Below are positions 1 to 64,000 of a DNA stretch of 64,000 bases, piece by piece. A program made the translations under genes and the position numbers. Numbering within the stretch: the first letter of the stretch is position 1; the number at the start of each line of letters is the position of its first letter. This stretch comes from an uncultured Bacteroidia bacterium (GTDB lineage Bacteria > Bacteroidota > Bacteroidia > Bacteroidales > UBA932), in the NCBI GenBank assembly GCA_902801885.1, contig CADCJX010000009.1:61183-125182 (forward strand), written 5' to 3'. Under the pieces are notes generated by a model. That model saw nothing but the letters and a program-made list of their open reading frames with translations, was not told the DNA's origin and did not search any database.

Positions 1-1066
1 CGTCGAGGACATCGCTGTCGTTGTCAACCATCTTGACGAGTTCGTCGGCGGTGTAGTTCTTGAACTCGACGTTGGCGATGAACCTTGCACGGCGGAGTTC
101 AGGAAGAACATCATTCTTGAGTTCGGTGTAGATGGAGGACATATTCTTTATCTCGCTTTCACGGACAGCAGGATCGCTGTACATGGAAAGGACGCGGAGG
201 ATGAGATCCTTGTCGCGGATGCTGGAGTTCTGGACAAGCTCCTGGAAGCCTTCCCAGTCCTCACCGATGCTCCTGATTTCAGGATCGGTAACTTCCTTTC
301 CCTTCACGATCTTGTTCCATGCCTTGTCTGCAGTCTTGGAACGGTTGTCGGAGAGTTTCTTGTTGAGACCCTCTGCACCATCCGGGGAAGCGTAAGCAAC
401 GACCTCAGTTCCGACGAGAGTCTTCCTCTCGTTGTTCTTGATCTCGTCGAGAGCGTTCTGGAAGTTCTTGATGGACTCGCCCTTAAGCTGCTTGTTCTGG
501 ACATCTGCGGAGTTGATCCTATAGAGGATCTGGCCCTCGGCGGTCTGCTTGAGGATAGCCTCATAGCCGTCAGCCTTCATGGGAACGATACCTGCACCCT
601 TGACGAGCATGTAGGTCGTGTTGACACCGTCAGCAACCTTCTTGGTAGGGAGCTTGATGCTCTTTCCCTTATATTTGGCAACACCGCGGAGCTCGAGATG
701 GCTCTGCTCCATTCCTTCTACGTAATTGAAATGAAGTTTCTCGGTGACAGTGCTACCAGCCTTGGGGACTACCTTGTAGTTGTCCTTAACTTTCTCTCCC
801 TGGTACATGAGAGGGCTCATCTTGGCCTCGCCTCCGTCATAGACGATGACAGGAGTGACCTCGAGGATAGCCTTCGGATGGAAATAGTTGGCAGGATAGG
901 TTACGGAAACGGTAGGATCGATGTTTCCGGCGACACACTCAAGGACAGCGGGATCGCAATTGACAATCACGTTGTCAGCAAGTTCAGCCATCTTCTTGGC
1001 TGAGGAGCAAGCGACAGCACTCAGGACGAGAGCCGCTGCTGCAAGAATTCTAACTGCTTTCTTCAT
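1..1066 (-). CDS. OmpA-like domain lipoprotein (C-terminus beyond window)
   Basis: The reading frame is open from an ATG at 1066 to the left edge (355 codons seen, no stop), so the C-terminus is missing. The N-terminus is a lipoprotein signal, MKKAVRILAAAALVLSAVAC, followed by SSAKK, with Cys20 as the predicted lipidated residue. Around residues 175-245 a stretch containing VVAYASPDGAEGLNKKLSD resembles the OmpA C-terminal peptidoglycan-binding fold. This resembles a Bacteroidales family of large envelope lipoproteins with an OmpA-like domain and TPR-like repeats; the repeats would lie off the window. Likely location is the periplasmic face of the outer membrane. The exact role is unknown. 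A -7 promoter element lies upstream at 1131-1138. Confidence 0.7.
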   Translation of the reverse strand, partial: MKKAVRILAAAALVLSAVACSSAKKMAELADNVIVNCDPAVLECVAGNIDPTVSVTYPANYFHPKAILEVTPVIVYDGGEAKMSPLMYQGEKVKDNYKVVPKAGSTVTEKLHFNYVEGMEQSHLELRGVAKYKGKSIKLPTKKVADGVNTTYMLVKGAGIVPMKADGYEAILKQTAEGQILYRINSADVQNKQLKGESIKNFQNALDEIKNNERKTLVGTEVVAYASPDGAEGLNKKLSDNRSKTADKAWNKIVKGKEVTDPEIRSIGEDWEGFQELVQNSSIRDKDLILRVLSMYSDPAVRESEIKNMSSIYTELKNDVLPELRRARFIANVEFKNYTADELVKMVDNDSDVLD

Positions 1067-1130
1067 GTTGTTTTGGAATATTATTTGTTTTGTTAAACGT
1101 TTGCTGTTTGGGATAAGCCCATAATCAAGG

Positions 1131-1138
1131 CAAATATA
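1131..1138 (-). promoter_or_regulatory. -7 element (TATATTTG) for the OmpA-like lipoprotein
   Basis: Read on the minus strand, TATATTTG matches the Bacteroidetes TAnnTTTG -7 element and lies about 65 bases upstream of the ATG at 1066. No clear -33 TTTG is seen at the usual distance. Confidence 0.5.
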
Positions 1139-1151
1139 ACTATAATTTTCG

Positions 1152-1159
1152 TAACTTTG
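1152..1159 (+). promoter_or_regulatory. -7 element (TAACTTTG) for the sigma-54 activator operon
   Basis: TAACTTTG matches TAnnTTTG and lies 23 bases before the ATG at 1183, divergent from the element at 1131-1138. A -33 element is not evident. Confidence 0.5.
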
Positions 1160-1182
1160 CCACATCAGACGCAACAATTATC

Positions 1183-2412
1183 ATGGATTCACAGGAACTC
1201 CAAAGGCTGAAAAACAAATACGACATCATAGGAAACGATGCCGCCCTTAACCGGGCGTTGGAGACTGCGGTGGCAGTAGCGCCAACCGATCTTACAGTCC
1301 TCATTACAGGTGAAAGCGGTGTCGGAAAGGAGAATATTCCCAAAATCATCCACCAGAACAGTCTTCGCCGCAACGGTAAGTATTTCGCGGTCAACTGCGG
1401 AGCCATTCCCGAAGGAACGATCGATTCTGAATTGTTCGGTCATGAGAAGGGTTCTTTCACCGGGGCTATCGAGACCCGGCGCGGCTATTTCCAGGAAGCA
1501 GATGGAGGTACACTCTTCCTCGATGAGATCGGTGAACTTCCGCTTGCCTCGCAGGCCAAGCTCCTAAGGGTGCTCCAGAGCGGAGAATTCATAAAGGTGG
1601 GATCCTCAAAGGTTGAGAAGACCGATGTCAGGGTGATCGCCGCTACGAACGTCAACCTGCTCTATGCAGTGAGCAAGGGCAAGTTCCGCGAAGACCTCTA
1701 CTACAGGCTGAATGCCATACAGATCCAGATGCCCCCGCTTCGTGAGAGGAAGGAGGACATCTATCTCTTTTTCAGGAAATTCACCTCTGACTTTTCGGAG
1801 AAGTTCGGAATGGGCAAGGTAAGCCTGACCAACGATGCCATCGACCTTCTGATCAATTACCGTTGGCCGGGGAATATACGCCAGCTCAAGAACCTCGCCG
1901 AGACAGTCACAGCCCTCGAATCAGAGAAGCTCACTCCTACTTCACCCAAGTGTGTCATCGACGCCGCCACCCTATCCCGCTACATGCCTAAGGAAGAGCT
2001 GAATCTTCTTCCGGTTGCTGCAAAGGAGGAGAGGAACGACTCGATGCCGGATTCAGACCGGCAGATGATCATCAAGGCCATCCTCGACCTCAAGCAGGAA
2101 GTGGACGACCTCAAGGCCAAGGTAGGATCAGGTCACGTCTCTGCCCCTGTATTGACTCCTGCTCCAGTGCGCGAAGAGGAACCCGAGTGGCAGGGCCAGG
2201 GGACTCCGGTCCCCAGTGGCACCATTGGGAAAGTGGTGGACATCAAGGCAGAAGAGCAGCCTTCACAGGATCTTTCACTGAACCGGTCCAAGGTGGACAT
2301 CATCGTCAAGGCACTTGAAAAGCACCATGGCAACCGCAAGCTTGCTGCCGAAGAGGTGGGAATATCCGAAAGGACACTTTACCGCTGGATCGAAAAATAC
2401 CATCTGGATTGA
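1183..2412 (+). CDS. sigma-54-dependent activator without receiver domain (AAA+ plus Fis-type HTH)
   Basis: This is a bacterial enhancer-binding protein that would use ATP to open sigma-54 promoters. Visible parts are Walker A GESGVGKE at residues 43-50, the sigma-54 contact loop GSFTGA at 90-95 (canonical GAFTGA), Walker B LFLDEIGE at 111-118, and a C-terminal Fis-type helix-turn-helix ending in ISERTLYRWIEKYHLD. The AAA+ domain starts almost at residue 1, so no receiver or other sensory domain is present; activity must be set by expression level, a partner or a ligand acting on the AAA+ core. A low-complexity linker with Pro/Glu (about 270-375) separates AAA+ and HTH. It starts an operon with lptE, a TPR-like gene and secG, an order I recall as conserved in Bacteroidales. 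Next gene starts 2 bases after its stop. Confidence 0.9.
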   Translation: MDSQELQRLKNKYDIIGNDAALNRALETAVAVAPTDLTVLITGESGVGKENIPKIIHQNSLRRNGKYFAVNCGAIPEGTIDSELFGHEKGSFTGAIETRRGYFQEADGGTLFLDEIGELPLASQAKLLRVLQSGEFIKVGSSKVEKTDVRVIAATNVNLLYAVSKGKFREDLYYRLNAIQIQMPPLRERKEDIYLFFRKFTSDFSEKFGMGKVSLTNDAIDLLINYRWPGNIRQLKNLAETVTALESEKLTPTSPKCVIDAATLSRYMPKEELNLLPVAAKEERNDSMPDSDRQMIIKAILDLKQEVDDLKAKVGSGHVSAPVLTPAPVREEEPEWQGQGTPVPSGTIGKVVDIKAEEQPSQDLSLNRSKVDIIVKALEKHHGNRKLAAEEVGISERTLYRWIEKYHLD

Positions 2413-2414
2413 AC

Positions 2415-2930
2415 ATGATAAGTAAAAGAATAGCCTTAGCCCTGGTCATCATGGCGTCCTTCTTCCTGGGAGGATGCTCCATTGTCCATTATTCCTTTTC
2501 CGGCACTTCCATCCAGCCAGACGTGAAGACGGTGACAATCAATTATTTTGAATATAAAGCCCTGAAGGTCAATCCCTCCCTGAGCAATGACCTGACCGAG
2601 GCCATGAAGGATAAGTTCCGCAAACTGACAAAACTCGAGCAGGTGGATAGTGACGGGGACCTGGAACTTACCGGGGCCGTGACCGGCTATGAGGTCAGGG
2701 CATCAGCAGTGACGGCTGACGAAATCGCCGCACAGAACCGTCTCACCGTCACGGTAAGCCTGAAATTCACAAACAAAAAGTATCCTGAGGAGGATTTCGA
2801 GCAGAATTTTTCCGCTTATTCAGACTACGATTCAACCAATTCGCTCGATGCCGTCGAGGCCTCCCTCTGCGCGGAGATCGTCGAGAAACTTATTGAAGAC
2901 ATGTTCAACGCCAGTGTGGCACAGTGGTAA
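2415..2930 (+). CDS. lptE: LptE-family LPS-assembly lipoprotein
   Basis: 171-residue outer-membrane lipoprotein of the Bacteroidetes LptE family, which plugs the LptD translocon and helps deliver lipopolysaccharide to the cell surface. The signal peptide ends in a lipobox FFLGGC with Cys21, and the following SIVHYSFSGTSIQPDVKTV is characteristic of this family. I chose the ATG at 2415 rather than an in-frame TTG six bases upstream that overlaps the preceding stop. It sits between the sigma-54 activator and a TPR-like gene, probably in one transcript. Confidence 0.85.
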   Translation: MISKRIALALVIMASFFLGGCSIVHYSFSGTSIQPDVKTVTINYFEYKALKVNPSLSNDLTEAMKDKFRKLTKLEQVDSDGDLELTGAVTGYEVRASAVTADEIAAQNRLTVTVSLKFTNKKYPEEDFEQNFSAYSDYDSTNSLDAVEASLCAEIVEKLIEDMFNASVAQW

Positions 2931-2932
2931 CG

Positions 2933-3574
2933 ATGGAAGGAAGCGTAAAGAAACTTGAGTCTTTGACGATGGACCAGCTGACCGGGATCATCACGATGTA
3001 CCCTTGGTTCGGCGCGGCCAGGCGTGAGCTTTGCGAGCGGATGTCCAAGGTGGGCGGAAACGAATGGGGCAAGGCTGAATACGCAGATGCCGCGATGTAC
3101 ATCGCTTCCAGGACAATAGTTTCTGACATCGTCCGCTCAACCCGTCAGGAGGATTATTCCGACAAGGATATCCAGGCCCTTCTCCGCTCTGTCATCCTGA
3201 GCGAGGTGAAGGATCACGCAGCGAAGGACCTGCCCGAGGCGAATGATCTGTCCGAACCATCCGGAAGCCAAACGTACCGCCGGACTGTCAAGGTCATCGG
3301 CGGAGACTTCTTCTCTTCCGACCAGTACGACAGTGTGATGCAGGAGGAAGACAACTATTTCTCCCGCTTCAAGGCAGGCCGTTCCGACGAAAAAGAAGAG
3401 CGGAACTGGGAGGATCCCGAACTCGGTTTCTGCACGGAAACCCTGGCCTGGATCTACGCTGAGCAAGGCTATTTTACTGAAGCAAAGAAGATTTATTCCC
3501 GCCTAATCTTGCGATATCCGGAAAAAAGTGCTTACTTTGCATCCCTTATTGAAAAATTAGACAAAGAAAATTAA
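2933..3574 (+). CDS. conserved Bacteroidales protein with TPR-like C-terminus
   Basis: 213-residue cytoplasmic protein with no signal peptide or membrane segment. The N-terminal half begins MEGSVKKLESLTMDQLTGII and contains a YPWFGAARRELCERM segment. The last 50 residues (ETLAWIYAEQGYFTEAKKIY...) look like one tetratricopeptide repeat plus helix. It occupies the fixed slot between lptE and secG; its function is not known to me. The ATG at 2933 is preferred over an in-frame GTG at 2924 that lies inside lptE. secG follows after 11 bases. Confidence 0.75.
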   Translation: MEGSVKKLESLTMDQLTGIITMYPWFGAARRELCERMSKVGGNEWGKAEYADAAMYIASRTIVSDIVRSTRQEDYSDKDIQALLRSVILSEVKDHAAKDLPEANDLSEPSGSQTYRRTVKVIGGDFFSSDQYDSVMQEEDNYFSRFKAGRSDEKEERNWEDPELGFCTETLAWIYAEQGYFTEAKKIYSRLILRYPEKSAYFASLIEKLDKEN

Positions 3575-3585
3575 AATTTAAGAAT

Positions 3586-3954
3586 ATGAACACCCTATTC
3601 ACAATCCTCACGATCCTGATTGTCATCGCGGCCATCCTGCTTACAGCTGTCGTACTTCTCCAGAGCGGCAAGGGCGAGGGCATGGCCAGCAATTTCACTT
3701 CAGCCAATCAGACTCTCGGAGTAAGGCAGACCGCCGACATCCTCGAGAAGGTGTCCTGGGGTCTCGTGACCTTCATCCTCGTAGTTTCCATCATCACTTC
3801 CTTCACCATCAGGACCCAGACTTCCGGTGTCGATGTGACTGACATTATCGAGAACGTCGAGGAACAGCCCGAATTCCCTTCAGCCCCTATCCAGCAGGGC
3901 GCCCCTTCAACCGAGGCTCCTTCAACCGAGGCTCCTTCCACTCCTGCCAACTAG
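3586..3954 (+). CDS. secG: preprotein translocase subunit SecG
   Basis: 122-residue inner-membrane subunit of the SecYEG protein export channel. Two membrane helices (about residues 4-26 and 55-76) flank the conserved cytoplasmic loop LLQSGKGEGMASNF. The tail after residue 80 is acidic and ends in tandem PSTEA units; the DNA there has a 15-bp unit repeated twice (3904-3933), so tail length may vary between strains. It is the last gene of the operon, followed by a strong hairpin at 4001-4028. Confidence 0.9.
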   Translation: MNTLFTILTILIVIAAILLTAVVLLQSGKGEGMASNFTSANQTLGVRQTADILEKVSWGLVTFILVVSIITSFTIRTQTSGVDVTDIIENVEEQPEFPSAPIQQGAPSTEAPSTEAPSTPAN

Positions 3955-4000
3955 TGACATTTTGTCATAAAAGGCTGTTGGAACATATTTTGACTCCTAG

Positions 4001-4034
4001 ATGTCCGGCTACCAAACTAGCCGGACATTTCTTT
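4001..4034 (+). terminator. rho-independent terminator after secG
   Basis: Perfect 11-bp stem ATGTCCGGCTA / TAGCCGGACAT with a 6-base loop, followed by TTTCTTTT. Confidence 0.85.
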
Positions 4035-4153
4035 TGGATGGAAGTGTCCACAGTCGGACCACTGCCACCCTCGGCACGTTAAGAGGGAGGGGCCCGGAGC
4101 CTGCGACGGGAGGGGCCGCGAAGCGGCGGTCCGTGTAGACACTTCCATTCAAA
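4032..4153. repeat. 122-bp imperfect palindrome with 20-bp inverted ends (REP/MITE-like) upstream of clpB
   Basis: The ends TTTTGGATGGAAGTGTCCAC and the reverse complement of GTAGACACTTCCATTCAAAA match at about 18 of 20 positions. The inner flanks (GGACC..GCC..CCCTC) also pair. The centre is GC-rich with GGGAGGGGCC-type repeats and a CCGC-GAA-GCGG mini-hairpin near 4117. It occupies almost the whole gap between the secG terminator and the clpB start. It could be a REP/MITE-type element or a long structured leader of the clpB mRNA. Confidence 0.6.
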
Positions 4154-4166
4154 AAATAAAAAAAGA

Positions 4167-4175
4167 AAAGGAGGT
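4167..4175 (+). promoter_or_regulatory. strong Shine-Dalgarno sequence (AAAGGAGGT)
   Basis: AAAGGAGGT ends five bases before the ATG at 4181. Such an extended purine-rich site is unusual in this window, where most genes have no evident Shine-Dalgarno sequence. It fixes the start and supports the view that the protein truly lacks the usual N-domain. Confidence 0.7.
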
Positions 4176-4180
4176 ATGAT

Positions 4181-6364
4181 ATGAATAACAACAGTCAATT
4201 GCAGTTTCTTCCGAAGTTTGCCGTCAACCTGAACGAGCAGGCTTCCCAAGGCAAACTCGATCCTGTCATAGGCAGGGATGACGAGATAAGACGTGTCCTC
4301 CAGATCCTTAGCAGGAGGACCAAGAACAACCCTATACTTGTAGGTGAGCCCGGAGTCGGCAAGACCGCCATCTCCGAAGGCATCGCCCAGAAAATCATCG
4401 ACGGCGACGTGCCCGAAAACCTCAAGAGCAAGAAAGTATATTCCCTGGACATGGGAGCCCTTATTGCGGGAGCGAAGTACCAAGGCGAGTTCGAGGAGAG
4501 GCTAAAAGGAGTCGTTAAGGAAGTTGTGGACAGCGCCGGTGAGATCATCCTGTTCATCGATGAGATCCACACCCTCGTGGGAGCCGGAAGGACCTCCGGA
4601 GCCATGGATGCCTCGAACATCCTGAAGCCTGCCCTTGCAAGGGGTGAACTCAGGACCATCGGATCCACGACCCTGGACGAGTACCAGAAGTATTTCGAGA
4701 CAGACAAGGCGCTTGAGCGCCGTTTCCAGATGGTCATGGTCGACGAGCCCTCGACGGCCGAATCGATCGCCATCATGAGGGGCCTGAAGGAGAAATACGA
4801 GAACCACCACAGGGTCAAGATCGAAGATGATGCCCTGATCGCGGCAGTCAACCTCTCCCACAGGTACATCACCAACAGGTTCCTTCCGGATAAGGCCATC
4901 GACCTTGTGGACGAGGCCGCTTCCAAGCTCAGGCTAGAGATGAACTCGGTCCCTGAGCCTATAGCCGAGCTCAACAGCGACATCCGCCAGCTTGAGATCG
5001 AGAAGGAAGCCGTCAAGCGTGAGGGTACGACACTGAAGTCTGAGAAGATCGAAAAGGAACTCTCCGAAAAACTCGCTGCCCGCGACGCCCTCATGAAGAG
5101 GTGGAACGATGAGAAGGACATCCTGTCCGGTCTCCAGGAGGCCCGCCAGAAAATGGAGGACTACAAGATCCAGGCTGCAGCTGCCGAAAGGGCCGGGGAT
5201 TACGGGAAGGTCGCCGAGCTGCGTTACGGCAAGATGGCAGACGCCCAGAAGACAATTGACGAGCTTTCTGCCCGCCAGTCCGCAATAGAAAACCCGATCG
5301 TCACCGAGGCTGTCACGCCCCAGGACATTGCGGAGGTTGTCGCTAAGTGGACCGGAATACCAGTACAGAAAATGCTTGAAAGCGAGAAGGAAAAGCTCCT
5401 GCGCATCGAGTCCGAGATCCACAAGAGGGTCGTAGGCCAGGATCAGGCCATCCAGGCCGTCGCTGATGCAGTCCGCCGTTCCAGGGCCGGCCTTTCCAAC
5501 GAGAAGAGACCGATCGGCTCCTTCCTGTTCATGGGTACAACGGGAGTCGGAAAAACCGAACTTGCAAAGGCCCTGGCGGAATTCCTGTTCAACGATGAGA
5601 ACATGATCACCCGTATCGACATGAGTGAGTACCAGGAACGCCACACCGTGAGCCGTCTCGTCGGAGCTCCTCCGGGATACGTCGGCTACGACGAGGGTGG
5701 CCAGCTGACTGAGGCAGTAAGGAGGAAGCCATATTCAGTGATCCTTCTGGATGAGATTGAGAAGGCCCATCCGGACGTGTTCAACGTCCTTCTCCAGGTG
5801 CTTGACGACGGCCGTCTGACCGACAACAAGGGCCGCACGGTAGACTTCAAGAACACCATCCTGATCATGACTTCAAATGCTGGTTCCGATATCATCGCAA
5901 ACTACATGGAGAGACTGCCCCAGGTTGGAATGCCTGGAGCGGACCCCATGGAAGAGGTGAAGGCTATCGCCCACAGGAGGGAACTTCTCGACGAGTGCAA
6001 GGGAAAGGTCATGGACGTCCTCAAGATGACTGTGAGACCCGAGTTCCTGAACAGGATCGACGAGATCATCATGTTCGATCCTCTCACCAGGAACGATATC
6101 AGGGAAATCCTGCACATCCAGATGCACCAGCTTCAGGACAAACTGTCCGAGGAAGGTGTCACCATCGAATTCACCAAGGAGTTCGAAGACTGGATGGTTG
6201 AGGGAGGTTACGACCCTGCCTATGGCGCCCGTCCTATCAAGAGGCTCATGCAGAGGGAATTGGTGAACCAGCTTGCTAAGGAAATCCTTGCCGGCAAGGT
6301 ACACAAGGACTCCACGATCGAAGTCGACGCTGCCGGTGGCAGCATCGTCCTCCGGGACAAGTAG
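4181..6364 (+). CDS. clpB: ClpB-type AAA+ disaggregase lacking the N-terminal substrate domain
   Basis: 727-residue Hsp100 protein that would thread aggregated proteins through a hexameric pore together with DnaK. NBD1 has GEPGVGKT (55-62) and the FIDEIH Walker B (125-130); a coiled-coil middle domain spans about 255-370, as in ClpB; NBD2 has GTTGVGKT (452-459), pore loop GYVGYDEGG (499-507) and LLDEIEKAH (522-530). I see no ClpP-docking IGF/LGF loop, which argues against ClpA, ClpC or ClpX. Usual ClpB is about 860 residues; here the roughly 140-residue Clp-N repeat domain is absent and secG occupies the upstream DNA, so this is a genuine short form, similar to the internally initiated short ClpB of other bacteria. 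A strong Shine-Dalgarno sequence and the palindrome at 4032-4153 precede it. Confidence 0.88.
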
Positions 6365-6399
6365 ACGTTTTTCGCAACTTACTTATTATTAGCACAATA

Positions 6400-6436
6400 C
6401 AGAAAACGCCTAGGCAATTAACCTAGGCGTTTTCTG
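6400..6436. terminator. bidirectional terminator, member of a 37-bp palindrome family
   Basis: Perfect 15-bp stem CAGAAAACGCCTAGG / CCTAGGCGTTTTCTG with a 7-base loop, lying between the convergent clpB and TonB-receptor genes. A near-identical palindrome occurs at 27686-27722. Confidence 0.8.
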
Positions 6437-6484
6437 TAGTATATTGAAAATGAAAAGGTTACGAAAAACAACAAAATGCCGGGG

Positions 6485-8881
6485 TTAGAAGTCCTTCCCT
6501 TCGAACAGGTTGGAACTGGAAGCTGAAGAAGCCTTGTGGTCAGAGGAGTTGAAATTGTAGGTAAGGGAGATCACCACATTGGGATACTTCGGCCTCACCA
6601 ATGTCCTGGAGACCAATCCCGGAGCCGAGCGGATGTTGAGATACCTCGCCGTGTGGAAAACGTCATGTGCAACAGCGGAAAGGGTCAGACGGTCCTTGAG
6701 CATCTGCTGCCTCAGGCCAAGGTTGAAATAAGCATAAGCCTTTTCTCGTCCCTGGGTCAGGATCTTGGGGCCGACGGCATAGGCGTCGAACTGGATCCTG
6801 GTGGTCTTGGAAGCTTGGAAAGAATTGATCCAGTTGGCCTGGTAATAGAAACCGCTGGCATCGGTACAGGCTGCATTACGGCTGATGAAGCGATAGTCGA
6901 ACACACTTCCGGCCGCTGAACTTGTCCACCAGGATGCGGGATGCCAGACTCCTGCCAACTCGAATCCGGTTTCTTTCTGGTTGCCGGCATTGACAATCTG
7001 GTCGAGGGTCACTCCGGGTTCGTAGGCAGTACGGATCCAGTCAGTTATGTCCCTGCGATGACGGTAATATGCAGTTGCATAGAGGCTGTTGCCCTTGCCG
7101 AAAGACTTGTTCCACCCGAGCTCGCCGCTGTGTGAATATTCAGGAAGGATGTCCGGATTGCCTATTTTCTTGGTATAATAATCCTCATAGGTTATGTAGG
7201 GCTCAAGCTGCCATATTCCCGGACGGTTTGTACGGTAGGAATATCCAGCCCTGAAAGAACCGGCCTTGCCGGCATCGTACTGGAGATGGGCGGACGGGAA
7301 TAAGTTGAAACGCTTGATGTCCCTTGAAGCATCGGCGATGTCAATGTCCATAAGGTCTATCACCCTGTCCCCGCGGAGACCGGCATCGAAAGAGAACTTC
7401 CCCACTTGTTCGCGGATCATGGCGTAGAGGGAATGGACCTGGCGGCGGTAGTAGAACGGAGTCGCCAGATCTTCCTGCCAGTCGAACTGTGCTGCTTCGC
7501 GGTCCCAGTACTTGATCCTGTAGCCTCCATGTTCGCTGTAGGTAGTGTACTGGTAACCAGCCTCGAGAGAACCGTCTTCCCGGTAGCGGAGCTTCCAGGT
7601 CAGGGAACCGTCGCAGTCCCAGTGGTGCTCCTCTTCGTATCCGCGAGTACCTTCATAGCGGTTGCCGTCAGAATCGAACATATTGCTCTCGGTGTACTCT
7701 ATGCTGTAGCTGTCGTACCTGAAGCGGTTCTGGATGGCAATCTCGTTCTTGTCGTCAGGACGCCATACGTAGTCCAACGAAACTTGGAAGAGGTCCTTCA
7801 TGAGGTTGTAGCGGTCATGGGAATCAAAAAGGGAACCATTGGCGCTGTACTGCATGTCTCCCCCCCTCCAATAATCAGTCCTACCGGCCTGGAGGTCAAG
7901 CGAAAGGTTATGTTTCCGCCCGTCGGAGTACTGCCATCCGGCCCGACCTACATAGGTACCGTTCCGGCTCCATCTCTCTCCGTCGGAAAGGGAGGTCGTC
8001 TTTATTCCCATCACATCGGTCATCTTCTCCTGGGTGAATTCACTTCGTCCTTTCAACTGCTGCAGGGTTCCTCCGGCGTACCAGTTGTTCCTGCCTTTCC
8101 GGTAATTCAGCGTCCCGTCGAAACCCCAGGTTCCAAGCGTGCTCCCCGTGGTAGTGAAAAGTCCACTCCACTGGTCGGATGAGGATTTCTTTGTCGTGAT
8201 GTTGATTATTCCTGCGTCTCCGTCCGTCCTGTACCGGGCTGAAGGAGTGGTCAGGATCTCGATGTCTTCAACCGAGGCTGCAGGAATCTGCTGGAGGGCC
8301 GACGTTCCTTCGAGAGGACTCGGCTTTCCGTCGACATACACAAGGAAACGGGTACTGCCCCGGAAGCTCAGGTTGCCGTCACTGTCCACCAGTACTGAAG
8401 GCAGACCTGAGAGGATGTCCACCGCTGTCCCACCTGAGGCCGTGACAGAAGAAGCGCTGATCTGCTGGCGGTCAAGTTTGTAGACAATCCGGTTCTTCTC
8501 TCCCGTGACGGTCACTTCCCTCAGGCCCTCAGCAGAGCGCGAGAGTCGGATCACACCGGCATCGAGCCTCTCCGGGGAATTCCCCGAAAGCGTCAGCTTT
8601 TCTCCGATGAAAGAATCATAGCCCATTGTCCTCACGACCAACAGTACTTCCGTGGAAGGAATCCTGTCAATGATGAAGACCCCAAGGGAATCCGTCGCTC
8701 CGAAGGAGAGGATGTTGTCTTCCAGGTCGGTGACCAGGACGTCGGCCGACGGGATCGGAGCGCCGTCAGATCCATCGACGACCTTGCCGGTCACGACGTG
8801 CATGGCCTGCTGACCGAAACAGACCGGAGAAAGGATGCAGGGCAGGAGAAGCAGCAACAGCAGGAGAATTCTCTTGCTCAT
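6485..8881 (-). CDS. TonB-dependent outer-membrane receptor (carboxypeptidase-regulatory-like plus plug/barrel)
   Basis: 798-residue outer-membrane protein. A leucine-rich signal peptide (to about residue 24) is followed by a carboxypeptidase-regulatory-like domain (VVTGKVVDGSDGAPIPSADV, about 29-110), a plug domain (about 125-235, with VYVDGKPSPLEG and the conserved GIINITTKK) and a long beta-barrel. It resembles the outer-membrane beta-barrel-3 type rather than SusC: it is short and no susD follows. It is the last gene of a leftward run with a PfkB kinase 12 bases upstream and two exopeptidases beyond. The substrate is unknown; peptide or sugar import for the neighbouring enzymes is only inference. 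Confidence 0.85.
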   Translation of the reverse strand: MSKRILLLLLLLLPCILSPVCFGQQAMHVVTGKVVDGSDGAPIPSADVLVTDLEDNILSFGATDSLGVFIIDRIPSTEVLLVVRTMGYDSFIGEKLTLSGNSPERLDAGVIRLSRSAEGLREVTVTGEKNRIVYKLDRQQISASSVTASGGTAVDILSGLPSVLVDSDGNLSFRGSTRFLVYVDGKPSPLEGTSALQQIPAASVEDIEILTTPSARYRTDGDAGIINITTKKSSSDQWSGLFTTTGSTLGTWGFDGTLNYRKGRNNWYAGGTLQQLKGRSEFTQEKMTDVMGIKTTSLSDGERWSRNGTYVGRAGWQYSDGRKHNLSLDLQAGRTDYWRGGDMQYSANGSLFDSHDRYNLMKDLFQVSLDYVWRPDDKNEIAIQNRFRYDSYSIEYTESNMFDSDGNRYEGTRGYEEEHHWDCDGSLTWKLRYREDGSLEAGYQYTTYSEHGGYRIKYWDREAAQFDWQEDLATPFYYRRQVHSLYAMIREQVGKFSFDAGLRGDRVIDLMDIDIADASRDIKRFNLFPSAHLQYDAGKAGSFRAGYSYRTNRPGIWQLEPYITYEDYYTKKIGNPDILPEYSHSGELGWNKSFGKGNSLYATAYYRHRRDITDWIRTAYEPGVTLDQIVNAGNQKETGFELAGVWHPASWWTSSAAGSVFDYRFISRNAACTDASGFYYQANWINSFQASKTTRIQFDAYAVGPKILTQGREKAYAYFNLGLRQQMLKDRLTLSAVAHDVFHTARYLNIRSAPGLVSRTLVRPKYPNVVISLTYNFNSSDHKASSASSSNLFEGKDF

Positions 8882-8893
8882 CGAAGGAAGGAT

Positions 8894-9820
8894 CTACAGT
8901 TTGTGCGAAGCGGCGAATTCAGGAGTAACGTAGTTGAAGGCCGACTGGCAACAGGAAGCAGAAAAACTCTGGGCACAGGCCACAAGGTCATCCCATTGCT
9001 CCTTGGAAAGACCTCCGCGGAGCATCTCACCGGTAATGCCGTCCTTGACAAGACCGTAGATGAAGCCGGCGTTGAAATTGTCACCGGCACCGATGGTGCT
9101 CACAGTCTCGATGGGCTTGACTGGATATTCCCGTACGAAACCTCCGCAATCGAAAATCTTGAGAGGAGCCGAGCCGAAGGTACAGATGAAGTTGCTGCAG
9201 CGGGACGATATCTTTTCTTCGAACACCTTACCGGCATCACCGATTCCGAACAAGGTTATGAAGTCCTCGTTGCTTCCCCTTACGACGTCTGCAAGTTCGA
9301 TATTCTCCCAAAGGGCATTGCCGATGTGCCCCAGATCCTTGACGTGGGAAGGACGGAAATTGACATCGTAATACAGGATGGCCCCCTTGGCGCGGGCATG
9401 TTCGAGGAATTTCCTTACAAGAGGACGGCAGGCCGGATTCAAGGCATAGAAGGAACCGAAAAGGACGACATCATCTTTCTCTATCTCCGGATAGACGAAG
9501 TCCGGTCGATCTTCCGCAGCATCTCGATAAAAGATGTACTGGGCATCATTCTTTTCGTCAAGGAAGGCCAGGGAAAGAGGAGTCTTTGACTTGAGCAGAT
9601 TGACATGGTCCGAGATCACTCCGTTTTCCTTCATGAAATCCTTGATCATGATCCCTACCCTGTCGTCTCCGAACTCGGAGAGGAAGTCGGCAGGTACGCC
9701 GCATCTCCCCAGGGAGATCATGGAATTGAACGTGGATCCTCCGGGCACCGCTGCCTGCGGCTGGTTGTTCCGGAATACGATGTCGAGGACAGTCTCCCCT
9801 ATTCCAATTGCTTTTCTCAT
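8894..9820 (-). CDS. PfkB-family carbohydrate kinase
   Basis: 308-residue cytoplasmic ribokinase/fructokinase-type kinase that would phosphorylate a sugar or nucleoside with ATP. The N-terminus MRKAIGIGETVLDIVF and GGSTFNSMISLGRCG form the substrate side. The ATP/catalytic signature is STIGAGDNFNAGF near residue 245, where the Asp of GAGD is the catalytic base. The length is normal for the family. It lies 11 bases after the S46 peptidase and 12 bases before the TonB receptor, probably one transcript. The exact sugar cannot be read from sequence; fructokinase-like enzymes are the closest match by eye. Confidence 0.85.
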   Translation of the reverse strand: MRKAIGIGETVLDIVFRNNQPQAAVPGGSTFNSMISLGRCGVPADFLSEFGDDRVGIMIKDFMKENGVISDHVNLLKSKTPLSLAFLDEKNDAQYIFYRDAAEDRPDFVYPEIEKDDVVLFGSFYALNPACRPLVRKFLEHARAKGAILYYDVNFRPSHVKDLGHIGNALWENIELADVVRGSNEDFITLFGIGDAGKVFEEKISSRCSNFICTFGSAPLKIFDCGGFVREYPVKPIETVSTIGAGDNFNAGFIYGLVKDGITGEMLRGGLSKEQWDDLVACAQSFSASCCQSAFNYVTPEFAASHKL

Positions 9821-9831
9821 ATCCTTGAATG

Positions 9832-11922
9832 TTAGGAGAATTCTATCTCCTTGATTATCCGTTTCATACCCGCATATTTATCAAGCACCCACATCACGAA
9901 ACGGATGTCGGTGTTGATGCATTTGTTGTAGCCTTCCGTGTAAGAGGTGTCACTCGCGAGAGATTCCAGGTTCCCGTCGAAAGCAAGTCCGATCAGGTCG
10001 CCTTCTTCATTCAGGACAGGACTGCCTGAATTGCCCCCGGCTATGTCGTTGTCCGAAATGAAATCAACTATCATCCCATGCCTTCTTTTGCCGACCCTGA
10101 AACCCCAGCGGCCCCAATTATCCTTTTCAAGAAGGTATTTCTGCCTGGAATTGAGGTTGTAGTCATGATTTGAAGGATCGTACTTCTGAAGTATGCCGGC
10201 AGGGGTGGTATACCAATCTTGCCAGACTCCATCATTTGGGCTGAAGCCACCGACACGGCCATAGCTGATCCTCATCGTGGAATTTGCATCAGGATACTGA
10301 AGCTCTCCCTTATGGAGTCGCATCCAGTAAATGGCCCTTTTGTACTCGGTTTCCAATTCTCCGGCCCGAGCCCAATCCTGCTGGTGACCATTCCTTTCGT
10401 TGAAGACAGAGATAGGGGAATCAGAGATGAACTTCCTGAGAGGATCATCCTTGAGATCATCCATGGATTCCATAGCTTCGATCCTGGACTTGGAAGACAC
10501 CAGGCTGTTGCTCCAGAGGTATTCTGTCATAGCCGTGAAATCATAGCCGAAGCGGTCCTGGATCCACCTCTGGTAGGGGCCGTAGTAGTAGTTGTCGAGA
10601 TTGGTGAAATATTCCCTGAGGGCATATTCAAGAAGATCCTTCTCCACTGCAGGGTCTGTCTCTGCAAGGCCTGAGAGGAGGACTTCCTTCGCCCTCTTCA
10701 CGTCCTTGGAGTTCCAGGCTCGGAGAAGATAGGTTCCGATGACGGTGCCCCGAAGAATGGTTTCACGGAAGATCACCTTGTCCCTTTCAACTGCGGCCGT
10801 CTTTGAATATGCCCTATCGAGATCCTCCAGCAAGTTTCCCCAACGGTCCGAACGGGTGCTTCCTCCGCCAATCCAAGACCTCAGCTGTTTCTCCTGGGCG
10901 ACCTTCTCGTCTTTGACTCGAAAGCGCTTGTAGCACTGGGCCATGCCCACATTGTTTACCTGGGAGTTGCTGATGCTGAAATAGCGGTCGGAGTACTTGA
11001 GCCTTACCACGGGATCGACATCCATTCTGCGGGCCATTATCTTCAGCTGGTTGCCCCTGATCTCGTTGGAGACCGGAAGCACGACCTTCTCCTGGTAGTC
11101 TATCTCGGAGGAAGAGGCGTACCTGTCCGTCCTGCCGGGATAGCCGATGACCATGGTGAATGAGCCCGGGGAATAGCCTTTCAGGGACACTTTCAGGTTT
11201 TTCTCACCCTGAAGCGGAACTCCGTTCTCGTAGATCCTGTAGATCGTGAAATCGCAATTGTGACGCGGCCAGGTGAAATTATCCCCTTCCCCGCCGAAAT
11301 AACCTATGCACACGGGAGGGGCGGCCACCAGGCGGATGTCGGTGTAGACCTTGTAGGCGCTTATGTAAGCTTTTTCTCCAGCCCACATCTCGCTCAAGAT
11401 GCACCGCAGCCCGGTACTTTCGGAATATCTCTTCTCGAGTGAAGAGGCTATCTTCCTCATGGAAAGAGGCTTGCCGTCTTCATCCAGCTGTTTTTTAAGG
11501 GCCGCGACCTCGTCGGTGACTTCAAAGACCCTCTTGAGGAAATACATCGATTCCCCTTCCACCGGAAGTTCCTGCTCCGAAGTCATGGCCCAGTAGCCTT
11601 CCTCAAGATAGTCATGTTCGGGAGTGCTGAGAGCGGCAATGTTGGAATAGGCGCAATGATGGTTGGTTATGACCAGGCCGTTGTCCGAAATAAGACTGCC
11701 GGTACAATAGAACCCTATCGATACCACAGCATCCGAGACGGCAGTCCCGGGTGCATCGGCATTGTAGATCTCCTTAGCTGACAATTTCAGGCCACGAGCC
11801 TTCATGTTCTTCTCCAGGGCAGCATTGATGTCCTGGATAAGCCACATACCTTCGTCGGCGTGCATCGACACCGACACCAATAGAACCGCTAAGGAAAGAA
11901 AACCCTTGAGAATCTTCATCAT
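9832..11922 (-). CDS. S46-family dipeptidyl-peptidase (DPP7-like)
   Basis: 696-residue secreted serine peptidase that removes N-terminal dipeptides in the periplasm. It has a signal peptide, the catalytic His in LVITNHHCAY (residue 88 or 89), an Asp in HNCDFTIYR, and the Ser in GGNSGSPVLNE. The specificity position in LAFDGN carries Gly; from memory DPP7 has Gly here while the acidic-specific DPP11 has Arg, so broad or hydrophobic specificity is expected. I placed the start at the ATG overlapping the upstream stop (TAATG); a second ATG follows directly. An upstream extension of 17 residues within the previous gene is rejected. Confidence 0.88.
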   Translation of the reverse strand: MMKILKGFLSLAVLLVSVSMHADEGMWLIQDINAALEKNMKARGLKLSAKEIYNADAPGTAVSDAVVSIGFYCTGSLISDNGLVITNHHCAYSNIAALSTPEHDYLEEGYWAMTSEQELPVEGESMYFLKRVFEVTDEVAALKKQLDEDGKPLSMRKIASSLEKRYSESTGLRCILSEMWAGEKAYISAYKVYTDIRLVAAPPVCIGYFGGEGDNFTWPRHNCDFTIYRIYENGVPLQGEKNLKVSLKGYSPGSFTMVIGYPGRTDRYASSSEIDYQEKVVLPVSNEIRGNQLKIMARRMDVDPVVRLKYSDRYFSISNSQVNNVGMAQCYKRFRVKDEKVAQEKQLRSWIGGGSTRSDRWGNLLEDLDRAYSKTAAVERDKVIFRETILRGTVIGTYLLRAWNSKDVKRAKEVLLSGLAETDPAVEKDLLEYALREYFTNLDNYYYGPYQRWIQDRFGYDFTAMTEYLWSNSLVSSKSRIEAMESMDDLKDDPLRKFISDSPISVFNERNGHQQDWARAGELETEYKRAIYWMRLHKGELQYPDANSTMRISYGRVGGFSPNDGVWQDWYTTPAGILQKYDPSNHDYNLNSRQKYLLEKDNWGRWGFRVGKRRHGMIVDFISDNDIAGGNSGSPVLNEEGDLIGLAFDGNLESLASDTSYTEGYNKCINTDIRFVMWVLDKYAGMKRIIKEIEFS

Positions 11923-13667
11923 TATCTCACGCGAAGCACATCGCCATGATCCTGGATCACGGCTTCCTTCCATTTCTCAGTGTAGCCAGGATTAGTTATC
12001 CCGGCGGGTGTACCCTTATTGTACTTGGAATGCTTGAAATTGCCATCCTCATCCTGGGCCTTGACATTACCGTCGATGAACTTGACGGTGATCATCTCCT
12101 CAAGGTCCACCCAGGCCCAGAACTGCTTCTGTGCAGTGCTGACGGAATAGTCGGTAAGGAGCTTCTTGACAGGGGCAAACCAATCCTTGCTGTCAAGACC
12201 TTTCTTTTCAGCCTTGGCAAGGATCGAATTGTAGGCGGCAAGGGCTTTGGCATCCATCTCCGCCACCTTGGTGAACATCTGCTCGTTCTCGAACTTGTCG
12301 ATAGCCTCTCGTACGGTCGGAGCCATCATGTTGTAGGCCTTGTAGCAATCGTTCGCAACGCGGTTGTTGATCCAGAAGGATGCTGTCTTGGAATATTCCA
12401 ACATATTGCCGTTACCCTCCTTGAAACACTCGGGGACCTCGTTGGTGTTGGAATAGATAGGGGTAAGATAGGAAGTCGCGGCGTCATCGGTTCCGAACCA
12501 GATGATTCCGCCGACCACGTCGGGAAGGTCATGCCTGGACTGGGCTACGAACCAGAAACCTGTCTGCTGGGTAGCGATCGCCCTCTCGTTGACATAGCTC
12601 CAGCCATCCTTGGAGAAGTTCATCGGTCTCCACCTGTAAGGGAGGGCGTTGCCGCCGGCTCCGATGTCGGTGGTCATGTCGAGAGGAGTTCCCTCGAAAT
12701 GGTCCCTCATGGCATCAGCCACATTCTTGACAGTAATCTTCTTGGAAGGCTTTACGAACAGGGGCATCCTATGGGAAAGATTCTTCCCGGTGATGTAGTC
12801 GTAGTAAGCGGAAGCGGGCTCGGTGACCATCTTTCCGTCCTTCTCGTAGGTGAACTCACCGCCGGTCAGGATGTTGAATGCACTCCAGGCCCTTGCGTCA
12901 CAGGCTCTTGCACCACCGAAATCGACCGGGCCGAAAGCAGCGCTGTAATCAAAGTCCTCATCCTTGCCGCTGAACCATCCGTGCTTCCTTGCGAAATCGA
13001 TCATTCCGGGGGCGAAGATGCAGTTCTCGGGATCGTTCTGGGGGAAGGTCTGTATGCGGGCCTGGTTGGCGTGCGAGCAGATGTAACCGTCAGGAATCCT
13101 GATGGCCACGTAGTTGATACCCTTCTCATCCGGTCCCTTTCCTACAAGATCCATGACCCAGGCCTCGTTCTTGTCGGCGATCGAGAAAGTTTCACCAGAA
13201 GACGCGTAACCATATTCATTGGCAAGGTCAATGATGGTCTGGATGGCTTCGCGGGCGGTCTTGGCTCTCTGCAGGGTGATGTAGATCAATGAGCCGTAGT
13301 CCATGATTCCCTTGGGATCGTGGAGCTCCCTGCGGCCTCCCCATGTGGTCTCGCCTATGATGAGCTGGTACTCGTTCATGTTGCCGACAGTCTTGTATGT
13401 CCTCTCAACCTGAGGTATGCTTCCAAGCGGCCTGTAGGAGTCCCAGTCGATAACATCAAGCATGGTACCAGGCTTCCAGATGGCTGCGGGATGGAAATAC
13501 AGCTCGCCATAAAGCACATGGGAGTCTGCAGCATAGGAGATTATGTTCGAATTGTCAGCGCTTGCACCCCTTGTGACTATGATGTTGGTACAAGCTTTGC
13601 TTTTGCTTCCTCCGGACAGTAGGAGGGCGGCTGCCAACACTGCTCCGATGATTGATCTTCCGGTCAT
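11922..13667 (-). CDS. C69-family dipeptidase (Ntn-hydrolase)
   Basis: 581-residue secreted aminopeptidase/dipeptidase of the C69 (U34) family. After a signal peptide, Cys26 in KACTNIIVTRGAS is the expected N-terminal nucleophile released by self-processing. Other family segments are MNEYQLIIGETTWGGR and GETFSIADKNEAWVMD. Its stop overlaps the start of the S46 peptidase by one base (TAATG), which suggests translational coupling: two exopeptidases made together to digest peptides. It heads the leftward operon; no TAnnTTTG element is seen upstream on this strand. Confidence 0.88.
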   Translation of the reverse strand: MTGRSIIGAVLAAALLLSGGSKSKACTNIIVTRGASADNSNIISYAADSHVLYGELYFHPAAIWKPGTMLDVIDWDSYRPLGSIPQVERTYKTVGNMNEYQLIIGETTWGGRRELHDPKGIMDYGSLIYITLQRAKTAREAIQTIIDLANEYGYASSGETFSIADKNEAWVMDLVGKGPDEKGINYVAIRIPDGYICSHANQARIQTFPQNDPENCIFAPGMIDFARKHGWFSGKDEDFDYSAAFGPVDFGGARACDARAWSAFNILTGGEFTYEKDGKMVTEPASAYYDYITGKNLSHRMPLFVKPSKKITVKNVADAMRDHFEGTPLDMTTDIGAGGNALPYRWRPMNFSKDGWSYVNERAIATQQTGFWFVAQSRHDLPDVVGGIIWFGTDDAATSYLTPIYSNTNEVPECFKEGNGNMLEYSKTASFWINNRVANDCYKAYNMMAPTVREAIDKFENEQMFTKVAEMDAKALAAYNSILAKAEKKGLDSKDWFAPVKKLLTDYSVSTAQKQFWAWVDLEEMITVKFIDGNVKAQDEDGNFKHSKYNKGTPAGITNPGYTEKWKEAVIQDHGDVLRVR

Positions 13668-13698
13668 TTTGTGATTATTTTAATAATGATTAATTTTG
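13667..13698 (+). promoter_or_regulatory. promoter of the small secreted gene and pheS
   Basis: A -33 TTTTG at 13667-13671 and a -7 TAATTTTG at 13691-13698 are separated by 19 bp, an excellent match to the Bacteroidetes primary promoter. Initiation is expected near 13705. Confidence 0.75.
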
Positions 13699-13725
13699 TC
13701 TGCTAATCTTATGAATTGTAAAGAT

Positions 13726-14133
13726 ATGAAAAAAATATTGTTTGCGGTACTGGCGATGTTCTTTTCAATGGGAGCAACCTTCGCGCAGCAACAGCAGATG
13801 AGTCCTGAAGAAAAGGAAAAGAAGATGGACGAGTTCATCCAGAAGGAAATCGAAAAACTCGAATCCAACCTCAAACTGGAGGACTGGCAGGTCTTCTACA
13901 CAGACTCCATCCTGAACCATGACTACCGTGCCATGCAGAAGGAATTGGACGAACTCCAGGAAGCAAAGGTATCCAGCAACGATCTTTACATCCAGGCCAA
14001 TGACAAATGGGCCGAGAAGATCTACAACGCCATGCACAAGGTTCTCAACGAAGAACAGTGGGCCAGGTACAACAAAGGCGACGCCGGACGTGCAAAGAAG
14101 GCAAGAGACAAAAGGAAAGCAAAACACAATTAA
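13726..14133 (+). CDS. small secreted charged protein, function unknown
   Basis: 135-residue protein with a signal peptide (MKKILFAVLAMFFSMGATFA, then QQQQ). The mature part is rich in Lys, Glu and Gln and predicted to be mostly helical, with a basic tail RAKKARDKRKAKHN. Two upstream ATGs are in frame; I chose 13726 because it begins the signal peptide and lies about 20 bases after the predicted start of transcription. No family is recognised with confidence. It is probably co-transcribed with pheS, which starts 6 bases later; a functional link is not evident. Confidence 0.7.
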   Translation: MKKILFAVLAMFFSMGATFAQQQQMSPEEKEKKMDEFIQKEIEKLESNLKLEDWQVFYTDSILNHDYRAMQKELDELQEAKVSSNDLYIQANDKWAEKIYNAMHKVLNEEQWARYNKGDAGRAKKARDKRKAKHN

Positions 14134-14139
14134 CAGACC

Positions 14140-15174
14140 ATGAAGGAAGAAATAGAGAAGCTGATGGAGCAGGTGCGCGAGCTTGCTTGCGCCAACGCAA
14201 AGGAAGTGGAAGAAGCCAGGGTACGTCTCCTTGGCAAGAAAGGTGAGATTACAAAGCTTTTCGAAGAGTTCAGGACTTTCAGTCCCGATCTGAAGAGAGA
14301 GTTCGGAAAGAAGATCAACGAACTCAAGCAGGCAGCCAGCGCGAAGATAGAATCCCTGAAAGAGATGACCGTTTCTTCAGCTGCAGCTGACAGCCCGAAG
14401 GAAGACCTCTCCATGCCCGGAACTCCTGTACCGCTCGGATCAAGGCACCCTGTCTCGATTGTCCGTCAGGAGATTGTGGACATATTCCGCAAATTTGGCT
14501 ACGACGTGGCTGAAGGTCCCGAAATCGAGGATGACTACCATGTCTTCGAGGCTCTGAACTTCCCTCCCAACCATCCCGCCAGGGACATGCAGGACACTTT
14601 CTTCGTGTCTGCAGGACACCTCAATCCGCTTCTCCTCAGGACCCACACTTCTTCTGTGCAGGTTCGTGCAATGGAGACCATGAAGCTCCCCATCAGGGTC
14701 ATCTGCCCCGGAAGGGTTTTCCGCAATGAAGCCATCTCAGCCCGTGCTCACTGCATATTCCACCAGGTTGAAGGTCTCTACATCGACGAGAACGTCACTT
14801 TTGCAGACCTCAAGCAGGCTATCCTGCTTTTCGCCCGTGAGATGTTCGGACCTGACACCGCTATCCGCATGAGGCCTTCCTACTTCCCGTTCACCGAGCC
14901 TTCAAGCGAGGTTGATGTCAGCTGCAACATCTGCCATGGCAAGGGTTGCAACATCTGCAAGGGAACCGGCTGGCTCGAAATCATGGGTTGCGGAATGGTT
15001 GATCCCAACGTCCTCGAGGCGTCCGGAATAGACAGCAAGAAATATAGCGGATTCGCCTTCGGAATGGGCTTGGAGCGTATCGCAATGCTCAAGTGGCAGG
15101 TCAACGACCTCCGCCATTATTTCGAGAACGACCTCCGCTTCCTCTCCCAGTTCAAGACTGCTATCGAAGTTTAA
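14140..15174 (+). CDS. pheS: phenylalanyl-tRNA synthetase alpha subunit
   Basis: 344-residue class II aminoacyl-tRNA synthetase subunit that attaches phenylalanine to tRNA-Phe as part of an alpha2-beta2 enzyme. It has the N-terminal coiled coil (1-90), motif 2 region RVFRNEAISARAHCIFHQVEG, and motif 3 GFAFGMGLERIAML near the end. A CNICHGKGCNICKGTGW cysteine-rich insertion around residues 265-282 could bind zinc; I recall it in Bacteroidetes PheS. pheT is not adjacent. It ends 10 bases from the convergent gene downstream. Confidence 0.95.
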   Translation: MKEEIEKLMEQVRELACANAKEVEEARVRLLGKKGEITKLFEEFRTFSPDLKREFGKKINELKQAASAKIESLKEMTVSSAAADSPKEDLSMPGTPVPLGSRHPVSIVRQEIVDIFRKFGYDVAEGPEIEDDYHVFEALNFPPNHPARDMQDTFFVSAGHLNPLLLRTHTSSVQVRAMETMKLPIRVICPGRVFRNEAISARAHCIFHQVEGLYIDENVTFADLKQAILLFAREMFGPDTAIRMRPSYFPFTEPSSEVDVSCNICHGKGCNICKGTGWLEIMGCGMVDPNVLEASGIDSKKYSGFAFGMGLERIAMLKWQVNDLRHYFENDLRFLSQFKTAIEV

Positions 15175-15184
15175 AGAGGACCTG

Positions 15185-15916
15185 CTAAAGGTCGTCGATA
15201 GGATTCCTGCCGCTGGTGCTTGATGCAGCTACGGCAGCGGAATTGGTATATTTCAGGATAACATGCCAGGAAGAACTGTCCTTAACGTCAGCATCGAGTG
15301 TGATCCTGCCGTTGGGAAGAGTGTAGACAGCCTGGTTGCTACCTGACGAAGTCTTCGGCTCGATGCCATATTTCTGGGTAAGGGAAGCCTGGAGTGAATC
15401 ATAGGCTTTTTCCAGAGCGTCCCAATCGGAAATGACAGGGAAATCCACCCTGACCTCCTGCACGGTATCGCCTCCGACAGGGGTTATCTTGCATCCGGTG
15501 TAACCTGCGAAATCGCCCGAATAAGTGCGGCCGTCCAGGGATTTCCTGAAACCAGCCTTTACCAGTTCGGTGCCGAATGCCTGAAGGGAGCCGGTGATCG
15601 GAATACCCTTGAAGGTCAAAGGTGACGATGCCGATGTCGAAGAAGGTACCGAAGGAATAGTCGTAGTGGTCGAGGTAGCGTCGTCATTCCCTATTCCGAG
15701 CTGCCTTTCCAAGTCACGGATGTCCTCCGGAACACTTTCGTTGGACTTCTGTCCTGTCTTGTCCTTGGGGCCGAACCAGCCACCTCCGGTGTCTTCCGTC
15801 TTATCTCCCCCGAATCCGCCAGGGAGGTTGATCACGCTTCCTGAGGTGCCGGAGCAGAGTCTCACTAAAAGGAGGATGACCACGACGGCCAGGATAAGTC
15901 TGATAAGCTTCTTCAT
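15185..15916 (-). CDS. membrane-anchored hypothetical protein
   Basis: 243 residues. One N-terminal hydrophobic segment (about 4-21) would anchor it, with the rest outside the inner membrane. A low-complexity linker rich in Gly, Ser and Thr (25-98, including STTTTIPSVPSSTSASS) is followed by a compact domain (99-230) containing FKGIPITGSLQAFGTELV. I do not recognise the domain. It follows the glycosidase-like lipoprotein by 13 bases and may share its transcript. Confidence 0.65.
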   Translation of the reverse strand: MKKLIRLILAVVVILLLVRLCSGTSGSVINLPGGFGGDKTEDTGGGWFGPKDKTGQKSNESVPEDIRDLERQLGIGNDDATSTTTTIPSVPSSTSASSPLTFKGIPITGSLQAFGTELVKAGFRKSLDGRTYSGDFAGYTGCKITPVGGDTVQEVRVDFPVISDWDALEKAYDSLQASLTQKYGIEPKTSSGSNQAVYTLPNGRITLDADVKDSSSWHVILKYTNSAAVAASSTSGRNPIDDL

Positions 15917-15929
15917 CGCTTTTGATTAT

Positions 15930-17801
15930 TTAATTCTCATTCTCTCTGTATTCCTCCCACTTCTTCAGGACCGCGAGCAGTTCATCTGCATGGGGGTTTG
16001 ATTCAAGTGATTTGAAAGAAAACTGTATGGCAACGGGGCAGTGCCATTCGGCGGCCAGGCTGTCGGCAAAGTTCCACATCTCGGGAGTTGTCTCGGGCCT
16101 GATGTTCCACCAGCCGAAGTCAAGGCGAGTCATGTTATCGGCCATCTTCGGGGCTTCGGCATAAGGGAATTCAAGTATCTTATCCTTGAATACTTCAGGA
16201 GGGAATACGTCAAAAGCATTTGCACCTGCCTGGAGATGCCAGCCGAAATGGGATTTTGCAGCTCCTTCCGTGAAGAGAGGCATCTTCCCAAGCTTGGATG
16301 CGACCCTGTACTGAGCGAGGGAAACATTTATTCCGGTCGGGGGATGGACACCTTCAGATCCGTCAAGGTAGAGGAACTCAAAGCCGCAGTCATATATTCG
16401 TGCGATCTTTTCAGCGATTTCATCCTGGAGATCATTGTCCTGGTTGATGTAGATGGAGGTTCCCTTTCCGAACTCACTGAGGTCCAGGATTCCCCCTGTC
16501 TCACCTTTGCGATGGGCTACGGCATCTGTACCGAACGCACCGCGTTTGACGCCTGTGAACTTATAAGGAGGTTCCGTGGTGTATCCTTCATAGGCAAAGC
16601 CTTCGCCGCCGAAAGCAAGGACTCTGGTATAGTCGTGAAGAGGCGAATCCACGGGGTTCTCTTCCACGAAGATTTCCTTCACCTCGCCGGAAGCAGGGAT
16701 AGGTTCCTTGAGGGTGAACAGCCTCTTGCGGTTGAGCCGGGCGTCGATGGAGGGCCTGACATAGCGGCTCTCCACGCCGACGTGCGTCTGGAGCGTGTGG
16801 AATCCGGGGGTGATCCCAGCTGCCTTGACCTTATCGATCATATTCCTTAGGTCATCATAGCCGCCGGGATAGTTATCATTCAGATCATAGTCTCCCATGA
16901 GCCTGTACCCCCGAGCCTTTACGAAGCAGGGGTAATAGAACAGCATCATCTTGAGACCGGCTTTGCGGGCGATGGCGATATGCTGGTCAATGTTCGACGG
17001 ATTGGCATCGGATGTCCAGTAAATGGAGCGGTTGAGCATCGGTGAGCGACGGCTCTGAACACCTCTGGGCAGGTCCAGAGCAGCTTCAAAACCATCCATT
17101 ACCTCAAGGAAAGACTCCTTGCCGTCAGCTACGATTATCGCAGCCGAGCCACCGCGAAGTTTCTTTCCTGAATATAGGTCCGCAGTAAGAACCCTACCGC
17201 CGTCACGGTCTTCATGCCAGATCAGCGACCAAGGGTCGCACGCAGCCACACAGACGGCAGAGACATCATCCCACATGCAGTTCAGCCATTCTCCGTAATG
17301 CCTGCGCTCTTTGACAGGCAACTGAAGGATCCTGAATTCGGCCACCGGGGGAAGGTCCATGGCCTGGTTGCCGTAGTCTTCCGGATCACAGATGAAATCT
17401 TCCAGGATGAACCTAAGATAGCCTGCTCCTTTTTCCACTTTGACCACGGCCTTGTAGGGGGCCGTTTCAAAACCGACGGTAAGCCTCTCACCATCCCAGG
17501 AGAGGGAATCCGCCTTGTAGGTAGTCCTTGTGTTTGGATGCTGGAGCTTCGTCTCATTGTTGAATGGCCTGTCCTGGGTGGAGGAAAACAAAGGCACGTT
17601 TGCACCTTCGATGAGCATTTCCTCGTTGGTGCCCTTTACGACGAGGGATCGAGCCACTGCATCTTTACCTAAGGTCAGCTTGAATGATTCGGTTTCGAGG
17701 ACGATGCCGTCCTCTTCGCTCAGGCCTCCTGAACAGCCGTGAACAAGTGGCAACGCCATGACCGTCGCCACCAGGATTCCTATTAATGATCTGATTCTCA
17801 T
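15930..17801 (-). CDS. lipoprotein with glycosidase-like TIM barrel
   Basis: 623-residue predicted lipoprotein (lipobox LVHGC, Cys23). The first 200 residues look like a beta-sandwich. The middle and C-terminal part looks like a TIM barrel, with LNRSIYWTSDANPSN, GITPGFHTLQTHVG and CGFEFLYLDGSEGVHPP; the Asp of YLDG sits where clan-D glycosidases place a nucleophile. I cannot assign a CAZy family, so this is a putative glycoside hydrolase. A weak -7 match (TAACTTTA, 17809-17816 on this strand) lies just upstream, so it may be transcribed apart from the M49-like gene before it. Confidence 0.6.
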   Translation of the reverse strand: MRIRSLIGILVATVMALPLVHGCSGGLSEEDGIVLETESFKLTLGKDAVARSLVVKGTNEEMLIEGANVPLFSSTQDRPFNNETKLQHPNTRTTYKADSLSWDGERLTVGFETAPYKAVVKVEKGAGYLRFILEDFICDPEDYGNQAMDLPPVAEFRILQLPVKERRHYGEWLNCMWDDVSAVCVAACDPWSLIWHEDRDGGRVLTADLYSGKKLRGGSAAIIVADGKESFLEVMDGFEAALDLPRGVQSRRSPMLNRSIYWTSDANPSNIDQHIAIARKAGLKMMLFYYPCFVKARGYRLMGDYDLNDNYPGGYDDLRNMIDKVKAAGITPGFHTLQTHVGVESRYVRPSIDARLNRKRLFTLKEPIPASGEVKEIFVEENPVDSPLHDYTRVLAFGGEGFAYEGYTTEPPYKFTGVKRGAFGTDAVAHRKGETGGILDLSEFGKGTSIYINQDNDLQDEIAEKIARIYDCGFEFLYLDGSEGVHPPTGINVSLAQYRVASKLGKMPLFTEGAAKSHFGWHLQAGANAFDVFPPEVFKDKILEFPYAEAPKMADNMTRLDFGWWNIRPETTPEMWNFADSLAAEWHCPVAIQFSFKSLESNPHADELLAVLKKWEEYRENEN

Positions 17802-17843
17802 ATTCGTTTAAAGTTACGACTTTTTTGAGAACCAGCAAGACCC

Positions 17844-19442
17844 CTATTTAAAATTGAACCTGATGTCAGCGGGAATCTTCTCAAGGCCCAGGTTCAAGCG
17901 ATCGGCATCGTAGTCGGAATTCAGCTTGGAATACTGGGCTTCAAATTGCCTGGCGAAGGTCTCGTCTCCGGTCGCCTGTGTCTTCAGTACGAGGGCAGTC
18001 AGTCCGGAAAGAGCAGCTTCCATATTCTTATAATCCAGATCATACTGTCCGGAAGCATTGCGCTTGAAAGCACCTGCCTCTTTCAGGTAATTGTAGATTA
18101 TGATGTTTGCACGACCCAGCGCCGTTCCCTCTCCAAATCGTTCGGAACGCACCAGGGAGGCGAAGAACGTAGCCAGGGCATCTTCTTTCGTGAAGAGGTG
18201 ATGGATGTCGAAGTGTTTCTGGAGGTTACAGACCATCAGGACTCCTGCGGCGTTTGCTTTCACCTCCTCAAGGGTGAGAGCTGCGCTGCCTAGGGCTTCT
18301 TCCACGCTGCCTTTGCCGTTGACGGTCTCCTTGACTCCCAATCCATGCGCCACTTCGCGGAAAACGATATTCCAGAAGAAGGCATCTGCAGAAAGGTGTT
18401 CTGCATCATCAGGCTTGAGCAGGATCCTGCCGGTTGGACCGACGATATGGTTGTACTTGATGTGGATAATGTTCTCCAACAGGATGGTACGAGTGCCGCG
18501 GTCACGCTGGACGTCACTGTCGAAAGGCAGGTTCAAGGCGATAACCTTCACGCCGGCATTGGCTTTTCCGGCATAGTAGAGGGCATCACAAGAGAAGATG
18601 TTGGAACCGGCTCCAGGCTGGAATGTCTTGTAGGCGGGATCGCCCGGGAGATCCTCCTGGAATTCCCCGATACGTGAAACATATTGCATCAACTCCTTGG
18701 TGTGAGTCTCATTCTTCAGGAGGACATAAGCCTCGTAAGAACGCTTGATCCCCATCAGCTGGTCATCCGTCACCTCGTTGGGACCGATAACCAGGTCCAT
18801 CTTGCTGTCTTCCATGTCAAGCCAGGCCAGGGAGCTCTCGTAGTAGTTGTCTGTCCTGAGGGCTTCCGCCTTGCTCAGCAGATAAGCAGCCACGCTGGGC
18901 TTTATCGTGATGTCGGCAGCTGCTTTCAGGTAATTGCCGATCTTGTCGATGTGATCCTTGTAGGCATCGTGGTACCAGACAGTCTCCAGGGAGCCGTCTG
19001 CTGCACGACGGATGAGGGTGTAAGGGCTGTTCTTGTCAGGGTTGTCCCAAGCATTGAACTCTTCCTTGGTCATATCAGCCGGGTAGAAACCAGCTCCCGG
19101 GAGACGGTCGGAATAGCCTTCCACGAAAGATTTCCCACTCGTACGATCCCAGGGACCATAGTTGATTTCAGCGAAGGTCTTCTGGACGGGATCTTTTATC
19201 CCATCCAGGAGAGTTTGCTTGTCGCCGAAATACTGCTCCCAGTAGATGGCATCCACTTCATCTGCGGCAAAGCGGTAGAGATTGAGTACTTCCTTCCCAT
19301 TGTCAGTGATACCTCTGAGGTCAGGAGCCTCGATGTCCACTACAGAATAATTTGCCACATCGCGGTCGAATGGTGATTTCGTTTCATGGCAGGAAACCAC
19401 TGCAATCAACACGGGGACAGCCAGAATCAGATTCTTATTCAT
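17844..19442 (-). CDS. M49 (DPP III)-like lipoprotein with damaged zinc motif, copy B
   Basis: 532-residue lipoprotein (lipobox AVVSC, Cys18). It is similar over its whole length to a Bacteroidetes family of M49-like zinc peptidases (INYGPWDR, SVWYHDAY-like segments, GLGVKETVNGKGS). In active relatives, as I recall them, the motif is HEVAHGLG followed by EEGKAD. Here it is REVAHGLG (362-369) and EEVKAN (392-397): the first zinc-binding His is Arg, while the catalytic Glu363, His366 and a Glu ligand remain. Loss of peptidase activity is expected. The frame is intact and full length, so a non-catalytic role such as binding peptide or ligand is plausible. It lies directly after the DASS transporter and is paralogous to copy A at 21002-22603. 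Confidence 0.75.
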   Translation of the reverse strand: MNKNLILAVPVLIAVVSCHETKSPFDRDVANYSVVDIEAPDLRGITDNGKEVLNLYRFAADEVDAIYWEQYFGDKQTLLDGIKDPVQKTFAEINYGPWDRTSGKSFVEGYSDRLPGAGFYPADMTKEEFNAWDNPDKNSPYTLIRRAADGSLETVWYHDAYKDHIDKIGNYLKAAADITIKPSVAAYLLSKAEALRTDNYYESSLAWLDMEDSKMDLVIGPNEVTDDQLMGIKRSYEAYVLLKNETHTKELMQYVSRIGEFQEDLPGDPAYKTFQPGAGSNIFSCDALYYAGKANAGVKVIALNLPFDSDVQRDRGTRTILLENIIHIKYNHIVGPTGRILLKPDDAEHLSADAFFWNIVFREVAHGLGVKETVNGKGSVEEALGSAALTLEEVKANAAGVLMVCNLQKHFDIHHLFTKEDALATFFASLVRSERFGEGTALGRANIIIYNYLKEAGAFKRNASGQYDLDYKNMEAALSGLTALVLKTQATGDETFARQFEAQYSKLNSDYDADRLNLGLEKIPADIRFNFK

Positions 19443-19464
19443 GATGAATATTTTCTTGTGAGTA

Positions 19465-20970
19465 TTAGACGATATTTAACGACCCTGCTGCGAAAAGCAC
19501 CAGGTATCCAAGCACCACGCTGATAAGGCCGATGAGGAGACCCATCCTAGCCATGTCCTTCTGCTGGATAAGGTTGGTTGCATAAGCCAGTGCGTTCGGA
19601 GGAGTGGAGATAGGCAGGATCATGGCGCTGCTGGACGCTATGGCGACTCCGATCAGTACGGTGGAGGTGCCGCCGACAGCCGAAAGCTTGTCACCCATGG
19701 CGGTACAGACTACAACCAGGATAGGCATGAGCAGCGCTGCAGTCGCAGAATGGGAGATCAGGTTGGAAAGTCCGTAACACAACAGGCCGGAAAGGATGAC
19801 GATCAGAAGGGGCGAGAAGTTGCCGAATGGAATTGCACGGACCACCAGGGCTGCAAGTCCGGAACCGTTCATGGCATAGCCCATGGCAAAACCTCCGGCA
19901 ACCATCCAGATGACCGACCAGTTGATTTCCTCAAGGTCGTATTTGCTGATGATACCTGCCAGGGCAAAGACCGCAAAGGGTATCAGGGCCACCGTGTAGG
20001 TGTTGATGCCGGTAACAGTGTCCATCATCCAGAGGAGGATGGTGACAACCATGGTAATGATTACGAGAGTGGTGTCCTTGCCCTTCTTCATCTCACCGTC
20101 AATCTTCAGTTCGATTGTCTTCTGGGTAAAGGGGAATACCTTCTTCAGCAACGTCCAGGCAATAAGGATCATGATAATTACCAGAGGTACCATGAACAGC
20201 ATCCACTGTCCGAAGCCGATTCCCAGGTTAAGGCCTTCGGGATCATTCAGGTACTTCAAGGCAATTGTATTCGGAGGCGTGCCGATAGGGGTGCCCATGC
20301 CACCAAGATTGGCAGCGATCGGGATGCTGAGTGCCATGGCTGTCCTTCCCTTCCCAGCCTCGGGGAGCTGCTTGAAAACAGGTGTGAGGAAAGTCAGCAT
20401 CATGGCGGTAGTGGCTGTGTTGCTGATAAACATCGAGAACAGGGCGGTCACCAGCATGAAGCCCAGAAGGATGTTCTCGCTCTTTTTTCCGAAAGGAGTG
20501 AGCAGCACACGGGCAAGGTGGACGTCCAGGCCGGTCTTCGTGGTAGCTATGGCGAGTACGAATCCTCCGATGAAGAGCATGACCACAGGGTCTGCGAAAC
20601 TGGCCATCACCTGCTTGTAGCTGAGGAGCTGCCCTGCAGAGTCAGGATTGCAGATCCATTTGATTCCTGAATCGGAGGTACAAAGCAGGAGGAAGACCAT
20701 GATGGACACCGAGGTCGCCCAGGCGGGGACCAATTCGAACACCCACATGAGGGTGGCGTAAACGAATATTGCTATGATCCTTTGCTGTACCTGGGTAAGA
20801 CCGTCAATCCCGAAGGATTCAGTCGGCAGGAACCAGAGGACCAGGACTATGATTGCGACGAAAATGAGGCCGAGGCTCTTTTTCTTTAATATCGAGGGGT
20901 CGAATCTATTGTGCTGACGCAATTTGTGCATCTGTTCAACCAGATTGAAACCAGTGAAATTCTTGAACAT
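19465..20970 (-). CDS. DASS/SLC13-family sodium-coupled anion transporter
   Basis: 501-residue inner-membrane transporter with about 11 hydrophobic segments. The first half has the signature SNT (183-185, in MFISNTATTAMM) and GTPPN; the second half has STPPNALAYATN but SHS (406-408) where family members usually carry a second SNT, which contributes to sodium and carboxylate binding. Family substrates are di- and tricarboxylates or sulfate. It is sandwiched between two M49-like lipoproteins with 22- and 31-base gaps, so the three are probably one operon and the lipoproteins may present the substrate to it. Confidence 0.85.
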   Translation of the reverse strand: MFKNFTGFNLVEQMHKLRQHNRFDPSILKKKSLGLIFVAIIVLVLWFLPTESFGIDGLTQVQQRIIAIFVYATLMWVFELVPAWATSVSIMVFLLLCTSDSGIKWICNPDSAGQLLSYKQVMASFADPVVMLFIGGFVLAIATTKTGLDVHLARVLLTPFGKKSENILLGFMLVTALFSMFISNTATTAMMLTFLTPVFKQLPEAGKGRTAMALSIPIAANLGGMGTPIGTPPNTIALKYLNDPEGLNLGIGFGQWMLFMVPLVIIMILIAWTLLKKVFPFTQKTIELKIDGEMKKGKDTTLVIITMVVTILLWMMDTVTGINTYTVALIPFAVFALAGIISKYDLEEINWSVIWMVAGGFAMGYAMNGSGLAALVVRAIPFGNFSPLLIVILSGLLCYGLSNLISHSATAALLMPILVVVCTAMGDKLSAVGGTSTVLIGVAIASSSAMILPISTPPNALAYATNLIQQKDMARMGLLIGLISVVLGYLVLFAAGSLNIV

Positions 20971-21001
20971 GGTGTAGTATATTTACGATAGCATTAATAG
21001 A

Positions 21002-22603
21002 TTATTCATAAGAAAAGCGGATATCGACAGGAATTCCGGCGCTTTCCAGGACCCGTTTGTCGGAAAGGCTTTCCGGACCGACGACTCCGTACTTGGTGAG
21101 CAAGGCATTGGCCCCTTCCACGTCACCATGGGCCTGGATTTCAAGGATCCTTGCCCCAAGGGTTTCAAGTGCCTTCCAGGTCTTGTCGTAGTCGATGCTG
21201 TAACGGCCCGATGGATTCCAGGTAATGGACTTGCTTTCAAGCAGGTAGTTGTAGACGATGATGTTTGCTATGCCGGTAGGGTCCGCTGCGCCGAAACGGG
21301 TTGAGCGGATGGTGTTGGTGACAAAGGTCGTAAGCACATCTTCTTTCTGGAAAAGGGCTGAAATATTGTAAGCTTCAGCTTCCTGAGCGCAAAGCCAGGT
21401 ACCAAGCACATTCGACTTTGCTTTTTCCATGGCCAGGGCCTCATTGCCGAGAGCCTCGGTAACGGTTCCCTTTCCATTCACTGTCTCTTTTACTCCCAGG
21501 CCTTTGGCAATCTCACGGAAGACGATGAGCCAATAGAAAGCACTTGCATCAACATGGGGCAGATAGGCTTCCTCAAGAAGGGCATTCCCTACAGGATGGA
21601 CCGTACGATTGAATTTTTCACGTATGACGTTGTCGAAGATGATGGTACGGGTTCCCAATTCCTCCTGGACCCTGGCATCATAAGGGAAATTGATACCGAT
21701 GACCTTGAATCCAGCATTGGTATAGCCGCTGCAATAGAGCACGTTACATGAGAAGATATCGGACTGGGCTCCCGGAACGAAACTGTGGTTGGCCGGATTG
21801 CCTGGCAACATTTCCTGCAGTTCTGGCATACGTGCAGACAAGGCGTTGAGTTCCTCCGTACGCTGGAGGTTTTTCAATAGTACATAAGCTCCGTATGAAG
21901 CCTTGGTTCCGTAAAGAGCGTCATCCACGGCTTCGATAGGGCCGAGAACAAGATCCATCTTGCTGTCGGTCATCTCCAGCCAGGCCTTGTTGCTATTGTA
22001 ATAATCATCCGTCTTGAGACCTTCTACCAACTCAAGGAGATAGTTGCGGACACTCTCCTTAATGGTAACATCTGCAGCACGCTTCAGGTATTCCTCTATC
22101 TTGCTGATGGTCTCTGCGTAGGCATCATGGTACCAGACGGACTTGAGACCGCCGTCAGATGTACGCTGGACCAAAGTATAAGGGCTGTTCTTGTCAGCAT
22201 CATTCCATGAGAGGAATTCCTCCGCGGTCATGTCTGCAGGATAGAAACAAGCTCCAGCCGGCTTGCTGCCGTAGCCCGGGAGGAAAGGCTTACCGTCGAT
22301 GCGGTCCCAAGGGCCGTAGTTGATTCCGGCGTAAAGTTTTTCGGAAGGATCCGAAAGAGATCCGAGGAAGGCTTCCCCGTCACCGAAATACTGCTGCCAG
22401 TAGATCTTGTCCACCTCGTCTGCAGCCATACGGTACAGTCTCAGGACTTCTTTTCCGTTGTCGGTAATGCCCGTAAGGTCTGGGGCAGGAATGGTCACCT
22501 GGGCATAATTCTCCACGAGCCTGCCAACGTCTGCCCTGTTCTGCGAACAAGACACTGCGACCATGGTCAGGAGTGACAATACAACAACTGTGATATTCTT
22601 CAT
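21002..22603 (-). CDS. M49 (DPP III)-like lipoprotein with lost zinc ligands, copy A
   Basis: 533-residue lipoprotein (lipobox AVSC, Cys19), clearly paralogous to copy B. The zinc motif is more degraded: REIAKGLG (363-370) in place of HExxHGLG and MEKAKSN (392-398) in place of the EEGKAD-type motif. Both His ligands and the Glu ligand are therefore replaced (Arg, Lys, Lys), while the Glu between them persists. Conserved family stretches such as YAGINYGPWDR and VKETVNGKGTV remain. It is first in the leftward operon, with a TAACTTTG element at 22627-22634 and the 72-bp tandem duplication upstream. Catalysis is very unlikely. Confidence 0.75.
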   Translation of the reverse strand: MKNITVVVLSLLTMVAVSCSQNRADVGRLVENYAQVTIPAPDLTGITDNGKEVLRLYRMAADEVDKIYWQQYFGDGEAFLGSLSDPSEKLYAGINYGPWDRIDGKPFLPGYGSKPAGACFYPADMTAEEFLSWNDADKNSPYTLVQRTSDGGLKSVWYHDAYAETISKIEEYLKRAADVTIKESVRNYLLELVEGLKTDDYYNSNKAWLEMTDSKMDLVLGPIEAVDDALYGTKASYGAYVLLKNLQRTEELNALSARMPELQEMLPGNPANHSFVPGAQSDIFSCNVLYCSGYTNAGFKVIGINFPYDARVQEELGTRTIIFDNVIREKFNRTVHPVGNALLEEAYLPHVDASAFYWLIVFREIAKGLGVKETVNGKGTVTEALGNEALAMEKAKSNVLGTWLCAQEAEAYNISALFQKEDVLTTFVTNTIRSTRFGAADPTGIANIIVYNYLLESKSITWNPSGRYSIDYDKTWKALETLGARILEIQAHGDVEGANALLTKYGVVGPESLSDKRVLESAGIPVDIRFSYE

Positions 22604-22626
22604 GACGAATGATTTATAAAAGTTTG

Positions 22627-22634
22627 CAAAGTTA
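22627..22634 (-). promoter_or_regulatory. -7 element (TAACTTTG) for the M49-like/DASS operon
   Basis: On the minus strand TAACTTTG matches TAnnTTTG, 23 bases before the ATG at 22603. The region where RNA polymerase would contact further upstream falls inside the first 72-bp repeat unit. Confidence 0.55.
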
Positions 22635-22635
22635 A

Positions 22636-22781
22636 TCGCTATATCGGTTTATCCTTATTGACAGATAAGGTTTATTTCTATAAAATTAATAGATTATTTC
22701 GATAAATTCGCTATATCGGTTTATCCTTATTGACAGATAAGGTTTATTTCTATAAAATTAATAGATTATTTCGATAAATTC
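22636..22781. repeat. perfect 72-bp tandem duplication in the divergent control region
   Basis: Units 22636-22707 and 22708-22779 are identical base for base, with two more matching bases after the second. Each unit contains the inverted repeat CCTTAT-tgacag-ATAAGG and GATAAA/TTTATC half-sites, suitable as a LysR-type operator. The duplication fills the space between the divergent promoters. Confidence 0.95.
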
Positions 22782-22784
22782 AAC

Positions 22785-22792
22785 TATATTTG
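22785..22792 (+). promoter_or_regulatory. -7 element (TATATTTG) for the LysR gene
   Basis: TATATTTG lies directly after the second repeat unit and 18 bases before the ATG at 22811. It overlaps an in-frame TTG at 22790, which argues against that TTG as a start. Confidence 0.55.
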
Positions 22793-22810
22793 AAAACGAT
22801 CGGCAATAAA

Positions 22811-23713
22811 ATGGAATTACGTCAATTGAAATACTTCGTGGAAGTAGCGCGTCTGGGGAGTTTCTCCATGGCTTCAAAGGCATTGTTCATAACCCAGAGT
22901 ACCATCTCCCAGCAGATTCAGAAACTGGAGGAGGAACTGGGGGTGGAACTTCTTTCGCGCGACACACGCCACGTGGTCCTGAGCGATTATGGGGAACAGT
23001 TCTATCCCTGCGCCGTCCAGGTCCTGGAAGAGGCCAGGGCCGGTGTCGAACGGATCCGGGATGTCAATGCATTGAAAATCGGCACGCTCAGCATCGGGGC
23101 AACATATTCATTCGGCCCGCTGCTCAAACGGACGGTTCAGGATTTTTACAAGCAGTTCCCCAACATACGGCTCAACCTGATCATCACTTCCAAAGAGGAA
23201 CTGCGGCAAAAACTGCTCGACCGGGAACTGGACCTGCTGCTCACCTACAAGTCGCCGCTCGGGGACGACCGCATCGAGTCCCACCTGCTCTTCCAGAGCC
23301 GTCTCTGCCTGATCGGTCGCATAGACGAATTGAAGGGGGTGGGTAAGGAGGTGTCCGTCAGGGACCTTGCAAGGTTCCCTTTGGCTTTGCCCTCCAGGGG
23401 CCTTCAGGCGCGGGACACCCTCGAAGACGTCCTTTTCGCCCAGAATGTCAACCTGGACATACGCCTGGAAATCAACAGTGTACGAACGCTGCTGGACTTG
23501 GTGGCGAACACTCCGCTGGTGACCATCCTATCAGAGGAATCCATCCAGCAGGTGCAGGGTTTCGAGGCAGTCCCGATCGCCCATCCGGACGGGCGCATGG
23601 ATGGCTGCTATCACTACTTGAAAGGTGCCTACCACAAGATGGCAGCCCAGAAGTTCATCGAACTCCTGAAAGAGAACAATTCATTCAACCAGGCCTTCTC
23701 TACGGTACTCTGA
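22811..23713 (+). CDS. LysR-family transcriptional regulator
   Basis: 300-residue LysR-type regulator: N-terminal winged HTH (MELRQLKYFVEVARLGSFSM, ITQSTISQQIQKLEEELG, residues 1-60), helical linker, then a periplasmic-binding-protein-like effector domain (about 88-295). It is divergent from the M49-like/DASS operon and probably controls it through the duplicated operator region. The ATG at 22811 is chosen because the family always begins with MELRQLxYF and the promoter element lies just upstream. The effector is unknown. Confidence 0.9.
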   Translation: MELRQLKYFVEVARLGSFSMASKALFITQSTISQQIQKLEEELGVELLSRDTRHVVLSDYGEQFYPCAVQVLEEARAGVERIRDVNALKIGTLSIGATYSFGPLLKRTVQDFYKQFPNIRLNLIITSKEELRQKLLDRELDLLLTYKSPLGDDRIESHLLFQSRLCLIGRIDELKGVGKEVSVRDLARFPLALPSRGLQARDTLEDVLFAQNVNLDIRLEINSVRTLLDLVANTPLVTILSEESIQQVQGFEAVPIAHPDGRMDGCYHYLKGAYHKMAAQKFIELLKENNSFNQAFSTVL

Positions 23714-23765
23714 GATAAGCCGGCGGGCGATTAAACGGCCAGGGGAATGCGTGTTTTCATCGGAA

Positions 23766-24518
23766 TCAGCGTTTTGTAGAAGCGACTACCCTCTCTGCAA
23801 CGCTGCGGAGGTAGGCGCAGCTGTCAGGATCGAGGCCGCAGTCGGAGGCTTCTCCATTGAACCTGCCACCGAATATCATCAGATAATTTACACAGGATTT
23901 GAGATAAGTCCCGAATGCGGACTGATGCTTCTTGTCCTTGGAAAAAAGATCTATGTCAGGTCGCTCTTCACGAGAAATCCGGAAGGCCTCCCCTATGGGA
24001 GAAACGGCGGTGTGAGCGGCTTTAGCCAGCATCCATGTGCCTTTCACCATTAGGCGGTTGAACTCGGCTTCCGTGCCGAATCCGCCGCAATTGCCGGCGG
24101 GATATGACCAGGTGCTTTCCAACCATATCCTTGCATCGGGAGAGTACTGACGCACCCGATCCACAAGCTCCACGGCATCTTTCTTCTGGAGCTTATGCTG
24201 CTTCGGATTCTGGGCGTAAAGTGCGTGGACCTGGCTCTGATTCTGCAGGAAGACGCAGTCATAAGGTTTGGTAAACTGCTCTATGGCACCGATAGTCTTC
24301 AAATCATTAAGATGACGGTTGAAGGTGTAGCCACCGACGTAAGCAGCAGTCATGTCAATATAATGACCTTGGCTGAGCGCTATTTCAGCAAGCTTCAGGT
24401 GTGAATCAAAATAGTAAGTGAAGGAATTACCGACACACAGCACCCTGGTGGTGTCCACCTGGGCATGCATGAAAAGCGCTGATAACGACAGCGCAATGAC
24501 GAGGATACTTTTTTTCAT
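23766..24518 (-). CDS. secreted SGNH/GDSL-type hydrolase (DUF4886-like)
   Basis: 250-residue secreted protein (signal peptide ending near MHAQ). RVLCVGNSFTYYFD gives the block I Ser in GNSFT, and DKKHQSAFGTYLKS near the C-terminus gives the block V His. SGNH hydrolases of this kind cleave esters, including acetyl groups on glycans. It stands alone on the minus strand with a TATATTTG element upstream, and converges with the LysR gene. The substrate is unknown. Confidence 0.75.
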   Translation of the reverse strand: MKKSILVIALSLSALFMHAQVDTTRVLCVGNSFTYYFDSHLKLAEIALSQGHYIDMTAAYVGGYTFNRHLNDLKTIGAIEQFTKPYDCVFLQNQSQVHALYAQNPKQHKLQKKDAVELVDRVRQYSPDARIWLESTWSYPAGNCGGFGTEAEFNRLMVKGTWMLAKAAHTAVSPIGEAFRISREERPDIDLFSKDKKHQSAFGTYLKSCVNYLMIFGGRFNGEASDCGLDPDSCAYLRSVAERVVASTKR

Positions 24519-24544
24519 CTCCTGAACATTATTGGATTCTTCTT

Positions 24545-24552
24545 CAAATATA
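24545..24552 (-). promoter_or_regulatory. -7 element (TATATTTG) for the SGNH hydrolase
   Basis: The minus-strand TATATTTG is 26 bases before the ATG at 24518. No clear -33 element. Confidence 0.5.
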
Positions 24553-24642
24553 ATGATTATCAGCTATTCGTCAATAATTTGATCATTTCCGGGACGCATT
24601 TGGGATAATTGTGTGTTTCTATGTTAGAAGTTAAGATCTGCG

Positions 24643-24650
24643 TATCTTTA
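24643..24650 (+). promoter_or_regulatory. weak -7-like element (TATCTTTA) before the ECF sigma gene
   Basis: TATCTTTA matches TAnnTTTG at all but the last base and lies 21 bases before the ATG at 24672. Nothing else is seen in the gap 24519-24671 apart from the opposite-strand element at 24545-24552. Confidence 0.3.
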
Positions 24651-24671
24651 TAAGTCCAGACCAAGACTTGA

Positions 24672-25232
24672 ATGTATAAGGAGATGGATGAGCAGTCACT
24701 TGCCAGGTACTGCTCACATAGAGACAGAATGGCGGAGGATGAACTGTATAAGAGATATGCAGTCAGGGTGAACTTGCTCTGCAGACGCTACGTTAAAGAT
24801 GAGGAAGAGGCCAAGGATCTGATGCTGGAAACGCTTATCCAGGCTCTTGACAAGATAGAGACTTATAACTATTCAGGGAAGGGCTCCTTGTACGCTTGGA
24901 TCCGCCGGATCGCTATCAACAAAGCCATCAACCAGATAAAACGGCAGCGGTGGAAGATGGTCCTCATGGACTTCCGGGAGCACGACAACATTCCGGAACC
25001 GACCGAAGAGGAGATGATCACGATCCCTAAGGAAAAACTTCGCGACTGGATTGCAGAGTTGCCGGATTTGAGGAGGACGGTCTTCAACCTCTACTGCATC
25101 GACGGGTACTCCCATAAGGAAATCGGAGAGATGCTGGGAATAAGTGAGACTGGGTCCAGCAGCATATTGGCAAAGGCAAGGAAGCAGCTGAAAGGAATGA
25201 TTAATGAATATCTGAAAGGACAGGAAAGATGA
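24672..25232 (+). CDS. ECF-type RNA polymerase sigma factor
   Basis: 186-residue sigma-70 family factor of the extracytoplasmic-function group. Region 2 covers about residues 25-95 (AKDLMLETLIQALDKIETY) and region 4 about 125-180 (LPDLRRTVFNLYCIDGYSHK, then EIGEMLGISETGSSSILAKA). Regions 1 and 3 are absent. Its TGA overlaps the ATG of the next gene (ATGA), so the two are translationally coupled, the usual layout for a sigma factor and its antagonist. Confidence 0.9.
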   Translation: MYKEMDEQSLARYCSHRDRMAEDELYKRYAVRVNLLCRRYVKDEEEAKDLMLETLIQALDKIETYNYSGKGSLYAWIRRIAINKAINQIKRQRWKMVLMDFREHDNIPEPTEEEMITIPKEKLRDWIAELPDLRRTVFNLYCIDGYSHKEIGEMLGISETGSSSILAKARKQLKGMINEYLKGQER

Positions 25233-26380
25233 AACAGTGGGAAGAAATAATAAAAGACAAGATGGAAGAGTTCGATGACACTCTCCCGGAGAGCGTCTTT
25301 GCGGAGTTCCGCGCCCGCCGGGACGGTGCTATCCATGTCCCAAAGCGTTCCCGGATGATCTGGGCGATTGTTCCTGCGGTTGCTGCCGGACTGGCAGCAG
25401 TCCTGCTCCTCCGTCCGTCTTCCGCTCCTGATGAGGGCATCCGGATTGTCCGGCAACCTGCCCCCCCTGTTGCACAGGCCGATATTCCTGCTGAGCCGCC
25501 AGTGGACGTTCCCAAAAAGGCTGTTGTCTCTGAGGCTGTTACCCCTCAGGCTTTTGTCTCTTCGTCTGCTACCCCGAAAGCAGTCGTTAATGATGCTGAA
25601 CCTGCAAAAGAACCGGTTGCGCAACTGGCAGAGCCAGCAGAACAAACAGCAGAACCGGAAGAACAACCGACTGAACGAACGGTGGGACCAATGGTGGAAC
25701 AATCTGAACCTGCAGCAGAGCGGCCCAAAATCAAGATCTCACCTGCTGGCGGGGCCATCACCGGAGGCGGCCTTCTTGCAGCTGTCTTATCATCTGCTTT
25801 AGGCAACACTGATCTCAGTACAGAAACTGACATCAACAAGGCTAGGGAACCTTATGACTATGCTACTTCCGCTGATCCTAAGGATATCGTTGCACCTAAA
25901 GACTTTCTCACCGGACCAATCAAGCATCATTCACCGATCAAAACAGGCCTGTCCGTCCGGATACCTGTTTCAGAAAGGCTGGTCATAACGACAGGACTCG
26001 AGTACAGCCTTTATCGTTCTTCTTTCACATTTTCTCAATCCGGAGAGAATAAGCAATCCGTCCACTATCTCGGGATTCCCGTGCGGCTTGACTGGACTTT
26101 CGTTTCACGCCGGTGGTTTGATGTCTACCTCGGCGGCGGCCTTGCCGGAGATTACTGCCTGGGAGCTACCTTCGCTGGGAGAAAGATCAGAAGTGACGGC
26201 TTTGGGCTCTCCGTTTTAGGGGCTGCAGGAGCACAGGTGAATCTCAATGAAAGAATCGGCATCTATATCGAACCCGAGGTCAGTTGGGATGCACTGCCCG
26301 GGAGAAGTGTTCTTCAAACCTACCGAAGCGAGAACCCCTTCATGTTTTCATTGGCTACAGGCTTAAGGATTAATTTATAA
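25229..26380 (+). CDS. putative anti-sigma / outer-membrane beta-barrel chimera
   Basis: 383 residues with an unusual order: a short cytoplasmic head (1-42, MKQWEEIIKDKMEEFDDTLP), one membrane helix (43-62), a long Pro/Glu/Ala-rich linker (63-165), a second Gly/Ala-rich hydrophobic stretch (about 174-193), and a C-terminal beta-barrel-like domain (215-383; TGLSVRIPVSERLVITTGLE, YLGIPVRLDW, FMFSLATGLRINL). The barrel resembles PorT/OMP beta-barrel-2 proteins. Overlap with the ECF sigma gene suggests the head holds the sigma factor at the inner membrane while the linker crosses the periplasm. That role is inference. Confidence 0.65.
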   Translation: MKQWEEIIKDKMEEFDDTLPESVFAEFRARRDGAIHVPKRSRMIWAIVPAVAAGLAAVLLLRPSSAPDEGIRIVRQPAPPVAQADIPAEPPVDVPKKAVVSEAVTPQAFVSSSATPKAVVNDAEPAKEPVAQLAEPAEQTAEPEEQPTERTVGPMVEQSEPAAERPKIKISPAGGAITGGGLLAAVLSSALGNTDLSTETDINKAREPYDYATSADPKDIVAPKDFLTGPIKHHSPIKTGLSVRIPVSERLVITTGLEYSLYRSSFTFSQSGENKQSVHYLGIPVRLDWTFVSRRWFDVYLGGGLAGDYCLGATFAGRKIRSDGFGLSVLGAAGAQVNLNERIGIYIEPEVSWDALPGRSVLQTYRSENPFMFSLATGLRINL

Positions 26381-26391
26381 ATTTGAACAAT

Positions 26392-27633
26392 ATGAAAAAG
26401 ACTTTGATTCTGGCATGCATGATTGCAACAGCCTTTGTTTCCTGCAGTAAGGAAGACCCGGAAATTACCATCCCTGAGAGGGTGGACATCGTACTGACAA
26501 AGTCAGAGGCCGAAGTGCTGGAGGCCGGGACGGACTTCTCGTTCGACCTGTTCCGGGAAGTGGCCTCCAGGAACGGCTACGGCAACATATTCATTTCACC
26601 TCTCAGCGCCCACATCGCCACCTGCATGCTGGCCAACGGCGCCGAAGGGGAAACATATTCCCAGATAGTAAAGACACTGGGCTATGAAGGCTTCAGTATT
26701 AACGATGTAAATTCAGCCTACAGCACCCTTGTCTCCGGACTGAGAAAGGTCGACACTTCTACAAAGCTGGAGATTGCCAATGCATTATGGGTCAACAAGA
26801 TTTTTCCTGTCAGCAAGACCTTTGCCGACGGAATGGCAAAGAACTATGATGCCAATGTTAAGAATCTTGATTTTGGATCACGGGACGCCGTCAAGACCAT
26901 CAACAAGTGGTGCTCCGACAAAACCGAGAAGATGATTCCGGATTTCCTCAAGGAACTAGAACCGGACGATGTGATGCTCCTTATGAACGCCCTCTACTTC
27001 AACGGGAAGTGGAAGGAGAAATTCGATAAAGCACAGACTGTTGAGGATTCTTTCTCTACCCTGGACTCTAAATCGGTGAAGAAGGAATTCATGCGGATTT
27101 CAAAGAAATTCAGCTATGCCGAGACAGAAGACGAGAAGATCAGGATGTGCGAACTGCCCTACGGCAACGGTGCTTTCGTGATGGACATCATCCTTCCGGA
27201 CCAGGATGTCGATTTCAAGAGTTTCATAGACAAAATGACCGGTGAAGGATGGAAAAACATGTTCACCTATCGCGGGACCCACAAAATCGTGCTGGCCCTG
27301 CCGAAGTTCAAGATGGAGGCTGAATATGACTTGAAGGATGCCCTGTCTGCGATGGGAATGGAACGGGCCTATGACCCGAAAAAGGCCGAACTCAAGAAGA
27401 TGTGCTCAAACGATGACTGGCAGCTCTGGGTGGACAGGACTATACAGAAGTCGGTGATCGAGGTGGATGAAGACGGCAGCAAGGCCGCAGCCGTAACGAC
27501 CCATGTGATAAAGGGAACCACTTCTCCAGGACCCGAAGCAGTCATCAACTTCACCTGCGACCACCCATTCATGTTCATGATCAGGGAGACCACTTCCGGA
27601 GCAATCCTCTTCATGGGTACCTTCACTGAATAG
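26392..27633 (+). CDS. serpin-family protease inhibitor, lipoprotein
   Basis: 413-residue serpin with a lipoprotein signal (MKKTLILACMIATAFVSC). Hallmarks are NIFISPLSAHIATCMLANGA, NALYFNGKWKEKFD, the hinge VDEDGSKAAAVTTHV, and the C-terminal HPFMFMIRETTSGAILFMG. The Gly/Ser/Ala hinge indicates an inhibitory rather than non-inhibitory serpin. Counting from the hinge puts P1 near the Thr of KGTTSPG, which would suit elastase-like proteases, but this is approximate. I chose the ATG at 26392 over an in-frame TTG nine bases upstream. It follows the sigma/beta-barrel pair by 11 bases and is probably in the same transcript. A terminator follows. Confidence 0.9.
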   Translation: MKKTLILACMIATAFVSCSKEDPEITIPERVDIVLTKSEAEVLEAGTDFSFDLFREVASRNGYGNIFISPLSAHIATCMLANGAEGETYSQIVKTLGYEGFSINDVNSAYSTLVSGLRKVDTSTKLEIANALWVNKIFPVSKTFADGMAKNYDANVKNLDFGSRDAVKTINKWCSDKTEKMIPDFLKELEPDDVMLLMNALYFNGKWKEKFDKAQTVEDSFSTLDSKSVKKEFMRISKKFSYAETEDEKIRMCELPYGNGAFVMDIILPDQDVDFKSFIDKMTGEGWKNMFTYRGTHKIVLALPKFKMEAEYDLKDALSAMGMERAYDPKKAELKKMCSNDDWQLWVDRTIQKSVIEVDEDGSKAAAVTTHVIKGTTSPGPEAVINFTCDHPFMFMIRETTSGAILFMGTFTE

Positions 27634-27685
27634 AGTGTCATCGCTTTTGAGCGTTTCGCAGAAATCATTGAATGTCACCATATTA

Positions 27686-27722
27686 CAGAAAGCGCATAGA
27701 CTAATTATCTATGCGTTTTCTG
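27686..27722. terminator. terminator after the serpin gene, second copy of the 37-bp palindrome
   Basis: Stem CAGAAAGCGCATAGA / TCTATGCGTTTTCTG with one G-T pair and a 7-base loop. It shares outline, length and flank sequence with 6400-6436 (CAGAAA-CGC-TAG ... CTA-GCGTTTTCTG). Confidence 0.75.
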
Positions 27723-27741
27723 TATAAAGCTCTAAATCAAC

Positions 27742-27825
27742 TTGTTGCGAAAAACACTTTTTGCGACAATAATCACCTTGCAGGAAAACAGTCACAAATA
27801 ATGACATTTTCCTGCATTTATTGTC
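27742..27825. other. two overlapping hairpins in a non-coding stretch
   Basis: Hairpin A (27742-27769) pairs TTGTTGCGAAAAA with TTTTTGCGACAA with one bulge. Hairpin B (27765-27825) pairs GACAATAA..GCAGGAAAA with TTTTCCTGC..TTATTGTC, with an inner GTCA/TGAC stem. They share bases 27765-27769 and so cannot both be complete. The gap 27634-28137 otherwise holds the terminator at 27686, the tRNA with its terminator and promoter, and the esterase promoter; I see no coding region in it. Confidence 0.5.
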
Positions 27826-27889
27826 TGTATTCCATAAAGTCCTTTCACAGGTCAACAGCCCCGCAACGACCTGCAGGGCCGATTCGTAC

Positions 27890-27925
27890 AAAAACAAAAA
27901 GGCCTTTGCATATCACAAAGGCCTT
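27890..27925 (-). terminator. terminator of tRNA-Gly
   Basis: Read on the minus strand: 10-bp stem AAGGCCTTTG / CAAAGGCCTT with a 7-base loop, followed by TTTTTGTTTTTG. Confidence 0.8.
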
Positions 27926-27929
27926 GGAG

Positions 27930-28002
<73 letters not shown>

Positions 28003-28045
28003 AGTATTTTTGTTTTTGTACTCCCGTTTTGGTAATTCGGGATTG

Positions 28046-28076
28046 CAAAGGTACGATAATTTTGGATAAGACCAAA
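28046..28076 (-). promoter_or_regulatory. promoter of tRNA-Gly
   Basis: On the minus strand a -33 TTTG (28073-28076) and a -7 TACCTTTG (28046-28053) are spaced 19 bp apart, an excellent Bacteroidetes promoter about 45 bases upstream of the tRNA. Confidence 0.75.
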
Positions 28077-28098
28077 TTTTTTTGACTGAAATATTGCG

Positions 28099-28106
28099 TA
28101 TATTTG
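28099..28106 (+). promoter_or_regulatory. -7 element (TATATTTG) for the sialate O-acetylesterase
   Basis: TATATTTG lies 31 bases before the ATG at 28138. A TTTG at 28081-28084 is only 14 bp upstream, shorter than the usual 19. Confidence 0.5.
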
Positions 28107-28137
28107 TGTTTACTGAAAAGAATAACACTCTATAATC

Positions 28138-29562
28138 ATGAAAAAAATCATTTCCTTTCTGGTCCTGGCCCTGCTCGGGACGTCATGGGCAGGGGCAAAG
28201 GTGGCCCTCCCTTCTTTCTTCAGCGACAACATGGTTCTCCAGCAGAACACCGAAGCAGCCATCTGGGGATGGACAGACTCCGGGAAAAAGGTAACAATCA
28301 CCACGACTTGGACCGGCGTCAAGTTTACCGCCGTGCCCGACAAGGACGGGAAATGGAGCACTAAACTCCCCACCCCTGAAGCCGGTGGTCCTTATAAGAT
28401 ATTCATCAATGACGGAGAAAAGCTTACCTTGGAGAACGTCCTGATCGGAGAAGTCTGGTTCTGCTCCGGCCAGTCCAACATGGAGATGCCTGTCAAGGGT
28501 TTCGGCTCGCAACCGGTTGAAGGTTCCTTGGATTTCATCGTCGAAGCCAATCCCAAGACCCCTATCCGCATGTGCACCATCCAGCGCAAAGCATCCCTCA
28601 CCCCTCTGCAGGAAAGTGTGGGCTCATGGCAGGAGAACACAGCGGAAGCAGTCGCTTCCACCAGCGCTACCGCCTATTTCTTTGCAGTAAAACTCCAGAA
28701 AGCCCTGGGCATTCCTGTCGGACTGCTCATTACCGACTGGGGCGGTTCCACGATAGAGACTTGGATCAACCGTGAGACTCTCTCCAGTAAATTCGGGAAA
28801 GAATTCAACCTCGGTTTCCTTGACGGAAGTGAGCTTCCAAAGAACCAGCACCAGACGCCCTGCACCCTGTTCAACGGTCAGGTAGCCCCTCTTATTCCAT
28901 TCACCTTCAAGGGTATGCTTTGGTACCAGGGCGAATCCAACCGTGGAAGGAACGAGCAGTACATCCGTCTTCAGAAGGAATATGTTGCAATGATGAGGGA
29001 TCTTTTCCAGAACCCTGAGGCGCCTTTCTACTTCGTCCAGATCGCTTCGTACCCCTACAGCGCTCCAGACAGTTTTGCCTCCGGCTATTTCTGCGAGGCC
29101 CAGCAGAAATCCCTCGACGTGATTCCCCACAGTGGCATGGCCACGACCCTGGACATTGGTGAATATGGCACCATCCATCCCTGCAAGAAGCAGGAAGTCG
29201 GCTATCGCCTTGCCTACCTTGCCCTGGTCAACGACTATGGCATGAAGGGGATAAACCCGGTAGCCCCGACCTACGAGAGCGTCCGTTTCGAAGATGGCAA
29301 GGCCATAGTGACCATGAAGGTGGACGGCATGGGACTCGCTCCCATGGGCCAGGACCTGAAAGGCTTTGAGATTGCAGGAAAAGACAAGGTGTTCTTCCCT
29401 GCCACCGGAAGGGTCAACGGAAAATCCGTTACCGTAAGCAACCCGAATGTCACGGAACCCGTGGCCGTGCGCTACGGATTCAGGAACTGGACTGTTGGAA
29501 CGCTCTTCAACAGCTATGGAATTCCCGCCGGGCCTTTCCGCACCGACGACTGGGATCTCTAG
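28138..29562 (+). CDS. sialate O-acetylesterase-like SGNH enzyme
   Basis: 474-residue secreted esterase (signal peptide MKKIISFLVLALLGTSWAGA). An N-terminal beta domain is followed by EVWFCSGQSNMEMPV, whose Ser113 in GQSN is the expected nucleophile; MLWYQGESNRGR is the oxyanion/Asn block, and TIHPCKKQEVGYRLAYLAL near the end supplies the His. The family removes O-acetyl groups from sialic acids and acetylated plant glycans. It stands beside, and convergent with, the sialidase locus on the minus strand, which suits de-O-acetylation before sialidase action. The stop codons of this gene and the GH43 gene overlap in a CTAG. Confidence 0.85.
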   Translation: MKKIISFLVLALLGTSWAGAKVALPSFFSDNMVLQQNTEAAIWGWTDSGKKVTITTTWTGVKFTAVPDKDGKWSTKLPTPEAGGPYKIFINDGEKLTLENVLIGEVWFCSGQSNMEMPVKGFGSQPVEGSLDFIVEANPKTPIRMCTIQRKASLTPLQESVGSWQENTAEAVASTSATAYFFAVKLQKALGIPVGLLITDWGGSTIETWINRETLSSKFGKEFNLGFLDGSELPKNQHQTPCTLFNGQVAPLIPFTFKGMLWYQGESNRGRNEQYIRLQKEYVAMMRDLFQNPEAPFYFVQIASYPYSAPDSFASGYFCEAQQKSLDVIPHSGMATTLDIGEYGTIHPCKKQEVGYRLAYLALVNDYGMKGINPVAPTYESVRFEDGKAIVTMKVDGMGLAPMGQDLKGFEIAGKDKVFFPATGRVNGKSVTVSNPNVTEPVAVRYGFRNWTVGTLFNSYGIPAGPFRTDDWDL

Positions 29563-30545
29563 AGTTTCGTAGCCGGAACTCCTTCGAAAGTGATTTTGAC
29601 GGGGAGGATCTTTCCCTCCTCGTCAAATTTCATTTTTTCCACACAGACTACCCTGTTGTTGCCGTCCTTGGAACCCAGGGGATGGCGGTGGTAGACTATG
29701 TAATATTCATCCTTACCGCGTCCCTTGACAACCGAATGGTGTCCTGCGCCGGTGGCTACGTCCATGTCCGACTCGAGGATGGTACCAATACGCTCGAACT
29801 GGCCGAAGGGACTGTCTGAAATGGCATAGGCCACATGGTAATCAGGACCTGTCCATCCGCCCTCGCTCCACATGAAGTAGTACTTTCCTCCACGCTTCAG
29901 CATGAAGGGGCCTTCTACGTAACCCTTGGGAGTGATCTCCTTGAATGTCTCGCCGTCCTCGAAAGGAATGATGCTCTTCAGGTCGTCACCGAGCCTGACC
30001 ATGTTGCAATGACGCCAACCGCCGTAGTACATGTAATAGGAGCCATCGTCATCCTTGAACACGAACTGGTCGATAGGTTGAGCCCCGTTGATGACCTCAT
30101 CGATCAGAGGATGGCCCAGGGCATCCTTGAACGGTCCTGCCGGGTTGTCGGCAGTGGCGACACCTATGCCACCCTCGCCCTTCTCATGCATGTCATTCGC
30201 TCCGAAGTAGAAGTAATAGGTTCCATCTTTCTCTATGACCGACGGAGCCCAGAGCGCCCTGCGAAGCCAGGAAATATTCTCCTGCGAAAGGACTCTTTCA
30301 TGCTTCGTCCAATGGACCAGGTCCTTCGAAGAGAAGGCATCCATGAAAAGCTGTTCATCATAGGGCTTTGAATATGTCGGGTAGATCCAGAACTCTTTCC
30401 CGAAGACGACTCCTTCAGGATCAGCGTACCATCCTTCAAAAAGAGGATTCCCGCTCATCTCGGCAGGTTTGCGCGAACAAGCGCCTACCGACAACGCGAG
30501 GACTAGCACCGCGGCCGGTAATAAAACAGAAAAACTCTTATTCAC
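29559..30545 (-). CDS. GH43-family glycosidase, lipoprotein
   Basis: 328-residue lipoprotein (lipobox VGAC, Cys23) with the five-bladed propeller of GH43-type enzymes. Expected catalytic residues are Asp42 in WYADPEG, Asp159 in PIDQF and Glu211 in YVEGPFM. Family members release arabinose, xylose or galactose from side chains. It is the last gene of the leftward sialidase run, after a 60-codon gene 6 bases upstream. It may belong to a separate sub-operon driven by the promoter at 32097-32104. Confidence 0.85.
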   Translation of the reverse strand: MNKSFSVLLPAAVLVLALSVGACSRKPAEMSGNPLFEGWYADPEGVVFGKEFWIYPTYSKPYDEQLFMDAFSSKDLVHWTKHERVLSQENISWLRRALWAPSVIEKDGTYYFYFGANDMHEKGEGGIGVATADNPAGPFKDALGHPLIDEVINGAQPIDQFVFKDDDGSYYMYYGGWRHCNMVRLGDDLKSIIPFEDGETFKEITPKGYVEGPFMLKRGGKYYFMWSEGGWTGPDYHVAYAISDSPFGQFERIGTILESDMDVATGAGHHSVVKGRGKDEYYIVYHRHPLGSKDGNNRVVCVEKMKFDEEGKILPVKITFEGVPATKL

Positions 30546-30551
30546 GATAAG

Positions 30552-30734
30552 TTATTTTGCTTCTTCAGTGGCTGTATTATTATCTCCTTTGACATCCTTG
30601 AGGACATCCTCATTAAGGACACTCTTGACAGGAGTAGGAATAGAAGTCGAATCAGAAGATTGTGATTTCGGAGGTTTGGGTACGATAACCACCTTTGACG
30701 GGGAGGGATTATCGCTGCTGTAAGATTTTTTCAT
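30552..30734 (-). CDS. 60-residue Ser/Pro/Lys-rich hypothetical protein
   Basis: A short frame from ATG 30734 to TAA 30552 begins MKKSYSSDNPSPSKV and is low-complexity (Ser, Pro, Lys, Val), with no signal peptide or membrane segment. It fits snugly between its neighbours (22 and 6 bases), which is the main reason to call it. Coding status is uncertain. Confidence 0.4.
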   Translation of the reverse strand: MKKSYSSDNPSPSKVVIVPKPPKSQSSDSTSIPTPVKSVLNEDVLKDVKGDNNTATEEAK

Positions 30735-30756
30735 GACGATAAGTATTAAGAGATGA

Positions 30757-31434
30757 TCAATTTCGGTTTGTGCGACGCTTCTTGCCAAGATAGGAATCGA
30801 TTGCATGGACTGCTTCCTGGATGTCGGAAACATCGGTGAAATTCTCCGGATCCGGCTGGGCCGTAAGCCATTTGATGGAATAGAGTCCATAGTCAGTCTT
30901 TATAAAATCCTTTATGGAGATGTTCCCGTCCAGAGCATAGAGTCCAGCTGTCTCCTTGTCGATGGAGTTCTCGAACCTGGCATCACGTGAGGAAAGGTGG
31001 CGGTTGAGATTGTAGACTATCGATGAGCAGGAATCATACGCCCGGATTATCTTCATGGACAAGCCATTGCTCTTGATAGACTGGAAGACGGAAGACATCT
31101 TGAGAAGTTCCAGGGCATCCTGGCTCAAAGAGAAGGAGACATCGGCGAATATCATGCTGGAATGATAATTCACGGAATCTTCAGGACAGCTGTCCAGTGA
31201 ATCCTTGTTGGACAGTATGTACTCTGCGGAAGCCTTCTCCTGGTGCAGGTAGTCAGCCATGATCGAGATATCATCCATATTAGTAACCAGTTCTGATCGG
31301 ACGAGTTCCAAGGAAGACCTGGTCTCTTTCTTCTCCTTGGAACGGTCTATCATCCCTTGGATCGTGAAGGTGATGAAGATTCCGAGGATAACCGAGAGGA
31401 TGTTGCTCAGGAAACTGGTTACGGATTCTTTCAT
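30757..31434 (-). CDS. single-helix inner-membrane protein, DUF6090-like
   Basis: 225 residues. One membrane helix near the N-terminus (about 9-28, LSNILSVILGIFITFTIQGM) is followed by a charged segment and a helical domain. The pattern (N-terminal helix then a KEKKETRSSLELVRSEL stretch) resembles the DUF6090 group of Bacteroidetes membrane proteins; the function is unknown. It lies 13 bases after the YhcH-type gene. Confidence 0.6.
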   Translation of the reverse strand: MKESVTSFLSNILSVILGIFITFTIQGMIDRSKEKKETRSSLELVRSELVTNMDDISIMADYLHQEKASAEYILSNKDSLDSCPEDSVNYHSSMIFADVSFSLSQDALELLKMSSVFQSIKSNGLSMKIIRAYDSCSSIVYNLNRHLSSRDARFENSIDKETAGLYALDGNISIKDFIKTDYGLYSIKWLTAQPDPENFTDVSDIQEAVHAIDSYLGKKRRTNRN

Positions 31435-31447
31435 GGCCGCAAGATTA

Positions 31448-32068
31448 CTACTCAGCGTTCGCTACCTTGATGACGAGTTTCTTAAGTGGCCTGTCATAGA
31501 CGGCGCCGTCAGCAGCAAATGACGGATTGTGCAGATTCTTCGGGAAGAAGACGAAGATAAAAGGCTGATCAGCTTCCTGGGTGTAGTAGACGGTGTCGTC
31601 GGAAAGATAGAAACCGGCCTCGATGAAAGGATCATATTCGCTCAACACCTTCAACTTCGGGCTGTCAGAGGGACAGACTCCCCATTTGACAGGACCTTCT
31701 GTGAGCTGGATGTCGATGTAGTCGTGATGGCCTTCGAGTTTCGTCTCTTCAAAAGGTTTGGGAATATATTCGGAGAAAACGGCATAGCATTTCTTCCCGA
31801 CAAGCTCTGTCGTACCGAATTCTGTGACGCCCGAAAGGACAGGTGCCGTCTTGGAAAGGCATTCAAAAGCGGAATCCCAAAGTTCCGGATTGGCCTTGTA
31901 CTGGCGCATCAGTTCAACATAATCAGTGGAAGGATGGAACGGAACCGTTATACCTTTGTCCTTGAGAAGTTTGGAAGCCATTGTAGCGGCATCGTCCTTC
32001 CTGGTTCCACAGGAAACCGCCGCCGCAAGCGAAGCGATTGATATCATGATGAGGAGTATTCTTTTCAT
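31448..32068 (-). CDS. YhcH/TabA-family sugar anomerase, lipoprotein form
   Basis: 206-residue cupin-like protein of the YhcH/YjgK/YiaL (DUF386) family. E. coli YhcH (NanQ) is known as a sialic-acid anomerase. The family motif EGHHDYIDIQL is at 112-122 and FVFFPKNLHNPSF at 173-185, with Asn where relatives usually have Asp. Unlike the cytoplasmic E. coli proteins it carries a lipoprotein signal (AAAVSC, Cys20), so it would act outside the inner membrane. It sits in the sialidase locus with its own TATATTTG element upstream. Confidence 0.75.
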   Translation of the reverse strand: MKRILLIMISIASLAAAVSCGTRKDDAATMASKLLKDKGITVPFHPSTDYVELMRQYKANPELWDSAFECLSKTAPVLSGVTEFGTTELVGKKCYAVFSEYIPKPFEETKLEGHHDYIDIQLTEGPVKWGVCPSDSPKLKVLSEYDPFIEAGFYLSDDTVYYTQEADQPFIFVFFPKNLHNPSFAADGAVYDRPLKKLVIKVANAE

Positions 32069-32096
32069 TGTATTTGCGTCATGGAATCTATTTTCA

Positions 32097-32104
32097 CAAA
32101 TATA
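32097..32104 (-). promoter_or_regulatory. internal -7 element (TATATTTG) before the YhcH-type gene
   Basis: The minus-strand TATATTTG lies in the 49-base gap after the sialidase-like gene, 28 bases before the ATG at 32068. It may divide the long leftward run into two transcripts. Confidence 0.45.
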
Positions 32105-32117
32105 AGCAATTTACCAG

Positions 32118-33239
32118 TCACTTTCTGAACAGGGCATCAAGTTCTTCAATTTTGAAACGGACAGACACGACGGAATGCTTTTCGGTACCGGGATTGTACT
32201 TGACATAGGTAGTAGCGACAATGGTCCCGTCTGGTAGAAGTTCAAGTCCCGGATAACCGCAGTCAGAGCCAGCAAAACTGTGTAGCAGTTTCACTTTGTA
32301 CTGGCCCGAACGTCCGTCGGTTATGTCGCTCCACGTCCCGACCCAAGCTACGAAATGACCTTTTGTAGGACTGTTCGGTGCCATGTCCCTGAAAACCGAG
32401 ATGATCCTTCCATCAGGAAGATATATTGCCATGTGCCGGTCTCCTGTCAGGCCCCATGGTGTTTCTTTCAGAGGCGTCCAAGTTTTGCCTTCATCCTTGG
32501 AAGTCATCATCAGGGAACATCCCTTTCGCTGGTTCTCACGGGCAAGGCACAGAAGTGTGTTCCCGTCAGGAGAGCGCAGCACGCAGGGCTCACAAGGCGA
32601 CTTATCAGATACCTCTCCAACGAGTTTGGACTCATCCCATGTAAGACCTCCGTCATGTGATACTGACTGCCATAACTTCAGGGGTGCACGATCCTGGTCG
32701 GAATTGCCCCTATGGTACATGCCGAGGTAATCCCCGTTCTTCAGCCTGATTATTGAAGTGAAAGCCATGATGCAAGGCTTCCCCAGCCTGACGATGCTGC
32801 CCCAAGTCTTGCCACCGTCCTCGCTGCAGGAATACCCCATCTCCCTGTAGGTAGCATTGGATTCAAGCTGGGCGAAAACAAACAGGCGCTGCCGACCGTT
32901 TTTGTCGGTGAGCTTATAGATGCTTGGACAGTTGACCATCCCCTTCCACTCCGCAGGAGCGGCTTTGTTCACCCAAGTAAGACCTCCGTCGTAGCTGAAA
33001 CCGATGAAATCAGCAGGTCCTCCATGATTCTTTGACCAAGTACAGATCATGGTTTTGGAATCATCCATAAGTACCGTCGTAGGATGACCGTTGTACAAGT
33101 CAGGGGTACCTGCTGCAATGACCACGTGATGGTCTGTCTTCTCAGAGAAATCCCTCCAAGGCAGGTTCGAGCGGTAATCCTGAGCAGCAGATGAAATGGC
33201 AGTGATCAGGGCAAGGCAAAAAACGAGTATCGATCTCAT
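32118..33239 (-). CDS. secreted BNR/sialidase-superfamily propeller
   Basis: 373-residue secreted protein with four clear Asp-box repeats (SYDGGLTW, SEDGGKTW, SHDGGLTW, SKDEGKTW), the hallmark of six-bladed sialidase propellers. The canonical RIP motif of GH33 is not evident; the matching region reads LYNGHPTTVLMDD. It may therefore be a divergent sialidase or a relative with another specificity. It lies five bases downstream of the DUF4432 gene and shares a locus with a classical GH33 sialidase. Confidence 0.75.
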   Translation of the reverse strand: MRSILVFCLALITAISSAAQDYRSNLPWRDFSEKTDHHVVIAAGTPDLYNGHPTTVLMDDSKTMICTWSKNHGGPADFIGFSYDGGLTWVNKAAPAEWKGMVNCPSIYKLTDKNGRQRLFVFAQLESNATYREMGYSCSEDGGKTWGSIVRLGKPCIMAFTSIIRLKNGDYLGMYHRGNSDQDRAPLKLWQSVSHDGGLTWDESKLVGEVSDKSPCEPCVLRSPDGNTLLCLARENQRKGCSLMMTSKDEGKTWTPLKETPWGLTGDRHMAIYLPDGRIISVFRDMAPNSPTKGHFVAWVGTWSDITDGRSGQYKVKLLHSFAGSDCGYPGLELLPDGTIVATTYVKYNPGTEKHSVVSVRFKIEELDALFRK

Positions 33240-33244
33240 TGTAT

Positions 33245-34240
33245 CTAAATATCAAACAATTCTACATCTATGTTGAAGTCCATGAAAGCTCCTGGATCAA
33301 GGTAGTCCAAGGTTCCTTCGGCGGCGTGGGCAGCCCGGCCGGTCATCTTGCAGCTGGCCGGTTCAAGGCCGAGGACATAGTCACAATTCTCAAACTGCTT
33401 CCATTGCGTAAGATAAGGAAAATCTTGCGAATTGAAATGGAGTGCGATTCCGAATCCAAGTTCCGGGTTGGCCAGCGATACCGTGGTCCTTCCATCATCA
33501 CCTCCGCACATTGAGTGGAAGAAGACCTGCTCAGGATAGCGTTCCTGGGGTCCTTCAATCTTCAGATATGATCCGAATCCTTTCGCAGCAACCTCGTCAC
33601 GAGGCTCAACCGCTGACGAGGGAATGTCCAGGACGGAACCGGGGCTGAGGAACGGATAACCGAAATTGATGTGGAGCATGAGCATGAAGGCTTCCTTGTG
33701 GAATCCTGCGTTCCAGACACGGTTGCGAATGGTGAAACCATTGCCCATTACAGGGATCGAATATTCCCTCTCAAGGATAAGGTTCTGTTTGAATATGCGT
33801 CCGTCTCTTACGAGGCCTTTCACCCTGATTACAGGATTCTCAGATGTCCTGTCCGTGAATGCACAAACCTCCTCAGCCGGAGTGTTGGAAATGGTTCCGT
33901 GAAGTCCGAAGTCCTCTCCGTCAACAGTGCAAGGCGCACCAATGTGCCGGAGACCGCAGGTTGTAAGAAAACCCACGAAAAAACTATCGAGAAAGTCAAA
34001 ACCGATTCCGCGGAAATATTCAGGAGCGACTATTCCGCATTTAGAAAGGTATGACAGGTTGATCCCCTTGTAAGTGAGACGGGAGACGTCCAATCCCCTG
34101 TCCGCCAGGACCTGCATTTCCAGGCCGGATCCGTTCCTTATCTCAAAAGCGCGGACTCCCTTCGCCTTTCCGTCGGAAAAGGTAAAGGGAGTCGCTCCAT
34201 AGAGTTGGGAAGGATGACCGATAAATCTGTCTGTATCCAT
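33245..34240 (-). CDS. DUF4432 / aldose-1-epimerase-like protein
   Basis: 331-residue cytoplasmic protein with the beta-supersandwich look of galactose mutarotases (EMQVLADRGLDVSRLTYKG, then GLRHIGAPCTVDGEDFGLHG, and YVLGLEPASCKMTGRAAHAA). DUF4432 proteins are presumed sugar epimerases or mutarotases. It lies between a metallophosphoesterase and a sialidase-like gene, with gaps of 10 and 5 bases, so it probably handles the sugar freed in this pathway. Confidence 0.75.
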   Translation of the reverse strand: MDTDRFIGHPSQLYGATPFTFSDGKAKGVRAFEIRNGSGLEMQVLADRGLDVSRLTYKGINLSYLSKCGIVAPEYFRGIGFDFLDSFFVGFLTTCGLRHIGAPCTVDGEDFGLHGTISNTPAEEVCAFTDRTSENPVIRVKGLVRDGRIFKQNLILEREYSIPVMGNGFTIRNRVWNAGFHKEAFMLMLHINFGYPFLSPGSVLDIPSSAVEPRDEVAAKGFGSYLKIEGPQERYPEQVFFHSMCGGDDGRTTVSLANPELGFGIALHFNSQDFPYLTQWKQFENCDYVLGLEPASCKMTGRAAHAAEGTLDYLDPGAFMDFNIDVELFDI

Positions 34241-34250
34241 CCTTGATAAA

Positions 34251-35351
34251 CTATCTTTTCAATTCAAATACAAAATCATTGCAAGGAGACTTTTCCCGGG
34301 CATGTTCCTTGGTAACATCGGATATTCCGAAAAGAGGTGAGTATGTATGGACCTTGACGGTCTTGCCGTCCGGCTTGAACTCCAATATCCTCAACCATCC
34401 ATCGCCACCGTTGCCGCTCATTGCCCCATCAATCCCTTGCATGTTGAACATCATCTGGTAAACTTCATTACCGGCAGAATTCCGGTCTATCCTCCAGCCA
34501 TTGCCCGTCTGCATGTCTTTGCTGGCCTTTGCCACATGACCACAGATAACCATCCTTATGTTAGGAGTGTCCTTGATCAGATTGTCCCAGATAAATTGCC
34601 CGCCGTTCTCCTTCTGGTCATCAAGGAGCATCTTGTAAGTCTCGTTCATGACATACCCGGCAGGCATCCCTGCGCCGAGATATGAATGAGTCATGAAGAT
34701 TACGAACCAATCCTTGTACTCATCTCTCATGCACAACCCATGAACCCAGTCAAGCACTTCCTTTCTTGGCGCATATTCAGTAGTAACAATGAGTACATTC
34801 CCCAAGACAGGATCATGATACTCATAGGCCGAGTTCTCGAGAGTCATGACTCCGAGCCGGTTGAATGTTGTAGCCACAAGCCTTTCCCTGTTCTTCTCAT
34901 TGCGGGAAATAGGAAAGAATCGAGGATACTCAGTGATAGGACTTTCAGAACGAGTGTAGCCGTAATCGTGATTGCCGGGGCTTATGACGTAAGGCAAAAC
35001 ATTGTCCAGGCGGCTGAATATCCTTGAAACACCTTCCCACTGTTCCTCGCTCGGCAAGTTGCCGAAACGGGGGAAAGGAGGGGCTATACATGAATTCTGG
35101 TCAACCAGATCCCCGGTGCAGAGGACAGTCATGACATTGAGGTTCTTCCTGTTCTCTTTCACCCAAGAGACCATAAGATCGAATATCCCCTGATTGTAGT
35201 CGAACTTGATATAGCTCTGCGGATCAGGAAGGATAATGATTGAAGTAGAAGCAGGATCTTCAAGTTCGAATATGTCTGCTTTTTTCAGTTGTGAGAAAGC
35301 AGGGGCGGTCGCCAGGACGGCGGACGCCAGACTCAGGAATATCTTTCTCAT
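34251..35351 (-). CDS. secreted calcineurin-like metallophosphoesterase
   Basis: 366-residue secreted protein (signal peptide MRKIFLSLASAVLATAPAFS). Metal-binding motifs are LPDPQ (the usual DxH is changed to DPQ), LCTGDLVDQN, SPGNHDYG, MTHSYLG and ICGHVAK, typical of a binuclear calcineurin-like phosphoesterase. The target, perhaps a phosphodiester or phospho-sugar, is unknown. It lies tightly packed in the sialidase operon. Confidence 0.8.
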   Translation of the reverse strand: MRKIFLSLASAVLATAPAFSQLKKADIFELEDPASTSIIILPDPQSYIKFDYNQGIFDLMVSWVKENRKNLNVMTVLCTGDLVDQNSCIAPPFPRFGNLPSEEQWEGVSRIFSRLDNVLPYVISPGNHDYGYTRSESPITEYPRFFPISRNEKNRERLVATTFNRLGVMTLENSAYEYHDPVLGNVLIVTTEYAPRKEVLDWVHGLCMRDEYKDWFVIFMTHSYLGAGMPAGYVMNETYKMLLDDQKENGGQFIWDNLIKDTPNIRMVICGHVAKASKDMQTGNGWRIDRNSAGNEVYQMMFNMQGIDGAMSGNGGDGWLRILEFKPDGKTVKVHTYSPLFGISDVTKEHAREKSPCNDFVFELKR

Positions 35352-35356
35352 AAAGA

Positions 35357-36022
35357 TTAGAAAGGATATTCGTTGCAGAGATAGTGCTCGATAGGTTCGT
35401 CTTCCTCGATGTTGGAGAAGCGGCCTTTTGGAATAAGGAAATAGTTGTCTGTCTTGTCGTCGTTGACAGACGAAACCTCTCCGACAAGAGCGTCACCACC
35501 CTCGGCCCAGAAAGTATGGTAGAGGTAAGGTGTGTAACAAACGCTCTGGCCGGGCTTAAGCTTGATGGTCTCACCAGCCTTGAATACTTTTGACATACCG
35601 TCAACCTGGACATGGACATCGGTTGAATCGAGTTTGCTATCCTCAGTTGCATTCCAGAGCTTCATGCAGAGAAGCCCACCGCCACGGTTGATGATGTCTT
35701 CGGTCTTGAGGACATGGTAATGCTCGGGAGTCACCTGGCCGTCACGGACAACCATGATCTTCTCGCAATATACTTTCCCGCCTGGCTTTGCAATGTTTCC
35801 ATTGCGCAGGGTTATCAGGCTGAGGCCAATCTTCTCAAAGTCTCCCCAGCCGAAATCGGTTATGTCCCATCCGATTCCGTTTTCAAAAATTTCCAAGCAG
35901 CTTCCAGCCACTGCCTTCCAGTCTTCGGGTTTGAAAAAAGCCCAGTCGGGAAGCATGAAACGGTGCTTCTCCATCAGCGCCATGTTGTAGCGGATGTAGG
36001 CGTTTACTTCACTTCTTTTCAT
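35357..36022 (-). CDS. D-lyxose / D-mannose ketol-isomerase-like cupin
   Basis: 221-residue cytoplasmic cupin of the D-lyxose isomerase family, whose E. coli-type members interconvert D-lyxose/D-xylulose and D-mannose/D-fructose. The metal-binding pattern His101-x-His103, Glu108 and His169 (PEHYHVLKTED, YLYHTFWAE) is intact. It sits four bases after the GH33 sialidase and five before the phosphoesterase. In a sialidase locus this points to a released product that is a free aldose, such as mannose from Kdn, rather than only N-acetylmannosamine. Confidence 0.8.
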   Translation of the reverse strand: MKRSEVNAYIRYNMALMEKHRFMLPDWAFFKPEDWKAVAGSCLEIFENGIGWDITDFGWGDFEKIGLSLITLRNGNIAKPGGKVYCEKIMVVRDGQVTPEHYHVLKTEDIINRGGGLLCMKLWNATEDSKLDSTDVHVQVDGMSKVFKAGETIKLKPGQSVCYTPYLYHTFWAEGGDALVGEVSSVNDDKTDNYFLIPKGRFSNIEEDEPIEHYLCNEYPF

Positions 36023-36026
36023 TGTC

Positions 36027-37667
36027 TTAAAGCTTATTCAAGTCAATTACGTCACTGATCCTGATCTGCTGGTACACAAGGTTGGCTCCGCTGCCCTCGT
36101 AGATCACACCGATGTTCTCGTTGTCCACGGAGATCATGCAGGAATAACCAGCCCCCTGTCCTTCGTCGACTTCAAGCACTGCCGGCCACGTCATACCCTC
36201 GTCAAGACTGCAGCGGATCGAATGATGGACCCTCTTGTCAGGATCGTTAGGGTTGAAGAAGAACAGCAGTTCTTTCTCGCTGCCATCAGCCTTTTTGTAC
36301 ATGTGTTTCAAGATCGAAGCCTGGCAGGTGGGTTCTGTCAGGACATGGCCCGAAGTGGGATGGACCTCCCAGGTCTGTCCGAGGTCCCTTGTAACAGCGA
36401 CCAAACGGCCGTTTTCCTCATGGTTCCCACGGTTCTTGCTTGAACGCATGTTCAGCATTATGGAGCCATCAGCCAGCTGTACACACATGCTTTCATTGGA
36501 ATGTACGGCCGGATCGGCAAAGGCGGGTTTTCCGGACTGCCAGGTCTTGCCGCCGTCCTTGCTGAAAATAAGGGTGGAGAATGCACTCGCATCCTCGCGC
36601 CTTCCTTGCGCAGGGAAAACCAAGGTCCCGTCCTCCAGGGTGATTCCGGCCCCAGGCCCGTTGATAGTGAGGCAATACTTCTCGGGCTTGACCTGACGGG
36701 TATAATTCATGGGTTCACTCCAGGTCAGGCCGTCGTCCGTACTCTTAACGAGCATCCACTGGGAACTCTGCTTCACATCGTAACCCGGATGGGTACCGTT
36801 CTTGCGCCACTGATGGTTCCAGGCAGTCGAGTCCTCAGTAAGGCCCTCGATCCATTTACCTGTCTTCTCATCGATGACACCATGCATCCAACATGCGGAA
36901 ATGTAGATATCACCTGTGTTCTCATCTACCAGGATGCAGGGATCGCTTACTCCGTTGTATTTCTGAGGAAGCCCTCCCCATTCCCCCATGTCCATCGCCA
37001 CCATCATTTCAGACCAGGTCTTACCACCATCCGTGCTTCGGTTATAGCAGATGTCAATATCGCCTTGAAGGTCGCGGTCACGGTCGCGTCGGGCATCATA
37101 GATTACCAGGATAGTGCCTTTGGGAGTGATGGCAAGGCCAGGAATACGGCAGTTGTCGACACCGTCCTGGTACCTTTGGCGGAGTGCGATCGCCGTCCTC
37201 AGGACTGGAGCTCCGGAGCAGTCCGGAACCACCTTACCGTCAGATGTGAGCAACTTAACCCCCTTCAGGGTGATTTTGTTGTCCAAATCCACCTTGTCAG
37301 CAGTCCCGAGGCCGATGGCAAGATCAGCCACCGGCCCTTCTATCGGAACCGCTAAAGCAAGTTTGACAGTCTTCTCATGAGCGTCGGTCATCAGATCCGC
37401 CTCCGCAATGGACTCGTCTCCTGATAGGACAGCCACCTTACGCACATCTCCCAACCCCGCGGTAGCGGCGAGATCCACTTCCACGGCTTTCAAGGAATAT
37501 TGAAACCCTTCGGGAGCTGCGATTTCAACCGAGGCTATCCTGTTCATGTCCTTCAGGGCAAGGACAGGGACATTTGGCACATTGACTGTCGAAGTCAACG
37601 TCTTGCTCTCCCGCACGCAACCTGCCCCAAGGGAGAGAATCAGGGCGAATGTCAATAACTTTCTCAT
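36027..37667 (-). CDS. GH33 exo-alpha-sialidase, lipoprotein
   Basis: 546-residue lipoprotein (lipobox GAGC, Cys17). Residues 25-155 form the N-terminal BNR-associated beta domain. The catalytic propeller starts at CRIPGLAITPKGTILVIYDA (RIP Arg174, acid Asp191) and has Asp boxes STDGGKTW, STDDGLTW, SKDGGKTW, TRDLGQTW and SLDEGMTW. HSNESM is a candidate nucleophile Glu region and AGYSCM a candidate Tyr. It would release terminal sialic acids at the cell surface. I chose ATG 37667, since a longer frame runs into susD and lacks the signal. It lies 13 bases after susD. Confidence 0.9.
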   Translation of the reverse strand: MRKLLTFALILSLGAGCVRESKTLTSTVNVPNVPVLALKDMNRIASVEIAAPEGFQYSLKAVEVDLAATAGLGDVRKVAVLSGDESIAEADLMTDAHEKTVKLALAVPIEGPVADLAIGLGTADKVDLDNKITLKGVKLLTSDGKVVPDCSGAPVLRTAIALRQRYQDGVDNCRIPGLAITPKGTILVIYDARRDRDRDLQGDIDICYNRSTDGGKTWSEMMVAMDMGEWGGLPQKYNGVSDPCILVDENTGDIYISACWMHGVIDEKTGKWIEGLTEDSTAWNHQWRKNGTHPGYDVKQSSQWMLVKSTDDGLTWSEPMNYTRQVKPEKYCLTINGPGAGITLEDGTLVFPAQGRREDASAFSTLIFSKDGGKTWQSGKPAFADPAVHSNESMCVQLADGSIMLNMRSSKNRGNHEENGRLVAVTRDLGQTWEVHPTSGHVLTEPTCQASILKHMYKKADGSEKELLFFFNPNDPDKRVHHSIRCSLDEGMTWPAVLEVDEGQGAGYSCMISVDNENIGVIYEGSGANLVYQQIRISDVIDLNKL

Positions 37668-37680
37668 GAGAAAACAACCG

Positions 37681-39162
37681 TTATCTATATCCTTCTGTCT
37701 GTGTGATATTAGGATTTGAGTTGATACAAGCCTGTGCGACTGGCCACAGGGTAACATTAAGCTCTCCTTGCCTTCCTACCAGAGTCGAAATCCTTGAGAA
37801 TTCCTTGTTCATTCGAAGGATGACCCACCAAGCCTTTGACTCCGCGACAAACTCCTTGAGAGATTCGTCAATGATTGCTTCATCAATTTCATCTTTCCCT
37901 GTGAGAGCGTAATAGTTATCAACTTTGTATGCCCTCTTCGCAACCACATTAAGAGCTCTTACTGCCTCTGAAGCATTGCCAAGTGCATTTTCCACTTCTG
38001 CCTTGAGAAGATATGCTTCAGCCAATCTGTACATTGGTACATCATGGTCGAAAATCCTAGTCCCATTAACTACCGTTCCTGCGAACTTGACTATTTCTGT
38101 CTCATAATGTAACCCTGAAAGATACGCATTATCTCTGAAATCCCTTGCAGAAACAGCAGTCCTTGTGTCTTTAGAATCTGATGCAAGGAAATCATAATAA
38201 TCAGGAGTAATTATGATGTACATCGCATGTGATCCACATATTATGATGTCTTGGTAATCCTTAAGGGTTCCAGAGGCTTCAGCAGCAGGGGCAAGATATA
38301 TTGAAAAAGTGTTCGGGTATTTCCCAGCAAAAACATTTTCATTGTTTATGTATGGGATAGTCCATATAGACTCAGGACTAGAAGCTCCTTCTTTTGTGAA
38401 TGCATCGGCAAACGAGTTTGTCAATGAATAACCTGCTGAGAGAACTGAATTAATTGCAGATTGAGCAGTTTGAAGTGCAGAAGGGCCACCTCCAAGACGC
38501 TTTGCTTTCCACAAATAAAAATCAGTCTTGAGCATTTTTATGGCAGCAGGCGACGCTTTATGAAGTGACTTGGAAGAGGCTGGCATCAATTCTTCTGCTG
38601 AAAGGATGTCTGATTCAACCTGATCGTATACCAAGGAAGCTTTCTCGCGATAAGGATACATGTCATCCTGACCATCAGACTCGATTCCCTGTGTTAGCAG
38701 TGGACAGTCTCCGAAGACACGTACCAGTTCATAATAACAGAAAGCCCTTATGAAATACGCATTTGCAAGTACTTCATTCTTAGCTTCTTCCGTCCTATAC
38801 GAGACAGATGGTGCATGCTTGATAATAAGATTGGCAGAGTTGATCACCTGATAGATTGATGACCAGTTACACCCAGTATAAGAATAGACTATCTCATTTT
38901 TCCCAATATTGTTGTAGAAAGCATCATTTACTGGACCACTCTTGTACAAATTAGTCCTAAGCTCTCCATAGACGTTCAAAAATTCTGAAAACGCACCGCG
39001 AAAAAGAGAGTACATTCCATTTACAGCCCCGGTAGCATCACTTTCCTCATGCCACATGCCAACAGAAGTTATTTGACTCGGCTGACTAACATTGAGATCG
39101 TCAAAACACGAAGAGACAGTAAGGCAACTTACTATGAGTATCGGTAATAATCTTAGTTTCAT
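37681..39162 (-). CDS. SusD/RagB-family surface glycan-binding lipoprotein
   Basis: 493-residue outer-membrane lipoprotein (MKLRLLPILIVSCLTVSSC, Cys19) that caps the SusC channel and binds the oligosaccharide. The family features are the N-terminal FDDLNVSQPSQ, an IRAFCYYELVRVFGD TPR segment and the C-terminal LNVTLWPVAQACINSNPNI. It is 23 bases after susC. It is visibly more AT-rich than the flanking genes, as is susC. Confidence 0.92.
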   Translation of the reverse strand: MKLRLLPILIVSCLTVSSCFDDLNVSQPSQITSVGMWHEESDATGAVNGMYSLFRGAFSEFLNVYGELRTNLYKSGPVNDAFYNNIGKNEIVYSYTGCNWSSIYQVINSANLIIKHAPSVSYRTEEAKNEVLANAYFIRAFCYYELVRVFGDCPLLTQGIESDGQDDMYPYREKASLVYDQVESDILSAEELMPASSKSLHKASPAAIKMLKTDFYLWKAKRLGGGPSALQTAQSAINSVLSAGYSLTNSFADAFTKEGASSPESIWTIPYINNENVFAGKYPNTFSIYLAPAAEASGTLKDYQDIIICGSHAMYIIITPDYYDFLASDSKDTRTAVSARDFRDNAYLSGLHYETEIVKFAGTVVNGTRIFDHDVPMYRLAEAYLLKAEVENALGNASEAVRALNVVAKRAYKVDNYYALTGKDEIDEAIIDESLKEFVAESKAWWVILRMNKEFSRISTLVGRQGELNVTLWPVAQACINSNPNITQTEGYR

Positions 39163-39185
39163 AATCTTGAATATTAATGAGTCGA

Positions 39186-42100
39186 CTAGAAAATTATCCT
39201 ACAACTTAGAGAGATCTTCCTAATAGGAGGATAGGTATAGAATGACGCACTATACGTCGAGCTTGCACCAAGTTCTGGGGAGATACCAATCACATCCGTG
39301 AAATAGTGCAGGTTGTTTCCTGCCAGAGTGAATGTAACACCATCAATCTTGGATTTTTGCAGAATCTTGCTGGGGAGGGAGTATGCCAATGATACTTCAC
39401 GGAGGCAGAGAAAGTCCGCCTTCTGAACAAACACATTGGAATTGTCTCTAAAGTTTTTGTTCAGATTATCAGAATCATTCCCTGAATATCTTGCATATTT
39501 TGCAGTAGTAGGATCATCCCCTACATTCCAACATTTCAGGATTTCCCTTGGAAGAGAGGTATTTCCTCCCATGAAGTTACACATCTGGCGTTGCAGATAT
39601 CCATTGGAGATCGAATGGCCAAGAGCATAATCCAAATAGACATTAAACGTGAAGTTCTTGAATGTAACGGTGTTATTAAGGCCTCCTGTTGTAGTTGGAA
39701 TCGTGTTTCCAAGCAAAAACATATCTTTACCATTAATGATATCATCACCGTTCAGATCCTTCCATTCATAGTCTCCTATGGTCTTTTTTCCCTTACCCAT
39801 GCTAGTCTTGGTCGTCCAATCCCAACCCTTCGAACTATTATCATAATGGGCATTTTCTGCCTGCTCTTTGGTTGTAATGATATAATCAGTCATATAGCCA
39901 TAAATGCGGCCAAGGGGTTCACCTTCAGCTGTTCCACCGAACTCATAATTACTTCCGTCTTTCATTGTTACGGTGTAACCGCCTTGACGATTCTTCTCAC
40001 GACCATTCTCTGGAAGTTTGAGAACTAGATTCTTAACATAACTTAGAGTGAATTTAGTTTCCCATGAAAAATCTCTCTTATTGATGTTCCTAGTAGTTAT
40101 GTCAAGATCGAATCCCCGAAAACGGACAGTTCCATTGTTAGTAAGTACGGCACTGTAGCCGGAAGTATTAGGCAACGTCTTGGATGTTATTAGGTTATCG
40201 GTAATCTTGTTGAAATAGTCGAACCCTAAGATTATCCTGTTGTTTGCAAGACCTAAATCAAAACCAAGATCAAGTTGTGTGGATGTCTCCCATGCAAGAG
40301 CCTGATTGGCCATTTCAGAGGAATACAAAGCGACCTGAGACTCGTAAGGAGTAGTGACAGCAAACAAACCAAGTGCATCGTAATAACCGACCGAGTTGTT
40401 TCCGGTTTGACCATAACTCACTCTCCATTTAAGATTACTTATGAATCTAAGATTATCCATGAACGGCTCGTCACTCATGATCCATCCTGCTGAAAGGCCA
40501 GGGAAAAATCCCCATCGATAACCTTCAACGAATCTTGACGACCCATCTTCACGGAATGTCAGAGTCAACATGTATTTCTTCATGTAATCATAATTCAGAC
40601 GCCCGAAGAAACCTATGTTGACATCCAGATTCTTAGTAGATGTTGCCACACTCGGTGTGGGTCCACCATTAAGAGTCGTTATTTTATCAGAACTGTGACC
40701 TTGGCTGGCAGCTTGCAGATACTTATAATTATAATTTTGGTATGAATAACCAACCATAGCACTCAAATAATGCTTCTGAGCAAAAGTATTAGTATAACTA
40801 GTATATATCTCTAACTTTTTCCTTTGCTCAGAGGTTAGATAAGACGTAGCTGTCCTTGTTCCATTGAGTGGATCTGCTTTGTGGAAAGAGTCCTGCTCCC
40901 TAGAAGAAAGGAACAAAGAACCCGTACCGACTACTTTCCACCCTTTAAGTATCTCCCATTCAATTGATCCATTTAGTCCTGTTCTGTTGTATTTAGTCTC
41001 ATTTGTATTGAAATAAGAATAGAAAAGTGGATTAGGAGAAGATGCATTAGGTCCAGGTGTTGGTGTTCCTTCCCAGGTTCCAGCAGCCCAATACCTTCTC
41101 TGAGTAGGAGGTGTCATCAATCCCCTTGTGATCGCTTGATATTGATTGGCATATTCACTTGAATTAGTCTGACTATAATCTAAGCCCCCTGTGAAGATAA
41201 GGTTATCTCTTAGCTTTGTAGTCGCATTCATACGAGCATTAAAACGATCGTAACCAGTTCCTACACCTACTCCGGAATCCTTTAGGTAACCAATGCTACT
41301 CACATAATTTGTCCTTTCGGTACCACCTTCTACTCCTACATAATAGTTTCTCCACCACGCGCTTCGGAAACTCTCTTTGGCCCAGTCATTATCTTCGAAA
41401 ACAAGTGTTTTGGATGGATCAAGTGGATCCGGGCAGGATGACCATCCTTCAGGAACGGCCTCGCCAGGGTTAAGATACCTCGTAGAGAACTTAGACGTCT
41501 CGCTGTTACCTGAACTGAATGCATTTCCATCAGCAGTAAGCTGATTGGAATAAGCCACAGTGGCAAGACGATCGCGGGCAAGTGCAACTGTTTCGGCCGC
41601 ATTGAGGTATTTGATCATCCTTTCCACATTTTCATTTGCAACAGATGTTTCAAAAGTAACCTTGGGAGCAGAAACAGATCCTTTTCTCGTAGTAATGAGC
41701 ACAACACCATTGGATGCCCTAGATCCATAAATTGCTGATGATGCGGCGTCTTTGAGTACTTCTATTGACTCGATATCATTGGGATTGATACCAGCTAAGG
41801 ATCTTTCAACTCCATCAACAAGGACAAGAGGATCACTGCCTTGACTAATGGAAGATCCACCACGGATGATAAAGGAGGCTTCTGAACCTGGAGTGTTGTT
41901 TGCATTATACACTCGTAAACCTGCAACTTTACCTTTCAATCCTTCGCCAACGGTGTTGATCGGCACATTCTTTAGAGTCTCTCCTCCAATACGACTAATA
42001 GCAGATGTAACAGTACGTTTAGACTGCGTACCGTATCCAACTACCACCGTCTCGTCAAGGAAGAAATCCTTGTCAGTCTGGAGAGTTACATTGATTACAT

Positions 42101-42365
42101 TCCGCTCTCCGACCACTGCGGTTGCATCCGTGTAGCCGATTAGGGAGAAGACGAGAGTCTGGTCCTGACGGGCATTGATGGAATAAGATCCATCGTCACC
42201 GGTCATGGTGTTCTCGGTACTGCCTTGAACATAGACGATGACACCCCGTAGAGGCGCTCCGGTACCATCCGACACTTTGCCGGTAATACCTCGCGTCTGG
42301 GCGATAATGCTGATCGGAAGCAGCATCATCACGGCAAACGCAGCCAGATGTTTGATAAGTTTCAT
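39186..42365 (-). CDS. SusC/RagA-family TonB-dependent transporter
   Basis: 1059-residue outer-membrane channel that imports glycan fragments using TonB energy. In order: signal peptide (to about 22), carboxypeptidase-regulatory-like domain (28-95), TonB-box region with DETVVVGYGTQ, plug (about 115-225; DPLVLVDGVERSLAGINPND, IEVLKDAASSAIYGSRASNG), and a 22-strand barrel ending in the aromatic RIIF. It pairs with the SusD that follows. The substrate is inferred from neighbours to be a sialylated glycan or related nonulosonic acid. Base composition is low in GC: one 60-base line at 40741 has 18 G/C, against 37 at 48601. Confidence 0.95.
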   Translation of the reverse strand: MKLIKHLAAFAVMMLLPISIIAQTRGITGKVSDGTGAPLRGVIVYVQGSTENTMTGDDGSYSINARQDQTLVFSLIGYTDATAVVGERNVINVTLQTDKDFFLDETVVVGYGTQSKRTVTSAISRIGGETLKNVPINTVGEGLKGKVAGLRVYNANNTPGSEASFIIRGGSSISQGSDPLVLVDGVERSLAGINPNDIESIEVLKDAASSAIYGSRASNGVVLITTRKGSVSAPKVTFETSVANENVERMIKYLNAAETVALARDRLATVAYSNQLTADGNAFSSGNSETSKFSTRYLNPGEAVPEGWSSCPDPLDPSKTLVFEDNDWAKESFRSAWWRNYYVGVEGGTERTNYVSSIGYLKDSGVGVGTGYDRFNARMNATTKLRDNLIFTGGLDYSQTNSSEYANQYQAITRGLMTPPTQRRYWAAGTWEGTPTPGPNASSPNPLFYSYFNTNETKYNRTGLNGSIEWEILKGWKVVGTGSLFLSSREQDSFHKADPLNGTRTATSYLTSEQRKKLEIYTSYTNTFAQKHYLSAMVGYSYQNYNYKYLQAASQGHSSDKITTLNGGPTPSVATSTKNLDVNIGFFGRLNYDYMKKYMLTLTFREDGSSRFVEGYRWGFFPGLSAGWIMSDEPFMDNLRFISNLKWRVSYGQTGNNSVGYYDALGLFAVTTPYESQVALYSSEMANQALAWETSTQLDLGFDLGLANNRIILGFDYFNKITDNLITSKTLPNTSGYSAVLTNNGTVRFRGFDLDITTRNINKRDFSWETKFTLSYVKNLVLKLPENGREKNRQGGYTVTMKDGSNYEFGGTAEGEPLGRIYGYMTDYIITTKEQAENAHYDNSSKGWDWTTKTSMGKGKKTIGDYEWKDLNGDDIINGKDMFLLGNTIPTTTGGLNNTVTFKNFTFNVYLDYALGHSISNGYLQRQMCNFMGGNTSLPREILKCWNVGDDPTTAKYARYSGNDSDNLNKNFRDNSNVFVQKADFLCLREVSLAYSLPSKILQKSKIDGVTFTLAGNNLHYFTDVIGISPELGASSTYSASFYTYPPIRKISLSCRIIF

Positions 42366-42398
42366 AATTATGGGGTTTGATTGTTGATTCTTTTATTT

Positions 42399-43316
42399 CT
42401 AAACGAAGTCGAAGAAAAGGGTTTTCCTTAGATCTGCTTCCATGCTGGCGAGCTCTTCGTCCGAGACCGGAGTGACTGGGCGACGGCACTGTCCACAATC
42501 CACGCCTGCGAGTTTCATGAAGGCCTTGCCTGCCCTGACTCCGCCTCCATGGGCGATCAGCACATCCACGATTTTGACAGCCTCATACTGCCACTTCCTG
42601 GCCTCGGCAAGATTGCCAGCCTGGAGAGCATCGATGACATTCTGGTAAATCCTGGGAACATAGTTGTAAGTACTGCCAACAGCTCCCTGGGCCCCGCAGA
42701 TGAGACCGGCGATCAGCATCTCATCATAGCCATTGAGTATGTTGAACTCTCCATCGCAAAGATTGATGATTTTCTGCATCTCGAAGAAGTCGTTGTGGGT
42801 GAACTTGACTCCTGCCAAGTTAGGCATCTCCTTCTTCCCTTCAACGAGAAACTCATCCACCGGGAGTTTTACTCCAGACATGCCCGGGAAATTGTAGAAA
42901 TAGAATGGCAATTCCGGAGCAGCTGCTGCAACAGGTTTAAGGAACATTACAAGATCGTGCACGGATGCAGGACGGAAGTAGTTGGGGGCTATGGATGCTA
43001 TGGCATCAGCACCTGCTTCAGCTGCATGAGCTGCAAGTTCCACACTGTCCTGCGCACAGTTGCTTCCCACGTGTACAATCACCTTGAAACGACCGGCGGC
43101 TTCGGCAACCCATGTCTCGGTAACAGCCTTCCTCTCCTGGACAGTAGTGGAGGCATATTCACCAGTAGAACCGCAGATGTACACTCCTGTCAAGCAGCCG
43201 AAACCGGCAATCTTATCTGCGTACTCTGCAATTTTCGGAAGGTTGATGCTCCCGTCTTCGTTCATGGGAGTGAAGGGGGCAGCGATCAGTCCTTTCAGAT
43301 AATAGTTTTTACTCAT
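42399..43316 (-). CDS. N-acetylneuraminate lyase-like aldolase (NanA/NanL type)
   Basis: 305-residue class I aldolase of the DapA/NanA superfamily, cleaving sialic acid to pyruvate and an aldose (ManNAc from Neu5Ac, mannose from Kdn). The carboxylate-binding loop is GSTGEYAS (49-56), the catalytic Tyr141 is in FYFYNFPGMSGVK, and the Schiff-base Lys171 is in LAGVKFTHNDF. The NFPGMSGVKL pattern fits the sialic-acid lyase branch better than DapA. ATG 43316 is preferred over an upstream start that overlaps the symporter stop. The product could be routed to the isomerase-like cupin encoded downstream. Confidence 0.85.
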   Translation of the reverse strand: MSKNYYLKGLIAAPFTPMNEDGSINLPKIAEYADKIAGFGCLTGVYICGSTGEYASTTVQERKAVTETWVAEAAGRFKVIVHVGSNCAQDSVELAAHAAEAGADAIASIAPNYFRPASVHDLVMFLKPVAAAAPELPFYFYNFPGMSGVKLPVDEFLVEGKKEMPNLAGVKFTHNDFFEMQKIINLCDGEFNILNGYDEMLIAGLICGAQGAVGSTYNYVPRIYQNVIDALQAGNLAEARKWQYEAVKIVDVLIAHGGGVRAGKAFMKLAGVDCGQCRRPVTPVSDEELASMEADLRKTLFFDFV

Positions 43317-43339
43317 GTTGTTATGTGTTAATGTTGAAT

Positions 43340-45355
43340 TCAACCATTTGACGAGGAACCGGAAGGGAACACCAGACTGGCCAGATAACCCACTACAAAG
43401 CAGGTAATAAAGCCTACAGTCGTGTAAAGCAGCAGATAGACCGGTGTGTACTTGGCTACGATGAACTGAACCAACACGCTGACAGCCATTCCGATCAAGG
43501 CTCCTGTCGCATTGGCCCTCTTGGTGACCATTCCTAGGAAGAAGAGCCCTCCCATGCTGCCCAGTACCAGGCCTAGGATCTTGCTGAATTCATCCCAGAG
43601 GGAGTCTATGTTCCAAGTTGCCATCAAGCAGGCGAAAAGGAGAGAAAGGACTCCGATCACAAGGGTGGCCGTCTTGGCGACTTTGAGTTCCTTGGTCTTA
43701 TCCTGTTCGATTTTCCCCGTGAGATTGGGACGGATATCCACCACATAGGCCGTGGCGGCGGAGTTCATGCTGCCACTCAGGGTGGACATGGCCGCGGCGA
43801 ATATTCCGGAAATCAGGAGGCCCGTCACTCCTGTAGGAAGGCTGCTGTAGATGTACCATGGGAAAATGGCATCCGTGTTGTCCATAGTTACGCTCAACTC
43901 TGCCGGATGGCTCTTGTAGAACACGAAGAGCATAGTCCCGATCGTGAAGAAAATCAGCGTAGCAGGAATAGTGATGACGGCATTGGTCAGTACGCTCCTT
44001 TTGGCGGCATTTTCGGAACTCGTTGACAAGTAGCGCTGTACCATGCTCTGATCTGTACCGTAGGTGGTGAGGTTGGTGAAGAATGTCGCTATCAGGACTG
44101 TCCACATCGATGCATTCGTAAAGTCCAGCTTGGTACTACCGAGGAAGAACTTGCCGCTGTCCGCGGCCGTAGCTATCGCCCCGGACATACCAAGTCCGCT
44201 TGAGTGAATGATGTGGAATATGCAGAACAAGGCACCTCCGAGAAGGATAATGGTCTGCAGGGCATCTGTCCAGACCACTGCTTCTATTCCTCCCATCCTG
44301 GTGTAGATGATGCTGAACAATCCCATCAATGCAATGCAAAGGAAAATGTTCATGCCGGTGACTACGTGGATGGCTATTGAAGGAAGATAAAGGACGACAC
44401 CCATCCTGCCGACCTGATAGACGATGAACGCTATAGAGCAGATGATGCGAGTAGCCTTGTTGAACCGGACCTCAAGATATTCGTAAGCTGTGGAAATGTT
44501 CAGCTTCCTGAAAAAAGGGATGAAAAGGTAGATGATCAGCGGGCAGACCAAGACAATGCCGGCGTTGAAAAGCATGTAGCTCCAATCGGTCGCATAAGCT
44601 TTAGCAGGAATCGACATGAAGGTGATCGCGCTTAGGGCAGTAGCGAACAAACTGAGGCCGGCGGCCCACCATGGTATCCTCTGCCCACCCTTGAAATAGT
44701 CATCGGAACTCTTCTGCCTTTTCGAAAAATACAGGCCGATCAACACCAAAGCAATGAAATAGAGCACCATAACCAGCATGTCGATAGGCTTGAAGCCTCT
44801 GCGGACCTTGGTGAATTCGAAAGTCAAAGCCTTGACCTCCGAGCCCTCGGCAACGTATTCGACAACTCTCCCGCCAGAAGCCTCCCTACGCAAGAGTGTA
44901 CGGCCGCCCGAGAGTACCGGATATGGGAACGTGGTGAAAGTCCCAGTGATGGTGTGGTAAAGGAGCATCGAGGGACCTTCGTCTCCAATCAAAACTATAT
45001 GTGCTGAGCCTTTCGGAAAAGCGCAGTGGAAACGGCCCTCAGGGACATTCGCAGGCAATTCCACGTCATCCCATCTATTCAGGCGCTGGTTGTAACGACG
45101 TATCCCGTCAATCCGGGAGGACTGGGCAAAAACATACTTGCACATGTCACTCCCGGAAGATTGCCAGGCTATCAGGGTATCCGGCTGACCTGTCTGGGCA
45201 GAAGACGTGGAAGGGGGGACAATACTATCAGCTGAGACACAAACTAATTGCTCTGGGAAACCATTAACCATTCTATCGGGTTCTGCAGATGAGCACGAAC
45301 ATAGCAAAGCCATCGTCACGACGGCAATTGAAAAACATTTCAAAACAGCTTTCAT
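43340..45355 (-). CDS. SSS-family sodium/solute symporter with extracytoplasmic beta-rich head
   Basis: 671 residues. The symporter core starts at about residue 187 (RRGFKPIDMLVMVLYFIALV) with some 13 hydrophobic segments and typical SSS text (FFKGG-like loop YFKGGQRIPWWAAGLSLFAT). It would import sialic acid with sodium. In front is a lipoprotein-like signal (LLCSC, Cys21) and about 165 residues of beta-rich sequence (RYNQRLNRWDDVELPANVPE, PSMLLYHTITGTFTTFPYPV) resembling one or two kelch blades. I recall Bacteroidetes transporters fused to whole NanM-like mutarotase propellers; this looks like a shortened form. First gene of the leftward operon, divergent from gntR. Confidence 0.82.
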   Translation of the reverse strand: MKAVLKCFSIAVVTMALLCSCSSAEPDRMVNGFPEQLVCVSADSIVPPSTSSAQTGQPDTLIAWQSSGSDMCKYVFAQSSRIDGIRRYNQRLNRWDDVELPANVPEGRFHCAFPKGSAHIVLIGDEGPSMLLYHTITGTFTTFPYPVLSGGRTLLRREASGGRVVEYVAEGSEVKALTFEFTKVRRGFKPIDMLVMVLYFIALVLIGLYFSKRQKSSDDYFKGGQRIPWWAAGLSLFATALSAITFMSIPAKAYATDWSYMLFNAGIVLVCPLIIYLFIPFFRKLNISTAYEYLEVRFNKATRIICSIAFIVYQVGRMGVVLYLPSIAIHVVTGMNIFLCIALMGLFSIIYTRMGGIEAVVWTDALQTIILLGGALFCIFHIIHSSGLGMSGAIATAADSGKFFLGSTKLDFTNASMWTVLIATFFTNLTTYGTDQSMVQRYLSTSSENAAKRSVLTNAVITIPATLIFFTIGTMLFVFYKSHPAELSVTMDNTDAIFPWYIYSSLPTGVTGLLISGIFAAAMSTLSGSMNSAATAYVVDIRPNLTGKIEQDKTKELKVAKTATLVIGVLSLLFACLMATWNIDSLWDEFSKILGLVLGSMGGLFFLGMVTKRANATGALIGMAVSVLVQFIVAKYTPVYLLLYTTVGFITCFVVGYLASLVFPSGSSSNG

Positions 45356-45483
45356 CGGATATATAGGTTTCTCGTTATTAAATGTGGCTTAATCCCCCAT
45401 TCCAGTCATCCGATGTAAAAATACAAATAAAAACAATAAATACTATTTATTTCGAAATATTTTTATCAAAAAAAATAAATAAA

Positions 45484-45538
45484 GACATAATAAAGCGATT
45501 ATGTCCGACTTATTGATTTTTCGATTATATTGGACATA
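45484..45538. promoter_or_regulatory. three related half-sites, candidate GntR operator
   Basis: GACATAA (45484-45490) and TTATGTCC (45499-45506) form an inverted repeat with an 8-base spacer, and GGACATA (45532-45538) repeats the left half further on. They lie in the AT-rich 224-base gap between the divergent symporter and GntR genes. The rest of that gap shows only an imperfect minus-strand promoter match (TTTATTTG near 45424-45431). Confidence 0.5.
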
Positions 45539-45562
45539 TTTCTTATTATTGTACCTTTTTTA

Positions 45563-45570
45563 TATATTTG
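45563..45570 (+). promoter_or_regulatory. -7 element (TATATTTG) for the gntR-type gene
   Basis: TATATTTG ends 9 bases before the ATG at 45580, implying a very short leader; a second in-frame ATG at 45595 is the alternative start. Confidence 0.5.
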
Positions 45571-45579
45571 TACTGATTA

Positions 45580-46320
45580 ATGACTCAACTCCAGATGAAC
45601 GGCTACTCTACCCTCGTCGAACAGACCCAGAAGAAAATCCTCAGCTACATTTCCAACAATCCTGACATCAAGCAACTGCCAAAGGAAAGTGAATTCGCAG
45701 AAATCCTCGGCGTCAGCCGTGGGGTACTGCGAGAATCCCTGAGCGAACTCCGGGCCCTTGGAATAATAGAAACTAAGAGGAAGAAGGGTACAAGCGTTGT
45801 GAGTCCAAATGTATTCGGAGTTTTCAAACCCCTGATCGGCACTGGACTCCTGGACAAGAAAGCCCTGACGGATCTGTATCAGCTACGCTTGATGCTGGAA
45901 ATCGGCGCCGCCGATTTCATATTCATGGGTAAGAACGACAAGTTCATGGCCGAACTTGACGAGATTGTCGGGCAAGAAGCAGAGTTGGACCAGCAGATGA
46001 ACCTGGCAAAAGACGATGCTTCCAAACTTGCTATAGCAGATAAATTGAGGGATGTAGACATCCAGTTCCATGCGAAACTCTTTGAGATCACCGGCAACCA
46101 GGATCTCATGGATTTCCAGTTCATCGTCAGGCACTTGTTCTCATTGTATTCCCCAAGACTGAAAAAAGATTACCACGACCGGAATGTTGTTTCTCATATC
46201 GGTCTGTACAACCTTCTGCGAAACGGCACTCCGGACGCGTTCAGAATGGCCATGAGGCTTCACCTCAGCACCCAGTTCGAGAACATGGATGCCAACATTG
46301 AGAAAGCCGGAGCCAAATAG
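45580..46320 (+). CDS. GntR-family regulator, FadR/FCD subgroup
   Basis: 246 residues. The N-terminal winged HTH (LPKESEFAEILGVSRGVLRE, SLSELRALGIIETKRKKGT; about 25-80) is followed by the all-helical FCD ligand domain (about 100-235), with His residues in DIQFHAKLFEITGN, SHIGLYNLL and MRLHLSTQ that could bind a metal and an acidic ligand. The FCD subgroup includes NanR, the sialic-acid repressor of E. coli, which fits its place beside the sialidase locus. Start at 45580 or 45595. It ends three bases from the convergent GDPD-family gene. Confidence 0.88.
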   Translation: MTQLQMNGYSTLVEQTQKKILSYISNNPDIKQLPKESEFAEILGVSRGVLRESLSELRALGIIETKRKKGTSVVSPNVFGVFKPLIGTGLLDKKALTDLYQLRLMLEIGAADFIFMGKNDKFMAELDEIVGQEAELDQQMNLAKDDASKLAIADKLRDVDIQFHAKLFEITGNQDLMDFQFIVRHLFSLYSPRLKKDYHDRNVVSHIGLYNLLRNGTPDAFRMAMRLHLSTQFENMDANIEKAGAK

Positions 46321-46323
46321 CCC

Positions 46324-47427
46324 CTAGCTGCAGTCGTAAAGCTCGGCCTTGAGGGACTTGACTTCGGAATTGACGAGGGCCCTGACCTTGAGGCCTGGAG
46401 CGGTCTTGTAGAGTCTGGTACCGAAGATCTCGGGTTTGCCGGCAGCCTCATGTGTCAGTGTGTAGACCCTTCCGTTCAATGTAACCTCTATTGTGCCCAC
46501 GAAGTCAAGGGTAAGGATTGCCGACGCGAATTCCGGGGTTTCGGGATTCCACTCGACTGACTGGCCTTCCGGCAGTCTCATCTTGAACTTGCGGAAGACA
46601 TCCACGGGCTTGCGGCCCTCGGTCTGATGCCAGTAGAAATCCGACAGCTCTATCGTAACGCCATCTGTAAGAGCTCTTTGCTCATGAGGTGCCGGGAAGA
46701 TCGAAGCCTGCACTTCGAAGCCTGCATCCTTGACCGTCTTTATGTACTCGGCGTCAAGCATGTCATGTTTCATGGTGCTCATTCCGCAGGTTCCTCCAAG
46801 TTCCTTGAGCCTCTCGATGGTCCTCGGTGCTGGGTCTTTGCCCGGGTCGAGGAGGATAAGGCATCTGGAATAATCCCTGGCGTGCTGGAGGGCTGCCTGG
46901 GAGACGTCGAAGGCAACGAACTTGTCGCCCAGCATCTCGTGGGCAAGCTTGTAGGACTCAACCACGGCGCTGTGGAGCATGGGGACAATTCCGTACTCAC
47001 GGCATGCTTCGAGTTCTTCCTTCAGGGTTGGAATAGGAACTCTCAACGCGGGATCGGTGGAAGCCAGGACATACTTGGTACGAAGTTCCTCGAAAGTATG
47101 CTCAGTAACCTTGACAGGCTCCTCGATAACTGAATAATCCGAAGCGTTGCGCATGGTACGGTTGATCGTGGCATCATGCATGATGACCATAACACTGTCA
47201 AGGGTGTACTTGACGTCGCACTCAATGGCCGGATAGCCGTACTGGGCAGCCATCTTCACTCCGGCAGGACAGTTCTCGTTGATGTAGAACTCTTCACCGT
47301 CCTTCAGCCAGCAGCCCCTGTGGGCAACTGCCATGGGAAGGTCTACATCTTCGACCTGGCTGCATGAAAGAGCCAGCAAGGCCCCTAGGAAAAGGGCGGA
47401 AATCCTTCTGATCATATATTCAATCAT
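46324..47427 (-). CDS. glycerophosphodiester phosphodiesterase-family lipoprotein
   Basis: 367 residues with a lipoprotein signal (LALSCS, Cys22). The GDPD TIM barrel shows VAHRGCW, AIECDVKYTLD and MHDATINRTM, the conserved His, Glu-x-Asp and His positions. The family hydrolyses glycerophosphodiesters to glycerol-3-phosphate and an alcohol. About 100 residues after the barrel form a beta domain of unknown role. Its ATG overlaps the stop of the GH5-like gene (ATGA); an alternative ATG lies 12 bases inside. It is the last gene of the carbohydrate operon. Confidence 0.82.
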   Translation of the reverse strand: MIEYMIRRISALFLGALLALSCSQVEDVDLPMAVAHRGCWLKDGEEFYINENCPAGVKMAAQYGYPAIECDVKYTLDSVMVIMHDATINRTMRNASDYSVIEEPVKVTEHTFEELRTKYVLASTDPALRVPIPTLKEELEACREYGIVPMLHSAVVESYKLAHEMLGDKFVAFDVSQAALQHARDYSRCLILLDPGKDPAPRTIERLKELGGTCGMSTMKHDMLDAEYIKTVKDAGFEVQASIFPAPHEQRALTDGVTIELSDFYWHQTEGRKPVDVFRKFKMRLPEGQSVEWNPETPEFASAILTLDFVGTIEVTLNGRVYTLTHEAAGKPEIFGTRLYKTAPGLKVRALVNSEVKSLKAELYDCS

Positions 47428-48500
47428 TTATTGTTGCATTTCTTGATAACCTCGAGTTCCTCAGGATCGAACGGAGTGTGGTCCTGACGGAATATGTCAT
47501 GGAACCAGACCTCAGGCTCAGCACCATCCGGACGCGGATCGCTCCATGCGAAGATGGTATTGGTCTTGCCGGAAACGAACCCCCAGTTGATGGCGCCCAC
47601 GTTATTGGACTTCAGCAGAGGCATTATCTTCTGGAAAGTACAACCGCGTGTCCTGGCCATATATTCAGTGTTGATCACAGGACGGCCGTACGTCTTGAGA
47701 GTGTCGATTGCCTGCTGCTGGTTCTCTTCGCTACCGGAATAGTTGTGATAGGTGATGATGTCTGATTCCTCGAGCTGGATCTTATTGAGGTCCGAAAGGG
47801 CATGTTTCCATACGCCGGCAGAAAGGGGCTGTGACGCCCCTGCTTCGCGGGCCCAGCGGAAGGCATTTTTCAGGAGAGGAATGGATTCGTTGCCATGGTC
47901 ACTGTTGCCGGGCTCGTTGTATAGATCCCAGAGGAGCACCCTGCTGTCGTCCTTGAATGTCCCGACAATGTCCTTGACGTACTTCTCAAGTTTCGGATAA
48001 AGGGCTGTGGTGTCGGCCCGCAGAGAGACTGACGGGTCCTGGATCCAGCCAGAATTGTGGACACCCGGTTTAGGTTCAGGCTGTTTCCCGTAGGCAGATT
48101 CTGCGTTCCAGCAGTCATCAAAAATCACGAACATAGGCTTGATCCCATGTTTCTGGCAGATGGACAGGAAATTGTCCATACGGCTTTTCAGTCCCTCAGG
48201 ATCATTCTCGTAGACCACACTGCTGAGGAAAACCCTCATGGTATTGAAGCCGAGTTCTTCGGCCCAGCCGAGTTCCTTGTCTATCAAAGCTGCGTCATAG
48301 GTGTCCGCACTCCACGCCTCAATCTGGTTGATGGCAGTAGCAGGAGTGTAGTTACATCCGGAAAGCCATGGCAATGAGGAATACCATGCTTCAGCCTTTT
48401 CCGGAGTCCATTTTTCAACAGTTTCGATCTTCGTCCTGTTCCCGCATCCTGAAATGACGAACGAAAGCAGGATCACAACAGCAAAACAAATCTTTCTCAT
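47424..48500 (-). CDS. GH5-like (clan GH-A) glycosidase, lipoprotein
   Basis: 358-residue lipoprotein (lipobox ISGC, Cys19) with a TIM barrel. LLWDLYNEPGNSD places the acid/base at Glu196 and PVINTEYMART the nucleophile at Glu279, the retaining clan-A arrangement. The family is consistent with endo-acting beta-glycanases or beta-mannosidase-type enzymes. The gene is 15 bases after the GH3 fusion and overlaps the GDPD gene. Confidence 0.82.
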   Translation of the reverse strand: MRKICFAVVILLSFVISGCGNRTKIETVEKWTPEKAEAWYSSLPWLSGCNYTPATAINQIEAWSADTYDAALIDKELGWAEELGFNTMRVFLSSVVYENDPEGLKSRMDNFLSICQKHGIKPMFVIFDDCWNAESAYGKQPEPKPGVHNSGWIQDPSVSLRADTTALYPKLEKYVKDIVGTFKDDSRVLLWDLYNEPGNSDHGNESIPLLKNAFRWAREAGASQPLSAGVWKHALSDLNKIQLEESDIITYHNYSGSEENQQQAIDTLKTYGRPVINTEYMARTRGCTFQKIMPLLKSNNVGAINWGFVSGKTNTIFAWSDPRPDGAEPEVWFHDIFRQDHTPFDPEELEVIKKCNNK

Positions 48501-48515
48501 CTTCGTTATTATTGG

Positions 48516-51500
48516 TTAATTGATATTCGGAGTTTGCCAGATCTTGGTCTCATCGCAATGCCGTGTAATTGACTGTCCTCCGCAGGCAAAGCGGAAGTCG
48601 CCTTCTTCAAGGCGCCATTTGCCGTCAGCGCCGACAAAAGCCAGGGAGGATGCCGGCACTTCAAATCTCACCACCTTGCTCTCGCCTTTCTTTAGGTCGA
48701 CCTTCGAAAAAGCCCGGAGCCTTTTGACATCAGGAATGAGGCTGGCCACGAGATCGCTGGAGAACAGAAGTACAGCCTCGCGCCCGTCGCGGCCTCCGGT
48801 GTTCTTGACCTTGACCGAAAATTCAAGTACATCCCCGGCGCCGAAGGTTCTGGAGCCTTGGCACTTGAAATCCGAGTAGGAATATTCAGTGTAGCTCAAG
48901 CCATGGCCGAGAGGCCACTGGACGTCCATGACGGCATCGTAGTTATATGCTCCGTCCATCATCTCGCGATGCTCGGAAACCTTATAGTCATAGGTGTGGA
49001 GGGCGTTGATGTGCTTTGAATATGTGAACGGGAGTTTTGCACTGAAATTCTCCTCTCCCGAAAGGAGGGCAGCAAGGGCATCCCCTCCGTAATTACCAGG
49101 CAGCATCACATCGACCACGGCATCCACCTGCGGCTCGATGTCCCCTATTATCCTGGGACGACCTTCGTTAAGGACCAGGACAACAGGCTTTCCTGTCGCG
49201 GCCAGGGCCATGACAAGATCCTTCTGGTTCGATGAAAGATTCAAGTCGTTAATGTTTCCCGTAGTCTCGCAGTAGGAGTTCTCGCCCACACAGACTACGA
49301 TCACGTCCGCCTCACGAGAGGCGGTCACTGCCTTGTCGATCTCGGGGACATTTTCCTTCGGCCAGTCATTGACCGAAAGATCATAGGTTACACCCGGCTC
49401 ATAGATTACGTTGCCGGCGCCGAACTTGTTAATCATAGCTTCGAGGATGGTGTTGTACTGAGGCACATAGGAATCCCCTTCACCTTGCCAAGTGTACGTC
49501 CAACCTCCGTTCAATGTCCTGAGGCTGTTGGCATTGGGGCCTGCCACAAGAATCTTCTTTCCTCTTTCAATCGGTAGCACTCCCTCATTCTTCAAAAGGA
49601 TCTCGGACTCCAGGGCCGCCCTATAGGAATCGTCAGCGAATTCCTTGCAGCCAAACCTGCTGAAGGCGTCTGTGTCCCAGACCGGGTTGTCGAAAAGGCC
49701 CGCCCTATACTTCATCCGAAGGATCCTTCGGACAGCATCATCAATCCTGGACATAGGAATCTCACCGCTCCTCACCAAGTCAGCCAGGATCGAGCAGCAC
49801 TCCTTGTCATAGGGTTCCATGATCATGTCAACGCCTGCATTTATTCCGATCTTGATCGCCTCACGCTTATCGGCCGCAACATGGTCACGTTCATAAAGGT
49901 TGTTCAAGTCGGACCAGTCGGTCACGATCATCCCATCCCAACCAGTCTGCTCCTTTGCCCACCCTGTAAGAAGGGTCTTGTTGGCATGGACCGGCATCCC
50001 GTTCACCGAAGAGGAATTGACCATTATGCTATGCGCTCCAGCCTTGAATCCTCCGAGGAAAGGAGCGAAATACTTTTCCCTGAGGTCATGATCGGGCACA
50101 TAGGCAGGAGTACGGTCCTTGCCCGTGTACGGGACGCTGTAGGCTATGAAACACTTGAGGGTGGCGGAAGTGTGCTCCTGGTCAAGATAGTTTGGATCTT
50201 CTCCTTGAAGACCTAAGGTCTCCTCAACCGACATAACCGTGGACAAGTAAGCATCCTCTCCCCAGTTCTCCCAAATTCTCGGCCAACGCGGATCCCTTCC
50301 GAGGTCGACGGTAGGGGTGAAAACCCAGGGCACCATGGCAGCACGTGTCTCATAGGCTGTCACCTCCCCCATCTTCCTCGCAAAAGAAGGGTCGAAAGTT
50401 GCTGCCAGATTGATTTCATGAGGGAATATGGTTCCGTCAGTAAGATAATTCGCCCCATGGACCATGTCAAGTCCATAGATACACGGGATTCCTATCTTCT
50501 CCATGGATTTCTCCTGTATCTGGCGGATCATGACAGCTGTCTGCTCCCTGCTGTGCGCCCTTCCGTTCATTACGTTCAGGATTGAACCCACCTTGTACAC
50601 CCCGAAGATCTCGTCCATTTTGGCCGGATCAAGGGCCTCATGAGTGTCATCTTCCAGGACGGAAATGGTCAGCTGGACCATCTGGCCTACCTTCTCTTCC
50701 AAAGACAATCCGCTCAGAGTCTTTTCAACCCGGGCCTCCAGGCCGATTTTCCTGTCGTTTCTGACAAGATAGAAATGGCCGTCCTCTCCTCCGAGGAGAA
50801 TGTCGGTGACTCCGTCTCCGTCCCAGTCGAAGGGTGTCGGACAGGTGCTGTGTCCGGCCAGCCTTGTACTGCTGATGTCTCCCATGTAGCGGAATGTCGT
50901 ATTGACACCGTCGTCGGAGATATTCTTGAACCACGAAGCATTCCTGCTGTCCACGACAAGGTCAAGGCGTCCGTCACCATCCCAGTCCGTGAAACAGAAC
51001 TTACGCCTACCGGAACTCCCGGCCTTTCCAGCATTGAGCCTCAACAAGCCCGGTTCCGGATCGACTACACCATTGATGTTGTTGTACGACGAGCAATTCT
51101 CGCAGCTGAAAATCCTCTTTCCTGGTTTGAAAAACACTTCTCCGGGAATCCTCTCATAAAGGCATAGATAGCCTTCCTGGTCCAGGGTCACGAGGTCGTC
51201 ATGACCATCCTTGTTCCAGTCTATCATCACGGGTGAAGTACGCCACTGGGTGACAAGCGTACCCTTTTCCGGAGTCCACCAGTTCCATTCCGGTTTGGGA
51301 GTCTCACCTTCCCAGGCCACCATCACAGGTCTGGGTCCGGACATCTTCAACCCGCTGCGCGAGCCCTTATTCCTGAGCCATTGGACCTTCCCCAAAATCG
51401 AGTTGAAGACTATGTCGGGCCTGCCGTCCCCATCCATGTCGGACACGGACAGAACCGTGTAGCCCCACTTCCTTTCAGCCGGTCCCTGGATGGAACCGTT

Positions 51501-52670
51501 CTCCCCGGCCATGACCCTGAAAGGCTTCCTTCCAACCTTGAAGAACTCGGGGGCTGCCCAGAGAGGTTCCTTGCCTTCGGAGAGATTCCTTATCAGGCAG
51601 ATGTCTCCTGCTGAATTGCCGGATATTATGTCCTGGTCACCGTCGCCGTCCCAGTCATAGGCGCACGGGGTCGCCAGAGCGCCGAACTTGAGAAGGTCGG
51701 ATTTCTGGCGGAAATACTTCAAGTCCTCGAAAACAGGCATGTGCTTCCTGACCTTGCCTGTGTTCCTGAGCCATGACACCGTTCCGTCCTCGTCCCCGAC
51801 TATGAGATCGACATGTCCATCCCCGTCAAAGTCACATGCCACAGGGACTATCATCTCAACATGGACGGTAATCTCTCCATGCCTGTTCCTCAGCCGTCTT
51901 CCTTCGGCGAAACTCGGATTGTCCATCATCTGGATGTTTTCGTACCAGGTGAGTCCGTCAACGAATTCCCCGCAGATGACATCCAGGTCACCATCGCCGT
52001 CAAAATCTGCAACACAAGGGGTAGGGGCACCGTAAGTGGTGATCGGAAGCGGCCCAGCATTCTCGAAGACTCCGTCATTGTTCTTGATCAGGTGGACATA
52101 GCCCTTGAGGGGGCCGTTCTTCCAGTTGCCTTCCTGGTCGTAGGCGTTGTCCCACCCATAGTCTTTCCAAGTGTCTATGCCTACGATTATGTCCTGATCA
52201 CCGTCACCGTCAAAGTCCACATATTCCCAGGTGTGGCTTCTCTTCCTTTCAAGTTCGATAGGATCGCCCTTGTATGGGATGGTGTCCGGCTCTGAAAATA
52301 GCTTGTGGCGGAAATCAGAATACTCGACTCCGGGTGAAAGCACCCTGGCCTCACCTTCTACCTCAGACACGCGGATGTAGTTTTCCCCTCTGGAAGAGAT
52401 CTTAACCGCCCTGTCGAAGAAAGGGTTGGCATTAGTGCCTATATTCCTGAAAAAATACAGGCCTCTGTAGGGAGTGTCAGGACAGGAGACCACCAGGTCG
52501 CGGACTCCGTCGCCATCGTAATCCATCGGGAGCGGACAGTTCCACAGGCCGACGGAGACATTGTCCTCGAAGTCGTTGTTGAATCTCAGAATCTCCGCCT
52601 CCTGGGCAGGAGCAACCGACCACCCCAGCATCAGGGCAGCGGCCAATACAAATCTGATCCGGCTGCTCAT
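48516..52670 (-). CDS. FG-GAP/VCBS calcium propeller fused to GH3 beta-glycosidase
   Basis: 1384-residue secreted protein in two parts. Residues 24-640 contain nine DxDGDG-type calcium loops (near 50, 152, 222, 280, 339, 411, 484, 562 and 615), as in FG-GAP/VCBS seven- or eight-bladed propellers. Residues 642-1384 are a complete GH3 enzyme with C-terminal FnIII-like domain; the nucleophile is Asp918 in GMIVTDWSDL. Normal GH3 enzymes are 700-800 residues. The propeller probably binds glycan or a surface partner. The frame is continuous, so this is a real fusion. It lies 18 bases after the glycosidase/HAD gene. Confidence 0.88.
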   Translation of the reverse strand: MSSRIRFVLAAALMLGWSVAPAQEAEILRFNNDFEDNVSVGLWNCPLPMDYDGDGVRDLVVSCPDTPYRGLYFFRNIGTNANPFFDRAVKISSRGENYIRVSEVEGEARVLSPGVEYSDFRHKLFSEPDTIPYKGDPIELERKRSHTWEYVDFDGDGDQDIIVGIDTWKDYGWDNAYDQEGNWKNGPLKGYVHLIKNNDGVFENAGPLPITTYGAPTPCVADFDGDGDLDVICGEFVDGLTWYENIQMMDNPSFAEGRRLRNRHGEITVHVEMIVPVACDFDGDGHVDLIVGDEDGTVSWLRNTGKVRKHMPVFEDLKYFRQKSDLLKFGALATPCAYDWDGDGDQDIISGNSAGDICLIRNLSEGKEPLWAAPEFFKVGRKPFRVMAGENGSIQGPAERKWGYTVLSVSDMDGDGRPDIVFNSILGKVQWLRNKGSRSGLKMSGPRPVMVAWEGETPKPEWNWWTPEKGTLVTQWRTSPVMIDWNKDGHDDLVTLDQEGYLCLYERIPGEVFFKPGKRIFSCENCSSYNNINGVVDPEPGLLRLNAGKAGSSGRRKFCFTDWDGDGRLDLVVDSRNASWFKNISDDGVNTTFRYMGDISSTRLAGHSTCPTPFDWDGDGVTDILLGGEDGHFYLVRNDRKIGLEARVEKTLSGLSLEEKVGQMVQLTISVLEDDTHEALDPAKMDEIFGVYKVGSILNVMNGRAHSREQTAVMIRQIQEKSMEKIGIPCIYGLDMVHGANYLTDGTIFPHEINLAATFDPSFARKMGEVTAYETRAAMVPWVFTPTVDLGRDPRWPRIWENWGEDAYLSTVMSVEETLGLQGEDPNYLDQEHTSATLKCFIAYSVPYTGKDRTPAYVPDHDLREKYFAPFLGGFKAGAHSIMVNSSSVNGMPVHANKTLLTGWAKEQTGWDGMIVTDWSDLNNLYERDHVAADKREAIKIGINAGVDMIMEPYDKECCSILADLVRSGEIPMSRIDDAVRRILRMKYRAGLFDNPVWDTDAFSRFGCKEFADDSYRAALESEILLKNEGVLPIERGKKILVAGPNANSLRTLNGGWTYTWQGEGDSYVPQYNTILEAMINKFGAGNVIYEPGVTYDLSVNDWPKENVPEIDKAVTASREADVIVVCVGENSYCETTGNINDLNLSSNQKDLVMALAATGKPVVLVLNEGRPRIIGDIEPQVDAVVDVMLPGNYGGDALAALLSGEENFSAKLPFTYSKHINALHTYDYKVSEHREMMDGAYNYDAVMDVQWPLGHGLSYTEYSYSDFKCQGSRTFGAGDVLEFSVKVKNTGGRDGREAVLLFSSDLVASLIPDVKRLRAFSKVDLKKGESKVVRFEVPASSLAFVGADGKWRLEEGDFRFACGGQSITRHCDETKIWQTPNIN

Positions 52671-52688
52671 GATTTCTGGAATATCTTA

Positions 52689-54719
52689 TCAGAACAGGAA
52701 ATGAAGTTTCTCCGGGAGACGGGTGTAGTCATAGATACGGACGTAGTCCATTCCGTAGATTCGGACCTGGCTGTCATTCCCTCCGTCGTCGAAATCATCT
52801 CCCACGAAGAGAACCTGGTCCTCGGTGTATCCTCTCTCGGCAGCGTAACGCATCACTGCATCGTACTTGTTGTACTTCTTCGGAGTGATGTCAAATGAAG
52901 TCGTTCCACCGATAAAGACAGAGTAGTCCTTGAATATCTCCATGACCTCAGGATACATCTTGCGCCTTTTCGCCTTGTCGGGGTCAAAAACAAGTTTGTC
53001 GGCCGGGTCGGCCTTTGTCCCAAGAAGGGCGAAAGTCACCATCCCCGAATTGTGGTACTCGTTGCCTTCTCCCTTGAATGATGTGAAACCATATTTCCTG
53101 CGAAGCTCGGCGCATTTCTCATCGAAGAATTCCCGGTCGACATCAGCCTTTTCCTCACGCACGATCTTGAACTGTCCGTCCACAATACGGCTCTCCTCCA
53201 TGCCGTAGTTACCTACGATGGTGATAGGGTACTCTCCCATCTGGCTGTAGATCCTCTTGCAGTTGCCGGCACCGGCCATGATGATTTCATAACGCGTGGC
53301 AAGCGTGTCCAGCACCGCCCTGTTGGCTGCGGAAAGAGGCTGCTTGTGCTGAGTAAGCGTACCGTCCAGGTCGAAGGCTATGAGTTTCTTGGTCTGTCTC
53401 CATCTCCCTTCGTCAGGGAACAAAGGTGAAGCTTCGATCAGAACACCCTGGTTGGAAGTCACCGTGCACTCACACCATCCCTCGGCATTTCTCCTGAGGG
53501 GAAGGTAACCGTCGCCTCCCTTTACACTGATTTCACGGCCGGGAGCCTTGAAACGAAGGGTGTGCTTTCTGGGAGCCTTGTCGAAGGGATCATCAGCAAC
53601 GCAGACAAACAGGGCCTTGGCGGAACCTCCGTCCCTTGGCTCCATCTCCCCGACTATCAGGGGACAACCGGCAGAAAGGCTTGAGAAAATCTCGTCGCCA
53701 TACTCCTTGACACTCTTCTCACCTGAGCCCTCTAGCATTTTGGTACCTTCGAATCCTACGAACGTAGTAGACCTCCTGGTGTACTTCATGTAATCCTTCC
53801 CGAGAGAATGAAGTTCAGAGTTGACTCTCCTGAGCTTTTCGTACTGCTGGGTCTTCTCTCCGTTTTCATCTACCACCTGGTTATTCCACCAACCCGCTGT
53901 GTAGCATGCCCATGTAAGGTTCTCTGCACCGAAAGCCAGAGCTGAATAAGCCTGGAACCTGAGTTCGTTCTCAGTGATCCAGACCTTTGGATCCTGGCTG
54001 TTCACCTGGACAGTCACCCACATGCCGCGGCCGGTCTTCAGGCAGGCGTCGGAAACGATGCGAAGGTTGGCATAATCCCTGGCCACGCCGATATTCTTAT
54101 AGTAGAAATCGTAGGAAATGTAGTCCGCGGGGACATATTCACAGTACTTCGCAATGTGCTCCGCATAAGTGGCGGTACCGAGCTGGCTTTTAGTCTGGGC
54201 AGCTGTGTTCTGGGAAACTGATGCGTAGTTCGGATAGAGGTTCAGGAAGGCGAACTGGTTGGGGAACAATCCCTCCACCTTGGCCACCACCTTGCCGTAG
54301 TACGGGAAATCCAGGGCAGAGGGCTCGTCACCTATGTCTATTCCCCAGATAGCAGGATGGTCCTTGAAGGAGGCCGCAGCCTCTTCGTATTTCGCAAGGG
54401 GGTAGGTCTCTTCCAGCTTGCCGGCATTGTCTCCGTCACCTCCCCACCATCCTGGGGCCACTCCGCTTACAATCGCTCCGATCCCATACTTGCTGAATAG
54501 ATCCAGGGCAGGACGGTCATTATCCATGCAGATCACGAAATCAACTCCGCAGTCTGCCAGATCCTTTATGTGCGCTTCGGTACGGGCATAGGGACGCAGA
54601 TGATAGACTCCAATGTTCAGGCGGCTGCGGTCCATACGGCCAGGCTTGGTGACATAATCCTGGGCAAAGGCATTCGCCGCCAACAAGGATGCCACCAGGA
54701 TAAAAAACAACCTTTTCAT
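52689..54719 (-). CDS. secreted glycosidase-like domain fused to HAD phosphatase
   Basis: 676 residues. A signal peptide (to Gln20) precedes a TIM barrel like clan-A glycosidases, with GIDIGDEPSALDF (Glu132 as acid/base) and a beta domain to about 435. From residue 444 a HAD-IIB hydrolase follows: KKLIAFDLDGTLT (nucleophile Asp450), VGNYGMEE and GDDFDDGGND. HAD-IIB enzymes, including phosphomannomutase and sugar phosphatases, normally act in the cytoplasm, so export is odd. The HAD domain begins where a stand-alone protein would have its Met; here the codon is ACC (Thr443), indicating gene fusion rather than readthrough. Confidence 0.8.
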   Translation of the reverse strand: MKRLFFILVASLLAANAFAQDYVTKPGRMDRSRLNIGVYHLRPYARTEAHIKDLADCGVDFVICMDNDRPALDLFSKYGIGAIVSGVAPGWWGGDGDNAGKLEETYPLAKYEEAAASFKDHPAIWGIDIGDEPSALDFPYYGKVVAKVEGLFPNQFAFLNLYPNYASVSQNTAAQTKSQLGTATYAEHIAKYCEYVPADYISYDFYYKNIGVARDYANLRIVSDACLKTGRGMWVTVQVNSQDPKVWITENELRFQAYSALAFGAENLTWACYTAGWWNNQVVDENGEKTQQYEKLRRVNSELHSLGKDYMKYTRRSTTFVGFEGTKMLEGSGEKSVKEYGDEIFSSLSAGCPLIVGEMEPRDGGSAKALFVCVADDPFDKAPRKHTLRFKAPGREISVKGGDGYLPLRRNAEGWCECTVTSNQGVLIEASPLFPDEGRWRQTKKLIAFDLDGTLTQHKQPLSAANRAVLDTLATRYEIIMAGAGNCKRIYSQMGEYPITIVGNYGMEESRIVDGQFKIVREEKADVDREFFDEKCAELRRKYGFTSFKGEGNEYHNSGMVTFALLGTKADPADKLVFDPDKAKRRKMYPEVMEIFKDYSVFIGGTTSFDITPKKYNKYDAVMRYAAERGYTEDQVLFVGDDFDDGGNDSQVRIYGMDYVRIYDYTRLPEKLHFLF

Positions 54720-54771
54720 GCCTATAAAGATAGCAAAAAAAGGTTGTGTTTAGGATAAAACGTCCGCCTAA

Positions 54772-56667
54772 TTATTGGAACAAGATATCTTTCGGCCTGT
54801 CGAGGTGGCCTCCCAGGTTGAAACGCTGGTTGTCCGGGAGCTCAATGTCTGTCCGGCCGGCTCCCTTTTCCATCAAGGCTTTCAACTCAGGTAGGTATTT
54901 CTGATAAACGCCGCGCGGGGTGGTACCCTTGTCCTTGCAGATGCTGGCAGCCATTCCGACCACTTCTCCCATCATGGCTCCGGTACGCATCAGCCTTGTG
55001 GATCCGAGGGTCACATGGGTGGTTGAAATGTCGCGGCCGGCCATGAAGAGATTATCTATATTCCTTGAATAAAGGCACCTGTACGGGGCTGCATAAGGAT
55101 AGATCGGGTTGCTCTTGGTCGCAGCCTTGAACTCTTTGCCGGGAAAGTTGGCTGAATTCACCGGATCCGGGAAATGAAGGTCGAAGTGCCAGGTCATCGT
55201 AAAGGAAGCATCTTCATGGAAGACCTGCTTTTCGACGTCGTCCTGTTTGAGAATATAGTCTCCCACAAGGCGTCTCGACTCACGCTTGCCCGCCACGTAG
55301 GCCACCCAACCGAGAGAGCGTTTGTAATAGTCCTCTTTCTTTGAATAATGGTTCTTGAGATAACTCCAGTTGGAATATACGACCAGTAGGCCATAATCCC
55401 TGATCCGTTCAAAATCATTGATCTGGTCGAGGTTCATCCCCGTTTCCCAAGTCCACTCGCCCATCTTGACTTTCTCACAGTTATCTTCCGTGAACTTGAC
55501 TCCATATTCAAATTCCGGGAAGGATGATTTCTTCTGGTCTTCAATACTGTACCACTGGATGGAAGATCCCATGGTCAGCTTATCCCCATGCTCGGGAGCC
55601 AGAGACTCTCCGAACTCATCCCGGCCTTCCCGGCCCATCATCCAGTCTGCTCCGGCCATGAAACCAAGGTTGCCGTCGCCGGTGCAGTCAGCGAAAAGCC
55701 CAGCCTTGAGCAGCCGTTCCTCCCCTGATTCAATATTCCTGATTACAACCGAGGCGATCTTGCTTCCTTCCATGTTGACCTTCACAGCCCTGAAACAAGG
55801 AAGATACGTCAAGCCTTCCTGGCTTTCGATAAAGGCTATCTTCTTGTCGTCCTCGTAGTTGGAGGCCGGCTGGGCATTACCGCCCCTGGAATGTCCGAAC
55901 TCCCTGAGCATCCGACCAAGGGCTGGATAAGGAGGTTGCTCAATGTAAGCACCCAAGTGGACACGTATTTCCGAAGAATTGTTGCCTCCGGGGATCGGAC
56001 GGTCGTTGACAAGTGCCACCTTACACCCGAAGCGCGCGGCAGAAACCGCTGCGCACATCCCTGCCACACCGCCACCGATCACCACGAAATCATATTCCCC
56101 ACCATCAGAAGGTTGTGCAGGAAGGGCTCCGATCTGCCGGCGGAAAGCCTCTAGAGATCCTCCGCCTGAAGGTGGGACACTGCCCTCCTCTTTTGTCAGC
56201 CATATTGCATCGCACCTTCCGTCGAAACCCGTCATGTCGGAAAGGGAAAGGGTGTATTGCCCTTCCTTCAGGCTCCTGTTTCCAGCATACTGCCAACCCC
56301 ACTCGCTCCCTGTGTTGCCGAGGATGCCTTTAAGTGGTTTGCCGCCTATCTTGACCCTGAACGATCCAGGGCCGGCGGCATCAGTCCATGGAGAAGTCCA
56401 GTTGTAGGAACGGACCCAGACATGATAAAGGCCAGGTTCATGGATGATAAGCGTCGTCGAAGCATCGGCGACAGGCCTTCCCATGCCATGGGCTATCAAG
56501 TAAGGTGAACCCATCTGGTCCATGAACTGCTGGTCTACCGACCAACCGCCCTTAGAAGCGAAACTCTCGGCCTCTATGAATACTCCTTGGGCCGGAAGGC
56601 TCACGGCCAGGAACATGACTGACAAGCTCAATATGAGCTTACGGATATGTTGCAAGCTTCCTTCCAT
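54772..56667 (-). CDS. secreted FAD-dependent oxidoreductase with N-terminal carbohydrate-binding-like domain
   Basis: 631 residues. The signal peptide ends near Ala26. Residues 28-158 look like a jelly-roll carbohydrate-binding module (GVFIEAESFASKGGW, PGLYHVWVRSYNW). The FAD fold starts at FVVIGGGVAGMCAAV (GGGVAG 198-203) and contains LFADCTGDGNLGFMAGADWM and NLFMAGRDIS, typical of the PF12831 group. The usual twin-arginine signal of exported flavoproteins is not seen. Such proteins occur in Bacteroidetes glycan loci, where oxidation of a sugar hydroxyl has been proposed. I chose ATG 56667; a longer frame crosses the divergent promoter. First gene of this leftward operon. Confidence 0.8.
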   Translation of the reverse strand: MEGSLQHIRKLILSLSVMFLAVSLPAQGVFIEAESFASKGGWSVDQQFMDQMGSPYLIAHGMGRPVADASTTLIIHEPGLYHVWVRSYNWTSPWTDAAGPGSFRVKIGGKPLKGILGNTGSEWGWQYAGNRSLKEGQYTLSLSDMTGFDGRCDAIWLTKEEGSVPPSGGGSLEAFRRQIGALPAQPSDGGEYDFVVIGGGVAGMCAAVSAARFGCKVALVNDRPIPGGNNSSEIRVHLGAYIEQPPYPALGRMLREFGHSRGGNAQPASNYEDDKKIAFIESQEGLTYLPCFRAVKVNMEGSKIASVVIRNIESGEERLLKAGLFADCTGDGNLGFMAGADWMMGREGRDEFGESLAPEHGDKLTMGSSIQWYSIEDQKKSSFPEFEYGVKFTEDNCEKVKMGEWTWETGMNLDQINDFERIRDYGLLVVYSNWSYLKNHYSKKEDYYKRSLGWVAYVAGKRESRRLVGDYILKQDDVEKQVFHEDASFTMTWHFDLHFPDPVNSANFPGKEFKAATKSNPIYPYAAPYRCLYSRNIDNLFMAGRDISTTHVTLGSTRLMRTGAMMGEVVGMAASICKDKGTTPRGVYQKYLPELKALMEKGAGRTDIELPDNQRFNLGGHLDRPKDILFQ

Positions 56668-56702
56668 ACTTTTTTTGATGTAAATATAAATACAATAATT
56701 CT

Positions 56703-56710
56703 TATATTTG
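56703..56710 (+). promoter_or_regulatory. -7 element (TATATTTG) for the response regulator operon
   Basis: TATATTTG ends 8 bases before the ATG at 56719, implying a very short leader and ruling out the longer upstream frame. No -33 at the usual distance. Confidence 0.5.
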
Positions 56711-56718
56711 CCTCTGCC

Positions 56719-58083
56719 ATGGCAAACAAAACTGGAAAGATACTCGTCGTCGACGATAACGTCGGCATCCGTAAAGCCCTGAAGATCCTGCTCCCGGTTC
56801 ATTTTGCGGAAGTGGAGACTATTCCTTCACCTTCCACCCTGGTTGCTACCATCGAAAGCTTCCGGCCTGACGTGGTCCTCCTCGACATGAATTTCAACAC
56901 CTCCATCAACACCGGCAACGAAGGACTCTACTGGGCCGGTGAAATCAAGAAGATGGTTCCAGAGATCGAGGTCGTACTCTTCACTGCCTATGCCGACATC
57001 CAGCTCGCCGTGGAAGGGATGAAGCGCGGCGCCTTTGATTTCATCGTAAAGCCATGGGAGAATGACAAGCTGATCGAAACCCTGAAAGCCGCCCGGGACA
57101 AGGCGCAGAAGGCACGTCCGAGTCATCCTGAGCAAAGCGAAGGATCTGGAACCACAATGTTCTGGGGTTCCTCTCCCGCCATGTCAGCAATCAGGAAAAC
57201 AGTAGGCAAGATCGCACCTACCGATGCCACCGTCCTGATTACCGGAGAAAACGGTACCGGGAAGGACGTGCTGGCCAGGGAAATACATGCCCACAGTGCC
57301 AGAAGAGGGAAGCCCATGGTGGCTGTCGATGCTGGTGCAATAACCGAGACCTTGTTCGAAAGCGAACTGTTCGGCCATGTCAAGGGAGCCTTTACCGATG
57401 CCCACACCGACCATGTCGGCAAATTCGAGCAGGCTGACGGCGGCACACTGTTCCTTGATGAAATAGGGAATATTCCTCCACACCTTCAGGCAAAGCTTCT
57501 GCGGGCTATCCAGAACAGGAGCATAGTCCCGGTTGGGGGCACACAAGCCAGGCCCGTCGACATAAGGCTGATCTGCGCAACAAACATGGATCTCGAAGGA
57601 CTTGTCAGCGAAGGAAGGTTCAGGGAAGACCTGTACTACCGAATCAACACCGTCCACATCGCCATTCCTCCACTACGTGAACGAAAGAGGGACATCATCC
57701 CACTTGCCGAGCACTTCCTTGCTGAATTCGCAGAAAAATACCACCGCCACTTGACCGGGATGGACGACAGCGCCAAAGCCGCCCTGGAAGCCCATCGTTG
57801 GAATGGAAATATCCGCGAACTCCAGAACTGCATCGAGAAAGCTGTCATTCTCTCTGAAAAGGAGACTCTTGGAGCGAAAGACCTTGCGATTCCATCCTCG
57901 CCTTCTTCGTCTTTGATGAATTCCACATTTCATTCGGAACGAAGTGAAGAATCTTCTCCCGACGAAGAAACCCTTGTCAAGCAGGCCATGCAACGCTGCG
58001 CCGGAAACATCTCTGCCGCGGCCAAATTGCTTGGCGTTAGCCGTCCTACCCTCTACTCCAAACTGAAGAAATACGGCCTATGA
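56719..58083 (+). CDS. sigma-54-dependent response regulator (receiver, AAA+, Fis HTH)
   Basis: 454-residue NtrC/AtoC-type regulator. The receiver (5-125) has Asp12-Asp13, phospho-acceptor Asp56 and Lys111. AAA+ has GENGTGKD (176-183), a GAFTDA loop (223-228, canonical GAFTGA) and LFLDEIG (244-250). The C-terminal HTH ends SAAAKLLGVSRPTLYSKLKK. Two linkers carry in-frame copies of a dispersed repeat: SHPEQSEGS (135-143) between receiver and AAA+, and HSERSEESS (404-412) between AAA+ and HTH. The histidine kinase overlaps its stop. Likely target is the sigma-54 promoter at 59054-59070. Confidence 0.92.
   Translation: MANKTGKILVVDDNVGIRKALKILLPVHFAEVETIPSPSTLVATIESFRPDVVLLDMNFNTSINTGNEGLYWAGEIKKMVPEIEVVLFTAYADIQLAVEGMKRGAFDFIVKPWENDKLIETLKAARDKAQKARPSHPEQSEGSGTTMFWGSSPAMSAIRKTVGKIAPTDATVLITGENGTGKDVLAREIHAHSARRGKPMVAVDAGAITETLFESELFGHVKGAFTDAHTDHVGKFEQADGGTLFLDEIGNIPPHLQAKLLRAIQNRSIVPVGGTQARPVDIRLICATNMDLEGLVSEGRFREDLYYRINTVHIAIPPLRERKRDIIPLAEHFLAEFAEKYHRHLTGMDDSAKAALEAHRWNGNIRELQNCIEKAVILSEKETLGAKDLAIPSSPSSSLMNSTFHSERSEESSPDEETLVKQAMQRCAGNISAAAKLLGVSRPTLYSKLKKYGL
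57122..57147 (+). repeat. dispersed 26-bp repeat, copy 1 (in frame in the response regulator)
   Basis: GTCATCCTGAGCAAAGCGAA then GGATCT. It encodes SHPEQSEGS in the linker between receiver and AAA+ domains. Confidence 0.7.
57930..57954 (+). repeat. dispersed repeat, copy 2 (in frame in the response regulator)
   Basis: TCATTCGGAACGAAGTGAAG then AATCT, encoding HSERSEES in the linker between AAA+ and the helix-turn-helix. Aligns with copies 1 and 3. Confidence 0.65.
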
Positions 58084-58961
58084 CAATCTCCGCATGGTAT
58101 GTGATTGGAGCCTGTGTCCTTGCCGTACTTGTTTCGGCCTTCGTGGCTACTGTCATAACGAGGAGGAAAGCTATCCGCAAAGTAGCTTACATGATGGATG
58201 CCCTTGAAGATGGAGAACTTAATTTCAGATTCAAGGACAGCAACCGGCTGAACCGTACCCTCAACCGCATCCGCTCCATATTCGAGCGCCAGAGGCAGGC
58301 GCACGAGCAGGATTCATGGACAAAGCTTATCCGGGTCCTCACCCATGAGATCATGAACACGGTCTCCCCTATAGCAGCGCTTTCAGACGCCCTGGCCGAT
58401 TCTGTCGATGAACAAGGTCACAGCGAGCTGGACGTGAAAGCCGGACTAGAGACCATCTCGGATTCCTCCAAGAACCTGATCAAGTTCGTACAGACCTACA
58501 GGCAGCTGAGCGGCGTGGCAAAGCCTGTCCGTAAGGCGATCGACATCCAGGAACTGATGAACAAGGTAATATCCCTGAATCGGGAATTGGTTGCGTCCTC
58601 GGGATCTGCATGCCGGTATATCCCTAAGGACAGGGACCTTATGATCTATGCCGATGAAGGCCAGATCTCACAGATCCTCATCAATCTCGTAAAGAACGCA
58701 GTTCAGGCTGGAGCGAGAAACATAGAGATCACCGGGGAGATGGGCATAGAAGACGAGGTCATCATCCGGGTAATCAACGATGGAGAGCCTATTCCGCCCT
58801 CCAGCCAGGAACAGATATTCATCCCATTCTACACTACCAAAAAAGAAGGCAGTGGAATCGGACTCTCGATTTCCCGCCAGATCATGAGGAACCACAACGG
58901 TACAATCGAACTTATCCGCAGCGACGAGACTTCGACAGTCTTCGAACTAATCTTCAGATAG
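58080..58961 (+). CDS. short membrane-anchored histidine kinase
   Basis: 293 residues with one N-terminal membrane helix (about 7-27) and no periplasmic or PAS sensing domain. The dimerisation helix carries His89 in VLTHEIMNTVSP. The ATPase domain has NLVKNAVQ (N box), VINDGEPI (G1) and GSGIGLSISRQI (G2). AtoS-type partners are usually longer. ATGA overlap with the response regulator shows they are translated together. With almost no extracytoplasmic part, it may sense membrane stress or act with another protein. Confidence 0.9.
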   Translation: MTISAWYVIGACVLAVLVSAFVATVITRRKAIRKVAYMMDALEDGELNFRFKDSNRLNRTLNRIRSIFERQRQAHEQDSWTKLIRVLTHEIMNTVSPIAALSDALADSVDEQGHSELDVKAGLETISDSSKNLIKFVQTYRQLSGVAKPVRKAIDIQELMNKVISLNRELVASSGSACRYIPKDRDLMIYADEGQISQILINLVKNAVQAGARNIEITGEMGIEDEVIIRVINDGEPIPPSSQEQIFIPFYTTKKEGSGIGLSISRQIMRNHNGTIELIRSDETSTVFELIFR

Positions 58962-59018
58962 TGTAAAGTCTTTACAAAAAAGTGTAAAGTTCTTTACACC
59001 TTTACACCAAGAGGTAAA
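58961..59018 (+). promoter_or_regulatory. cluster of TGTAAAG palindromes, candidate enhancer for the sigma-54 regulator
   Basis: TGTAAAG-T-CTTTACA (58962-58976), the perfect palindrome GTGTAAAG-TT-CTTTACAC (58982-58999) and a looser TTTAC...GTAAA (59001-59018) lie 60-120 bases upstream of the predicted transcription start, the usual place for enhancer sites. A further GGTGTAAAGG is at 59081-59090. Confidence 0.7.
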
Positions 59019-59053
59019 ATCTTAATTTATTGCTAATCAATCATTTAGATTGT

Positions 59054-59070
59054 TTGGCACGTTCAATGCT
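59054..59070 (+). promoter_or_regulatory. sigma-54 (-24/-12) promoter of the export operon
   Basis: TTTGGCACGTTCAATGCT has the GG (59056-59057) and GC (59068-59069) pair separated by exactly 10 bases and the TGGCACG core. Start of transcription expected near 59081, 21 bases before the tolC-type ATG. Confidence 0.75.
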
Positions 59071-59101
59071 TGCAATTTCCGGTGTAAAGGGAAAAAAGAT
59101 C

Positions 59102-60448
59102 ATGAAAAAAAACTTCATAACTTGTGTTTGTGTGTATTGTGTGATGGCCCTGGGGCTTGCAGGACCCCTGCAGGCCCAGGAGCCTTCAAGAATCATGACG
59201 CTAAAAGATTGCATGGAATATGCAATCTCCAACTCGACGAAACTCCGCATCCAGCAGGCCGCGACCTGTGATGCCAGGATAGCCCGAAGGGATGCCATCC
59301 TCCAGGCTTTCACTCCGAACATCAGCAGCAGCACCTATGCCTACTACAATTTCGGACGTTCAATCGACCCTGAAACCAATACCTATTTTACCCAAACCTC
59401 TTTCCACAACAGCTACAGTGTCAGTGCCGGCTTCGACCTTTTCGACGGCTTCCAGGCAGTGAACAACCTTAAAATCTCAAAAACCGGACTTGCAATCAGC
59501 GAATCACAAGAGAAGCAGGCCGAAGCCGACATCTGCCTGGCTGTGATGGAAGCCTACTACAATGTGGTCTACTACAAGAGGCTCACGGATGTCTACGAAG
59601 AGCAGGTCGGTGCAGCTGAACTTGCTCTCACAAAGGCAGTCAAGCAGGAAGAGATCGGCCAGAAGGGCCACGCTGACGTAGTCCAGATTGAAGCCGACCT
59701 GGCTGACAGGAAATACGACCTGACCAATGTCAGGAATATGTACAAGGACCAGCTCATGACCCTCGGCGACCTGATGTTCTGGCCTGCGGAAGAAGAACTG
59801 GTGATTGAAACCTCCCTCCCCCGTTGGACTGCCGAACCTGTCAGCACTGAGGAAGTCGTCGACTTCGCCCTTGAGAACAATCCCCAGATCCAGGTAGCTG
59901 AATGGACCATGCAGAACGCAAGAAGGGAGCTCTCAACCACCAAATGGCAGCTCCTTCCCTCGCTCGGAGTCTACGCAGGATGGAACACCTCCTACTATAG
60001 CATCCAGAACGCGCAGACTAAGCCTTTCCAGGACCAGTTCAAGGACAATGCAGGTAAATACGTCGAGATGTCGATGTCCCTCCCGATCTGGGGAAGGATG
60101 CAGAAGCATTCGAGAATCGCGAAGCAGCGCAACGCCCTGACGAAGGCAACCGCCGAATACGACCAGAAACGCCGTGACATTGAATCAGAGGTGCGCAGGG
60201 CCATCCAGGACTGCGAGGGTACCGGAGCCGCCTACCTTCAGGCTCAGTACAAGTCAGAGGTCCAGGCGGAGGCCTACAACCTCAACCTGAAAAAAATGGA
60301 GCAAGGACTCATCTCCCCTCTGGAGCTTCAGACCGCGACCAACAATTACCTGAAGTCGAAGGCCGACGAGATGAACTCGCTCTTCAAGTACCTCATCAAG
60401 CAGGCGGTCGTCCGCTATTTCAATGGAACTGAATACGTTAACCAATAA
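59102..60448 (+). CDS. TolC-family outer-membrane efflux protein
   Basis: 448 residues. The signal peptide ends GPLQAQ, then two repeated helical/beta halves typical of TolC (RIMTLKDCMEYAISNSTKLR, and VSTEEVVDFALENNPQIQVA in the second half). It forms the trimeric exit duct across the outer membrane. I chose ATG 59102 because it starts the signal peptide and lies downstream of the sigma-54 promoter; a longer frame would start upstream of that promoter. The adaptor gene follows after 16 bases. Confidence 0.92.
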   Translation: MKKNFITCVCVYCVMALGLAGPLQAQEPSRIMTLKDCMEYAISNSTKLRIQQAATCDARIARRDAILQAFTPNISSSTYAYYNFGRSIDPETNTYFTQTSFHNSYSVSAGFDLFDGFQAVNNLKISKTGLAISESQEKQAEADICLAVMEAYYNVVYYKRLTDVYEEQVGAAELALTKAVKQEEIGQKGHADVVQIEADLADRKYDLTNVRNMYKDQLMTLGDLMFWPAEEELVIETSLPRWTAEPVSTEEVVDFALENNPQIQVAEWTMQNARRELSTTKWQLLPSLGVYAGWNTSYYSIQNAQTKPFQDQFKDNAGKYVEMSMSLPIWGRMQKHSRIAKQRNALTKATAEYDQKRRDIESEVRRAIQDCEGTGAAYLQAQYKSEVQAEAYNLNLKKMEQGLISPLELQTATNNYLKSKADEMNSLFKYLIKQAVVRYFNGTEYVNQ

Positions 60449-60464
60449 GATAATATAAACCATT

Positions 60465-61661
60465 ATGGATAAGATAATCGAGAAGAAAACAGGTTGGAGA
60501 TTGGCATTCACAAAGAAAGCCCTGCCGTACTGGCTGGGAGCCCTCTTGGGAATATTCATAATCTACCTCATTGCCCGTCCCAACAACAAGACGCTGAGAG
60601 TGGACAAGGACACCCTGACCGTAAGCACGGCCTCGAAAGGAGAGTTCAACGACTACATCCGTGTGAGTGGCCGAGTACAGCCCATGACCACCATCCAGCT
60701 AAGTCCTCAGGAAGGCGGAATGGTGCAGGCCATCCTCATTGAGGAAGGTTCGACCGTCAAGACGGGGGATCCCATCCTCGTACTCTCGAACGACGGCCTT
60801 GACCTTCAGATCCTGAACGCAGAAGCAGAGCTGGCCGAGAAGGAGAACATCCTCAGGAACACCCAGATCCAGATGGAGCAGCAGAAACTTGACGTCCGCC
60901 AGAACGAACTTGAATATGGTACCAACGTTGAGAGGCTTCAGCGTGCCTACGAGCAGCAGAAGGCCCTCTACGAGGATAAGCTCATCGCCAAGGAAGACTA
61001 TCTCAAGGCAAAGGAGGATTACGAGCTGTCTCAAAAGAAATATGACCTCATCCGTGAGCGTTCGCGCCAGGACAGCCTTTACCGCGGTACCCAGGTCGAC
61101 AGGATGGAGGAGAGCCTGGAGAACATGCTCCTCAACATGCACATGATCCGCAAGCGCAAGGACAACCTTATCGTTAAGGCTCCTATCGACGGTGAATTGG
61201 GACTCCTGGACGTGGTCCTCGGTCAGACAATCGCCAGCGGAGCGAAGATTGGCCAGATCAATTCCGTAGGCACCTACAAGGTTGAAGCACAGATCGACGA
61301 GCACTACATCGACCGCGTCGTGGCCGGCCTGGAGGCTACCTTCGAGCGCCAGGGTGAGACATTCTCCACCGTCATCCGCAAGGTCTATCCCGAGGTGCGT
61401 GAGGGGAAATTCAAGGCTGATTTCAAGTTCGACGGCGAGCAGCCGGACAACATCAGGGCGGGACAGACCTATTACCTGAACCTCCAGCTCGGACAGCCCG
61501 AGGAGGCGGTCATAATCCCCCGCGGCACCTTCTACCAGAAGACCGGCGGCAAATGGATATATGTCGTGAACAAGGAGGGCAACAAGGCCGTCAAAAGGGA
61601 GATCCGTATCGGACGCCAGAACCCTCAGTACTATGAGGTCCTGCTCTGGCGGCGGCGATGA
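60465..61661 (+). CDS. HlyD/MacA-type periplasmic adaptor, C-terminus probably cut
   Basis: 398 residues. One N-terminal membrane helix (about 24-42), a split lipoyl domain (VRVQP-like SGRVQPMTTIQLSPQEGG and KAPIDGELGLLDVVLGQTI), a long coiled coil (110-230) and a beta-barrel domain. It would bridge the ABC permease and TolC. The end reads RIGRQNPQYYEVLLWRRR; relatives, as I recall them, continue from YYEVL with about 25 residues of the form EGLKxGDxVI. The sequence switches there into the coding frame of a permease first helix, so a deletion seems to have removed the end. Confidence 0.8.
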   Translation: MDKIIEKKTGWRLAFTKKALPYWLGALLGIFIIYLIARPNNKTLRVDKDTLTVSTASKGEFNDYIRVSGRVQPMTTIQLSPQEGGMVQAILIEEGSTVKTGDPILVLSNDGLDLQILNAEAELAEKENILRNTQIQMEQQKLDVRQNELEYGTNVERLQRAYEQQKALYEDKLIAKEDYLKAKEDYELSQKKYDLIRERSRQDSLYRGTQVDRMEESLENMLLNMHMIRKRKDNLIVKAPIDGELGLLDVVLGQTIASGAKIGQINSVGTYKVEAQIDEHYIDRVVAGLEATFERQGETFSTVIRKVYPEVREGKFKADFKFDGEQPDNIRAGQTYYLNLQLGQPEEAVIIPRGTFYQKTGGKWIYVVNKEGNKAVKREIRIGRQNPQYYEVLLWRRR

Positions 61662-61665
61662 TCCT
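61635..61665. other. probable deletion junction between adaptor and permease genes
   Basis: Before this point the adaptor frame is normal (YYEVL). From about 61645 the permease frame reads A-L-A-A-A-M-I-L-M-V-Q-V without a stop, as inside a first membrane helix, although the start codon and first 30-40 residues of a normal permease are absent. The ATGA at 61658-61661 now mimics a coupled stop/start. Confidence 0.6.
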
Positions 61666-63922
61666 GATGGTGCAGGTGCGCTGGGACACTACTTACAATA
61701 AGAACTTCGAGGGACACGAGCGGGTGTTCCGGATGGAGAACAACTGGATAGATCAAGGGCTTTTCAGCACACATATCAGCCGGCCGTTCATCGAAACGGC
61801 CCGTGATGCCAGCCCGAATATCGAAGCCGTGGGGACGATATCAGACCAGGGGAATCAGATATTCTACAGGGAGGGCGACAAGGAATCAGCCATAACAATC
61901 CCGGCCGTTCTGGTGGACAGCGCAATGTTCTCGGTATTCCCTTTTGAGTGGGTGGAAGGTTCGGCCAAGGACTTCAACGTCCCGGGGAACGCTGTTCTGA
62001 ATGAGACCTTCGCCAAAATGATATTCGGGGAAGAAAGCGCCATTGGAAAGACGCTTCATACCGGCGACATCTCCTCCCGTATCATCGGTGTGTTCAAGAA
62101 TACGCCTCGTAATTACAGTATGCATTGCGGGATTATCGCAAACATCGGGGACAATAATCTGGAGGAATTTAGCGAATGGTCGTACGGTTCTTTCTTCAAG
62201 TTGAAAGATCCTTCTCTGGCTAAAGAGACAGAGGATGCGATATATACCGCTCTCAAGGAATACATATCGTCCGATGAAGAGACCCAGGCAGAATGGCGCA
62301 ACGGATTCAGGATTTCCCAAATCCACGAGGCTCACTTTAAAAGGGATGTGAAGGCTGATGTTTCCAGCGCCAACAAAGCCATTACCATCACTTTGGCGGC
62401 CATCGCCATCCTGCTGATTCTCATTGCCATAATCAACTTCATCAACTTCGCCTTTGCCGAGATCCCTTTCAGGATCAAGAACATCAACACCAGGAAGGTT
62501 CTTGGTGAGGGCAGAGGGCCCCTCATCGGCCGTCAACTCGCCCACGCAGGGCTGATCGCCATGGCGGCATTCGGAGTTGCTTGTCTGGCCGTTCACATTG
62601 TCTCCGGGACTTCCTGGGCATCCTACGTGTCTGATTCACTGAAACTTAAAGATATTCCTGGAATACTCGCCCTGACTTTTTGCGTCGCATTGGTCTCTGC
62701 GGTTGTGGCTGGAATCGCCCCTGCGATGTATTCCACGTCGCAACCCGCCGCCCTAGTGCTGAAAGGATCCTACGGGACAAGCGTCAAGGGACGCGCATTG
62801 AGAAACGCCCTGGTCGCGATCCAGTTCGTGCTGTCTTTCATATTCATAATCATGGCGCTTTACGTCTCGGTCCAGACCAAGTATATGATCCGCAAGGACA
62901 TGGGATTCGATCAGGCGAGAGTGCTGCAAGTATGGTGTGGCTATTACGCCGGAGGCCAGCATGAAGCGTTGGAATCCAAACTGTTGCAGAACCCCTCGAT
63001 AGAGGCGGCGACTTTCTCCGACAACATGATTGTCTCCGACCAGAAGATGGGCTGGGGCCGTACGGGCGACGACGGGAAACAGGTCTTCTTCGAGGTGCTT
63101 CCAGTCACTGATGACTTCCTGAGGTTCTTTGACCTCCAGATCTTGGAAGGTCGTGATTTCCAGGCTTCTGACAACCAGAGTGAGACCGGTGTTTTCATTG
63201 CCAACGAGAACTTTATCCAGAAATTCCCGCAGTACCATGTGGGCAGCCAGATTGGCGGTCATGTGGACAATACCGAGATTGTCGGAATCGTCAAGGACTT
63301 CAATTCCAAGAGTCTCCAGCATCCGATGGAGCCGCTGATGCTCTTGGTCTGGGGTAAAACTCAGTGGCGCAACTTCAGCACGATGTATGTCAGGATGGCT
63401 CCTGGAGCTGACTTCAAGGAAGTATCCGAATTCATAAAGAAATCGGTCTGTGAGTTTGACAAGACCCGGGAGCCGGACCAGGTGAATGTACGCCATCTGG
63501 ACGAATGGATCGAGAATATGTACAAAGAGGAAGAGTCGCTGGGGAAACTCATCACCATCGCTTCGTTCGTGGCCTTGCTCATCGCTATCATCGGAATCAT
63601 TGGTCTGGTGTTCTTTGAGACTCAGTTCCTACGCAAGGAGATCGCCGTGCGCAGGGTCAACGGAGCGACTGTAGAGAGCATCCTTGGGATGATCAACCGG
63701 AAGTACTTGATTATGGCAGGAATAAGCTTCCTTATCGCCTCACCTGTAGCATACATGATCATCACCCATTGGCGGAAAGGCTTTGCCTATCAGGCTCCCG
63801 TGCCGGTGTGGATATTCATCGCCGCCCTGCTGGCCGTTGCCGCCATTACCCTGGCCGTCGTCACCCTCCAGAGCTGGAGAGCCGCGAATGCCAACCCAGT
63901 TGATAGTTTGAAGAATGAATAG
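61658..63922 (+). CDS. FtsX/MacB-type ABC transporter permease, N-terminus probably cut
   Basis: 754 residues. A large periplasmic domain (MacB_PCD-like, about 10-225) is followed by three helices (245-265, 290-315, 330-355), a second membrane start (ALVAIQFVLSFIFIIMALYV), a second periplasmic domain and three final helices (ending LAVAAITLAVVTLQSWRAAN, NPVDSLKNE). The tandem-domain layout is typical of Bacteroidetes FtsX permeases of about 790 residues. The N-terminal cytoplasmic stretch and most of helix 1 are missing; the frame is open upstream into the adaptor gene. It may still be translated from the ATGA overlap, but full function is doubtful. Confidence 0.75.
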   Translation: MILMVQVRWDTTYNKNFEGHERVFRMENNWIDQGLFSTHISRPFIETARDASPNIEAVGTISDQGNQIFYREGDKESAITIPAVLVDSAMFSVFPFEWVEGSAKDFNVPGNAVLNETFAKMIFGEESAIGKTLHTGDISSRIIGVFKNTPRNYSMHCGIIANIGDNNLEEFSEWSYGSFFKLKDPSLAKETEDAIYTALKEYISSDEETQAEWRNGFRISQIHEAHFKRDVKADVSSANKAITITLAAIAILLILIAIINFINFAFAEIPFRIKNINTRKVLGEGRGPLIGRQLAHAGLIAMAAFGVACLAVHIVSGTSWASYVSDSLKLKDIPGILALTFCVALVSAVVAGIAPAMYSTSQPAALVLKGSYGTSVKGRALRNALVAIQFVLSFIFIIMALYVSVQTKYMIRKDMGFDQARVLQVWCGYYAGGQHEALESKLLQNPSIEAATFSDNMIVSDQKMGWGRTGDDGKQVFFEVLPVTDDFLRFFDLQILEGRDFQASDNQSETGVFIANENFIQKFPQYHVGSQIGGHVDNTEIVGIVKDFNSKSLQHPMEPLMLLVWGKTQWRNFSTMYVRMAPGADFKEVSEFIKKSVCEFDKTREPDQVNVRHLDEWIENMYKEEESLGKLITIASFVALLIAIIGIIGLVFFETQFLRKEIAVRRVNGATVESILGMINRKYLIMAGISFLIASPVAYMIITHWRKGFAYQAPVPVWIFIAALLAVAAITLAVVTLQSWRAANANPVDSLKNE

Positions 63923-63947
63923 ATTCTTCGTTTCACTCAGAATGACA
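63921..63947 (-). repeat. dispersed repeat, copy 3 (between permease and ATPase genes)
   Basis: The minus strand reads TGTCATTCTGAGTGAAACGA then AGAATCT, matching copies 1 and 2 inside the response regulator. It starts at the permease stop codon. Confidence 0.7.
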
Positions 63948-63978
63948 ACTATAATAAACAATTAAAATACAAAACATT

Positions 63979-64000
63979 ATGATTAAAGTTACCAACCTTT
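63979..64000 (+). CDS. start of an ABC transporter ATPase (partial)
   Basis: ATG at 63979 gives MIKVTNL, the usual opening of MacB/LolD-type ABC ATPases, and runs off the window. Its place after an FtsX-type permease supports the call; no ATP-binding motif is within view. Confidence 0.5.

Follow-up and report, generated by a model that had tools for sequence, protein, structure and literature searches.

The window, which is the whole 64,000-nucleotide stretch analysed here, contains two genes for M49-like lipoproteins on the minus strand, A (532 aa, 17844..19442) and B (533 aa, 21002..22603), on either side of a minus-strand gene for a DASS-family (SLC13-like) sodium-coupled anion carrier (19465..20970). 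Both reading frames are intact and a LysR-type regulator (22790..23713, plus strand; PF03466/PF00126) diverges from B, all as given in a preliminary description made from the sequence alone. A possible further member of the operon, a 623 aa predicted protein (15930..17801, minus strand), starts 42 bp after A and matches nothing in Pfam, NCBIfam or the PDB sequences. A gene for this protein also lies downstream of A in another locus (L005).

A and B are full-length relatives of dipeptidyl peptidase III (DPP III), as had been proposed, and belong with its short M49 branch (Caldithrix abyssi 6EOM, Corallococcus 5ZUM), with which they share full-length sequence, fold and the catalytic Glu. With phmmer, A aligns to 6EOM (E=1e-72) and 5ZUM (E=2e-66) over about 500 residues that cover both halves of the zinc site, and B aligns to A over its own length (52%). 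Both exceed the PF03571 cut-off of 21, A only just (21.1 bits) and B with 31 bits. The AlphaFold models (pLDDT 89.7 and pTM 0.90 for A, 90.3 and 0.88 for B) were matched by Foldseek to 5zum (TM 0.89 for A, 0.88 for B) and 6eom (0.81 and 0.85). At E<=0.001, the 23 Foldseek rows for each protein contain DPP III and PolE structures only, and no known fold of substrate-binding proteins (SBPs; DctP, TAXI, TTT) is among them.

The zinc ligands of DPP III are His379, His383 and Glu412 of the HEISH/EECKAD motifs (PMC5805324). The corresponding motifs in A are REVAHGLG (18336..18359, minus strand) and EEVKAN (18252..18269, minus strand), so that a single ligand is gone (His379 to Arg) and the second His and the Glu are kept. 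In B they are REIAKGLG (21494..21517, minus strand) and EKAKSN (21410..21427, minus strand), with Arg, Lys and Lys in place of all three ligands. These motifs had been placed at the correct coordinates, and one copy, which the description did not tie to either gene, does lack every ligand; it is the protein encoded at 21002-22603, the one at 17844-19442 having lost one, and the second motif of B, present as described, aligns without the preceding Met that had been counted in it.

Among 200 distinct relatives, 56 zinc types keep the full zinc and catalytic set and 144 Arg types carry Arg at the first His. That the wider family did use these positions as ligands is borne out by the zinc types, all of which keep the three, and by phylum-level relatives, where HEVAHGLG occurs at 16/16 distinct places; the second motif is EEGKAD or EEAKAD at 10 of these, the pattern not settling the other 6. 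The zinc motif of active M49 peptidases (HExxH/HExxxGH) is found in neither A nor B, nor in any of the 144 Arg types. The triplet Arg/Lys/Lys recurs in 79 of 82 distinct B-like sequences (Gln takes the second site in the other 3) and the former catalytic Glu (Glu380 equivalent) persists in 144/144 Arg types, a pattern that is more than chance. A and B would be catalytically dead M49 peptidases, a view that is part of the binding-subunit reading developed below and, like it, stands somewhat better than even.

A might nevertheless still be an enzyme whose Glu380, His383 and Glu412 equivalents hold another metal or support non-metal chemistry. Arg types of the R-H kind, to which A belongs, retain the second His and the catalytic Glu in 62/62 cases and the Glu ligand in 55/62, and Foldseek ties the fold to the Fe/pterin enzymes of the PolE group. 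Against this, the equivalents of Tyr242, Asn324 and His460, present in 56/56 zinc types, are lost in 144/144 Arg types, including A and B; the Asp of EECKAD has become Asn in 137/144; and the B-like proteins mostly have Lys at both other ligand sites. An enzymatic role for A is accordingly judged unlikely.

On the tree, the change from His to Arg has a single origin that precedes the split of A and B, which agrees with the earlier suggestion that the shared Arg is older than the duplication. Arg-type genes are under strong purifying selection, with median dN/dS of 0.083-0.087 against 0.063 for zinc types, and none of the rows listed has an internal stop. The intact frames, and the selection suggested from them, are supported. 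Decaying pseudogenes kept by their neighbourhood would explain the loss of zinc ligands and the slightly higher dN/dS, but new residues have been fixed and the linkage described below survives rearrangement; together with the intact frames of the rows listed and the purifying selection, this leads decay to be rejected as scarcely credible.

Arg-type genes are strongly linked to transporters. Of the 139 for which this could be determined, 133 have a carrier of the DASS or AspT family fused, adjacent or within 4.5 kb (R-H 53/59, R-K 77/77, R-Q 3/3), against 0/50 zinc types; 6 of the 59 R-H genes have no carrier nearby. The loci share one origin and come mostly from one genus, hence are not independent, and the Fisher value of 2e-39 is for that reason not taken as a probability. 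A chance neighbourhood can be rejected from these counts and from the scarcity of such carriers, since the genome of the window, at 2.46 Mb, has just 3 DASS genes, of which 2 neighbour Arg-type genes. A, B and a DASS gene occur together in 18 distinct loci with four gene orders, and the link to a transporter is conserved.

The carrier in the window is a DASS member by its family-model score (TIGR00785, 244.6 bits, cut-off 198.6; also PF00939/PF03600) and by phmmer matches to VcINDY and other SLC13 chains. Like VcINDY and LaINDY, it keeps the first SNT motif; it differs from them in its second motif, which is SHS here and in 58/59 type-1 carriers, and in being partnered with, or in relatives fused to, an extracytoplasmic domain. 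Five genomes, whose fusions are separate from the 18 loci above, encode DASS and Arg-type domains in one reading frame (1000-1026 aa, except for one truncated at 788 aa by the edge of its contig). A short linker follows the final membrane segment, and none of the 5 proteins has a lipobox-like signal. On the tree, the fusions (n=4) form two non-sister pairs, with a support of only 86 for the branch that separates them. The C-terminus of VcINDY has been described together with changes at the extracellular surface (PMC7553777), the side expected for a lipoprotein domain. A partner that is predicted to be exported (from a lipobox-like pattern only) and whose gene accompanies, or is fused with, that of a secondary carrier is what would be expected of a binding-protein-dependent secondary transporter.

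Other neighbours are less constant. Within 4.5 kb, a LysR gene accompanies 34 Arg-type genes and 0/33 zinc types, and 60 further Arg-type genes whose flanks reach 4.5 kb or more lack one; the regulator, which had been counted as part of the system, belongs to only a part of the pattern and is rejected as a constant partner. Its presence is what would speak for the lipoproteins being periplasmic sensors that signal a ligand to regulation instead of delivering it. LysR proteins are cytoplasmic, the 60 genes do without one and the fusion partner is the carrier, and such a role appears very unlikely. One subset of Arg-type loci is adjoined by genes for glutamate dehydrogenase and for a barrel-like protein, for which Pfam and NCBIfam gave no match and the PDB sequences nothing credible (a single antibody chain, E=0.18). 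The gene gdhA lies within 2.5 kb of 32/33 B genes with a type-2 DASS and near 0/47 of type 1, the layout of the window's own locus, to which this hint of glutamate is thus not directly applicable.

The former active site has acquired its own conserved residues. In A-proper (n=44), Arg379, Glu240, Asn321 and Phe324 are found in 44/44 and position 310 is Lys in 43 and Arg in 1. The amine-site residues Glu240 and Asn321 are kept in 142/144 and 144/144 Arg types. The pocket columns of B are more conserved than random columns (54/20000), with the reservation that, of the six scan patterns through which most B sequences were collected, one includes Lys412 and another Asn321, so that conservation there was partly selected for. 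A general claim of stronger conservation in the pocket than elsewhere, for all Arg types, is rejected; it is true of B and A-proper, but neither of all R-H types together (2414/20000, not significant) nor of the 18 other, mostly basal, R-H types (5903/20000, not significant). The pocket charge over 20 columns has shifted by +3.85 in A and +5.84 in B; without the three ligand columns the shift shrinks to +2.69 (389/20000) and +1.88 (1701/20000), which makes it supporting evidence only.

These data bear on the main rival explanation, in which the lipoproteins would be non-binding accessory subunits that stabilize, insert or gate the carrier, in the manner of the glycosidase-like heavy chains 4F2hc and rBAT with human amino acid carriers, the pocket being a salt-bridge network that replaces zinc. 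Linkage and fusion fit such a structural role equally well, A and B both accompany one carrier in the 18 loci, and the pocket of the pooled R-H types is not clearly above average in conservation. The conserved pocket of B and the retained amine-site residues speak against it, and the nearly constant pocket of A-proper occurs with carriers from two unrelated families (DASS 23, AspT 14), making a carrier-specific interface hard to invoke. A non-binding subunit can be regarded as a possible but rather improbable explanation.

The reading that we favour, if by a modest degree of confidence, is that a zinc peptidase became an SBP-like extracytoplasmic subunit of secondary carriers for carboxylates or acidic amino acids. 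Anchored on the outer side of the inner membrane, the dead M49 lipoproteins would sit next to a DASS carrier or, in other loci, one of the AspT family, and their two-lobed clam-shell would still close on a small ligand. Before being handed to the carrier, this ligand may be held at its amino end by the retained Glu240 and Asn321 equivalents and at its carboxylate by the Arg (in B, with two Lys) that stands as an anion holder in place of zinc. The likeliest ligands would be acidic amino acids, dicarboxylates or short acidic peptides and, for the subset beside glutamate dehydrogenase, the glutamate/2-oxoglutarate family. The sequences themselves show that the zinc and catalytic residues were lost, that the change arose once on the tree, that the pocket gained conserved residues of its own, and that the genes are linked, or in some genomes fused, to those of carriers.

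To our knowledge, neither this binding fold nor DASS or AspT carriers have been reported to work in this way. In the open-licence PMC literature, peptidase M49 was not found together with either symporter or pseudopeptidase, and no system of an M49-like lipoprotein and a carrier is described among the matches listed. Known systems share some of its features. DPP III itself lacks the lipoprotein form and the pairing or fusion with a carrier. The SLC3 heavy chains 4F2hc and rBAT likewise place a dead-enzyme ectodomain with human amino acid carriers, which they support in trafficking and stability, but these proteins are eukaryotic and have a glycosidase-like fold. TRAP and TTT transporters also take up anions through a carrier and an extracytoplasmic partner, a binding protein unrelated to A and B, and no small membrane subunit like theirs was noted next to the DASS genes; the membrane parts of TRAP share a common fold with DASS (PMC12344293), and TRAP SBPs are reported to use an Arg-carboxylate contact for selectivity (PMC4646407). 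For VcINDY, the main text of PMC7553777 makes no mention of an accessory or substrate-binding protein. The nearest precedent, built from unrelated parts, is TAXI-GltS (PMC12344293, 2025), in which a lipoprotein gene likewise goes with that of a sodium-coupled carrier and other bacteria have the two naturally fused; there, a true SBP domain has measured glutamate binding, whereas here an M49 pseudo-peptidase with putative binding accompanies DASS or AspT carriers.

The authors of the TAXI-GltS work asked why so few secondary carriers are coupled to binding proteins, and suggested that the pairing may depend on some feature of the elevator mechanism, which further classes would test (PMC12344293). 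DASS carriers work as elevators (PMC7553777). If A and B bind substrate, they would represent such a further class, one whose binding protein arose from an unrelated source. Chances seem evenly balanced that Bacteroidales harbour a new class of two-component secondary transporters, in which an exopeptidase site was rebuilt as a cationic Arg/Lys/Lys site that captures substrate for DASS and AspT carriers, followed by fusion to DASS in some lineages. The clade would record a stepwise passage in which a zinc enzyme acquired a basic site free of metal, and living relatives show the states RHE, RHK and RQK as well as RKK. It appears that in gut and rumen bacteria a zinc peptidase has become a non-cutting transporter partner, fused to its carrier in some species, which suggests a new way to build binding-protein-assisted uptake.

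In the window, lipoprotein B (22603-21002, minus strand), a DASS carrier of the SLC13-like sodium-coupled anion family (20970-19465, minus) and lipoprotein A (19442-17844, minus) follow one another in transcription order, so that two M49-like lipoproteins do stand either side of a DASS carrier, as the preliminary description had it. A 623 aa protein with no family assigned (17801-15930, minus) comes fourth, directly after A and likewise in L005, the locus of a relative; a LysR gene (22790-23713, plus) points away from the B-DASS-A genes. The 623 aa protein has no match in Pfam, NCBIfam or PDB sequences and, judged by eye only, has the look of a TIM-barrel hydrolase. A C69-family dipeptidase-like protein (PF03577) lies a few kb downstream, at 11922-13667. 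The M49-like set of the source genome consists of A and B, which are 52% identical, a third copy, C (motifs REIAHALG/EDAKAN), which adjoins another DASS gene, and one remote place with 27% identity over 197 residues; the genome holds three DASS genes and one gene of AspT, a second, unrelated carrier family.

Kinship with DPP III-like zinc peptidases extends over the full length, as first proposed: the alignment of A with short dipeptidyl peptidases III runs from one end to the other (6EOM, E=1e-72; 5ZUM, E=2e-66), and the predicted structures of A and B (pLDDT 89.7 and 90.3) both match 5ZUM and 6EOM at TM 0.81-0.89 (Foldseek). Remote fold relatives of the models include Fe/pterin-dependent PolE enzymes, one of them solved with L-Ile. 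PMC5805324 names His379, His383 and Glu412 as the Caldithrix zinc ligands and places Glu240, Tyr242, Asn321, Asn324 and others in the substrate site; this numbering is used here, taken from ungapped stretches of the alignment of A with 6EOM/5ZUM. The preliminary description had all three ligands lost in a 'copy A', without saying which protein that was. Such a triple loss in one copy stands; the copy is B (REIAKGLG/EKAKSN), and A (REVAHGLG/EEVKAN) has lost one only.

M49-like ORFs gathered from the loci number 291, of which 200 are distinct: 56 zinc types with His/His/Glu ligands and 144 Arg types, with Arg for the first His. By first and second ligand residues, the latter comprise 62 R-H, 79 R-K (Arg/Lys/Lys) and 3 R-Q (Arg/Gln/Lys), the last two together being B-like; the third site of R-H is Glu (55), Lys (4), Asp (2) or Arg (1). 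Tyr242, Asn324, the Asp of EECKAD and His460, whose column we take to be that of human His568, are kept in 56/56 zinc types, and 0/144 Arg types have any of Tyr242, Asn324 and His460. Glu380, Glu411 and Asn321 are kept in 144/144 Arg types and Glu240 in 142/144, with a sampling caveat for B-like counts: for 75/82 B-like sequences the kept copy derives from a scan that had B as its seed and used six patterns, of which NEALAMEK spans the third-ligand Lys and FKVIGINF spans Asn321. First-ligand Arg and second-ligand Lys lie outside all six patterns. The other seven kept copies came from whole-genome protein searches (six Lys/Lys, one Gln/Lys); the scan matched mostly ruminant-gut Bacteroidales MAGs. 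Zinc-type M49 domains also occur inside longer stop-to-stop frames of distant Bacteroidota (L286:2405-5560, 1052 aa; L287:3050-5488, 813 aa).

On a tree of 83 representatives (seven motif columns removed, quick support method), zinc versus Arg is one change and B a single clade, with support 100 for both, and R-H is a paraphyletic intermediate grade. The His-to-Arg change is thus common to A and B and older than their split, as supposed from the motifs. The two nearest zinc relatives, L182 and L238, are both of the same genus. An order-level search of 393 genomes at a strict E<=1e-130, which weaker Arg types may have escaped, matched nine, two of them Arg types from another family; AspT and LysR genes lie upstream of each. 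At phylum level (E<=1e-110), 31/296 genomes matched, the source genome among them; HEVAHGLG is present in 16/16 distinct places read, and EEGKAD or EEAKAD in 10/16, the search pattern having halted on an earlier string in the other six. No DASS, AspT or gdhA (glutamate dehydrogenase) gene occurs in the sequence stretches around these 16 places. The frames are intact and under selection, as had been suggested: no internal stop occurs among the matches listed (from a search of 300 genomes within the genus, 197 of which gave a zinc-type or Arg-type match), and median dN/dS (Nei-Gojobori, pairs 80-95% identical) is 0.063 for zinc types (54 pairs), 0.083 for R-H (57) and 0.087 for B (57), at a median dS of 1.2-1.3, near saturation.

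Carriers were counted when fused, in an adjoining gene or at most 4.5 kb away, leaving out 3 R-H, 2 R-K and 6 zinc types with flanks too short. One is present for 53/59 R-H, 77/77 R-K and 3/3 R-Q genes, and for 0/50 zinc types (flanks of 4.5 kb or more in 33, of 1.3-4.5 kb in 17). R-H partners are DASS in 36 cases (5 fused) and AspT in 17, AspT being identified by PF06826 in two examples, by TIGR01625 in one and in the rest by phmmer with those two; neither family lies near six R-H genes (L206, L208, L249, L250, L253, L254).

Three layouts are found. Type 1, which includes the window, has B, DASS (SNT/SHS) and A, often with a divergent LysR. All three genes, B, DASS and A, are found together in 18 distinct loci in four orders (B-T-A 12, A-T-B 3, T-A-B 2, T-B-A 1, T being the carrier), and in one of the 12 B-T-A loci DASS is split in two ORFs. 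At L027:7482-9060, the DASS gene that separates B from A is broken into two ORFs that overlap, a frameshift or assembly error. Type 2 has gdhA, B or an R-H gene, DASS (mostly SNT/SNS), then a protein of ~440 aa that, in our reading of its sequence, appears outer-membrane-barrel-like; two of these (L074:9003-10346, L202:9065-11752) have no Pfam or NCBIfam match and no credible PDB sequence match. With presence scored at any flank length and absence only with enough flank, the barrel lies within 4.5 kb in 26/28 type-2 B, 6/6 type-2 R-H and 4/4 fused determinable cases, and elsewhere in 1/32 type 1, 0/13 AspT and 0/33 zinc loci. Scored likewise, gdhA lies within 2.5 kb in 32/33 type-2 B, 5/8 type-2 R-H and 2/4 fused cases, and elsewhere in 0/47 type 1, 1/14 AspT and 0/33 zinc loci. 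In most type-2 loci, ~100 bp separate it from the Arg-type gene (25 in the same orientation, 15 opposite); linked examples are L058:4479-5840, L202 and 38 other Arg-type loci. In the third layout AspT adjoins the R-H gene, with LysR in 6/13 tabulated loci. The second SNT motif is S-H-S in the window carrier and in 58/59 distinct type-1 DASS relatives, and S-N-S in 39/43 type-2 and 4/4 fused carriers, which hints that the substrate or the ion site differs. One locus (L188:4505-9139) has a single Arg-type gene with a DASS gene on each side; its protein has the longest terminal branch of the tree.

Natural fusions join DASS, then an Arg-type domain, in one frame, in five loci: L222 (1006 aa), L223 (1000), L224 (1026), L225 (1008) and L226 (788, cut by the contig end); the Pfam analysis covered L222, L223 and L224. 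Behind the last hydrophobic segment, a short linker forms the junction. Four fusions on the tree form two non-sister pairs, the separating branch having support 86, which implies one or two fusion events. By a simple pattern, a lipobox-like signal is absent from 5/5 fusions and present in 54/57 stand-alone R-H, 71/82 B and 46/56 zinc proteins. PMC7553777 describes the VcINDY C-terminus along with extracellular-surface changes; with the C-terminus on that side, the fused domain is expected in the periplasm, like an exported lipoprotein. All linkage and fusion facts fit equally well a dead M49 that is a non-binding subunit of the carrier, and for that reason this reading, rather improbable in our estimate, keeps a place beside that of a substrate-binding-protein-like partner.

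The putative binding pocket was represented by 20 columns: the residues that PMC5805324 names and, added to these, the ligand set and the column of His460. Mean net pocket charge is -6.9 in zinc types (metal left out), -3.1 in R-H and -1.1 in B, with whole-protein charge almost constant (-21, -20 and -19). Random column sets equalled the shift in 90/20000 draws for R-H and 10/20000 for B; without the three ligand columns the figures are 389/20000 and 1701/20000, so that B shows no significant shift beyond the ligand columns. Pocket entropy of B is clearly under random (54/20000; 195/20000 without ligand columns), and that of all R-H pooled is not (2414/20000). Within R-H, it is below random for A-proper, the clade of A (n=44; 230/20000), and not for the 18 others (5903/20000). 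All 44 A-proper sequences carry Lys or Arg at 310, Phe at 324, Arg379, His383 and Glu412; their partners are DASS in 23 cases and AspT in 14, the pocket being constant as the carrier family varies.

According to PMC4824452, human DPP III closes upon ligand, residues 316, 391 and 394 hold the ligand N-terminus, and the inactive E451A form, crystallised in complex with peptides, binds angiotensin-II; such closure and binding make a dead M49 plausible as a binding protein. Judged from residues, the kept Glu240 and Asn321 point to an amino group on the putative ligand, and the Arg/Lys replacing zinc to a carboxylate. Di-/tricarboxylates and acidic amino acids are substrates of DASS and AspT carriers (DASS, PMC7553777; AspT, model names). 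On balance, we lean towards A/B-type dead M49 proteins being putative substrate-binding-protein-like subunits of the carrier. Closest in logic is TAXI-GltS (PMC12344293), which likewise combines a lipoprotein, a carrier and fusions, but it has no common part with M49-DASS/AspT except general carrier mechanics. In the Foldseek comparison, the A and B models matched no known substrate-binding-protein fold at E<=0.001; the M49-carrier system is therefore not a member of the known binding-protein systems by homology, and is rated as a new form of an existing kind, binding-protein-dependent secondary transport.
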